Positions 1 through 38,475 of a stretch of 38,475 bases of DNA are shown here, one piece after another; the stretch's first letter is position 1; each line of letters begins with the position of its first letter. The stretch comes from Verrucomicrobiota bacterium (GTDB lineage Bacteria > Verrucomicrobiota > Verrucomicrobiia > Chthoniobacterales > JAFAMB01). The DNA is taken from positions 1-38,475 of the forward strand of contig JAFAIO010000448.1 of assembly GCA_019236675.1 (NCBI GenBank), in the 5' to 3' direction. Under the pieces are notes generated by a model. That model saw only the letters and a list, made by a program, of their open reading frames with translations. It was not told where the DNA came from and made no database searches. The position numbers and the translations under genes were made by a program.

Positions 1-22
1 ATCGCCGTATCGCCGTATCGCC
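1..22. repeat. Octanucleotide tandem repeat ATCGCCGT
   Basis: ATCGCCGT occurs twice, followed by a third partial unit (ATCGCC), at the very start of the window. The tract may continue to the left. It resembles the other 7- and 8-nt tandem tracts further along (family D here), although its unit sequence is different. Confidence 0.6.
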
Positions 23-90
23 CCTGCGCCGCGTCGCCACACCCCTCCCCCTTGCAACAGAGGCGGCTACACGCGATGATTCGGCGCTAG

Positions 91-2130
91 ATGTCTATTC
101 TGGACGAACTCATGCCCGCGCTGAAGTCCGTTCGCGGAATTCGCAGATTTTGGTATGGACGCTCTGAATGGTTTCCTCGCCTGGTTTCCGAATATCAGGA
201 GACCGATGAAACTGACAACACACGCCGATTCAGCAAGGATAGTACCGTTTATGCCCGCTTAGCGAAGGCTGCGACGCAGCTTGGCGAAAATCTGATCGCC
301 CTGGAAATCGCGAGCGAAGGCAGTAAAAGCCTGGAGACAGCGTTTCGGCAGAAATTCCCGGAAATAGTAACCGCTCAACAAATCGACTTAGCCCGCGAAC
401 AAGCCATCGCGTTGTCGAGGTTAGGCTCGATTCGAGAGGCGCAAAAGATCTTGCGAGATCTGTTAGCGCTCCGGTCCGAGGACGATAAATCGTTGAGCGC
501 GCTGGGACGGACCTACAAGGACCTGGCAAAATTTCCAGGGCCAACCCGAAAAAAATTCCTGGAACGGTCGCGCGGCTACTATTTGCAGGCTTACGCGGTA
601 AACGGTGAATACTATCCCGCGATTAACGCCTGTACTTTGTCGCTCTGGCTGAACGACCGGGAAGCCGCCCGCCGATTGGCCGGAGAGGTGAAAGAGCTTT
701 GCCTCGAGTCCCTCGCGTCTAATCCCGACGATTACTGGGCCCTGGCGTCGATCGCCGAAGCCGAGTTAGTCCTTAGCGCTGATGCGGGCGAGATTACTCA
801 ACCGACCTTTGAATATTACGAGAAGTACTCGCAGCTCGTACACCAAAAGCGTGGCTGGGGCGATCTGAGCTCTACCAGCGAACAAGCAAAGCGGATCTGT
901 GAATCACTGGATTGGCACTTCGGCGCCCTCAAACGAATTTTTCGTGTACCGGATGTCATCATTTTTTCCGGTCATATGGTGGATGCACCAGGACGCGATG
1001 TGCCGCGTTTCCCAGCCAAGTTCGTGGACGCCGTCGCAGAACAGATCCGCGGAACCTTGGAGTCCGTTGACGCCCGGATCGGTATCTCATCGGCAGCCTG
1101 CGGTTCGGACCTCCTCTTCATCGACGCGATGTTGGCGCGAGAAGCTGATATTCAGGTGGTTCTTCCTTGGCGAAAGGAAGAGTTCAAACAGACCAGCGTA
1201 TTAGCTGGCGGCCAGGAGTGGGAACAGCGGCTCGATCGAGCTCTTGAGGGTGCCACATCGGTGACCTACCTTACGCAACAAGGCGCTCCCAGCGGCAACC
1301 TCGGTTATGTCTACTGCAACGACTGTATGAACGGGATGGCCTTGTTCCGGTCCGAAAAACTAGGCTCCGATGTGCGTCCCATGGCAGTCTGGGACGGCCG
1401 GCGTGGAGACGGTCTCGGCGGCACTTCCAGCTTTGTGGATTTCTGGACATCGAAAGGTCATGCGGTCGAAGTGATCGATCTCGAAAAGATCACGGGCGCC
1501 AAACCAAAGGATGAGAAGTCAGACCGGATCTCGTTCGGGGAAATCACTGTTAGTGAGGGACAACAGACGATAAAAACGCTCCTGTTTGCCGATGTGGTTG
1601 GTTACAGCAAGATCCCCGAAGACCAGGTGAAGCACTTCGCGCCTGAGTTCCTGGGAATGATTTCCTCGCTGATCTCGGAACCGCCGCGCCCGGTCCTAAC
1701 CAACACCTGGGGTGACGCCATTTATTTCGTATTCGACGAACCGGTATCGGCCGGCAATGTGGCGCTCCGCCTGCTTGAGACGCTTAAAAAAGGAAACTGG
1801 CGGCGGGAGCTAACGGCGCCGCTCAACCTCAGGATCAGTCTGCATACCGGGCCTGTGATCTTGTGTCTGGATCCAGTCATTCGACAAATTTCTTTCACGG
1901 GGTCACACGTGAGCCACACCGCCCGCATCGAGCCAATAGTGCGAGAAGGCGAAGTTTGGGCTACGGAAGCGTTCGTTTCTTACGCGATGATTGACAGCCA
2001 AAAACGAGGTAAGCCACGACGGTTCGGATTCGACTATCTTGGCCAAATTGAGTTCGCCAAGAACTATGGCCGATATCCGCTTTTCCGATTGAGCTCACCG
2101 ATTACGGACGGCGCTGATACAGAAGCCTAA
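91..2130 (+). CDS. TPR / SLOG-like / class III nucleotidyl cyclase fusion protein
   Basis: Predicted soluble signalling protein of 679 aa. Residues 60-260 are a helical TPR-like region, of the kind annotated as TRAFs-binding in similar proteins. Residues 289-465 look like a SLOG/Rossmann nucleotide-sensing module (IIFSGH, then AACGSDLLFIDA, then VVLPWRKEEF). Residues 492-670 are a class III cyclase homology domain: LLFADVVGYS with metal-ligand Asp501, WGDA with second metal Asp542, and a TAR motif with Arg612. The usual Asn four residues before that Arg is Ser608, so catalysis is plausible but not certain. No signal peptide or membrane segment is seen. The product could be cAMP or cGMP, or the domain could be a sensor. 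The gene stands alone, with no obvious effector directly beside it. Domain calls are by motif reading. Confidence 0.8.
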   Translation: MSILDELMPALKSVRGIRRFWYGRSEWFPRLVSEYQETDETDNTRRFSKDSTVYARLAKAATQLGENLIALEIASEGSKSLETAFRQKFPEIVTAQQIDLAREQAIALSRLGSIREAQKILRDLLALRSEDDKSLSALGRTYKDLAKFPGPTRKKFLERSRGYYLQAYAVNGEYYPAINACTLSLWLNDREAARRLAGEVKELCLESLASNPDDYWALASIAEAELVLSADAGEITQPTFEYYEKYSQLVHQKRGWGDLSSTSEQAKRICESLDWHFGALKRIFRVPDVIIFSGHMVDAPGRDVPRFPAKFVDAVAEQIRGTLESVDARIGISSAACGSDLLFIDAMLAREADIQVVLPWRKEEFKQTSVLAGGQEWEQRLDRALEGATSVTYLTQQGAPSGNLGYVYCNDCMNGMALFRSEKLGSDVRPMAVWDGRRGDGLGGTSSFVDFWTSKGHAVEVIDLEKITGAKPKDEKSDRISFGEITVSEGQQTIKTLLFADVVGYSKIPEDQVKHFAPEFLGMISSLISEPPRPVLTNTWGDAIYFVFDEPVSAGNVALRLLETLKKGNWRRELTAPLNLRISLHTGPVILCLDPVIRQISFTGSHVSHTARIEPIVREGEVWATEAFVSYAMIDSQKRGKPRRFGFDYLGQIEFAKNYGRYPLFRLSSPITDGADTEA

Positions 2131-2256
2131 GACTGGAGCGATGCCTCCTAGCTCAGGATTCGCGAATTAGTTTGCAACTCCAGGCCGTTCCACCGTCTTA
2201 TCGTCGATGGCTGCCGGTTTCGGCAGCCACAACCAGAATAAAGAAAGTAACCCCAA

Positions 2257-2493
2257 ATGGCTGAATCACTGAAACAAGAGCGTCAGACAAAGAAGACTGA
2301 AGGTAGCCTCGCCCCGGACAAACAAGGCAAAGAGAGAGCGGCATCGGATCTTAATACAGAGGTTGGGGGCCGGTCGGTCCTTATTTTTGTTAGCTGCCCG
2401 CACTGCGGCTCCAGCCGAGTCATATCGTTCGATTATGAGGGCGAATGGTTTACCTGTGGGCAGTGTCAGGGTACGTATCAAGTTGTTTCCTGA
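2257..2493 (+). CDS. Small zinc-ribbon protein (78 aa)
   Basis: The N-terminal 40 residues are charged and look disordered (rich in K, E and Q). The C-terminal half carries CPHC and CGQC knuckles 21 residues apart (first Cys to first Cys), separated by beta-rich sequence ending in WFTCGQC, a classic zinc ribbon. The function is unknown; DNA, RNA or protein binding are all possible. It lies about 125 bp after the cyclase gene on the same strand. A second zinc-ribbon ORF of almost identical length follows at 2815, suggesting divergent paralogues. The start is the ATG that gives the full charged N-terminus; there is no strong Shine-Dalgarno. Confidence 0.6.
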   Translation: MAESLKQERQTKKTEGSLAPDKQGKERAASDLNTEVGGRSVLIFVSCPHCGSSRVISFDYEGEWFTCGQCQGTYQVVS

Positions 2494-2814
2494 CCCATTC
2501 CATCAGTCCCCCGAACATAGGGTCTTGAAGCTGCAGAGATGCATCTTCCAATTCGCCACGATTGAATTTCTCGTTTGGGACGAGCTAATCGTCCCACGGG
2601 AAAGGTTCGTCTCATAATCCGCACCGAGTGCAGCGCACGGTGCTGGAGCTGGGGGTCGGTGGGATAGCCAAAGAAATCTGGGGATTTAGGTAATCGTACG
2701 TATTTCTTGGCCGGAGTTTTGAGGTAGTCTGCTGATGACCACGGACGCGTTAATGGTTGACGCTCACGCTAACATTAACCATTCGGAGCGACAGTCAGCT
2801 ATCACCTCAACCGC
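2494..2814. other. Intergenic stretch with a small inverted repeat
   Basis: No convincing gene was found between the two zinc-ribbon ORFs. AATGGTT at 2752-2758 pairs with AACCATT at 2777-2783, about 30 bp ahead of the second zinc-ribbon start. It could be an operator or a weak hairpin; nothing further can be said. Confidence 0.3.
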
Positions 2815-3054
2815 ATGCCTGATCCCGAAGAGACCGACCCAGGTAGTACGGACCCGTTTGGAAAGGGAATTCGGCCAAGAGAGGGATCAGGACGATTCTC
2901 AGAAACAGAGGATCATCACGACGTCGGCGGCCGCAGTCATGGTTTCCTTTCCCATGTCTGTACTCAATGCGCCGCGGAGAATTGGATCGACCCCGATTGG
3001 CTGGTTTTTCGGTGTTGGTCGTGCCGAAGCACAGAGAGGTCGTCGTCGCTGTAG
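2815..3054 (+). CDS. Second small zinc-ribbon protein (79 aa)
   Basis: A 79-residue product with an acidic, disordered N-terminus (DPEETDPGSTDP) and a C-terminal CTQC / CWSC pair flanking WIDPDWLVFR, again a zinc ribbon. It has the same layout and size as the protein at 2257, though most of the sequence differs. Its last 91 bp overlap the 3' end of the convergent LuxR-type gene. The matching architecture argues it is real, but the overlap and lack of a clear ribosome binding site lower confidence. Confidence 0.45.
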   Translation: MPDPEETDPGSTDPFGKGIRPREGSGRFSETEDHHDVGGRSHGFLSHVCTQCAAENWIDPDWLVFRCWSCRSTERSSSL

Positions 3055-3842
3055 CCGGCGGCTCGCGGAAGGTTCTCCAACCCCTTCAGTTTGACCATTG
3101 CCTCGTAGCCTGCCGAACCCCGGGTCTCGGATTGCAGCTTTCGCAGAATACGCGCAATATGCTGATGAACGGTTCGGACACTGATTTTAAGGATGCTGGC
3201 AATGACGCCATCCTGTTTCCCTTTGATCACCCAATGTAGTACTTCGGCCTCTCGCGGAGTTAGACCAACCCGTTCGAGATCGTGTGGGCCTGGAACGACC
3301 TGATCTGCGGCAGTTCTTAACGTTTCTAGGCGTTGCAGGTTCCGATGGGCCAAAGCCAAATGCGGGGCAATCAAGCCGAGCAGGAACGCTTCTTCGTCGG
3401 TAAAATCTTTGTCTCGATTCACCGTGACGCCTGCGATGTGCCCCGGAATGTCAAGCGTAGCCACCGTTTGATGACGTATCCCGAGTGGTGCAAAGACATC
3501 CAGGTAAAGCGCACTTTGTTCAAATTGGCGCTGGCTGACACAATCGGAGAGCCTGATCGCGCCAGTGGCTCCGCTTCGTGCGATTGGGATAACCGGATGA
3601 GTCGGTATCAATTCCACAACGCGTTTTTTTATTTCGGCCGGAATCGGAACATGGTCACTCGTGGCGCTAATCACTTCCCCCGTCTTGAGGTTGAACGTAT
3701 CCAACGAAAAGAGACAGCCCTCGACCAATTCGCTGAGCGCGCTAAACACGACGGAAGGAAATTGGCGCAAGCTCTCTGCGCTATGGATGTGTTCCAGGCT
3801 TCGCACTAACGCCTGAACGCTTCTAACTGAGATTGATTCCAT
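2964..3842 (-). CDS. LuxR-type HTH transcriptional regulator
   Basis: A transcription factor of 292 aa from the chosen start. The last third is a LuxR/FixJ-type HTH: GLTPREAEVLHWVIKGK, then IASILKISVRTVHQHIARIL, then KL and ETR. The N-terminal 170 residues look like a GAF-like ligand-sensing fold, without the Trp/Asp set of acyl-homoserine-lactone receptors; the signal is unknown. The ATG at 3842 is preferred over a TTG start 27 codons upstream because the intervening residues look non-coding. It is transcribed alone, convergent with the zinc-ribbon gene, and overlaps that gene by 91 bp. The short C-terminal tail after the HTH may be the part gained by the overlap. Confidence 0.8.
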   Translation of the reverse strand: MESISVRSVQALVRSLEHIHSAESLRQFPSVVFSALSELVEGCLFSLDTFNLKTGEVISATSDHVPIPAEIKKRVVELIPTHPVIPIARSGATGAIRLSDCVSQRQFEQSALYLDVFAPLGIRHQTVATLDIPGHIAGVTVNRDKDFTDEEAFLLGLIAPHLALAHRNLQRLETLRTAADQVVPGPHDLERVGLTPREAEVLHWVIKGKQDGVIASILKISVRTVHQHIARILRKLQSETRGSAGYEAMVKLKGLENLPRAAGYSDDDLSVLRHDQHRKTSQSGSIQFSAAH

Positions 3843-4088
3843 GGTGGTAGTGCTTTGCCGGTTACTTCCTGCCAGTGCCACCTCCCTGGACCCAACCCTC
3901 CATTTGTACAGTGGAGCGCGCAAAAATGCACGCTAAAAGTTGTTCGGACTGCAGGATTTACCATAGAAGGACGACCAACGGTGAAACGATTGCAGAAATT
4001 TCTTTCGCCCCACCTGGAGCGCGCCTATAAGATCCGACTCCTACAGAGGCCGTTTTTAATCCAGCACGCCCGGGGAATAGACTAAAGT

Positions 4089-5828
4089 CTATTTGCCCCC
4101 CGAATTGGCCCCCGTTACGCCGAGACGACGCGCCTCGGCGAAATCGGCTTTGGCCTTATCTCCCTGCCCTATTTTCTGATAAGCCATGGCGCGGTTGTAG
4201 TACGCGCGACCGTAGTTCGGATTGAGCCGGATCGCTTCGTCAAAATCGTTAATGGCATCCTGAGGCTTTCCCTTTTCAGAGAAAGCAATCCCTCGATTAT
4301 AATAAGCGAGCATGTAACTCGGGTTTTTCTGGATCGCCTCGTCATAGTCAGCCATCGCGTGGTCGACATCTTTCAGATCGTCATAACAGAGACCCCGGTT
4401 GTTGTATGCATCCAAGAAATTGTCGTTGATATCGATCGCATAAGAATAATCGCTGATCGCTTTCTTGTAGTTTCCTAGTGTCTGGTAACACAATGCCCGC
4501 ATGTAATAAGCATTGGCATATTTCTGCTCGCGATCGATGGTGGCTGAGAAATCGGAAATCGCGGGGTCGTATTCCTTAGCATAGTAGTGCAGCAGACCAC
4601 GATTGTAGTAAGGATCGGCATACTGAGAGTCAGCGTGCATAGAGGCTTCATAATCGCTCAACGCTTGTTGGACGTTGCCCTTGTCGTAATAGGCCAGGCC
4701 CCGATTATTGTAGGCCCGGGAAACGTTTCCGTTCAGGTGCAACGCCTGGTTGTAGTCTGCGATGGCGTTGTCGTACTGCTTCATCTTCCAGTAAACGATT
4801 CCGCGGTCGTTGTAATAGTCAGCATTATTTGGGCGCAAACGAACCGCCGTATTGTAATCGCTTAACGCTTGATCGTATTGCTCCAGATTTTTATAGCAAT
4901 TGCCGCGCTTGCTATAAGAGTCGGGATCGTTGGCATCAAGTTGGATCGCTGTCGTATAGTCGTTGACCGCAGCCTGGTAGTCTCCCTGAGTCTCATGCGC
5001 CTGACCGGCAGCCAACGCACTGGCGACATCCGTCGGACTCGAGGTCTCCGTCGGATGCGGCTTCGGTGAGGGCGAAATTGGGGTTGGACCCGGCGTTTCT
5101 ACGACTACGTGTTCTCTGTTGAGGCCTTGGCTCACGACGAAGGCCGCCACAAGACCGAAACAAACCAGCCCGATCACCAGGAAAACCAGGACGACGATTG
5201 TCACGATTACGGCAACCGGAGCTCTTGGCTTGGCTGGAGCCGGCACTCCCGGAACCGTACCGGGATGAGCAGGAAAACCGGTCTGCGGCGCAGCGCCGCC
5301 GGTGCCGTACGATGTTCCACCAGAACTCGGGGTTTGACCGCTAGGAACCGGCGCCGGTCGAGAGGTCCGATTGCCTGGCAGTTCTTCGCGGCGACCTGGC
5401 GGCGCCTGACTGGTCTGGCCCCTGGCTCGGTCCAGCAAAATCTGAATTGTCGCGGTGAGTTGCTTCAGATGCTGCTCCAGCGGCGGGGTTAAAGCATCAA
5501 GCCAGTGCGGCGAGCTGATATAATACTCCAGCGCTCGGGCCGGAGGTACATCTTCGATGCGAAAAGGGATGATCGGGATGCCATGATGTACAGCTCGCTC
5601 AACCTCACGCTTCACCTGGTTCGATCGATTTGCATTCGAGGAAAAAATGAGGAGCATCCCGCGGCATTTCTCGATTGCCTCAATAATCGCCTCTGCGTAA
5701 TCCATTCCCGGCAGAACATCGCGCGGTGCAATCCAACAACGGATCCCAGCAGATTCGAGAGCTGCGCAGGCGGCATCAGCAGTGAGCTTGTCTGCAATCG
5801 CGTAACTTATGAATACATCGACGGCCAT
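4089..5828 (-). CDS. TIR domain - transmembrane - TPR protein
   Basis: A 579-aa protein. Residues 1-135 are a TIR domain (VDVFISYA start, CWIAPRDV BB-loop region, IFSSNANRSNQV), with Glu75 in KREVERA at the position of the catalytic Glu of NAD+-cleaving TIRs. A Pro/Gly-rich linker (136-205) leads to one transmembrane helix (about 206-232), then a Pro/Ser/Thr linker and nine consecutive TPRs (about 275-570, repeating AYYNRG). The TIR would be cytoplasmic and the TPR array periplasmic. The start is the ATG at 5828, with AGGGA about 7 nt upstream; an upstream ATG at 5900 lies inside the palindrome. Function could be NAD-based immunity or envelope signalling; the sequence does not decide. Confidence 0.85.
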   Translation of the reverse strand: MAVDVFISYAIADKLTADAACAALESAGIRCWIAPRDVLPGMDYAEAIIEAIEKCRGMLLIFSSNANRSNQVKREVERAVHHGIPIIPFRIEDVPPARALEYYISSPHWLDALTPPLEQHLKQLTATIQILLDRARGQTSQAPPGRREELPGNRTSRPAPVPSGQTPSSGGTSYGTGGAAPQTGFPAHPGTVPGVPAPAKPRAPVAVIVTIVVLVFLVIGLVCFGLVAAFVVSQGLNREHVVVETPGPTPISPSPKPHPTETSSPTDVASALAAGQAHETQGDYQAAVNDYTTAIQLDANDPDSYSKRGNCYKNLEQYDQALSDYNTAVRLRPNNADYYNDRGIVYWKMKQYDNAIADYNQALHLNGNVSRAYNNRGLAYYDKGNVQQALSDYEASMHADSQYADPYYNRGLLHYYAKEYDPAISDFSATIDREQKYANAYYMRALCYQTLGNYKKAISDYSYAIDINDNFLDAYNNRGLCYDDLKDVDHAMADYDEAIQKNPSYMLAYYNRGIAFSEKGKPQDAINDFDEAIRLNPNYGRAYYNRAMAYQKIGQGDKAKADFAEARRLGVTGANSGGK

Positions 5829-5874
5829 GTTATGTCCCTGACGAGGAAATTTCGTCGTAATTGCACCATTTTTT

Positions 5875-5922
5875 AGCATCCAACGCCAACAAAAGCGCAT
5901 GCTTTTGTTGGCGTTGGATGCT
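5875..5922. repeat. Perfect 22-bp inverted repeat with a 4-nt loop
   Basis: The 22 bases at 5875-5896 (beginning AGCATCCAACGCC) are repeated exactly as reverse complement at 5901-5922, separated only by GCAT. It sits 47 bp upstream of the TIR gene start, in its presumed leader. It is not followed by a T-run on either strand in the sense needed for an intrinsic terminator. A shorter palindrome (ACGAACGCGTTCGT) follows at 5936-5949. Confidence 0.85.
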
Positions 5923-5986
5923 TCGGCTCATATCGACGAACGCGTTCGTTTTGTGCTTCCCACCAATCACTTTTCACCTCTAACCC

Positions 5987-6493
5987 CTATAAACCAGGCG
6001 GGTGTCTTAGCACATAGCCACGCGCAGGCCGACCCCGAGTCTGCCAACGTGGCCCGTGTGTATGATCGCCGTACCCGGTGTCAAAGCGTAAACCGGCGAT
6101 GACCATAAAAACATGTCCCCTGTTCGCGTAGATCGTTACCCAGCGGCCGGCGCCATTTTCTCCGTATCTACGAAAACTTCCGGAAGGGGTTGGTGATTCC
6201 AGGCGACCAATGGCATGGAGAACATACGACACCGAACCGGAGCAATCATAGGCATTATCGTAGAATGTCTTATGACCACCTCCATACCGGTACGGTTTTC
6301 CGATGAGTTCATTTCCCGCAGCGATTGCTTGTCGAACGACCGCGGGCGCCTGGGTTGGCGGGCTGGCTAATGACCCTTCCATAAAAGCGGTGTGGCCAGG
6401 ATTGTATTGGTACGAGTATGGCGGAGTCGTCTCACACCCCGCCAGAACAAGCGTCAGACCGATAACAACAAAAAGAAGCTTCTTGGGCAGCAC
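5987..6493 (-). CDS. NlpC/P60-family lipoprotein, probable cell-wall peptidase
   Basis: Predicted outer-membrane or periplasmic lipoprotein of 168 aa that would cut peptidoglycan stem peptides. Residues 1-20 are a lipoprotein signal ending in lipobox LAGC (Cys20). The NlpC/P60 core has Cys84 in YDCSGSVSYVL, His127 in RGHVFMVI, and His144 or His146 in the third catalytic position. KPYRYGG ahead of the Cys is also typical. It starts at GTG. It lies between the GNAT-like gene upstream and the TIR gene downstream on the same strand, with about 77 bp and 158 bp gaps, so it could share transcription with the GNAT gene. Confidence 0.85.
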   Translation of the reverse strand: MLPKKLLFVVIGLTLVLAGCETTPPYSYQYNPGHTAFMEGSLASPPTQAPAVVRQAIAAGNELIGKPYRYGGGHKTFYDNAYDCSGSVSYVLHAIGRLESPTPSGSFRRYGENGAGRWVTIYANRGHVFMVIAGLRFDTGYGDHTHGPRWQTRGRPARGYVLRHPPGL

Positions 6494-6570
6494 GGCCGGG
6501 ATTCTGCCACAGGTGTAGAAACGCCGTCAACGGCTCTCGGCTATTCGGAGGCGAGCCTAAGCGAGCCCCG

Positions 6571-7794
6571 CTACCACAGTTCGTTCGCGTTGGGAAACTT
6601 CTTCAGAACCGAATCGTACCGTGTCGGTTCGAGGATTGGCAGCAAACGGCGCAGGATAAGATTGAACGCCGCGTTGGTTGCCCGGACATAGAGATCCAGC
6701 GGCTCGAGCTCCATCCGAAAATGCAACTTGGGATCGTAGTTTAGCGGTGCACTGTGATAATAGCGGAACCCGTTCTCCATCGCCCAAATCACGGTATCTC
6801 GCCAAGTCACAAAATAAAGATGCCGGTCCAGGGCAACAGAATAGTCCAGCCCAATATAGTTGTCGCGCAGGACGCCATCGTGGACGATGCAAGAAGCGAA
6901 AGCCACAATCCGCCCTTCCATCCGCCACAGCAGAAACCGGGAACGATCAGGCATTCTTTTGCCCAATTCCGATAAGTACTGCACATTCAGTTCTTCGAAC
7001 TTCTGAGCCGCCCGCTGGTAAACAGCTTGGTAAAGCGGTAAAACTTCTTCCGCGTAAGGGGTGATGTCAGTGACCACTTCAAACTCGATGGGCGGTCCGT
7101 CGGCGCTTTTGCGAAACTTACGACGCAAGTTCTTGCGCATGGCATGACTGAGTTTCGTGCTGAGATAATCCTCGAAATCTCGAAAACTCAATTCCAGACC
7201 CGTCGCCGGCATACTCGGCACTCGGGTAAAACCGCCTGTAACCATCAAATCTAAGAATGAACGGTAGCTCTTAGGATAGTCTTTGAAGACAATCATCCAT
7301 GCCCCAAGCGATCTGCCGATCTGAGGCAATACTTCTCTTAAACCATCGACCGTCCATCCAATCTCGCCCGAGACGGTGTCGCCAGCGATATCTCCCTCTC
7401 CCGCCGAACCGCCCACCATAATCATAGGCAGCTTTAGAAAAGAACGGAAAACTCGGCGGACCGCCTCAACCGAACGGCGAACAAAGGCCGGCATCCCCAC
7501 CACGAGGTCCTGATGCACCAACAGAAACGGTTGCACGGCCCGGGTCGTGCCCCTGGCGTCCTTCAGCAGCAGATAAAGGTGTTCGAACTGCTTTCCCAGG
7601 GCTGACTGGGTGATCTCGTAGTAACGGTGGTCGAGAGCATAACGGCGAAACCCAGACTCGAAGGCGACCCGGTCCTCGGTTACAATCTGATCCACGACCG
7701 CGGCTGAGCCGAACGATGTCGGTAAAGACAGCCTAGGCGAAAGGCGCGGCGGTTCTTGTTCGGTCTCTTGTACCAAGGTGTAGGAGCCAACCAT
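6571..7794 (-). CDS. GNAT / FemAB-like acyltransferase
   Basis: About 407 aa from the ATG at 7794; a TTG at 7854 would add 20 residues. The C-terminal half (about 220-370) reads as an Acetyltransf_6/FemAB-like GNAT fold: a basic segment KNLRRKFRKS, then YQAVYQRAA, RFLLWRMEGRIVAFASCI, the YIGLDY strand, and LYFVTWRDTVIWAMENGFRYYH. The N-terminal half is likely a second degenerate GNAT-like lobe. Such proteins transfer acyl or aminoacyl groups to small molecules or cell-wall precursors; the substrate is unknown. No signal peptide is seen. The adjacent NlpC/P60 gene is compatible with an envelope role, but this is only context. Confidence 0.7.
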   Translation of the reverse strand: MVGSYTLVQETEQEPPRLSPRLSLPTSFGSAAVVDQIVTEDRVAFESGFRRYALDHRYYEITQSALGKQFEHLYLLLKDARGTTRAVQPFLLVHQDLVVGMPAFVRRSVEAVRRVFRSFLKLPMIMVGGSAGEGDIAGDTVSGEIGWTVDGLREVLPQIGRSLGAWMIVFKDYPKSYRSFLDLMVTGGFTRVPSMPATGLELSFRDFEDYLSTKLSHAMRKNLRRKFRKSADGPPIEFEVVTDITPYAEEVLPLYQAVYQRAAQKFEELNVQYLSELGKRMPDRSRFLLWRMEGRIVAFASCIVHDGVLRDNYIGLDYSVALDRHLYFVTWRDTVIWAMENGFRYYHSAPLNYDPKLHFRMELEPLDLYVRATNAAFNLILRRLLPILEPTRYDSVLKKFPNANELW

Positions 7795-7857
7795 CTTATT
7801 AAAAACCCGAGATTTCAAAGCGTCGTTCCTAGTGCGCAGACGGGCAGAATGCAAATG

Positions 7858-8366
7858 GAAAGGAGCTAGGAGGGGCGTGATCCCGACGACGCGCCTGGAG
7901 GGGAGCCGCTTTGGCGCGTTTAATACGACCTCTTAATATTTGCTATTTGCGCTTGTGAGGCCACGGCGCTTTCGAAAAGCGGGCGGCTCCCGGGAACGTT
8001 TCAACGCGATGTACTCATCCATAGCTCCGCAAACTTAGATCATTTATCCTGGCAGGACTGCAGAAAAGCATCGCGTTGAGACGTTCGCGGGAGCCGCCTG
8101 CTTTCACATTTTCCGGTTGGGCTCGCGCTGGGAAGAATTCGGCGGGACCGTATGCAACGCGCCAAAGCGGCTCCAGCCCACTCGGCGTCGATCAACGGGT
8201 GCAACGACACGGCAGACCCGCGGCTCGGCGCGTCCATCGGTCTAGCGTCGCCCTGGGAGTCATAAACGTCAGTTCTTCGTTAATATTGTCTGGCCATTCA
8301 GGAGCCTCGCCCCACCAAGTGTGGCCGCCCCCCTCCTAGCTCCTAGATTCTAGCTCCCAGCTCCTC
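7858..8366. repeat. Nested inverted repeat block: heptamer arms plus family B arms
   Basis: The outer left arm (7860-7874, GGAGCTAGGAGGGG) faces the right arm (8331-8366), a run of heptamers (GGAGCTA, GGAGCTA, GAATCTA, GGAGCTG read on the minus strand). Inside these, GGAGCCTCGCCCCACC at 8301-8316 matches the right end of family B elements at 26816 and 29189; its left partner near 7870 is degenerate. A complete family A palindrome lies within. The right arm overlaps the last codons of the hydroquinone reductase gene. Confidence 0.75.
7893..8178. repeat. Family A palindromic element, copy 1
   Basis: The outer arms are GCCTGGAGGGGAGCCGCTTT near 7893 and its near-complement AAAGCGGCTCC near 8164. 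The inner arms are GGCGGCTCCCGGGAACG from 7982 and, inverted, CGTTCGCGGGAGCCGCC ending at 8098; the 30-bp inner arms differ at about three positions. The same two-tier layout recurs at 12803-13085 and 21062-21339. There is no coding potential inside. Confidence 0.85.
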
Positions 8367-9293
8367 TCTTCCAACCCGTGCTGCCAAATCTTGGATGGGC
8401 CCTAGCGGCACGATCCGAGTGGGGTTGATATCGTCGTGGGTATAATAGTAGTGCCGCTTAATGTGGTCGAAATTGACGGTCTCGGCGACTCCCGGCTGTT
8501 GATAGAGGTCGCGTAAATAGCCGAAAAGGTTCTGATAATCGACGATTCTACGCAAATTGCATTTAAAGTGTCCATGATACACCGCGTCGAACCGGACCAG
8601 CGTTACGAAGAGACGCCAATCGGTTTCCAACGGGGTGTCACCGAAAAGAAAACGTCTTTTGGCCAGGCGTTCTTCCAGCGTGTCGAGCGTCTGAAAGAGC
8701 GGTATTACCGCTGCTTCGTAAGCCTTCTGCGACGTCGCGAAGCCTGCTTTGTAGACACCGTTGTTTACCGTGTCATAGATCAACGCATTCAGCTGGTCGA
8801 TCTCCGCTCGGTGCTCTTGCGGGTAAAGATCGAGATGCGCGGCACCCAGATGGTCGAAAGCCGAATTAAAGATCCGCATCAGGTCATCATCGGAATTACT
8901 CACGATCCGCTTCTTCTCTTTGTCCCAGAGCACCGGCACCGTCACCCGTCCGCGATAATGAGGGTCGGTAGCAAAGTATGCCTCGCTCAAGAATTTGAAT
9001 CCGTTGATTGGATCCAGAGTGTGGCCTGCCCCTTCCCGGAATGCCCAGCCAAGATCATCGCGGATCGGGTCGACAACCGTTATGCCGATGAATTTCTCAA
9101 GTTGCTTCAGTCGCCTGACAATGATTGTGCGATGGGCCCAGGGACACGCCCAGGAAACGTAAAGGTGATAACGTCCTGCAACCGCGGGGTAACCGGAACT
9201 TCCATCCGAAGTAACCCAATCTCGAAATGCGTCATCCTGCCGCTCAAACTCGCCCGAATCACTCTGTTCATCCGGAAACTGCGGAGAAGCCAT
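8343..9293 (-). CDS. Glutathionyl-hydroquinone reductase (Xi-class GST)
   Basis: A cytoplasmic 316-aa enzyme that reduces glutathionyl-hydroquinones with glutathione, as in the YqjG/PcpF/ECM4 family. The N-terminal thioredoxin-like domain carries the diagnostic SWACPWAHRT with catalytic Cys50; downstream are VTVPVLWDK, IVSNSDDDLMRIF and the C-terminal all-helical GST domain. ATG 9293 is chosen because family members begin shortly before the GRYHLYVSWACPW strand; 30 codons more would be possible upstream. The final residues EELGARI and the TAG stop are encoded inside a heptamer repeat (8343-8366), so the native C-terminus has probably been replaced. Confidence 0.9.
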   Translation of the reverse strand: MASPQFPDEQSDSGEFERQDDAFRDWVTSDGSSGYPAVAGRYHLYVSWACPWAHRTIIVRRLKQLEKFIGITVVDPIRDDLGWAFREGAGHTLDPINGFKFLSEAYFATDPHYRGRVTVPVLWDKEKKRIVSNSDDDLMRIFNSAFDHLGAAHLDLYPQEHRAEIDQLNALIYDTVNNGVYKAGFATSQKAYEAAVIPLFQTLDTLEERLAKRRFLFGDTPLETDWRLFVTLVRFDAVYHGHFKCNLRRIVDYQNLFGYLRDLYQQPGVAETVNFDHIKRHYYYTHDDINPTRIVPLGPIQDLAARVGREELGARI

Positions 9294-9321
9294 GTGGGAT
9301 TCTCGTGCAGACCGGGGGACG

Positions 9322-9657
9322 GGTAAAGGGAGAGCGAGTGAAAGGTGATTGGTCGCCGGGCCCACTTCGGAGGGGAGCCGCATTCCGCGTTCAGCTGCCC
9401 ATAACGACCTGCTGAACGCGTGGCGTCTTTCATTCTCATCGCGTCGTTAGCTGCGGCTCCCTCAGGCGTGTGGCAGGCCCCTAGACGTGCAACTTTCGAT
9501 ATCATGGCACGCTCTTCAGGGCGTCGCGGTTGTGGTACACCAGCAGCGTTGCTCCAAGTCTCAGGTCGAGCACACGCTCACGACCAGCACGCGGAATGCA
9601 ACGCCCCTCCGCCGCGGCGTTTCACCTTTCACTTTTCACTTCTCACCTTTCACCTCT
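9322..9657. repeat. Heptamer-armed inverted repeat enclosing a short family A-like palindrome
   Basis: The left arm (9322-9350) contains GGTAAAGGG and GTGAAAGGTG. The right arm (9620-9657) is a run of heptamers TTCACCT, TTCACTT, TTCACTT, CTCACCT, TTCACCT. Between them, GGAGGGGAGCCGC (9369) and GCGGCTCCCTC (9453) form the ends of a compact family A-like element with CGCGTTCAG / CTGAACGCG inside. It fills the gap of about 490 bp between the reductase start and the next gene; no other gene is seen there. Confidence 0.7.
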
Positions 9658-9784
9658 CAAGCCCCTTCGCGCTGCTCGTCCCGTTGTTCGAGCGTCACTT
9701 GATCGCTTCGCGGACGCACACCGCAAGGTCTGGAACAGAAGTGGTAAACCAGGTATCTTCTGCTCACTTTGCCTGGACCTTCGA

Positions 9785-10459
9785 ATGCCCCCCCGACTCG
9801 AATCCCTGATCGGTGATCGTAGCCAGCTCGACGGACTGATCATTAACATCGAACTGACGCTGACGAGTATCATCCAGGGCGTCGCCCTCTCCTTTCTTTG
9901 TGAAAATGCCACGGCTTCGCTGAGTCATGGCCGCATCCAGGATCTGCCCTACATCGCGAACGGCCTGCTGCTAATCCTCCTGTTTTGGTCCAGGTCGATC
10001 GGCCACACTCTGACATTGATTCGTTGGCCTCTCGATTTTACGCACAACTTCTTCTATTTCGGCTCTGCGTTTTTAGAAGCGGTGACATTCGGTCAAATCG
10101 GTAATCCGGTGGGCTGGTACGGAACACTGACCTGCTTCTCAATTGTCGTATGGCTGCTGTTCGTCCTAGACCAACGGCTGATTTCCAGACGTACGAAAGG
10201 CGTGAACGATCCGAGGCTCGAGCAACTGATGGTCCTGGTGCGCAAGGATCAGAATCTCAACATTTTCTACCTGATACCGGCATTGATCGCGTTTCACGCC
10301 GGTGCGGCCTGGTTCAGCTTTGAGGCCAGCACGAATTGGCCGGATTGGGTCTTAGTGACGGCAATCCTCCAATTCTTCTGTTTCTTGGCTTATATGGTCT
10401 ACCTTTTGCGAATGATGTCTCGGCTGTTCGTCCTTATGCACCCCGAAGCGACGGAATGA
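9785..10459 (+). CDS. Integral membrane protein of unknown function
   Basis: 224 aa from ATG 9785; an open frame continues upstream but there encodes repeat sequence (heptamers), so it is left out. Four or five hydrophobic helices are visible: IQGVALSFLC, YIANGLLLILLFW, WYGTLTCFSIVVWLLFVL, NIFYLIPALIAFHAGAAWF and VLVTAILQFFCFLAYMVYLL. The N-terminus carries PPRLESLIGDRSQLDGLI, likely cytoplasmic. I do not recognise a family. It is flanked by repeats on both sides and convergent with the 210-aa gene downstream. Confidence 0.65.
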   Translation: MPPRLESLIGDRSQLDGLIINIELTLTSIIQGVALSFLCENATASLSHGRIQDLPYIANGLLLILLFWSRSIGHTLTLIRWPLDFTHNFFYFGSAFLEAVTFGQIGNPVGWYGTLTCFSIVVWLLFVLDQRLISRRTKGVNDPRLEQLMVLVRKDQNLNIFYLIPALIAFHAGAAWFSFEASTNWPDWVLVTAILQFFCFLAYMVYLLRMMSRLFVLMHPEATE

Positions 10460-10525
10460 TAGTAGCCAGCGCAAAGCTGCCGGATGTGTCCCAAAAATGC
10501 AGACCATCGCATCGGCCGTCGCACC

Positions 10526-10747
10526 ATCCCGAAGGGATAGAAGCAATCAGCCCTGGGGTTTCAACCTGGGCTTCAACCCCAGGATAAATCCAACCCATGA
10601 ACCCGCCCTGAAAAAAGGGCGGCAGATGATTTCCTTCTAAATTTGTTTGTGCAAAATCTCGATCTACAGCCCCGTCAGGGCGGGGCACTTCTCCTATAGA
10701 TACCCGGGGTTGAAACCCCGGGCTTAGCCCTTTTATCCCTTCGGGAT
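10526..10747. repeat. Family F element, copy 1
   Basis: Bounded by ATCCCGAAGGGATA at 10526 and ATCCCTTCGGGAT at 10735-10747. Inside are GGGGTTTCAACC and GGGTTGAAACCCC stems and two G/C-rich hairpins (CGCCCTGAAAAAAGGGCGG and CCCCGTCAGGGCGGGG). The same plan recurs at 14449-14621. It fills the gap between two convergent genes, and its right end encodes the last residues of the 210-aa protein. Confidence 0.85.
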
Positions 10748-11365
10748 AGCACCCACTGTGAAACAGTCGGGATATTTCGCCCTAACGTTATCAATGTATC
10801 TCACTCTGCTGGGAAGACTGCCGAAACGGGCTCTATCACAAGGCGCGAACTCACGTTCCATGGCATCGAGCCGGTTAACCCAATAACGCAGGGCTGCCGA
10901 CCACTGAGCATCACCGGGGCTAGGGTCGCTCTGGAGCTCATCGATTCTCCTCATGGCGAGTCCTTTCAGGAGAATGGTTTCCGGTGTAACCCACCGCAGA
11001 CAAACCGCGTATTCCCCGCTTAAATACGCCGCAAATTCTTCCCCGATGTGCGCCTCGGGGATTTGCTCCCCGTAGGATTCCGCGGTCCGCCGGTACCGCG
11101 CGGAAAACTCTTTCTTCAGCTGATCTCCAATGCTACCCACGGAGTCCGGGAAAACGAAAAAATCGGCAGGATACATCTCGATTCCATGCACGACGTAAGG
11201 CGGCAACGGGAGAAGACCGGCGCGGATTTGAGATCGGTAATCCGCGGGCTTCTTCGGACGACTCAAGCAGAGCTCTTCCAGTCGATGGAAATTGCTTCCG
11301 ATATAAGTCTTATCGGCCGGACTCAACTGCGGCAAAGGGCGATGCGTCTCGATGAAATCAGTCAT
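10733..11365 (-). CDS. Conserved-looking hypothetical protein (210 aa, possibly DUF6058-like)
   Basis: A soluble 210-aa protein. The N-terminus contains YIGSNFHRLEELCLSR, IRAGLLPLPPYVV and MYPADFF, resembling a small winged or merR-like helical start seen in DUF6058-type proteins; this match is from memory and weak. The middle and C-terminal parts are helical with WVTPETILLK and RYWVNRLDAMEREFAPCDRARFG. No catalytic motif is recognised. The last codons (AIPKG and TAA) lie inside the family F repeat, so the C-terminus is repeat-derived. Confidence 0.65.
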   Translation of the reverse strand: MTDFIETHRPLPQLSPADKTYIGSNFHRLEELCLSRPKKPADYRSQIRAGLLPLPPYVVHGIEMYPADFFVFPDSVGSIGDQLKKEFSARYRRTAESYGEQIPEAHIGEEFAAYLSGEYAVCLRWVTPETILLKGLAMRRIDELQSDPSPGDAQWSAALRYWVNRLDAMEREFAPCDRARFGSLPSRVRYIDNVRAKYPDCFTVGAIPKG

Positions 11366-11439
11366 AAGAGTGATGCGCTTGACCTACTGGACTTATAGGC
11401 TCACCGAGGTGCGACCCACAACGTCGAACGCTTCGGTCG

Positions 11440-12732
11440 CTACCGCATCCTGGCCGGCTGACCGGTTGCTTCTAGAACAGAAAGCCAGAGATCCCCATCG
11501 GGCTCAACCCGGCGCCGGCCATGTGTGACCAGTTCAAACGGAATATGAACAAAGGAGCCGTGCCATCTGCCCACCAACATATTGGTTCGGCCACTGATCC
11601 CGGCGTGTACCGCCGCTTGAGCCAACCTGGTGCAATAGACGTTGTCTTGGGGAGAGGCTGGCACGCTTCTGATCAGATAACTCGGGTCGACGTACTTCAG
11701 ATTCATCTCCATGCGGCGATCTGCAAAAAACTGATTGATCTTTTCCTTAAGGAACAATCCGATGTCGCCCAGACGCACATTTCCGGACGCGTCCGTTTCA
11801 TTACCGACTTGCATCAAGTCTTGACCGGCACCTTCCGCTACCACAATAACTGCGTGCTTGCGCTGGGCAATTCGATGCCGAAGCATCTCTAAAAGGCCGC
11901 GACCGCCTTCTAACTGGAAAGGCACCTCTGGAATCAGACAAAAATTAACGTGCTGAGCCGCCAACGTGGCGAAACAAGCAATGAATCCGGAATGACGCCC
12001 CATGAGCTTGACCACCCCAATTCCGTTCACGGCGCCAACCGCCTCGACGTAGGCCGCAGTAACGGCTTTCACCGCTTCGGCAAAGGCAGTCTCGAACCCG
12101 AAACTCTTGTCGATATACATGATGTCGTTATCGATGGTTTTCGGGATCCCGATGACGCTCTTTGGCAGACCACGCCGACGAAGTTCGGCATTGATGGCGG
12201 CAGCCCCCCGTAACGTGCCGTCGCCGCCGATAACAAACAGGATATCAACGTTCAACTCTTCCAAATGATCAACCATCTCGCCCACATCGTGTGGACCTCG
12301 AGAGCTGCCCAAAACGGTACCGCCAAACGTGTGGATGGTAGAAACTGATTCAGGCCGGAGCGTCAACGGCACATGTCCGAACCGTGGCACTAACCCTTCG
12401 TATCCGTACCGAATGCCGTATATCCGGGTCGTGCCATAATGGTTGTAGAGCTCATTGACAATGCCTCGGATGATATCGTTAAGCCCGGGGCAAAGACCGC
12501 CGCATGTTACGATGGCGGCCGTCGCTTTCGGCGGATCGAAGAATATCTTTTCGCGCGGTCCGGCTATCTCAAAGCTCAAAGGAATTTCATCGCGCCCGAA
12601 CGCTTCCTGCGAAGTGGGGAGCATGTCATCATAGAGGACTCGATGGCTTTCGCTTTTGAATCGCTCAGAATGCCCATGACGCAATGGAGATAGATATTGC
12701 GCCTCCCCCAACGACTCAATCGACCATAGCAT
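11440..12732 (-). CDS. pfkA: ATP-dependent 6-phosphofructokinase, plant/long-type
   Basis: Glycolytic enzyme, fructose 6-phosphate to fructose 1,6-bisphosphate; 430 aa from ATG 12732 (a TTG 15 nt upstream is the alternative). Key motifs: TCGGLCPGLND nucleotide loop, GGDGT at 169-173, PKTIDND at 197-203 with the catalytic Asp, MGRHSGF, and IPEVPF. Gly in GGDGT favours ATP as donor; the Lys in PKTIDND is shared with PPi-dependent enzymes and with plant ATP-PFKs that have the same GGDGT/PKTIDND combination. Length of about 430 fits the long group. It is monocistronic, with repeats upstream. PPi use cannot be fully excluded. Confidence 0.9.
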   Translation of the reverse strand: MLWSIESLGEAQYLSPLRHGHSERFKSESHRVLYDDMLPTSQEAFGRDEIPLSFEIAGPREKIFFDPPKATAAIVTCGGLCPGLNDIIRGIVNELYNHYGTTRIYGIRYGYEGLVPRFGHVPLTLRPESVSTIHTFGGTVLGSSRGPHDVGEMVDHLEELNVDILFVIGGDGTLRGAAAINAELRRRGLPKSVIGIPKTIDNDIMYIDKSFGFETAFAEAVKAVTAAYVEAVGAVNGIGVVKLMGRHSGFIACFATLAAQHVNFCLIPEVPFQLEGGRGLLEMLRHRIAQRKHAVIVVAEGAGQDLMQVGNETDASGNVRLGDIGLFLKEKINQFFADRRMEMNLKYVDPSYLIRSVPASPQDNVYCTRLAQAAVHAGISGRTNMLVGRWHGSFVHIPFELVTHGRRRVEPDGDLWLSVLEATGQPARMR

Positions 12733-12802
12733 GAGGATGCCTACCAAAAACAGCTCGGTCTCCGACGCAAGCGGAAACTCGCCTTAGGCTCGTTTCCGGA
12801 TA

Positions 12803-13085
12803 GCAGGGGTGCCGCTTTGGCACATCTTAAGTTGAACATACGCCTTTGACGAGTTTGCGTTTGCCAGTAGCGAGCGTGTGTTAGCAGGCGGCTCCCGCGA
12901 ACGGCCCCTGTTGCCATGACTTGTAATGTTTTCGTTTGATCCCAACCATCCAACCCCACTCGACGCAATTCACGCGTAGAGACGTTTTCGGGAGCCGCCT
13001 GCTGATACGACGTGGCGCAGCACCCTAGCCTTTCGCGCGATCATACTAGGGGTCTGCAGCGGTCAAAAGCGGCTCCCCTCCAGGC
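12803..13085. repeat. Family A palindromic element, copy 2
   Basis: Outer arms GCAGGGGTGCCGCTTTGG (12803) and AAAGCGGCTCCCCTCCAGGC (13066-13085); inner arms GCAGGCGGCTCCCGCGAACG (12884-12903) and CGTTTTCGGGAGCCGCCTGC (12983-13002). A CTCGCCTTAGGCTCG motif, which borders heptamer elements elsewhere, sits just before it at 12777. It fills the roughly 385-bp space between pfkA and the peptidoglycan-binding gene; no gene is seen there. Confidence 0.85.
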
Positions 13086-13117
13086 TATCCCGGAACGAGT
13101 CTGAGGCGAGTTCCGCT

Positions 13118-14038
13118 CTACCAATAATTCCGGGCGTACGGTCCGTATGGCCCGTAGGGGCCGTAAGGTCCATAGGGACCGTACGGACCGGGGCCGTAGG
13201 GGCCGTAAGGTCCGTAGGGTCTATAGGGCCCGTAGGGCGAGTACACGCGATAAGCTCTTCGTACCACGTGTAAGGCTAGCAAGGTGCGGGGATCAAGGTG
13301 CCCGGTCGGAGGTAACCCTCGCGATGCTTGAAATCTGCCGATCGCTTCCATCGTCCCTTCACCTAGCTCTCCATTCACAGGTCCGTGATAATAACCGCGA
13401 CGAGCCAGCTCGATCTGAACTCTGGCGACTACGCGCGGGTGGCCTCGGCCAGGAGCTTGTCCATAGTGCGGTCCTCCATAAGGACTCCCGTAGCCACCTT
13501 CCCCGGAAGGTCCTCGGTTGTAACCCTGGTGCGGCGGTTCGTTTTCAGGTGTTTCTTCGTTCGGTCCCTGCTCTTGTTCTTGCGGCGGGGTCCGATAAGT
13601 CGGGGTCTGAGGCTGTTCTCTCGGTCGAACCTGTTCCGAAGGTGTTGGCCGCGGAGTTGCTAGATGAGGGCGAGGAGTCGGAGACGCGACCGTGCGCGGA
13701 GGCAGGGCTTGCGGCGCGGAAGCCTGTGGTTTCGGCGAACTGGTAGGAGTGCTAGCGCCGGTTTCGTGGCGCGGCGCATTTTGTGGAGGCGGAAAATCGC
13801 CGAGCTTTAGCCCTAAAGAATGCATGGTCTCATCGTTCAACGAGCCGGTAACCTTCAAGCCGTAGCGTATTTGATAACGGCGAATCGCTGCATCCGTTTC
13901 GGAGCCCGGTTGACCAGTGGCTTCCCCATAGAAGAACCCTTGGTCTTTTAATTTTTGCTGGACCGATTTGGTCAGCTCGTCGCCCCAGGCGCTAACCGAG
14001 AAGACGGCAAGCCCGAGAATGAGAAAGAAAGTCTTCAT
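13118..14038 (-). CDS. Secreted protein with two peptidoglycan-binding domains and a GPY-repeat tail
   Basis: 306 aa. Signal peptide at 1-19 (MKTFFLILGLAVFSVSAWG). The first PG_binding_1 domain is at about 22-75 (KLKDQGFFYGEATG, AIRRYQIRYGLKVTG, DETMHSLGL). A Pro/Thr/Gln-rich low-complexity linker spans about 80-190. The second domain is at about 198-252 (ELARRGYYHGPVNG, AIGRFQASRGLPPTG, RTLLALH). The C-terminus is about 40 residues of GPYGPY repeats ending in ARNYW. It likely binds cell wall in the periplasm; no enzymatic domain is seen. The tail's nucleotide sequence is itself a near-perfect 9/12-nt tandem repeat and may vary in length between strains. Confidence 0.85.
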   Translation of the reverse strand: MKTFFLILGLAVFSVSAWGDELTKSVQQKLKDQGFFYGEATGQPGSETDAAIRRYQIRYGLKVTGSLNDETMHSLGLKLGDFPPPQNAPRHETGASTPTSSPKPQASAPQALPPRTVASPTPRPHLATPRPTPSEQVRPREQPQTPTYRTPPQEQEQGPNEETPENEPPHQGYNRGPSGEGGYGSPYGGPHYGQAPGRGHPRVVARVQIELARRGYYHGPVNGELGEGTMEAIGRFQASRGLPPTGHLDPRTLLALHVVRRAYRVYSPYGPYRPYGPYGPYGPGPYGPYGPYGPYGPYGPYARNYW

Positions 14039-14256
14039 GGCGAGACAGTAGTAGTTTCTAATGCTGTAGCCGTACTGACGGACATTACTGAATTTGGTTT
14101 CATTAAGCGAGTCCGAGTTTTGCTCCTCCCTGGCTCACGGGTACTTCGTAATCGTCCTCATCGCCGTCCTCGTCCTCGATCCGCTCGCGCGGAGTGGCAG
14201 GCCATGGAAGACGATCCTTGCGCCCGGATTGCACTCGCGATTGTGCGCAGGCGTCC

Positions 14257-14379
14257 TTACTTACCTGACAAATGCAGTAGAATAAGAGCGGATCTGATGA
14301 CAAGCAGCAATCCGATCCAGGCCAAGAGCTGGACTCCGACTCGACGAAGAACGTGCAACCAATCGTTTGGTGGAGGCAT
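14257..14379 (-). CDS. Candidate 40-aa single-TM small protein
   Basis: ATG 14379 opens a 40-codon frame ending in TAA. The product starts MPPPNDWLHVLRRVG and continues with a hydrophobic helix (VQLLAWIGLLLVIRSALILL) and a short HLSGK tail. The polar, Pro-rich start followed by one membrane helix is typical of real small membrane proteins, but there is no Shine-Dalgarno and no homologue that I recognise. It lies 257 bp downstream of prcA on the same strand, with a repeat between, and ahead of the peptidoglycan-binding gene. Confidence 0.35.
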   Translation of the reverse strand: MPPPNDWLHVLRRVGVQLLAWIGLLLVIRSALILLHLSGK

Positions 14380-14448
14380 GGAGCGGACGGGGCCAAGAGC
14401 AGGCAGTTTGTAGATAGATCAGGTCACATCTTTGTCTCTTAAGTGCTT

Positions 14449-14621
14449 ATCCTGAAGGGATGAAAGGACTGAGCCCAGGGGTTTACCCGGGGTACCAATA
14501 CGAAAACGGACCGCGAATAGAATCTTGACGGGCACGCTCTGCCGCCCTTTCAGGGCAGGGTTCTAAATACAACGTCACCCGGGGTTGAAACCCGGGCTTA
14601 GTCCTTTCATCCCTTCGGGAT
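14449..14621. repeat. Family F element, copy 2
   Basis: Ends in ATCCTGAAGGGAT (14449) and ATCCCTTCGGGAT (14609-14621). It encloses CCCAGGGGTTTACCCGGG and CCCGGGGTTGAAACCCGGG stems and GCCGCCCTTTCAGGGCAGGG, as in copy 1. It sits 15 bp downstream of the prcA stop, where it might act as a transcript-end structure, although no T-run follows. Confidence 0.85.
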
Positions 14622-14636
14622 GCGTTCCTGCCCAGT

Positions 14637-15416
14637 CTATTCTTTATACTCAGCCAGAACGCCTGCGAGCTTGTCTTCACCTAACTCGGTAAAAGCAATG
14701 CGCGTTTTCGGCTTCCGCTCGAGAAGCGCGGCCTCAACCGAGTACTCTTTTAATTGAGTCTTAAGGAAATTCTTTAGCTCGTCTCGCGGAGGAATATCGG
14801 CGTGGTCCTCATCCAAGGTATAAATCCCTACTCCCCAGGCTCTGACGGCCAAGGCTAACCCGCTACTTAAGGGTCCAACCTGCTCATTCCGAAGGAACAA
14901 AGCGATCTGCTCGGCGGAACGCCGCGTCCCGGAGATCACGGCAAAATGGTCTCTCCCCTTCCCCGAGCCCATGGAGTTGGCGGTCATAGAGCCATCGTAA
15001 TCGAGCGTAACAAAGAGATCGTCGGCTGGGATGGCACCGACTTCGGCAAAAAGTAGCCGAGCCAGGTAAGGAGCGCCGTAAATCTGTTCAAATGCCTGTT
15101 TTAATGCCGGGCTGAAGCTATAGGTCGCCATGCGACGCAAGGACACATCGCTCACTGACCGGGCAAACCCTTCAGTGCTGGCCAGTTCTATGGCCATCAT
15201 GCGAAGACGTTCGATATCTCCAGGGTGGCCGATTCCTCCGAGAGCGATCTGGTCGTAGATCTCGAAGACTTTCTTACGATCTTTGCCGAAGGTCAGGAGT
15301 AAGACTCCTTCCTGGCAACTCAACGCAATGGTGGGGCTGCCCGGGGCGAGCTCGCTTTCGATGTATTCGCGCCGATTCGCGATCGCCTCAACCCAACGAT
15401 ACGGTTCATCAATCAT
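14637..15416 (-). CDS. prcA: Proteasome subunit alpha
   Basis: The non-catalytic outer-ring subunit of a bacterial 20S proteasome, 259 aa. The proteasome fold is recognisable from SPTIALSCQEGVLLLTF, KVFEIYDQIALGGIGHPGDIERLR, the long helix around ASTEGFARS, and ALKQAFEQIYGAPYLARLLFAEVG. It lacks the N-terminal Thr of beta subunits. The sequence (EPYRWVEAIANRREYIES) matches the style of alpha subunits in UBact loci more than actinobacterial ones; this is from memory. Its ATG overlaps the prcB stop (ATGA), indicating translational coupling and stoichiometric production. The typical regulatory ATPase and ligase genes do not follow. Confidence 0.9.
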   Translation of the reverse strand: MIDEPYRWVEAIANRREYIESELAPGSPTIALSCQEGVLLLTFGKDRKKVFEIYDQIALGGIGHPGDIERLRMMAIELASTEGFARSVSDVSLRRMATYSFSPALKQAFEQIYGAPYLARLLFAEVGAIPADDLFVTLDYDGSMTANSMGSGKGRDHFAVISGTRRSAEQIALFLRNEQVGPLSSGLALAVRAWGVGIYTLDEDHADIPPRDELKNFLKTQLKEYSVEAALLERKPKTRIAFTELGEDKLAGVLAEYKE

Positions 15417-16231
15417 GATGGTGAAAGCGCCGCTTGAAACAATGAAGATAGTACGTCGTGTGGAACGGTGGTGGTACCGTCCTGGTTCACGATCTTAACG
15501 ACCGGGAAAATCTTTCCCTGACGATCGATGCCACCGGTGGCAGTATCAGCCTCTGCTGCGGTATCCAGCGCTCGTAACGCGATGGTAATCGCACCCTTCT
15601 GATCTAAATCTCGCAACGGCGTTTTTCCCCAGGCGTTCTCGTAATACAATATGCTCCTGACAGATGGCCCGCCGGAACCGCTCGCGGCAAAATCGGTAGC
15701 TTCGAACTGGGCACCCATCGCATCATAGAAAAAGACTTTGGCTGGATCGTCCGCGCCATGATCATAGGTAGCGAACAAGGGCACCACAACGCCGACACCT
15801 TGCAACACCATCCCCAGGTTGTCGCGCAGCAGCTTGGAAAGCGCGCGGACCTTGCCTTCCACGCTCATCTCCTGTAGCTGACTCCGACGATAAAATTGGA
15901 ATGAATGTTCGAGCACCCGAGCCATTTCCCAAGCGGTAGCGGGTGACCCGGCAATTGCCATTACGGAGTGCCGGTCGATCTCCAGCACTTTGTCCGCTCG
16001 ATCGTACATCACCACGTTGCCTGCGGTAGCTCGACGGTCCCCTGCAATGAGGACTCCGTTAGAAAATTTGAAGGCAAGAACCGTGGTCGCTTGCGTTTCT
16101 ACAACCGGCGGGTGTCCGCCTAAGGCCGACGGGTGTCCGTGGAGATGCTTTTGTTCTCGCAAGGCACCAGAGCGGCGCAGCAAAGTCACGAAATCGCCCG
16201 CGTTCGCGGAATTCGATTCAAGCAACTCCAT
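15413..16231 (-). CDS. prcB: Proteasome subunit beta (catalytic)
   Basis: The catalytic inner-ring subunit, 272 aa. A 48-residue propeptide precedes TTVLAFKF; removal of the propeptide would expose Thr49 as the nucleophile. Asp65 (in AGDRRAT) and Lys81 (in DRADKVLEI) sit at the positions of the conserved Asp17 and Lys33 of mature beta subunits, so it should be active. SGSGG and the later Asp residues of the beta fold are also present. It starts one base after the UBact stop codon and overlaps prcA by four bases. Together with UBact this forms a tagging-plus-protease operon. Confidence 0.95.
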   Translation of the reverse strand: MELLESNSANAGDFVTLLRRSGALREQKHLHGHPSALGGHPPVVETQATTVLAFKFSNGVLIAGDRRATAGNVVMYDRADKVLEIDRHSVMAIAGSPATAWEMARVLEHSFQFYRRSQLQEMSVEGKVRALSKLLRDNLGMVLQGVGVVVPLFATYDHGADDPAKVFFYDAMGAQFEATDFAASGSGGPSVRSILYYENAWGKTPLRDLDQKGAITIALRALDTAAEADTATGGIDRQGKIFPVVKIVNQDGTTTVPHDVLSSLFQAALSPS

Positions 16232-16232
16232 T

Positions 16233-16409
16233 TTACTGGCCAGTCCGCTGCCGGTAGCGCTTCGACTGGTTCGGATCGACCTTTCGCATCCGCTTCAACA
16301 AATCTTTCGTGTCCGGCTTAGAGACGTCGGGACTCCGCGGCCCGTCTCCATCTCCTTGCTTAGGTTCCCAAGGTGCCGGTGCTGGTGGTTTCTGCGTCCT
16401 CTCGGGCAT
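16233..16409 (-). CDS. ubact: UBact, prokaryotic ubiquitin-like protein modifier
   Basis: A 58-aa small protein. It begins MPERTQKPPAPAPWEP, has an acidic/Gly/Pro middle (QGDGDGPRSPDV), then DLLKRMRKVDP, and ends RYRQRTGQ. The MPER start, the LLKRMRKVDP block, the RYRQR segment and the Gly-Gln end match UBact, the Pup-like tag of Verrucomicrobia, Nitrospirae and other phyla. A terminal Gln would require deamidation to Glu by a Dop-like enzyme before ligation to lysines by a PafA-like ligase. It is low-complexity and intrinsically disordered, as expected. The UBact TAA and the prcB ATG are separated by one A, so the genes are coupled. It is short enough to be missed by standard length cut-offs. 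Confidence 0.9.
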   Translation of the reverse strand: MPERTQKPPAPAPWEPKQGDGDGPRSPDVSKPDTKDLLKRMRKVDPNQSKRYRQRTGQ

Positions 16410-16451
16410 ATCCGTACATTACTAAGTTACAAATTGGAAAGCAACTCGGAG

Positions 16452-16559
16452 ACTCGCTTAATGCTCGCCTCCGAATAGCCAATAGCCAATAGCAAATGCC
16501 AATAGCAAATCGCGTGCTCAGGGTGTAACCTGCTTGGCTACCGACGATTGGCTATTGAG
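16452..16559. repeat. Family D heptamer element (AATAGCC/AATAGCA)
   Basis: CTCGCTTAATGCTCGC (16453) is followed by AATAGCC, AATAGCC, AATAGCA, AATGCC, AATAGCA tandem units (16473-16512). A short inverted copy, CGATTGGCTATTGAG, lies at 16545-16559. It sits 43 bp upstream of the UBact start, in the promoter region of the proteasome operon. Confidence 0.8.
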
Positions 16560-16633
16560 TATGCGGGATCGAGCCTAACAGGATGTCGAAAAACTTGGGT
16601 CAATTCTTGGCATGTTTCACCTGAGGAGATATC

Positions 16634-16793
16634 AGCCGTAGGAGCACAATCTTTATAGTTACGGTAACGTAAAAGGCGACTAGCTCCGCTAGAAGCGAGA
16701 TAGACGGTGGGTCTCGACTAGATGTCGCTCCTCCGGAGCTAGTCCTTTTTTTGCGGGCTCGGGCTATAAAGATTTGGCTCCTAGGGAGCCGCG
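16634..16793. repeat. Family C element, copy 1
   Basis: Outer arms GTAGGAGCACAATCTTTATAG (from 16638, here shortened at the right arm to CTATAAAGATTTGGCTCC, 16763-16780). The inner arms are the AGCTCCGCTAGAAGCGA and TGTCGCTCCTCCGGAGCT stretches. Copies are at 22374 and 36396, with degenerate pieces near 4030 and 19875. Confidence 0.8.
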
Positions 16794-16817
16794 GGAAGTC
16801 GCCCAAAGCTCCTTCCC

Positions 16818-16921
16818 GAATAGCAGATAGCAAATAGTAAATGACTCCGCGTCGTGCCTAAACCCATTTGCGATTTGCGATTTGCGATTTGCTATTCGGA
16901 GCGAGCCTCAGGCGAGTCTCC
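16818..16921. repeat. Family D heptamer element (AGCAAAT / ATTTGCG arms)
   Basis: The left arm has AATAGCAGATAGCAAATAG (16819 on). The right arm has ATTTGCG three times and ATTTGCTATTCGG (16866-16899), bordered by GCGAGCCTCAGGCGAG. The element ends two bases before the stop codon of the LysM gene. The region 16410-16922 therefore consists of two D elements with a C element between them, and contains no gene. Confidence 0.8.
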
Positions 16922-16922
16922 G

Positions 16923-17438
16923 TTAGTCTTGCTCGCTCGGCGATGGCGAGGGGCTGCTGCCAGATCCCGGAATTTTCAATGTCTGGCCGATCTGCAGTTT
17001 CTTTGCATCCGTTATCTTATTGAGCTGCTCGATATCGTCGACCGTGACCCCGTACTGTTTCGCGATTTGGGTCAACGTCTCGCCCTTGGCCACGACATGA
17101 GTGCGAACACCCCCCATGGCGGTTGGTGACGGATTATCGACACCAACTGTACCTGGAACTGTTGCGCTCGGGTTGATCGGAGAAGCCTTTGGCGCCGGAG
17201 ACGCCTTTGGGGTCGCTTCGTTCCCTTTCTCAAAAGTGATCCCTTTATCTTTCAATGCTTCTACTAACCGAGTGACTTCAGCAGATAACCTGTTGATACG
17301 ATCGTCCTGTGATCTTAATTCAGCCTTGATGGCTTCGAGGTCGCCTTGAGTCGATGGGCCTCCCTTCTCCTGTGCCGCCAGGAATGAGATAGGCGCCATC
17401 ATGAATGCGACCGCCGTAGCCAAGCGTTTCCCGTCCAT
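16923..17438 (-). CDS. Secreted LysM-domain protein
   Basis: 171 aa from ATG 17438, which has AAGGGAA just upstream. An N-terminal signal-like helix (RLATAVAFMMAPISFLAAQ) is followed by a coiled-coil-like stretch (DLEAIKAELRSQDDRINRLSAEV, cut here for length: about residues 32-62), a Ser/Pro/Ala linker, and one LysM domain at about 113-160 (HVVAKGETLTQIAKQYGV, IEQLNKI, LQIGQTLKIP). It likely binds peptidoglycan in the periplasm. It starts 42 bp after the TonB receptor stop, same strand, and is probably co-transcribed. The coiled coil plus LysM layout could help organise a trimer at the wall; that is inference. Confidence 0.8.
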   Translation of the reverse strand: MDGKRLATAVAFMMAPISFLAAQEKGGPSTQGDLEAIKAELRSQDDRINRLSAEVTRLVEALKDKGITFEKGNEATPKASPAPKASPINPSATVPGTVGVDNPSPTAMGGVRTHVVAKGETLTQIAKQYGVTVDDIEQLNKITDAKKLQIGQTLKIPGSGSSPSPSPSEQD

Positions 17439-17480
17439 TGTTCCCTTGTGTACAACTGTCGGAACCAGCATGCAACCGCT

Positions 17481-19670
17481 TTAGAATATCCAAGATACGC
17501 CGCCGAAAAACCCGCGCCGCGCTCCATACTGCGGCGCGAATACTCCGATGCCGGACCCGGTCCTAAGTTGATAGGCGTTGTTGAATAAGTTCGTCACATC
17601 GAAGCGCACCTGAATCTTTCCATACTCAGGTAGTTTGAAGGTATGGCTGAGGCCGACGTTAAACACCCAATAAGCCGGCACCTCGTCAGTGTTGGCAAAC
17701 CCGGTTCTAAGGCCATTTCCGTACAGCATATCGCCATAGATTGTGGTGGCTTGATAGGTATAAGAGGCGCCAGCAGATGCTGTGTACCGCTGGTCGTGGT
17801 CCAGAAACACGTAATGGTTTGCAACGAAAGCTATTTCATCGGCACCGAATAAGAACTGACCCGAGTTGAATTTTTCACCGGTGCCGCGCTCAAACCCGAA
17901 GTTAAAATAGGCATTGAAGCCGCCTTGGGCGTAGTTGGCGGTGAACTCCGTACCATACTGGTTGCCATGCAGATAATTGAACGGCGAAAAAATCAGCGCC
18001 GCGCCAAATTGTCCTTCATCGATTAGGTTGTGTGCCTCTTTATAGTAACTATCAACCCCCACCGAAAAGGCTGGCGTAATCTGTTGGGTGATACCGGCAT
18101 CGAAATAGTGCGCTCGCTCCGGTTTGACTGCAGTACTGATATTGACAGCGGATTGGTTGGTCGTGCCAACGAACTTTGCCAAGTCTCTTGTCGCCACTAA
18201 TTCTAACGGCGGAGGTGTAAAGTAGCGGGCATATCCGGCATGCAATGTCGTGCTGCTAGTCAGTTTCAGAACAATGTTGACGCGCGGGCTTAGCTGGCTG
18301 GCGTGTGCGTATTCGTCCACGATATCGTATCTGCCGCCAAAGTTGATGGTTAACGGTTCGAAAACTTTCCATTCGTCTTGGAGATAAAGTCCGTAGTAGG
18401 TACCAGTCTTACTGCTATTATCCGTGATCGAAATAGGGACATCCGATGCTTGCGCGCCCGAGACAGTCGTCGGGAAAACCAGGTCGTTCGTGTCTACGAC
18501 CGCTTTCTCGACGGTTACCAGAAATCCCCCCCGCAAAGTATGCGATTCGTTAATTGACCAACTGGCGTCAAACTGAACCCCATTCGAAAAGATATTCCGG
18601 TCCACCCGGCTGGCGACGCCGTCGAAGATCAGATCTCCCTGGTTATCAGGCGTGAACAGGGTTGCGCTGTACCGGCTAAATGCCGCCAGCTGTAAGGTTA
18701 CGCCGTCGAAAGTCTTCTGATAAGCAAGGATGGCGTAGTCGTTCTGTTCGTGCTGATTTTCGTTGAGGTTGCTCGAGTTGAACTTGTTTGGATCCGCATT
18801 CGCCAGAGCAAAAAGGGGTGTCTGGTTTGGATTGTTCGGGATCTGGAAATCCGAATAGGTGCCACTCAGTATCAGCGTAATTCGGCTGGTGTTATCAATG
18901 ATATAAGAAAGGTCGGCAAACCCCTTATACTGGGCGGTGCGGTCATGAATGGCATGGGTTGAACCCGTAGGATTTTCGATTCCTAACGTATTCGAATCGT
19001 AACTACCTAGGACGAAGTAGTTAAAGTTGCCGGCTGAGCCTCCCGCCTCAAAGCTGGGATTGATCGTCTCATGCGAACCTCCATACATCGAGACCGCGCC
19101 ACCGTTGAGGTTAGGGCCTTCCTTTGTCTGAATGTCGATAATCCCACTGGTGCGAAACCCGAACTGCGCCGGCAACGAACCAGTGATCAGATCGACGTTC
19201 TCAACCAGCCGAGTATCGATCTCTTGACCGAAACCGGTGATCCCCTCCGGAATTAGAATTCCATCGATCCGGTACTGCAGATTGGCATGCTCGTCGCGCA
19301 CGTGCAGTTGACCATACGAGTCTTCAGCAACGCCGGGCGCCCGCAGAATAACTTGATTAAAGGGGGCGTTGTCGCCCTGCGACATGGATTGGATCTCGGT
19401 CTGCCCAATCGAGTACTTGGTTGCGCCAAGATAAGGTACAATTTGGTCGCGGGCCTCGTTCAATTGGCCGACGACGGTGACTGGATTCAGCGCTTGGGAT
19501 GATTGATCGGCGGCCGGCGTGGACTGTTCGTTCAGTGTCGGGGATGGAGAACCGGTCTCTTGAGCCGACGTTGGTGAGATGGACGCGACAAAGAGAATAG
19601 ACGACGCACCAATAATAGAAAGAAGGCGTGAATAGGAAAAAGGGCAAAAAAGTGAAATAGAAAGATTCAT
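17481..19670 (-). CDS. TonB-dependent outer-membrane receptor
   Basis: 729 aa. A long signal sequence (about 1-36, ending SPTSAQ) is followed by a TonB-box-like VTVVGQ segment at about 64. The plug domain runs to about 200 (VILRAPGVAEDSYGQLHVRD, YRIDGILIPEGI, VDLITGSLPAQFGFRTSGIIDI), and a 22-strand-type barrel follows, ending in aromatic GVSWIF with a terminal Phe. Ligand unknown. A small His/Asp-rich membrane protein is encoded upstream on the same strand, suggesting but not proving a metal or metal-chelate substrate. The gene is intact, unlike the second receptor at 22569. The LysM gene follows immediately. Confidence 0.9.
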   Translation of the reverse strand: MNLSISLFCPFSYSRLLSIIGASSILFVASISPTSAQETGSPSPTLNEQSTPAADQSSQALNPVTVVGQLNEARDQIVPYLGATKYSIGQTEIQSMSQGDNAPFNQVILRAPGVAEDSYGQLHVRDEHANLQYRIDGILIPEGITGFGQEIDTRLVENVDLITGSLPAQFGFRTSGIIDIQTKEGPNLNGGAVSMYGGSHETINPSFEAGGSAGNFNYFVLGSYDSNTLGIENPTGSTHAIHDRTAQYKGFADLSYIIDNTSRITLILSGTYSDFQIPNNPNQTPLFALANADPNKFNSSNLNENQHEQNDYAILAYQKTFDGVTLQLAAFSRYSATLFTPDNQGDLIFDGVASRVDRNIFSNGVQFDASWSINESHTLRGGFLVTVEKAVVDTNDLVFPTTVSGAQASDVPISITDNSSKTGTYYGLYLQDEWKVFEPLTINFGGRYDIVDEYAHASQLSPRVNIVLKLTSSTTLHAGYARYFTPPPLELVATRDLAKFVGTTNQSAVNISTAVKPERAHYFDAGITQQITPAFSVGVDSYYKEAHNLIDEGQFGAALIFSPFNYLHGNQYGTEFTANYAQGGFNAYFNFGFERGTGEKFNSGQFLFGADEIAFVANHYVFLDHDQRYTASAGASYTYQATTIYGDMLYGNGLRTGFANTDEVPAYWVFNVGLSHTFKLPEYGKIQVRFDVTNLFNNAYQLRTGSGIGVFAPQYGARRGFFGGVSWIF

Positions 19671-20025
19671 TTACTGCTCGCGAAAAAAAGGACGTTGACG
19701 GTCAAGGGTTAGGCGCCGGAAGTCGGTCGTCTGCGCAATGGCCTCTCTTAGGTTCTAAGAAGAAGCGCCATCCGTTCCTACCTTTGGGGAGCGGCTGCGA
19801 CTAATGTACGCGTCGATACCCACCGGCTTTTTTCCGAGTGGCGGAAGGTGCCTGTCGTATGCCGGATCGCACTCCGGGGGAGTGAAATCTTTATCGCTCC
19901 GGATGACCGAATTGCTTGCGCTCTGCCGGTAGGGATGAGCTCCTGCTCATCCGCTTTCGGTTAGGAGTCGCTTCTCGAGAGCGCGACGCAGTCGGTCGGC
20001 GGTGACCCGGTCTATAAAGGTTATC
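19671..20025. other. Receptor upstream region with a hairpin and a degenerate family C repeat
   Basis: No gene found. ACTCCGGGGGAGTGAAATCTTTATCG (about 19876, shortened to its core AGTGAAATCTTTATCG here) resembles the end of family C. A perfect hairpin GGATGAGC-TCCT-GCTCATCC lies at 19933-19952. CTTAGGTTCTAAG at 19746 is another small inverted repeat. These may lie in the leader of the receptor gene; no known riboswitch was recognised. Confidence 0.4.
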
Positions 20026-20442
20026 CTACGGAGCTAAGAACCTCAGAAATTGAGCACTCTCCGCCGGGTCCACGGGTGGTCCGCGCTCAGAGATACGTTG
20101 CCCGGTAAACAGCGCCGCAAAAATCTCCGGGGGCGGGCTAGGAGTTTGGCTGAGGAAGAGAACTAGCGGTCCGGCAACGAGGCTGGGCAGCAATGGAGGA
20201 TGCACCAGCCCACCCCCAAGAAAGAGAGTGACGGCGCAATCATGATCCTCATGATCGGCGTCCGGATGGACTAACTCGTGCAGCTGCGGTGAAACCGAAA
20301 GAGTTAAAGCCCACAATACCGCGACGACCAAAACGGCGCCGGTCCATCGCTGACCCGTCTGGATCAGCGGACCAAACCGCCACAATCTCGTCGCGCGTCT
20401 AATCACCGGACCCGAGGATAGAGAGCGGAGAGCTTGATGCAA
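20026..20442 (-). CDS. Small membrane protein with His/Asp/Cys-rich motif
   Basis: 138 aa. A transmembrane helix (about 35-51, AVLVVAVLWALTLSV) is followed by a metal-ligand-like cluster: His55, His59, Asp61, Asp63, His64, Asp66, His67 and Cys69 within HELVHPDADHEDHDC. A second hydrophobic stretch lies near 82-98. I do not recognise a named family with certainty; it resembles small DUF2946-like proteins often seen near TonB receptors. It lies 355 bp upstream of the receptor on the same strand. A metal-binding role is inferred from the ligands only. Confidence 0.6.
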   Translation of the reverse strand: MHQALRSLSSGPVIRRATRLWRFGPLIQTGQRWTGAVLVVAVLWALTLSVSPQLHELVHPDADHEDHDCAVTLFLGGGLVHPPLLPSLVAGPLVLFLSQTPSPPPEIFAALFTGQRISERGPPVDPAESAQFLRFLAP

Positions 20443-20559
20443 GTTATTTGCATTTAATTTTGCTCCGCTTTTCTCTTCCTTACCACATAAAGATTCACTT
20501 CCTAATTCTTCTCACCCAAGACATTGACCAAACCCTTCAAATTTGAGAGAACCGGGGGC

Positions 20560-21015
20560 ATGGAAAAAGACCTCGAACACCTGAAGCTACTTGGCATTTT
20601 CCACTATATTTGGGGCGCGCTCTCTCTTGTCGGCGGCCTTCTCATCGGCGGATACTTCCTGGTAATCGGTCTGGTCCTGTTGACCAATCCCCCGAGCTCA
20701 ACGTCATCGGAAGACAGCGGGTCCGCAAGCGTCGCCGGCGGGGTTCTGATCGGTGTCGGTGCCGTCCTCTTTTTGATCGTTGTTGTTTACGGTGTGCTAA
20801 CGCTGATGGCGGGTGGAAAATACCGAAAGCATCAGGGGGGATACTGGTTCTGTTTTATTTTGGCCATCGTTACTTTGGTTGTCGGCGGTATCCCAGGGAT
20901 CGTACTGGGGATTTTTTCTTTGATGGTTTTAAGCCGTGAATCCGTGAAGACGCTGTTTAAGGGCCAGGCTTTGCCAGGAACTGGGGGTGTGATTGCGACA
21001 CCACCGATTTCGTGA
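20560..21015 (+). CDS. Small integral membrane protein (about 151 aa)
   Basis: ATG 20560 with GGGGG five bases upstream is preferred over a TTG at 20524. Three or four hydrophobic segments: IWGALSLVGGLLIGGYFLVI, VLIGVGAVLFLIVVVYGVL, and WFCFILAIVTLVVGGIPGIV with the adjoining LGIFSLMVL. A Ser/Gly-rich loop separates the first two. The pattern fits small DUF4064-like membrane proteins, but no function can be assigned. It is divergent from the His-rich protein gene and convergent with the phosphatase gene. Confidence 0.7.
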   Translation: MEKDLEHLKLLGIFHYIWGALSLVGGLLIGGYFLVIGLVLLTNPPSSTSSEDSGSASVAGGVLIGVGAVLFLIVVVYGVLTLMAGGKYRKHQGGYWFCFILAIVTLVVGGIPGIVLGIFSLMVLSRESVKTLFKGQALPGTGGVIATPPIS

Positions 21016-21061
21016 AGGGAAAAGGTGTTGGAGGAGAGGAGCCGGCAAGTGGTGGCAAAGC

Positions 21062-21339
21062 GCCTGGAGGGGAGCCGCTTTGGAGCGCACCCTAAGACCC
21101 CGGCAATTTTGGTCTATCATGCGTGCCGCTGAGACGCGTGCGCAACAGGCGGCTCCCGCGAATAACCCAGCGCGATTTCCCGCCCAGCGCTTTCTTCATT
21201 CGTTTTCCACGCTGCCGGTTAAACATCGCGCTGGGTAATTCTCGGGAGCCGCCTGCTTTAACGTTTTCAGGTCAGGCTAACGATATGACGAATATCGATT
21301 GTTTCTAAAGGCTCATTCCAAAGCGGCTCCCCTCCAGGC
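21062..21339. repeat. Family A palindromic element, copy 3
   Basis: Outer arms GCCTGGAGGGGAGCCGCTTT (21062) and AAAGCGGCTCCCCTCCAGGC (21320-21339) are perfect inverses over 20 bp. The inner arms run from AACAGGCGGCTCCCGCG (21144) and CGGGAGCCGCCTGCTT (21243-21258), extended by CCCAGCGCGAT / ATCGCGCTGGG. It lies between convergent genes, ending 10 bp from the phosphatase stop. Confidence 0.9.
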
Positions 21340-21348
21340 CAAGCGCGC

Positions 21349-22338
21349 TCACGCCTCTGCCGCCGCCCGGTTCTGGACCCCGGTCTGATATAGTGACGCC
21401 CCGGTGTAATCGATGACCTCAACGTGCATCTCTTTGGCTGTCAAAGCGACAGCCATAAAGCCGGGGGTACCTCGGTAGAATCTGCTCCCTTCGGTGGGAC
21501 CCGGCTTTCGGACTTTAGAACCGGCTCCCGTGTTAAAATACTCTACGGATCCACGGACAATGTGTTGGAGATCATGATCATGTCCGTTGAAATAGGCGGG
21601 CACCCGATGCTTCTCTAGCAGCGGATTAATGTCGCGAATTAATTCCGGCTGATCGCCATGCTCACTCCCTCCGGAGAAGATCGGATGATGCCCGATCACG
21701 ATTTTCCAAGACGCCGTCGAATTGGATAACGCCTGGTCCAACCACCGCACCTGAGCGGAGGTGTCCTGAGAAACAATCTCGTCTCGCATATCCGCTTTAT
21801 CGCGGTACTCCTCGACAAAGGGGCTGGTATCGATGAAGAAAAATTCCACTTTCTCTTTGTCACCGATCGGCTCGACGGTGGAGAAATAACGCGCCGGCAT
21901 TTTCCAATTCGGATGCGCCTCTGCATAATCGAGCTGGGCTTGCGGCCGTCCTTTGTAGTCGTGATTGCCGAGAATCACATACCAAGGAGCGCCTAACGAG
22001 GGCGCGGTGTAGACCGCCTCAAATGAACTCTTCCATTGAGGATCAACGGCACTCTCCACGCCCTTCTCGTAGAAATTGTCTCCGACCGAAACGATGAAAC
22101 GACAATGCCGCTTCTCTGCCGCCAACCCCATTTGGTTGGCAACATCGCGTTGATGAAATTCCCCTCCCCGGCCCCAGTCACCAAATATAAGAAAAGTTAG
22201 TTCGGCCCGGCTGGACTCGACGGCAATTGGGATAGCGGCCGTCGTCGCTCCCCGCGCTCTGAACTGAGCGAATAGGCCAGTAAACAATGGAAATAGACCG
22301 AACAACCATTGTAAGAAATTTCGCCGGGTCTGTTTCAT
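21349..22338 (-). CDS. Tat-exported purple-acid-phosphatase-like metallophosphoesterase
   Basis: 329 aa from ATG 22338. The N-terminus KQTRRNFLQWLFG is a twin-arginine signal. The calcineurin-like metal motifs are present in order: GDWG, GDNFYEKGV, GNHDY, GHHPIFSGG and GHDHDLQ. This set, with the Tyr in GNHDY and the size, matches small tartrate-resistant (ACP5-type) purple acid phosphatases that hydrolyse phosphate monoesters. It would act in the periplasm or outside. It lies downstream of the broken TonB receptor and beta-propeller genes on the same strand, suggesting scavenging of organic phosphate; the substrate is inferred. Confidence 0.9.
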   Translation of the reverse strand: MKQTRRNFLQWLFGLFPLFTGLFAQFRARGATTAAIPIAVESSRAELTFLIFGDWGRGGEFHQRDVANQMGLAAEKRHCRFIVSVGDNFYEKGVESAVDPQWKSSFEAVYTAPSLGAPWYVILGNHDYKGRPQAQLDYAEAHPNWKMPARYFSTVEPIGDKEKVEFFFIDTSPFVEEYRDKADMRDEIVSQDTSAQVRWLDQALSNSTASWKIVIGHHPIFSGGSEHGDQPELIRDINPLLEKHRVPAYFNGHDHDLQHIVRGSVEYFNTGAGSKVRKPGPTEGSRFYRGTPGFMAVALTAKEMHVEVIDYTGASLYQTGVQNRAAAEA

Positions 22339-22373
22339 GGTATTTAGGCTTTCAATTCGAGTGGCGGCCTTCG

Positions 22374-22532
22374 CCCCGTAGGGGCACAATCTTTATAGCA
22401 ACGCCGTAACAAAAATAAAGCTGGAGCTCCGTAGGAGCGGCACCTGATTGGTTCGTGGGTTGATATTCGCCACAAAATGTCGCTCCTACGGAGCATTTCG
22501 GAACATTTAAGATTTAACTCCTACGCAGCATT
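22374..22532. repeat. Family C element, copy 2
   Basis: GTAGGGGCACAATCTTTATA (22378 on) faces TTTAAGATTTAACTCCTACG (22506 on). Inner arms AGCTCCGTAGGAGCGGCA and TGTCGCTCCTACGGAGC (22480-22495) give a second hairpin. It lies between the broken receptor gene and the phosphatase gene. Confidence 0.8.
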
Positions 22533-22568
22533 CCGAGACATCCGGCGCCGCCCGATGGAGACTCATTT

Positions 22569-25379
22569 CTAGAATTTGAATTTCATTCCAAACTCGTAGG
22601 TAATGTCGTAGAACTCGCGCTGGATGGGGCGGTTTGCCTCACCTTCATAAATGCGCCAAGGGGCATTAGTGAGGTTCTTGGCATTGAAATACACCCCAAC
22701 TCCGTAAGGGGTCATATAGCTCGCAGCCAAATCCAAGGTGAACCGACTATCGAAGTATTAGTCTAGACGAAACGTGGTGCCTACCGAGGAAAGGTTGTGG
22801 TCGGTGTACTGTCCCGCCAGCGAGATGGTAAAACCGTACTTCTCATAAAAGACGGCGACATTATACACATTCGGCGAAGTAAACGGCAGCTTGGTATGAT
22901 CGGTCGGCCGAGTTCTTCCCTCCGAATCGGCATAGGTGTAATTGGCCGCGAATCCCAGTCCCCCCGAGTGGCCCTGGGAGAAACCGCATGTGTTCCTCGA
23001 AAGCCAGCTGAATCCCGCGGGCATAAGCGGTTCCGCTGTTCAGGAAGGTGTTTTCGTCAAAGATCTGGTTATTGATGACCGTCCTGACTGTGCGCGTGAA
23101 GATGTAGTTATCGAATTCTTTGTCGAATAGATCGACCACGAACACCGAATCCTTGGTCGGATTGTACTCCAGCGTGAAATCGAAATTGTTCGCGGTCGTT
23201 GGCTTTAGATTTGGGTTCCCGGTGGTAATACTCAGGTTAGATTGATCAACCACGGTGGCGGCTGTTACCTGGTTGAATGCAGGCCGGCCTATAGCGGTGG
23301 AATATGCTAGGCGTGTCTGCAGGATATTCGGAATAATCTCGTAGCGAATCTGTGCGGTCGGAAAAAAGTCCGTGTAATTTACGGGCCGATTTACGAAATG
23401 GTAAGAGCCTGGCAGTGTTGGGTCCGAGCCTGGCGTGTTCGCGTTGGCGCCGTACACGGCGTTCGTCACCTCCGCTCGCAGACCAGCCAACAAGTTTAAC
23501 CGGTTAAACAGAGTGATGTCGTATTGACCATAACCGGCAAACACGTTTTCGGTGTCGTCGTAAAATGCCTGCAATGCCGTGACCTCATCTGCAGTTACGT
23601 TGCGGACGAAACCAGGATGAGAGTTAGTAAAGGCATTGAAGCGTCCGGGGTCCGGAGAATAGCCAATTAGCCAGTAACCATCATAGAGCGTATTCAGATG
23701 CCCGGCCATCGCTTGTGCGAGGGTAAAGTCGTTGGTGCCGGTCGCCGGATCCGTATAGGTTGAATAGGTCGCCGGGTGGTCCGAAAACGTCTTGCTCCGA
23801 TAGCGCAGGTTGGTGCCGAATTTCAAATTGCTCGGATTACCATAGACATCGAAAGGAATAGTCAGGTTAATGCTGCCGGCGATCTCGGTGTCAAGGGTGT
23901 GATTGTTATCGATGGTGAGCCCGCTGAAAAGATACTGAGTCGGATCGAACCGGTTTACGTTTAGCGCCGAATTCGTGGGATTACTGTATTGAAAACTTGG
24001 CCGGTTGGAGAGACCGGAATTGTTATAAGTTACCGTCTCGCTAGCATCGGTCGAAAAGCTCGGGTTAAAGTCGTGCGGATTATCATCCCAGGCCTGAGCG
24101 AAAGATCCTTTGTAATCAATAATAAATGGACCGAGAACGTTCCTGCCGCCGCCTTGGACAATCCAGTTCTCGAAATGCTCCAGATTAAACCGCAAGTCTT
24201 CGCTCATGACTACGTTTGTTGCCGTGAAAGACCCATCAGGGCTGGGGTTGGGGCCAAGGAGTGACCCGCCAGCGTTGGCGTCGTCAAGACCGCTTAGGTT
24301 GAAGATTTGCCGGTGAACTTGTTCTGAATAGCCCGCGTTAACAAAGCTGATGTAGAAGCTGTTGTTAGGATCGGGCCGATAATCGAATGTGCCGCCGTAC
24401 CCGTGCAATGTCCGGTTATAGGTATAACGGCGAAAATCAATAGCGCTAAGTACCTTGTCGGATCCTGCTGGCGGATTCGAATCCGAATAAGCAGGTTCGA
24501 AATCGTCGATCCCGCGGTGATCTTCGTAAAAGCTGAACTCACCGAGTACACCAAACGGCCGGTAAGGTGTTACCAGTCCTTCTCCGCTGCCCGCATTCTT
24601 TGTATCCACGGATTTCCCATCGGGAGTAGGAACGACGGCAGGCGATGGCGCGGGCGCGAATGGGTTACCTCCTGGACCTAAGCCGAAAGTCAACCCACCG
24701 ACGACCGCGGCGTCGATGATTCCATACTGGTGTCGGAGGGGCTCCCAGCCCGAACCCACATGCCCCTCGAGAAACGGCTGATCCAAGTCGAAAGCACTTC
24801 GAGGCGTTAGTTCGATGGAGCCGCCCAATGCCTCGGCATCCATATCGGCCCTATTCGCATAGGTAATAACGATCTGGCTGACGAGTCCGGCCGGGATCTG
24901 ATCGAAAGCCACGTGCCGTCCGGACGAATCGTTGGAAGGAATCCGCACACCTCCCCAGGTCACTCCAACCAAGTTCGAATCAAGCCCGCGCAGCGTGATG
25001 TAACGGCCTTCTCCGTGTCATTCTGGACGCCGGCCCCCGGCATTCGTTTTATCGCGTCAGCGAGGTTAACATCCGGATATTTGGAAATCTGTTCTGCAGA
25101 CTGAACGTCCTCGACGTTAGGCGCAAGACGTTGATCTTGCAGAGCGCGCTCCTGGGTAGTGACTGGCGCCATTCCCGTAACGACCAGCTGTTGCAATTGG
25201 CTTCCTGGAGATGGGGAACTACTCGGATTGCCTGTGTCTTGGGCCAACATTGTCAGGCTGGAACCAAGAAACAATGACGAAAAGAATATCCTCCATGAAA
25301 CGGCGGAGAACCAGTCAGAGCGTCGCGCTGCTAAGGAATTTTTAGCAGACGCAAGGTGTAGCGCCGGCGTGTTTTTCAC
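22569..25379 (-). pseudogene. TonB-dependent receptor (TIGR01782-like), disrupted by two frameshifts and a stop
   Basis: About 936 codons if repaired. The signal and plug start at GTG 25379 (LQQLVVTGM, VNLADAIKRMPGAGVQND). A one-base loss near 25011-25016 shifts the frame just before GEGRYITLRGLDSNLVGV. The main part reads from there as plug (SSGRHVAFDQIPAGLVSQ, DAEALGGSIEL) and barrel. An extra G in a six-G run at 22960-22965 shifts it again before GLGFAANYTYADSEG. A TAA at 22758-22760 then interrupts the barrel after GTTFRLD; the frame continues YFDSRFTLDLAASYM and ends NRPIQREFYDITYEFGMKF at a normal TAG. The family handles large or carbohydrate-like ligands. Three lesions favour a pseudogene; the two single-base ones could be sequencing errors. 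Confidence 0.85.
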
Positions 25380-25423
25380 GCCCGCGATCCTAAGGAGGGG
25401 TGGTAGCTGGCAAACCCTCCAAT

Positions 25424-25461
25424 CGTTAAAATTTTTTAACGATGATTACAGTTTTGTAATC
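25424..25461. promoter_or_regulatory. Two adjacent perfect inverted repeats upstream of the receptor gene
   Basis: CGTTAAAATTTTTTAACG (25424-25441, 8-bp arms, 2-bp spacer) and GATTACAGTTTTGTAATC (25444-25461, 7-bp arms, 4-bp spacer) lie two bases apart, 45-82 bp upstream of the receptor start. They are AT-rich in a GC-rich surrounding. They look like operators or a promoter-leader pair. They do not match the direct-repeat form of a PhoB box. Confidence 0.45.
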
Positions 25462-25534
25462 GAATTGAGTGGAGCATTGCCTCGCTTCCTCCGTCGCTAA
25501 AGCTATGGAGGACAGGCAGCGCTCCAGACTGAAA

Positions 25535-26533
25535 CTAGAGCGCTTTCAGTTCTGCGATATACGCCACACCTTCCTTCGCGAATGCGATCCAAACTGAATG
25601 AGTGTCTGGGTCGATCGCCAGGGTATGCGTTCCCTTCGGCGTCTCGACGTCACCCAACGATCTAGCGCCTTCGATGGTCTCTTCCAAAACCGATAGTTTA
25701 CCTTGGCCACTGGCGCAGTAAATCCGTTGGTTCCCTCGATCGAATGCGATTTGATCGACTCCGGGCGCGATATCAACTGACTTCAGACAGACGCCCGTGG
25801 TGCAATCCATTACCACCAACTTTCCGTTTCCACCGGCCGAAAATAATCGGCGCGTCTTTGAATCGATCGCTAGTCCGTGCGGTTTTTCAGCCGGTAACGT
25901 TGACCAAGTCTGTGCGACCGTGTTGGCCGTTGCATCAATCACTAACATTACGGGCTTGGACTTGATATTCTGAAATAGCCCATCAAAATCCGGATCGTAC
26001 AAAATGTATTCCGGAGCGGTCGGGATCGTAATCGTAGCGACAATTTTTTTAGCCATAGGGTCGACTACCCAAAGGTCTTCACCGTCATCATGATCCACGT
26101 ATACCATGCCGGTTTTCGGAAAATAAGTTAAGGCATCAGGGGGCCCTGGGAGATCAACCGCGCCACTCACTTCAAGTGTTCTGCGATCGACCTCGACTAG
26201 CTTCTTCTGATCGCTGACCGTGACGTAGTAATTGTCATGAGCAGCATCAACTGAGACACCCTGCGCCGCGCCGGTCGCAACGCTCTTAATAAATTTTCCG
26301 TCCGGAAGATTGAAGACGTCCAAAGATTTATTGCCGGTATGATCTGCTAATAACCGATGCATCTGCCGATCCACTTCGAGAAAATCGAACCCGCCTTTTG
26401 TTCCGGGCACCACCATCGATTCCCCGAGTGTCAATGGAGCCGAGAAGAGCGGGAGCGGACAAAGGCTCGTACTCAAGGCTAAGAGCAAATACTTGACGTT
26501 CCGACAAGGAGTCAGTCGCTGGAGAGTTTGCAT
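25535..26533 (-). CDS. Secreted YncE-like beta-propeller (YVTN repeat) protein
   Basis: 332 aa. Signal peptide about 1-32 (KYLLLALSTSLCPLPLFSA). The rest consists of about six or seven propeller blades with recurring patterns such as SLDVFNLPDGKFIKSV, LVEVDRRTLEVSG, LWVVDPMAKKIVATI, PHGLAIDSKTRRLF and TLAIDPDTHSVWIAF. Such proteins bind ligands or partners in the periplasm and have no known catalysis here. It is the first gene of a minus-strand group with the disrupted TonB receptor and the acid phosphatase, so it may assist the same uptake system. Confidence 0.85.
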   Translation of the reverse strand: MQTLQRLTPCRNVKYLLLALSTSLCPLPLFSAPLTLGESMVVPGTKGGFDFLEVDRQMHRLLADHTGNKSLDVFNLPDGKFIKSVATGAAQGVSVDAAHDNYYVTVSDQKKLVEVDRRTLEVSGAVDLPGPPDALTYFPKTGMVYVDHDDGEDLWVVDPMAKKIVATITIPTAPEYILYDPDFDGLFQNIKSKPVMLVIDATANTVAQTWSTLPAEKPHGLAIDSKTRRLFSAGGNGKLVVMDCTTGVCLKSVDIAPGVDQIAFDRGNQRIYCASGQGKLSVLEETIEGARSLGDVETPKGTHTLAIDPDTHSVWIAFAKEGVAYIAELKAL

Positions 26534-26590
26534 GATTTTCGGCGAATAGTAGCCGGATCGGTTGCGGGGGGAAGGGGGAAAAAGAAGTCA

Positions 26591-26862
26591 GGAGCTAGAA
26601 TCTAGGAGCTAGGAGGTTTTTGATGGGGCGAGGCTCCCGAAACGGTTAGGGGTGTGAACAGGGAAAATCACGGTTGTTTCACTGGGCAGCGCCAATAGGC
26701 CTTAACACGCTCCGAGCCGTGGTGCAGCGCTGGGTTACGGCTCGGCGCACGCATTGTCATAACAGCATTTTTACAAAATCTCGGCACCAGTCGCTCCGAT
26801 AGAGTCTGTTTCTCATTCGGGAGCCTCGCCCCACCAAAAATCCTCCTAGCTCCTGGCTCCTG
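26591..26862. repeat. Family B element with heptamer arms, copy 2
   Basis: Outer arms are heptamers GGAGCTA, GAATCTA, GGAGCTA, GGAGGTT (26591-26618) and, inverted, CCTCCTAGCTCCTGGCTCCT (26842 on). Just inside are TGGGGCGAGGCTCCCGA (26624-26640) and TTCGGGAGCCTCGCCCCA (26816-26833). The element makes up nearly all of the gap 26534-26906; no gene is seen. Confidence 0.85.
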
Positions 26863-26906
26863 CCATCCCCTTGCGGTTGACCCGCTTCAACCATAGCTTC
26901 CCGGCT

Positions 26907-27248
26907 ATGCGTTGGATGTTTGTAATCGCTGCGATTGTCTTGCTATCAAGCGCGCTACTGGCGGATCCCATCACGGTCGATTCTCTACCTGGCCCTGTTC
27001 GGGACAGTTTAAAGAGTGTTCTTCAGAATCCGCAGGAAGCGGTCGCAAATATCGAGACTTACGACTGGGGTCCGGCCCTCATTTACAAGATCAGCATCAC
27101 CCTCAACAGCCAACCTTACCTCGAGGTGCATATCGCCGATACTGGCCAAATCTTGCGTACTGACGAAAACGTGGACATGGCAGACAAAGACGATGATGCG
27201 GACGATAGCGACGCGACACCCAGCCCGAGCCCGGCTAGCTCGCCTTAG
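26907..27248 (+). CDS. Small exported PepSY-like protein
   Basis: 113 aa from ATG 26907 (a TTG 36 nt upstream is possible). Signal peptide ends around LLSSALLA. The body (VDSLPGPVRDSLKSVL, ANIETYDWGPALIYKISI, YLEVHIADTGQIL) has the beta-alpha-beta look of PepSY-like domains, which inhibit proteases or bind ligands in the periplasm. The C-terminus is acidic (MADKDDDADDSD), then PSPSPASSP. The last residues ASSP and the TAG stop lie inside a heptamer-element end, and the convergent mobA gene ends with the same residues. Confidence 0.6.
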   Translation: MRWMFVIAAIVLLSSALLADPITVDSLPGPVRDSLKSVLQNPQEAVANIETYDWGPALIYKISITLNSQPYLEVHIADTGQILRTDENVDMADKDDDADDSDATPSPSPASSP

Positions 27249-27371
27249 GCTCGCTGAATAGCAAATAGCAGATAGCAAATAGCAGATTAAATTCGCAGCC
27301 ACGCGCGCCCGGCCATTTGCTATCTGCTATTTGCTATTTGTCATTCGCTAGCGAGCCTAAGGCGAGCTAGC
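27234..27371. repeat. Family D element with 22-bp perfect ends, shared by two gene termini
   Basis: The 22-bp ends at 27234-27255 and 27350-27371 (core CTAGCTCGCCTTAGGCTCGC) are exact reverse complements. Inside are heptamers AATAGCA, AATAGCA, GATAGCA, AATAGCA and, inverted, TTTGCTATCTGCTATTTGC. The PepSY-like gene ends in the left arm and mobA ends in the right arm, both with codons for ASSP and TAG. Confidence 0.95.
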
Positions 27372-27953
27372 GAGGTCCTCCGGCGAATTCCAGTTCTGAA
27401 ACAGGGCCATTTCGCCGGAAGCAACCTTTTGGATGTTTACGAGACCGTTCCGTTCCAGCTGGCGGGCGAAAGCTTGAACACTGCGCTTACCCTGCTGCAA
27501 AAAGGTGAGTGCAACCGTAGCTGCTTCCACCGGATATACGGCGGCCACTGGCTCCAGATCTTCCTCGATTGCCGGTACAACGCCAGAGCCGGGCGTTGAC
27601 GCCTGAACCAATGACCTTAAGTAGGTTGAACTCATATTGGGCAGGTCGACCGCCAAAACCAGCAACAACTTGGACTGAGCAATCTTCAGACAACTGAGAA
27701 TACCGGCAAGTGGGCCTCCGTTTTCGACAACGTCAGGCACCACCTTTGCATCCGGCGGGTATTCGAGATCGGGTAATCCCGAGACCAGTAACTCGGCAGG
27801 TGCAAGCTCGCGCAGAACTTCTAATTGGCGTTTCCAGAGGGGCACTGGTTCTCCGCGCCAATCGACAAGCAGAAGCCTTTTGTCGCGCCCCATCCGCCGC
27901 GAACGTCCGCCGGCTAAGAGAGCCGCGGAGAAGGGAAGAAGCGACGAGGGCAC
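27357..27953 (-). CDS. mobA: Molybdenum cofactor guanylyltransferase
   Basis: Transfers GMP from GTP to molybdopterin to make the guanine dinucleotide cofactor in the cytoplasm. 198 aa, normal for the family. The signature LLAGGRSRRMGRDKRLL is at about 12-28; then LLVSG, VPDVVENGGPLAGILSCL and LVLAVDLPNMS, the metal-binding Asp motif. The start is GTG 27953, with no evident ribosome binding site because a heptamer element occupies the upstream sequence. The C-terminus (EDLASSP) ends in a repeat arm. It is divergent from trpA. Confidence 0.9.
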   Translation of the reverse strand: MPSSLLPFSAALLAGGRSRRMGRDKRLLLVDWRGEPVPLWKRQLEVLRELAPAELLVSGLPDLEYPPDAKVVPDVVENGGPLAGILSCLKIAQSKLLLVLAVDLPNMSSTYLRSLVQASTPGSGVVPAIEEDLEPVAAVYPVEAATVALTFLQQGKRSVQAFARQLERNGLVNIQKVASGEMALFQNWNSPEDLASSP

Positions 27954-27957
27954 GGAT

Positions 27958-28055
27958 AGAATAGCAAATAGCAGATAGCAGATAGCAAATAAAGAGAGCC
28001 CGCGTCGCGCTCCAGAAGAACAATTTGCTATTTGCTATCTGCTATTTGCTATTCT
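27958..28055. repeat. Family D heptamer element in the mobA-trpA divergent promoter region
   Basis: AATAGCA, AATAGCA, GATAGCA, GATAGCA, AATAAAG (27960 on) faces TTTGCTATTTGCTATCTGC and TATTTGCTATTCT (28024-28055). The element occupies nearly all 110 bp between the two divergent start codons, leaving 8 bp before trpA and 4 bp before mobA. Confidence 0.9.
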
Positions 28056-28063
28056 GTCCGCAC

Positions 28064-28870
28064 ATGACCAACCGGATTGACGAGAAATTCACTGCTCTTA
28101 AACGAGACAATCGAAGCGCCTTCATTGTGTACATCACAGGTGGCGACCCCAGTCTGGAGAGGACCATCGAGATCGCGGCTACGCTTGAACGAGCCGGCGC
28201 TGATGTCCTGGAAATCGGCGTTCCCTTCTCAGATCCGCTGGCCGACGGAATCGCCAACCAACTCGGGGCCCAACGAGCTCTCCAAGCCGGAGCCACTCTC
28301 CCCAAGCTGCTCTACACGATTTCGTTAATCCGGAGCAGGATCAGCTTGCCCATTGTTTTATACAGCTATCTCAACCCAATCTTCCAGTATGGGTTCCCGC
28401 AGTTTGAAGAAGACGCGCTGGCCGCCGGCGTTGACGGAATCCTGTTCTTGGATCTGCCCCCGGAAGAAGGGATAGACTCAAGTCACGCTCACCGAATCCA
28501 TCGAATCCGCTTGATCGCTCCCACGACGCCGGAAGAACGGATAAGGTCCATCACAGGGCACGCCAGCGGCTTCGTTTACTATGTTTCTCGCGAGGGTGTG
28601 ACCGGAGAACGTGATGATCTGGCCGGTTCGATCCCTGAACGCCTCGGGCAGATTCGAAAACACACTACTCTCCCAGTCGTGGTCGGATTCGGCATCTCAA
28701 GCCCTGCCCAAGCCGCTCAAGTCGCCGCTTGGGCAGACGGCGTCGTTGTTGGCAGCGCAATTGTGCGCAAAATCGGAGAACTGGGCAAGGATCCGGGCCT
28801 ATCTCAGAAGCTCCTGGATTTCGTCACACCGATTGGGGATGCGGTGCATTCCGTGGTGAAAGGAACGTGA
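28064..28870 (+). CDS. trpA: Tryptophan synthase alpha subunit
   Basis: Cleaves indole-3-glycerol phosphate to indole and glyceraldehyde 3-phosphate, passing indole to TrpB. 268 aa from ATG 28064; upstream frame is repeat-derived. Catalytic Glu50 (VLEIGVPFSDP) and Asp61 (PLADG) are present, with YITGGDP, YLNPIFQYG, LFLDLPPEE, APTTPEERI, YYVSREGVTG and GFGISSP. After ADG the family usually reads GPxIQ; here it is GIANQ, a mild deviation. trpB is not adjacent. No Shine-Dalgarno is seen; the heptamer element abuts the start. Confidence 0.95.
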   Translation: MTNRIDEKFTALKRDNRSAFIVYITGGDPSLERTIEIAATLERAGADVLEIGVPFSDPLADGIANQLGAQRALQAGATLPKLLYTISLIRSRISLPIVLYSYLNPIFQYGFPQFEEDALAAGVDGILFLDLPPEEGIDSSHAHRIHRIRLIAPTTPEERIRSITGHASGFVYYVSREGVTGERDDLAGSIPERLGQIRKHTTLPVVVGFGISSPAQAAQVAAWADGVVVGSAIVRKIGELGKDPGLSQKLLDFVTPIGDAVHSVVKGT

Positions 28871-28889
28871 TGGTCTGGCCGCCCAAAGT

Positions 28890-29209
28890 TTTGGTGGGGC
28901 GAGGCTCCAGCACGACCTAAGACTTTGAACGCAGCTGCTGACGTTTGATGAAACCCAACGCCGTGCTAGACCGAAGCGTGTGCCGAGCGGTGGGTGGTCT
29001 GGCGCAATCGTTAGCATCTTGGTTTGGGGCGAGACGGCCACATGCATCGCCCAAACAACGCGCATCACCATGCCGCGCGATATACCCCGGCACCTAACGC
29101 TACGTCGGACAAGCCGGCGAGCATATGGGTGCAACCAGGTGCTGGCACTAGGCACGTCGGCGGCCTACGTCAATATAATCTGCCTGTTCAGGAGCCTCGT
29201 CCCAGCAAA
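28890..29209. repeat. Family B element, copy 3
   Basis: TTTGGTGGGGCGAGGCTCCA (28890) faces CAGGAGCCTCGTCCCAGCAAA's first 20 bases at 29189. Internal sequence near the right end (TCAATATAATCTGCC) resembles that in copy 1 (8279). It fills the 343-bp space between trpA and the next gene; no other gene is seen. Confidence 0.8.
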
Positions 29210-29213
29210 TTTG

Positions 29214-29606
29214 CTATGGAACCAACTTCGGGAACAGCTTCTTGCACTGTTCCGAAATAATCGGGTATTCCCACTTTTTTCCTTGGAACGCGTTGATAAC
29301 GCCCAGGAGCCATAGAACAAAGCCGCCGATCATCAAAATCAAGTAAACCAATCCCAACAGAAGCGGACCCAGAAGTGGAATGTGTACAAGGATCGCGGCT
29401 ACAATCGAGTAAGCAATCCAAAGCACTATCCACGTACAACCGAAAAATATGCTCTGCACCGCCCAGTGCCGCGCCAAAGAGTCTTTCTTTTCAATAAAAT
29501 AAAAGATAATCCCGGCAAGGGGAGGAAAGATGGCGGCAATCCCAGAAGCAATGTGGGATGCAAGACCTGTATCGCTATTCGGATTTGAAGTAGGTGAACC
29601 AGACAT
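29214..29606 (-). CDS. DUF4870-type small membrane protein
   Basis: 130 aa from ATG 29606 (MSGSPTSNPN). Three transmembrane helices: SGIAAIFPPLAGIIFYFI, IVLWIAYSIVAAILVHI, and LLLGLVYLILMIGGFVLWLL. The EKKDSLARHWAVQSI loop between helix 1 and 2 and the terminal GVINAFQGKKWEYPII are hallmarks of DUF4870/Tic20-like proteins. Function is unknown; possibly a membrane-associated chaperone-like role. It is divergent from ychF, with 118 bp between starts. Confidence 0.85.
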   Translation of the reverse strand: MSGSPTSNPNSDTGLASHIASGIAAIFPPLAGIIFYFIEKKDSLARHWAVQSIFFGCTWIVLWIAYSIVAAILVHIPLLGPLLLGLVYLILMIGGFVLWLLGVINAFQGKKWEYPIISEQCKKLFPKLVP

Positions 29607-29724
29607 ATCGGAATAAGTTGGGAATTGGCAAAGAGGGACCTCGCGGGAGGATCGTATGGCGGACCTGTAGAAAGTCAAGATTTCGCGTGCTGATTTGTCG
29701 CGCATCGATAAGTTTCCCGCCCTT

Positions 29725-30843
29725 ATGTTAAGCGCTGGTATCGTTGGGCTGCCAAACGTCGGAAAATCGACTCTATTCAATGCCGTAACTCGGACCCGAA
29801 AGGCGGAAGCAGCCAACTATCCATTCTGCACGATTGAACCGAACCAGGGCGTCGTAACCGTTCCGGACGACCGGTTGGCCGCCTTGTCAGCTATTTCCAA
29901 GTCGCAGAAAACCATACCCGCCGTGGTCGAATTTGTGGACATCGCCGGTCTGGTAAAAGGCGCCAGCCAGGGTGAAGGCCTCGGTAATCAATTTCTCAGT
30001 CATATTCGTGAGGTTGATGCAATTGTTCAGGTGGTACGCTGCTTCGAAAGCGGCGAAATTCATCACGTCAGCGGCACGGTTGATCCACTTCGCGACATTG
30101 AAGTCATCAACACCGAATTGATCCTGGCCGATCTGAGCGCTCTGCAGAAGCGGGCTGAACGCTTACAGAAACAGGTGAGGGCCGGAGATAAACAAGCCAA
30201 GGCTGAGGCGGCTCTGATCGACAAGCTCTTGCCGAGCCTTAATGACGGGCGGCCTGCTTCAGCCATTTCCCTATCTCAGGAAGAAAACGATTTATTGCGT
30301 TCCTTTTTCTTATTAACCGCTAAACCGACGATTTTTGCCTGCAACGTGGCGGAAGCCGACTTGGCCGCGATGCTCTCGGAAAAGGCCCCATCGACCGGCT
30401 ATGTTGCGCAAGTCAACGAATACGTCCAAACCCATCTCAATACGGAAGCCGTAGTCATCAGCGCCCAGATCGAAAGCGAATTGGTCGATTTGGACGCAGC
30501 AGAAGCCGCCGAGTATCTTGCCAGCCTTGGTTTAAAGGAGACCGGGGTCGGGAACCTGATACGTTCGGTGTATCATTTGCTTGGATTACGCACGTATTTT
30601 ACCACTGGTGAAAAGGAAACCCGGGCTTGGACTATCCATGCAGGGGACAAAGCTCCGGCCGCAGCCGGGGTCATTCATTCCGATTTCGAACGCGGCTTTA
30701 TTGCCGCTGAGACGGTGAGTTTCACCGAGCTCATCCAGCTTGGCTCATTTGCGAAAGCGCGAGAAGCAGGCAAGCTGCGAATCGAAGGAAAAGAGTACGT
30801 CGTTCAAGACGGAGACGTGATGGAGTTTCGTTTCAACGTGTAG
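29725..30843 (+). CDS. ychF: Ribosome-binding ATPase YchF
   Basis: An OBG-family P-loop protein that hydrolyses ATP, binds ribosomes and takes part in stress responses. 372 aa from ATG 29725, normal length. Walker A GLPNVGKS at 8-15, ANYPFCTIEPNQG switch I, VDIAGLVKGASQGEG switch II, and NVAE in place of the GTPase NKxD, which explains ATP preference. The C-terminal TGS domain shows TYFTTGEKETRAWTI and GKEYVVQDGDVMEFRFNV. Single gene, with repeats downstream. Confidence 0.97.
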   Translation: MLSAGIVGLPNVGKSTLFNAVTRTRKAEAANYPFCTIEPNQGVVTVPDDRLAALSAISKSQKTIPAVVEFVDIAGLVKGASQGEGLGNQFLSHIREVDAIVQVVRCFESGEIHHVSGTVDPLRDIEVINTELILADLSALQKRAERLQKQVRAGDKQAKAEAALIDKLLPSLNDGRPASAISLSQEENDLLRSFFLLTAKPTIFACNVAEADLAAMLSEKAPSTGYVAQVNEYVQTHLNTEAVVISAQIESELVDLDAAEAAEYLASLGLKETGVGNLIRSVYHLLGLRTYFTTGEKETRAWTIHAGDKAPAAAGVIHSDFERGFIAAETVSFTELIQLGSFAKAREAGKLRIEGKEYVVQDGDVMEFRFNV

Positions 30844-30861
30844 AGGGCGCGGAAAATGGCG

Positions 30862-31020
30862 TGATTGAGTATTGGAGTGACGGAGTGTTGGCGTAATGGG
30901 TAAAGGGTAAAGGCACCGTGCCCTTAGCTTTAAGCGTGAGTTTCCAAGGAGTTGTATTATAATTGGGCGTCACGCGATACGGCACAACCCCACTGCTTCA
31001 ATACTCCACCACTCCATTTA
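30862..31020. repeat. Family D octamer/heptamer pair
   Basis: Left arm ATTGGAGT, GACGGAGT, GTTGGCGT (8-nt units, 30871 on) then AATGGGT, AAAGGGT, AAAGGCA (7-nt). Right arm CAATACTCCACCACTCCATT at 30999 is the inverse of the first part. It occupies the gap between ychF and the TPR gene. Confidence 0.7.
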
Positions 31021-31032
31021 CTAAGCTGTTCC

Positions 31033-32610
31033 ATGCTTTCCTACGACCGGCGCGTCTTACTTGCTACCTACCTGCTGGTCCTTTTCGCCTCTTTCGCCGC
31101 CCGAGCTGAGTCTCTTATTACGCCCCTCAAACATGCATTCGAGCTAACCAAAAAAGGGGAGATTCTCGGTCTCGAACAGAAGGCCGATGAAGCTAGCGCT
31201 GCGTTCGAAGAAGCGATCGCACTCTACCAAAAACTAGCGGATCAAAATCCAAATGATGTGGCCGGCCGTCAGAGCCTAGCTTCTGCCTATGAAAAATTCG
31301 GCGACATGTTAGTAGGTAATAACCGTTTGGAACGAGGACTTGCTAACTATCAGAAAAGCTTGGAAATCCGACAAGCATTGGCGAATCAGGACTCCGGGAA
31401 TTCGGAGCGGTTACACGATTTTGTCGAAAGCCTGGCCAGGATGGGCAGAGGTTTAATCTTACAACATCAACTAGCTAATGGTCTCCAGTTTTATCAAAGA
31501 GCATGTGCAGCCGGCGATCGTTTGGTAAGGCATAACACCCAGAATTATGTTTGGGCTAGTGAGCAGGCGATAAACCAGGATTGGGTCGGTGAAATCTTGC
31601 TTTTGCTCAACAGTTACGATGAAGCTGCCGACGCTTATGCTCTGATCGGCGACACGGTCAAAACCTTGCCCGACACCGCCGATACCGATCTCAGCTGGTT
31701 AGTGGAGCTAGCGGTTAATCTCGATGATGCGGCGGCGCTGATTGTGACGAAAGGAAAGCCGCAGCAAGCGCTCCGGATCTTTGAGGTCGCCAGAGATCTG
31801 CGTCAGCAATTGGTAAATCGCGATACCGGTAACCAGGATTTCAAGCGAGACCTGGCGGTTGGTTTAGGAAACATCGCCTCTCTGTTGATTGGACGCGGTG
31901 AGCCCCTGGAAGCTTTGCCGGTGTGCCAAGAAGCCGTGGATCTCCTCAGCGAGATTAACGCGGCCTCGGACGACGGCAGCAAGGCTCAGCTCGCACTCGG
32001 AAATATTCTCGAACAGTACGGGCTAGCCGCCGAAAAGTTGACCCGATATGACGAGGCCCTGGAACACCTCGAGCAGAGCGCAACCGTTCTAAATAGAGCC
32101 GACGCCAAACTCGCTTCCGACACCACCGTTAAACAGGCGCTATGCCGGGTCGTATCTCGATGTGGTGCTCTGCTTGTCACCAAGCGCCGCTACTCGGATG
32201 CTCTCAACGCTTATCAACGAGTTCGCAATATACTGAGCGCCGCGTACCAGGCGAATCCGACCGACACGACTTTGGGCGTAGCATTAACCGTCGATCTAGA
32301 AGCAATCGGGTTTGTGTTTTCCGCCGAGCAAATGGCCACCCAAGCCGTAAACTCATACAAAGAGGCGAGCGCAATTTTGACCAAGCTTCGGCAACTTCAC
32401 CCCGAGAACCATGAGCTTGACGAGACTTTTGCCGGTACCGAGCTGGCACTGGGTAAGCTTCTTCGGGACCAAGGCGAATCAAAGGACGCCCGCGTTGCCT
32501 TCGAGCAATGCAGCCAAATTCTTTTTCACCTTCGGGAAACCGGCCAACTCGATGATCAAGGTGTCAATTGGCTGCACGAAGCGGACATGCAATTGAGACA
32601 GCCGTTCTGA
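31033..32610 (+). CDS. Exported TPR protein
   Basis: 525 aa from ATG 31033. A signal peptide (LLATYLLVLFASFAARA, about 9-25) precedes an all-helical body of TPR-like units, such as DEASAAFEEAIALYQKL, ASAYEKFGDMLV, ANYQKSLEIRQALA, QALRIFEVARDLRQQLV, EALEHLEQSATVL, and DALNAYQRVRNIL. No enzymatic domain follows, although this type of repeat often accompanies protein kinases in related bacteria. It likely scaffolds proteins in the periplasm. An in-frame extension upstream is repeat sequence and not taken. Confidence 0.8.
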   Translation: MLSYDRRVLLATYLLVLFASFAARAESLITPLKHAFELTKKGEILGLEQKADEASAAFEEAIALYQKLADQNPNDVAGRQSLASAYEKFGDMLVGNNRLERGLANYQKSLEIRQALANQDSGNSERLHDFVESLARMGRGLILQHQLANGLQFYQRACAAGDRLVRHNTQNYVWASEQAINQDWVGEILLLLNSYDEAADAYALIGDTVKTLPDTADTDLSWLVELAVNLDDAAALIVTKGKPQQALRIFEVARDLRQQLVNRDTGNQDFKRDLAVGLGNIASLLIGRGEPLEALPVCQEAVDLLSEINAASDDGSKAQLALGNILEQYGLAAEKLTRYDEALEHLEQSATVLNRADAKLASDTTVKQALCRVVSRCGALLVTKRRYSDALNAYQRVRNILSAAYQANPTDTTLGVALTVDLEAIGFVFSAEQMATQAVNSYKEASAILTKLRQLHPENHELDETFAGTELALGKLLRDQGESKDARVAFEQCSQILFHLRETGQLDDQGVNWLHEADMQLRQPF

Positions 32611-32622
32611 GCAGCTCGCGTG

Positions 32623-32807
32623 AGGCTCGCTGCAGGAGCTAGGAGCTAGAATCTAGGAGGTAGGAGGGGGCATGGTGAGCTAGACTCTCGTGGGCTGCAG
32701 TGGACGGTGCTTCCAGGGACTGGGGCCGCTGCGTCCGCTAGTGCGCCACACGCCGATACCCCCTCTCCTAGCTCCTAGATTCTAGCTCCTAGCTCCTGCA
32801 GCGAGCC
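32623..32807. repeat. Family D GGAGCTA element with 48-bp arms
   Basis: Left arm 32623-32670: GGCTCGCTGC then GGAGCTA, GGAGCTA, GAATCTA, GGAGGTA, GGAGGGG. Right arm 32758-32807 is the inverse, with two or three mismatches. About 87 bp of unrelated sequence lies between. No other content is seen between the TPR and VOC genes. Confidence 0.9.
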
Positions 32808-32881
32808 ATCGTCACCCAATCTTTACCCAGATCGCGGCGATTTGCGTTTGGCGGTTACAAATAAATCCATAAAGGTCCTTC

Positions 32882-33667
32882 ATGCCCCAAATCGACGAAT
32901 TCAGAATCGGTACATTTTGCTGGGCTGAGCTCAGCACGAACGACCAGCAGGCAGCGAAAGCGTTTTATAGTAAGATTTTCGGCTGGACGCCTGACGATCT
33001 TCCGATCGGACCGGACCAGTTCTATACCATGTTTCAGCTTGAGCAACGCGTGGTGGGCGCCACCTGTACCCTCAGCCAAGACCAACGGGAACACGGTGTT
33101 CCGCCCCATTGGATGTTATATGTGGCCGTAGAGGACGCCGACGCCACCACGGCGAAGGCAGAATCGCTCGGTGCACGCACCCTGGCGGAGCCTTTCGACG
33201 TGTTTGACGCCGGACGAATGGCCGTCATCCAAGATCCCACGGGCGCTATTTTTTCGATTTGGCAAGCCAAGAGCAGCATCGGAATCCGTTTAACCGGCGT
33301 TCCCGGTACGTTCTGTTGGGCGGACTTAGCCACTCCGGATCAGGCTGCCGCGGAGGTCTTTTATCGGTCTCTGTTCGGATGGGAATTTCCACCGGGCGAG
33401 ATTCATACGGGCTATCTCCACATCGTTAACCGCGGCGAGTTCATCGGTGGTATTCCACCGGTTAGACCTTCCGACGGCGCGCCGCCCCACTGGTTGCTCT
33501 ATTTCCTGGTAGCTAAGTTGGACCTGGCGCTTGAGCAGTTGAAGCAAGGCGGTGGCACCGTGGTGGTTCCGGCAACCGAGATAGAAAAGGCGGGCCGATT
33601 CGCCGTTGTTCAAGATCCGCAAGGAGCGTTCTTCGCATTTTTCGAGAGTCCAGGGGCGACGGCATAG
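32882..33667 (+). CDS. Two-domain VOC (glyoxalase/bleomycin-resistance fold) protein
   Basis: 261 aa with two tandem VOC modules. Module 1 spans about 8-125 (GTFCWAELSTNDQQAAKAFYSKIFGW, shortened: TNDQQAAKAFYSKIFGW; AVIQDPTGAIFSIWQ). Module 2 spans about 140-258 (GTFCWADLATPDQAAAEVFY, AVVQDPQGAFFAFFE). This is the COG3324/CFP-30-like group; metal-dependent lyase, isomerase or dioxygenase chemistry is typical of the fold, but the reaction here cannot be read. ATG 32882 has AAGG 8 nt upstream. Single gene between repeats. Confidence 0.85.
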   Translation: MPQIDEFRIGTFCWAELSTNDQQAAKAFYSKIFGWTPDDLPIGPDQFYTMFQLEQRVVGATCTLSQDQREHGVPPHWMLYVAVEDADATTAKAESLGARTLAEPFDVFDAGRMAVIQDPTGAIFSIWQAKSSIGIRLTGVPGTFCWADLATPDQAAAEVFYRSLFGWEFPPGEIHTGYLHIVNRGEFIGGIPPVRPSDGAPPHWLLYFLVAKLDLALEQLKQGGGTVVVPATEIEKAGRFAVVQDPQGAFFAFFESPGATA

Positions 33668-33680
33668 AGCCGCGCTGAAA

Positions 33681-33858
33681 ACGGAAACGAACCGCAGATT
33701 AACGCAGATACTCGGTCTGGGCTTCGACTACGCGTCTGATCGATAGAACATTCCTTCCGATAGTGGCTCTGATTTCGACCAGTAATCGACCCTAAAACGT
33801 GTTCTTCGGACTAGTCTAATCTACGTGTATCTGTGTTAATCTGCGGTTCGTTTTCCGT
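33681..33858. repeat. Family E inverted pair (ACCGCAGATTAACGCAGAT)
   Basis: GAACCGCAGATTAACGCAG (33689 on) preceded by ACGGAAAC faces ATCTGTGTTAATCTGCGG (33829-33846) followed by TTCGTTTTCCGT. Arms of about 31 bp differ at a few positions, with about 110 bp between. The motif is known from scattered bacterial genomes. Rest of 33668-33978 holds no gene. Confidence 0.8.
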
Positions 33859-33978
33859 CTGTGGGGCCTACGGGTGTACGGGCCGAACCGCGACCTGATG
33901 ACCTCCGCGCCCTAGAGTTTGGACCAAACCACACGAACCCTTTGCGTCGCCCGGATCCAACGATTACTTAGGTCCATA

Positions 33979-34245
33979 ATGAATCGATTCTGTTTTCGAA
34001 TCACATTTCAAAACGAAGACGCGGCGTTTTATCAGTTTCACGTGTTTCCACCTGTCGTGCATATTCCGTGGGTCTCTGGTTGGGCACGCAAACGAAATGC
34101 CAGTACGCAATTGATTCTGGTCGAGCTCAAAGAGGAAGAAGATCGTGATCGATTTTTGGAGCTTTGCTGCGAAAATCCACACGTTCTCAAGATCGAAGAA
34201 ATCAGTGAGGACGAGTTCACAGCAACCCCTTCCCAAGCTATCTAA
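33979..34245 (+). CDS. Small protein of unknown function upstream of HPr
   Basis: 88 aa from ATG 33979. It has beta-rich sequence (FCFRITFQNEDAAFYQFHVF, QLILVELKEEED) and an acidic C-terminal half (LKIEEISEDEFTATPS), and no membrane segment. I do not recognise a family. It lies 14 bp ahead of the HPr gene on the same strand, so co-transcription is likely; a link to PTS regulation is only a guess from position. Confidence 0.6.
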   Translation: MNRFCFRITFQNEDAAFYQFHVFPPVVHIPWVSGWARKRNASTQLILVELKEEEDRDRFLELCCENPHVLKIEEISEDEFTATPSQAI

Positions 34246-34259
34246 ACCCACATTCGACC

Positions 34260-34559
34260 ATGTCCGGGAAACCGCGCCCGAACTCGATCAAGGTAAGCCG
34301 GAAGATGCTGGTAACCAATCCCACCGGCCTGCATGCTCGCCCGACCAGTGAGCTCGTGCGTTGCGCGATGCGTTTCAAGAGCGCGATCACCCTGGAAGCA
34401 AATGGGCGGGTTTGTTCGGCCATCAGCATCATGGATATCATGACCGCTGATATCCGGACGGGCGCAGAAATTCTGATTACGGCCGAAGGTCCGGACGCCG
34501 ACGTCGCTTTGGATGCAATCCAGAAATGCTTAGCCGACATGGACAAGAAAGGGCTGTGA
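34260..34559 (+). CDS. HPr-family phosphocarrier protein
   Basis: 99 aa. It carries His25 in NPTGLHARPTS, the residue phosphorylated by Enzyme I, and Ser56 in AISIMDIM, aligned with the Ser46 site that HPr kinase modifies. The rest (AGCAMRFKS-like start of helix 1, DIRTGAEILITAEGPD) follows the HPr fold. A 12-residue N-terminal extension precedes the first strand. No other PTS genes are nearby, so it may serve regulation rather than sugar uptake. Its TGA stop overlaps the GTG start of the next gene (GTGA). Confidence 0.9.
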   Translation: MSGKPRPNSIKVSRKMLVTNPTGLHARPTSELVRCAMRFKSAITLEANGRVCSAISIMDIMTADIRTGAEILITAEGPDADVALDAIQKCLADMDKKGL

Positions 34560-36235
34560 AAGAACGACACCGAACCCTGAAGCCCGGTTGTGAAAGGTTT
34601 CTCACCCACCCTGAAAACGGCAGCGCAGGTAGGAAACCTACCGCTTTTAGAGTAAAGCGATACCGTCACCGATCGCGCAGTATCCGCAATCTTTCACTTG
34701 TCACCTTTCACTTTTCACCTTTCACCTCACCCCTTCGCAGCGTTGGGCTCCTGCTCCTGTTGCTGGGCTGGTTCTTAGTGCTCTCACCCTCGGCCCACGC
34801 CGCGGGCGTTAGCGGTCTGGCTTACCCGGCAGACCCGGCTAGCTATCATGATGACGATGTAACCTTCATGCCGGCGAAACTCTGGGGCCGGGTTCAAAGC
34901 GAGCCGCTTAACCTTATCGCCACCGTCATTTTCGCATTAGCGATCACGCACACTTTTCTAGCCGCCCAATTCCAGAAGCGTTCGCGGAGTTTTGAACATC
35001 GTTTGTTACATCTCGAGGAAGAGGCGGCAGATCCCGAAGTAACGGTTCCCGACGACAAACGCGATCATCTGATCTTCTGGGCTCAGTTCTACCATTTTAT
35101 GGGAGAGATCGAAGCGGTCTTCGGCATCTGGCTGATTCCGCTCTTCATTGCCATCGTCGTATTCAAGGGCTGGGGCGCCATGGTCGACTATGTCGGCCAT
35201 GTTAACGTCGCCGACGCCGTCTTTGTCGTCGTAATCATGGCGATCTCCGGATCGTTGCCTATCCTGCGCTTGGCTGAAACCGCGATCTCGCAAGTCGCAA
35301 AAATCGGCCGAAGTTCACCTGCGGCCTGGTGGATCTCGATATTAACCATCGGCCCAATATTGGGCTCTTTTATTACGGAACCGGCCGCAATGACGATTTG
35401 CGCTTTGTTGCTCCGGCACCGCTTCTATAATCTTCATCCGAGTGGCCGCTTGAAATATGCCACTCTCGGATTGCTCTTCGTCAATATTTCTGTCGGCGGT
35501 ACGCTAACCCATTTCGCGGCTCCGCCGGTGGTGCTAGCGGCCAGCGCGTGGAAATGGACTATGCCTTTCATGGCGGCGAACTTTGGGTGGAAAGCCATCA
35601 TCGCCATCATTATCTCAAACATTCTTTATTGGCTCGTCTTTCTAAAAGAGTTCAACCGGCTCAGCCAAGAGCAGCGCGAATTTGGAGATGAGGATCGGAG
35701 AAGAGTGCCTTGGTCAATAACGGTGATTCACTTGTTGTTCCTCGCCTGGACTGTTCTCAATGCGCATTACCCGGTGCTCATTGTGCTCGGTTTCCTTTTC
35801 TTTCTGGCGTTTGTTTCGGCGACACGACACAACCAGCAAGGGATCGCTCTGCGTCCTCCTTTGTTGGTAGGATTTTTCTTGGCCTCCCTGGTCATCCACG
35901 GCGGCTGCCAGTCCTGGTGGATCGGTCCTGTCCTCAAAGAACTTAGCCAATGGCCGTTGATGATCTGCGCCACGGTCCTCACCGCGTTCAATGACAACGC
36001 GGCGATCACTTACCTCGCTACCTTGGTTCCCGGGTTCCCCGATTCTTCTCGCTACGCGGTTATGGCTGGCGCCGTGACCGGCGGCGGTTTAACCGTGATT
36101 GCCAATGCCCCCAACCCGGCTGGTCAGAGCATTCTGGCTTCGCGGTTCGGCGAAGCCGGTATTTCGCCTCTCGGCCTACTCCTGGCAGCAGCGGTACCTA
36201 CAGTGATTGTGGGATTAGCGTTTATGTTGTTGTGA
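34556..36235 (+). CDS. Putative Na+/H+ antiporter with repeat-derived N-terminal extension
   Basis: 559 aa from GTG 34556, which overlaps the HPr stop and has GAAAGGG 3-9 nt upstream. After about 55 unusual residues comes a signal-like helix (GLLLLLLGWFLVLSPSAHA), then a membrane protein of roughly 11 helices: EPLNLIATVIFALAITHTF, IWLIPLFIAIVVF, LTIGPILGSFITEPAAMTI, LLFVNISVGGTLTHFAAPPV, FNDNAAITYLATLVPG, and GGGLTVIANAPNPAG. The TEPAAMT, THFAAPP, NDNAAITY and NAPNPAG motifs fit the putative Na+/H+ antiporter family also seen in Chlamydiae. The extension encodes heptamer repeat sequence (LVTFHFSPFTSP), so the native start has probably been displaced. Confidence 0.8.
   Translation: MKERHRTLKPGCERFLTHPENGSAGRKPTAFRVKRYRHRSRSIRNLSLVTFHFSPFTSPLRSVGLLLLLLGWFLVLSPSAHAAGVSGLAYPADPASYHDDDVTFMPAKLWGRVQSEPLNLIATVIFALAITHTFLAAQFQKRSRSFEHRLLHLEEEAADPEVTVPDDKRDHLIFWAQFYHFMGEIEAVFGIWLIPLFIAIVVFKGWGAMVDYVGHVNVADAVFVVVIMAISGSLPILRLAETAISQVAKIGRSSPAAWWISILTIGPILGSFITEPAAMTICALLLRHRFYNLHPSGRLKYATLGLLFVNISVGGTLTHFAAPPVVLAASAWKWTMPFMAANFGWKAIIAIIISNILYWLVFLKEFNRLSQEQREFGDEDRRRVPWSITVIHLLFLAWTVLNAHYPVLIVLGFLFFLAFVSATRHNQQGIALRPPLLVGFFLASLVIHGGCQSWWIGPVLKELSQWPLMICATVLTAFNDNAAITYLATLVPGFPDSSRYAVMAGAVTGGGLTVIANAPNPAGQSILASRFGEAGISPLGLLLAAAVPTVIVGLAFMLL
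34690..34728. repeat. Family D heptamer tract (CCTTTCA) read in frame
   Basis: CTTTCA, CTTGTCA, CCTTTCA, CTTTTCA, CCTTTCA, CCTCACC. The units match those at 9620-9657. A short inverted partner GTGAAAGG is at 34590. The tract is inside the open reading frame of the antiporter. Confidence 0.75.
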
Positions 36236-36395
36236 GGAGGGCGGCCGAGAGTCGAGACGCTTCGCCCACTTGGCCGCATTGCGAGGAAATGGAGCGAGTT
36301 TCTAGGCGCGAAGCGCTGTAAGATCTTAGCCTCTAGGCTGAGCCTGCTGGGGTGCGTCCACTCTTTGGCGGCTGATTCAAACACAGCACATGATT

Positions 36396-36576
36396 AGCTC
36401 CGTAGGAGCAAAATCTTTACAGCTACGGCAATCTAATACGCGAACAAGCTCCGTTAGGAGCGACATCGAGAGCGTTTCTCGTGCCTGGCCAACGTTCCCC
36501 ATTAGATGTCGCTCCTCCGGAGCTAAACCCGTTTCTTTGCGTCGCTAGCTATAAAGATTTGACTCCTACGGAGCCG
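36396..36576. repeat. Family C element, copy 3
   Basis: Outer arms AGCTCCGTAGGAGCAAAATC (36396) and GATTTGACTCCTACGGAGCC (36556 on); inner arms AGCTCCGTTAGGAGCGACAT (36447) and ATGTCGCTCCTCCGGAGCT (36506 on). It takes up part of the 581-bp gap after the antiporter gene; the rest (36236-36395, 36577-36726) shows no gene, and the final part is AT-rich. Confidence 0.85.
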
Positions 36577-36726
36577 CCTTTTCAACCCCGCAAGCTCAGT
36601 CTCGAAAAAATCTAGCAGCGCTTCGCGTCTCGGGTTTTTCGCATTTCGGCATCCGCTTTTTAGCCTAATATAATAACATATGATTTTTTTGTTCTTTACT
36701 TTCACTTCACTATCCTTCATATATCC

Positions 36727-36747
36727 AAACATGTCACACACATGTTT
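36727..36747. promoter_or_regulatory. Operator-like palindrome upstream of the toxin gene
   Basis: AAACATGT-CACAC-ACATGTTT, a perfect 8-bp inverted repeat with a 5-bp spacer, in an AT-rich stretch 70-90 bp before the toxin ATG. It has the size and symmetry of a dimeric repressor site. An ATG inside it (36742) is in frame with the toxin but the intervening codons look non-coding. Confidence 0.4.
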
Positions 36748-36816
36748 TTATATTCGTTTTCGGATACGACTCACGCGCCACCTGTCCCCCGCCCTCCCTC
36801 ATCCCACTCCCCAACT

Positions 36817-37899
36817 ATGAGCCGTTCTAAGAAACAGCCTCCTCCGCCGCCGCGTCAGGAGATGATTGATGCGGTCGCAGAAGCGATTCGCGAATTTGAG
36901 AAATTGGCAGCTGACCCGGAAGTAGTGGGCGCTTGCCCGGAGCTACCCGGTGTCGTTTTGGACCGGATCATGGGCCGATGCCTTGATCGTAAGGGTGAAG
37001 AATACCACACTGCGATTGCCGCCTATGACAATATCAGACAAGAATATGTCCAGGCTTTAGTCAGCCATCCTATCGGACGCACCTTGGCTCTGCTCGCCGT
37101 TGGGCCGGACGGAGTCAAAATGATGGAAGCAGGCCGGGTTCCGGCAACACAGGCCGACATATCCGCGCCGCCGGAGCGGGCTTTGCATGCTCGGAAGGTC
37201 AATTACAACTGTCATCATATGATTCCCAAAAGCGTCGCCGTCGCTGGGGGTAACGATGTTGTTAACCACCCCCGCAATTTTGTCATTGCAAACACCACAC
37301 GACGCGGCCGCGATCAGTCTCAAAACCCGCATCATTTTTGGCATAGTTTGTTGCTCCATCCGCAGACCCATAACGCGCCAAGTGGTGAGATCCCGATCTA
37401 TGTGGTTCGTCCATTGTTCCCATTTTACCCGCCTATCAGTCAGGGATTCAAAACCGCTGAAGCGCTTAGGGAACACCTCAAGAATCTCGGCGCACCGCCT
37501 TTACCAGAGGTCTGGGAAAAGCGTATACTGGAATTTTCCAAAGCAACCGGACACCGCGCTTACTCTGTACCAAAGGAGTTTCATGAAATTACCCGGGCGT
37601 TCGGCGAGTTTTACAGCCCAAAGAACAAGGAAGAATCGGCAAACCAGGCGGTGCGAGATGCCCTCGCCCGAAAGGTGGAAACTATATCCGCCGAATGGCT
37701 TCCAGGCGATGCCTACGTTAACGGACGTCAACTTGGCGCCGACCACGTCCCAAAGCACAAGCTGCCCTTGGCCGATTCAGGGCTCACCACAATTCCGGAA
37801 ACACCGCTGCCGGCAAAAACAAAATCCAATCGAAAACGAACCCAACACAAAATCTCAGCCGGACCAAAGGTAAACGCCGGCGCTACTGCGAAAGTTTAG
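36817..37899 (+). CDS. Putative HNH/His-Me finger nuclease toxin
   Basis: 360 aa from ATG 36817. The N-terminus is basic and Pro-rich (SRSKKQPPPPPR), then a helical region (about 15-105). The nuclease-like core is at 130-186: NYNCHHMIPKS with His133-His134, VVNHPRNFVIA with Asn150 and Asn154, then HHFWHSLLLHPQTH with His172, 173, 176, 181 and 185. This is the pattern of a metal-dependent HNH nuclease of polymorphic-toxin type. The C-terminal 170 residues are basic. No Rhs, PAAR or VgrG module or signal peptide is present. The gene for a SUKH-family protein starts two bases after the stop, typical of a toxin-immunity pair. Activity is not proven by sequence. Confidence 0.75.
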   Translation: MSRSKKQPPPPPRQEMIDAVAEAIREFEKLAADPEVVGACPELPGVVLDRIMGRCLDRKGEEYHTAIAAYDNIRQEYVQALVSHPIGRTLALLAVGPDGVKMMEAGRVPATQADISAPPERALHARKVNYNCHHMIPKSVAVAGGNDVVNHPRNFVIANTTRRGRDQSQNPHHFWHSLLLHPQTHNAPSGEIPIYVVRPLFPFYPPISQGFKTAEALREHLKNLGAPPLPEVWEKRILEFSKATGHRAYSVPKEFHEITRAFGEFYSPKNKEESANQAVRDALARKVETISAEWLPGDAYVNGRQLGADHVPKHKLPLADSGLTTIPETPLPAKTKSNRKRTQHKISAGPKVNAGATAKV

Positions 37900-37901
37900 C
37901 T

Positions 37902-38475
37902 ATGAACCTCGACACCGACCTATTGCACGAGCTCAGCGACTTGTTTGTCAGCGATCTACGAGCTTCCCAATATTACAATCAATTATCTTCCGATGAACGA
38001 GCCAACCTCGAACATCGTCTCGCTAAGGATGGAGCGCGAGGCAGCCGCCCGCTTCTGCCCGGAGCTCTGCCTGAGGACATCGAACGAACGGAACAAGCCG
38101 TCCAGGATGAACTAGGAATCGAGCTGCCAAACGAACTGCACGACATCTTCGCAGAGGTGGACGGGTTTTCGGAGAACGGAGTGAGCTTATACAGTGTTGA
38201 ACAAGATCTTCCCGACGAACAGGCCTACGGACCGACACTGGTTGCCGAAAATCTTTCGCTCTGGTCCCTCATGCCTGAGACCGCCGAGAAATACCTGTTT
38301 ATTGGCGACTCGGATCTTTGGTATTTCGGGTTCGACTTAGAAAAGAAGCAATATGTCGTCCTGTCGCGCTCTACGCTAAAGCCGGTTCATTCGTTCAGTT
38401 CGGTTGCCGAAATGGTAAACGATATGTTAAAGCAGGCTCTGCGAATTGAGCTCGACGGGGACACCGAATCGACGT
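37902..38475 (+). CDS. SUKH-family (SMI1/KNR4-like) immunity protein, 3' end outside window
   Basis: An open frame of at least 191 codons running off the window. The core reads LLPGALPEDIERTEQAVQD, LGIELPNELHDIFAEVDGFS, GVSLYSV, then WSLMPETAEKYLFIGDS, LWYFGFDLEKKQYVVLSR, as in SMI1/KNR4/YrhA-type SUKH proteins, which neutralise nuclease and other toxins by binding them. It starts with ATG 37902, two bases after the upstream toxin gene, so the two are surely co-transcribed. An N-terminal helical segment of about 50 residues (LLHELSDLFVSD, LSSDERANLEHRLAK) precedes the SUKH core. Confidence 0.85.
   Translation, partial: MNLDTDLLHELSDLFVSDLRASQYYNQLSSDERANLEHRLAKDGARGSRPLLPGALPEDIERTEQAVQDELGIELPNELHDIFAEVDGFSENGVSLYSVEQDLPDEQAYGPTLVAENLSLWSLMPETAEKYLFIGDSDLWYFGFDLEKKQYVVLSRSTLKPVHSFSSVAEMVNDMLKQALRIELDGDTEST

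Follow-up and report, generated by a model that had tools for sequence, protein, structure and literature searches.

In the actinobacterial Pup pathway, Dop deamidates the terminal glutamine of the tag, PafA joins the resulting glutamate to lysines, and Mpa threads the tagged proteins. In Mycobacterium tuberculosis, the C-terminal GQYL of Mpa opens the chamber, with its tyrosine touching Arg26 or Glu119 of PrcA, and its carboxylate can contact PrcA Lys52 (PMC9599533). Pup-like proteins ending in G[EQ] were described in verrucomicrobia (Methylacidiphilum) by Iyer et al. in 2008, whose alignment includes Chthoniobacter flavus and who also list Nitrospirae and others (PMC2588565). Such tags form a named family, UBact, in both Pfam (PF20513) and NCBIfam (NF033388). 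Regarding the chamber itself, a 2026 review assigns one alpha and one beta subunit to bacteria of the orders that it considers, with Rhodococcus erythropolis as the apparent sole exception (PMC13022661). A partial literature search yielded no experimental paper on UBact and none on the Mpa tails of UBact systems.

Here we analyse a stretch of 38,475 nucleotides, hereafter the window, from a member of the Chthoniobacterales (Verrucomicrobiota). Our overall reading, which we hold with high confidence, is that three of its genes make a UBact tag and a 20S chamber that destroys tagged proteins. As a tag-plus-chamber unit it is an ordinary member of the known UBact-proteasome family. The comparison with related genomes additionally points to a second beta subunit and to a tyrosine-free docking site for the ATPase, and it is these two sequence-based predictions that raise the interest of the locus.

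Tag and chamber genes

The features of the window that are considered below are the following.

13118..14038, minus strand: flanking gene with PG_binding_1 domains (Pfam), near ubact in 72 of 92 loci
14637..15416, minus strand: prcA, predicted divergent 20S alpha subunit (TIGR03691, phmmer, AlphaFold2 model with Foldseek)
15413..16231, minus strand: prcB (prcB1), predicted 20S beta subunit with a propeptide of 48 residues, mature Thr1 being Thr49
16085..16087, minus strand: codon of PrcB Thr49, the predicted mature N-terminus, preceded by Ala48 and not by Gly
16233..16409, minus strand: ubact, 58-residue ubiquitin-like tag with a Gln end (PF20513, E 2e-23; NF033388, 86 bits)
16416..16421, minus strand: -10-like TAATGT of the predicted ubact promoter, six bases before the ubact ATG
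16439..16444, minus strand: -35-like TTGCTT of the predicted ubact promoter, from the pattern TTGC-N18-21-TAnnnT-N4-8-ATG
16923..17471, minus strand: flanking LysM gene (Pfam), near ubact in 77 of 92 loci

The ubact frame runs from an ATG to a C-terminal RYRQRTGQ followed by a stop codon, and the original prediction of this short gene was exact to the base. Its 5′ side reads TAA TGT ACG GAT ATG, so that the frame opens only three codons before the ATG; with an in-frame stop this close there is no alternative start, and the assigned one is secure. The proposal that the product is UBact was borne out by the profile search, in which the 58 residues score 82.3 bits with the Pfam model (cut-off 27.8) and 86.3 bits with the NCBIfam equivalog (cut-off 35), in both cases far above threshold. 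Comparison within the genus reveals that the protein is identical at 58 of 58 residues in three congeners, and that the underlying DNA differs from theirs at 5, 6 and 16 nucleotides, every one of them a third codon position. Silent-only divergence of this kind is strong evidence for a selected protein.

Among 80 relatives, the tag ends in RTGQ 66 times and in RTGE 14 times. The window copy ends in RTGQ and thus carries the Gly-[Glu/Gln] C-terminus expected for isopeptide linkage. A tag ending in Gln had been expected to depend on a Dop-type enzyme, which holds, and a fragment of dop is present in the genome (see below). Tags that end in RTGE have no need of deamidation, yet their genomes retain Dop, which fits a role of Dop in removing tags as well. 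One relative (G005) carries a second, orphan UBact (L061, 9909-10085) that is 57% identical to the window UBact, ends in RSGQ and has no proteasome genes alongside; a paralogue and a misbinned contig are both conceivable.

The order on the minus strand is ubact, prcB, prcA. Both close joints that had been described for the window are found in it, namely a single base between the ubact stop and the prcB start (CAG TAA A ATG), a gap that is conserved in the genus, and an ATGA overlap of prcB and prcA. From these joints translational coupling at both positions had been proposed. The spacing stands, but coupling is a deduction from that spacing, and the ATGA joint varies even among close relatives: in G002 and G003, the two nearest species, a TAA closes prcB immediately ahead of the prcA ATG, and we therefore rejected the overlap as a fixed feature of these operons. 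Across the loci collected, prcB accompanies ubact in 91 of 92, and in one genome (G023) prcA is unlinked from the ubact-prcB pair (L057; G023:C3:81079-81837).

PrcB scores 95 bits with PF00227, 173 bits with TIGR03690 (under the cut-off of 191.9) and 112 bits against the Rhodococcus beta subunit 2h6j, and by homology it is clearly a bacterial 20S beta subunit. Its Thr49, Asp65 and Lys81 align with mature Thr1, Asp17 and Lys33, in agreement with the catalytic register first assigned to it, and this set is complete in all 27 tag-linked proteins (PrcB1) and all four copies of a second kind (PrcB2, described below) that were aligned. The usual residue at propeptide position -1 in the proteasome beta family is Gly, and Gly is indeed present in the Rhodococcus protein in the same alignment. 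However, tag-linked PrcB has Ala at this position in 25 of 27 sequences and Ser in the other two, with Gly in none.

PrcA is more difficult to recognize by profile, reaching neither the cut-off of TIGR03691 (60.4 bits against 139.05) nor that of PF00227 (21.3 bits against 22.4). A phmmer comparison with M. tuberculosis PrcA gives 37.5 bits. The best PDB matches of an AlphaFold2 model (pTM 0.70, mean pLDDT 65) are bacterial proteasome chains, with a Foldseek E value of 3e-10, and the window PrcA is predicted to be a divergent alpha subunit with the proteasome-subunit fold.

The two flanking genes listed above are regarded here simply as syntenic neighbours. Most Chthoniobacterales loci have the order LysM gene, ubact, prcB, prcA, Amidase_3, PG-binding gene (see L154, 11799-12605), from which Amidase_3 is missing in the lineage of the window. 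A link of the proteasome neighbourhood to the cell wall is possible. Downstream of prcA, positions 14483-14637 of the window contain GGGTTTCAACCCCGGGT-like inverted motifs.

A predicted leaderless tag mRNA

The TTGCTT and TAATGT elements upstream of ubact are 17 bases apart. The pattern TTGC-N18-21-TAnnnT-N4-8-ATG is present at 72 of 81 ubact starts, compared to 6 of 472 other ORF starts from the same loci, counts in which the relatives are not independent but in which the spacing to the ATG is maintained even as the intervening bases vary. A Shine-Dalgarno-like 4-mer was found at none of the 81 ubact starts. Transcription would probably begin at the ATG or within a few bases of it, since the promoter ends about six bases upstream and no Shine-Dalgarno element intervenes, and the tag mRNA is thus likely to be leaderless. 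Promoters of the ubact type were also partly seen by eye at mpa, pafA and prcB2, but are clear only for prcB2 of one congener (G001), and we do not claim them.

Partner enzymes and distribution

The host genome (G000) comprises 5.87 Mb in 565 contigs and is 84.67% complete, with the assembly broken inside dop. A full-length pafA is located on another contig (G000:C417); its product scores 412 bits with PF03136 and is nearer to PafA than to Dop, although under the PafA equivalog cut-off. Dop is represented only by its last 71 residues, at the very end of contig C371, and is present in the congeners. For Mpa, TIGR03689 gave nothing over its cut-off in the host genome, where the matches resembled other AAA proteins, and a search of the same 84.67% complete assembly with a congener's Mpa found none. 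All three congeners carry mpa directly before dop.

In a complete genome from another order of the class (G125), a single stretch contains mpa, dop, ubact, prcB, prcA and pafA, in that order. By comparison, the gene set is split over three places in the Chthoniobacterales. The window had been viewed as a complete tag-plus-chamber unit, and both tag and chamber are indeed present, but ligase, deamidase and ATPase are encoded at two other loci.

In the class, 73 of 384 genomes encode UBact (over cut-off), and the set of genomes that encode PrcB is identical to this one. Among 57 relatives, PafA and Dop track UBact and PrcB with one exception (G030), a genome that is 96% complete and in which UBact, prcB and prcA were found (L056) but PafA, Dop and Mpa were not. 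The best 80 of 301 matches in a contig scan all belong, judged by title, to Verrucomicrobiota or the PVC group. This co-occurrence, the presence of Mpa in relatives and the identities of UBact, PrcB, PafA and the Dop fragment are read directly from the sequences.

Several family features are maintained in the partners. Dop and PafA both retain the G-[IL]-E-T-E-Y-G start, and a long insertion ahead of the GARFYNDHAHPEYSTPE motif distinguishes Dop from PafA. Mpa has a coiled-coil region, both OB domains and an AAA domain, and its C-terminal part lines up with the beta-grasp region of the M. tuberculosis protein. In this clade, none of PrcA, PrcB, PafA, Dop and Mpa reaches its NCBIfam equivalog cut-off, and the enzyme roles are therefore assigned by homology.

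The docking site of the ATPase

In 30 of 30 Mpa proteins of the class (L094-L117, L211-L216), the C-terminus consists of two residues drawn from V and I, with no tyrosine and no GQYL. The PrcA side was compared by pairing 27 PrcA sequences with the M. tuberculosis protein, and because this is pairwise alignment of distant sequences the pairing is to be read accordingly: the equivalent of Lys52 (Lys49 in the window) is invariant and that of Asp144 is kept, but the Arg26 position holds Ala, Thr, Pro, Ser or such, never Arg, and the Glu119 position holds Leu or a similar aliphatic residue. The two sides of the tyrosine contact therefore appear to have been lost together, the tyrosine from Mpa and the Arg26 and Glu119 equivalents from PrcA. 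We infer that Mpa docks by its two-aliphatic C-terminus instead of GQYL.

A second beta gene in the genus

All four genomes of the window's genus carry a second prcB (L124, L125, L126 and L127), which is absent from every other proteasome-bearing genome in the samples of relatives and of the class. In the host genome, this prcB2 is located on a contig of 4.4 kb (C519; L124, 735-1553, plus strand), encodes a protein 79% identical to the window PrcB and has neither prcA nor ubact alongside. Each of the four genomes has prcA in single copy. PrcB2 is placed inside the genus clade of PrcB (support 97/92), in a tree that is compatible with one duplication or with two.

Upstream of prcB2 in G001 the ubact promoter block recurs almost exactly, together with a decayed sequence similar to the beginning of ubact, whose score of 50 was reached by none of 500 shuffles. 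The presence of both suggests that the duplication probably took a ubact-prcB unit, from which the tag was then lost. The prcB2 frame is open in all four genomes, and dN/dS values of ∼0.06-0.12 among the three close copies indicate purifying selection. At position -1, all four PrcB2 proteins have Gly.

Across all four PrcB2 proteins, the fixed differences in the core are confined to residues 49, 50 and 190. Residue 49 is Pro in 27 of 27 PrcB1 sequences but Phe or Trp in all four PrcB2 sequences, and residue 50 is Ala in the former (27 of 27) and Gly in the latter (four of four). In solved proteasomes, residues such as 31, 35, 46 and 49 belong to the S1 pocket or its loop (PMC11452676). For the clade of three close PrcB2 members, three of 12 clade-specific changes (31 Thr, 35 Phe and 49 Phe) fall in the S1 set, with a p value of 0.007 that is indicative only, because the set, although drawn from general knowledge and fixed before the count, was chosen with the changes at 49 and 50 already in view. 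Ten control PrcB1 lineages together have no clade-specific change in this set. With all four PrcB2 proteins the enrichment is not significant (p 0.11) because the change at 49 is the only one that G001 shares. The simplest reading of these data is that PrcB2 is a working alternative beta subunit whose S1 pocket would be narrowed.

We tentatively propose that PrcB2 joins the single PrcA, by itself or together with PrcB1, in a second 20S particle, in which an S1 pocket filled by Phe or Trp 49 would prefer other cleavage sites, a bacterial form of subunit exchange, and that the whole clade docks its ATPase without a tyrosine. This combined proposal is possible rather than established, and it competes with other explanations that are considered below.

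Discussion

The enzymatic steps of the mechanism that we envisage are modelled on the actinobacterial pathway. The tag would be translated from a leaderless mRNA. Dop, encoded elsewhere, would convert the terminal Gln of UBact to Glu, and PafA would join this Glu to lysines of target proteins. The Mpa ring, whose gene is next to dop, may grip UBact by its N-terminal coiled coils, unfold the target and pass it by way of the PrcA ring to the Thr1 sites in PrcB. Within the genus, PrcB2 might replace PrcB1 and thereby shift the cleavage preference, and this is the least certain step.

Two alternatives concern the tag itself. A frame as short as ubact could have arisen by chance upstream of prcB, and ORF listings of this kind are rich in spurious frames; however, this explanation is refuted both by two curated family models that score well above cut-off and by the absence of any amino-acid change in the genus against up to 16 silent ones, and its probability is vanishingly small. 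Conversely, UBact could be a real modifier whose attachment is mostly non-degradative, with the proteasome a mere neighbour. The retention of Dop where UBact already ends in Glu is in keeping with such a role, as removal of the tag may matter in itself. Nevertheless, the one-to-one occurrence of UBact and PrcB across 384 genomes, the operon linkage of ubact with proteasome genes, and an Mpa with coiled-coil, OB and AAA parts all argue for degradation, and we regard a mostly non-degradative tag as improbable.

For the second beta gene, a redundant or decaying duplicate of unchanged function is a serious, if somewhat doubtful, alternative to a working subunit. It would account for the lack of prcA and ubact neighbours and for the decay of the upstream ubact copy in G001, and the tree does not settle how PrcB2 and PrcB1 branch inside the genus clade. 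Decay is harder to reconcile with a gene that is open and catalytically complete in four genomes and, in the close three, under purifying selection, or with the concentration of changes in the S1 pocket, which has no counterpart in the control lineages, and Gly at -1 likewise speaks against it. Contaminating contigs binned into these genomes are very unlikely to be the source of PrcB2, even though the genomes are metagenome-assembled, the contig in the host genome is just 4.4 kb long and G002 has a contamination of 9%. The gene occurs in each of the genus's four genomes, of which three have contamination of 3% or less, its product falls inside the genus PrcB clade (97/92), and the G001 copy bears the genus's own ubact promoter sequence.

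With the tag-plus-chamber unit, a system already known is confirmed in soil bacteria of a group that is common but uncultured. One alpha subunit with two catalytic betas, one of them with an altered pocket, allows one to ask directly if bacteria use subunit exchange to adjust what their proteasomes produce. In addition, the rule by which the ATPase docks becomes testable through the absence of the Mpa tyrosine and the corresponding loss in PrcA.

Compared with known UBact-proteasome systems, the tag length, the R-T-G-[QE] end, the linkage to the proteasome and the PafA, Dop and Mpa partners are alike. What differs is the distribution of the Chthoniobacterales genes over three loci, the predicted leaderless tag mRNA and, in the window's genus, the second beta subunit. 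The Pup-proteasome of M. tuberculosis and other actinobacteria shares the alpha/beta chamber, the Thr1 nucleophile and the PafA/Dop pair, and its Mpa resembles the one described here in the coiled coil, OB and AAA parts and in the C-terminal part aligned to the beta-grasp region. However, UBact here takes the place of Pup, the Mpa tail is two V/I residues instead of GQYL, PrcA lacks the Arg26 and Glu119 equivalents, and the last propeptide residue of the tag-linked PrcB is Ala or Ser and not Gly.

Rhodococcus erythropolis, with two alpha and two beta genes (PMC13022661), likewise has several beta subunits in one bacterium, whereas in the genus studied here beta alone is doubled beside a single prcA, and the second gene stands apart from the operon, has no tag gene next to it and encodes an altered S1 pocket. 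The beta exchange of the vertebrate immunoproteasome offers a further likeness, by analogy only, in that a paralogue of the catalytic subunit has a changed S1 pocket, although its origin is independent and the likeness does not extend to induced exchange. Set beside the one-alpha, one-beta pattern of the 2026 review (PMC13022661), the lone extra beta subunit of this genus would constitute a novel variant.
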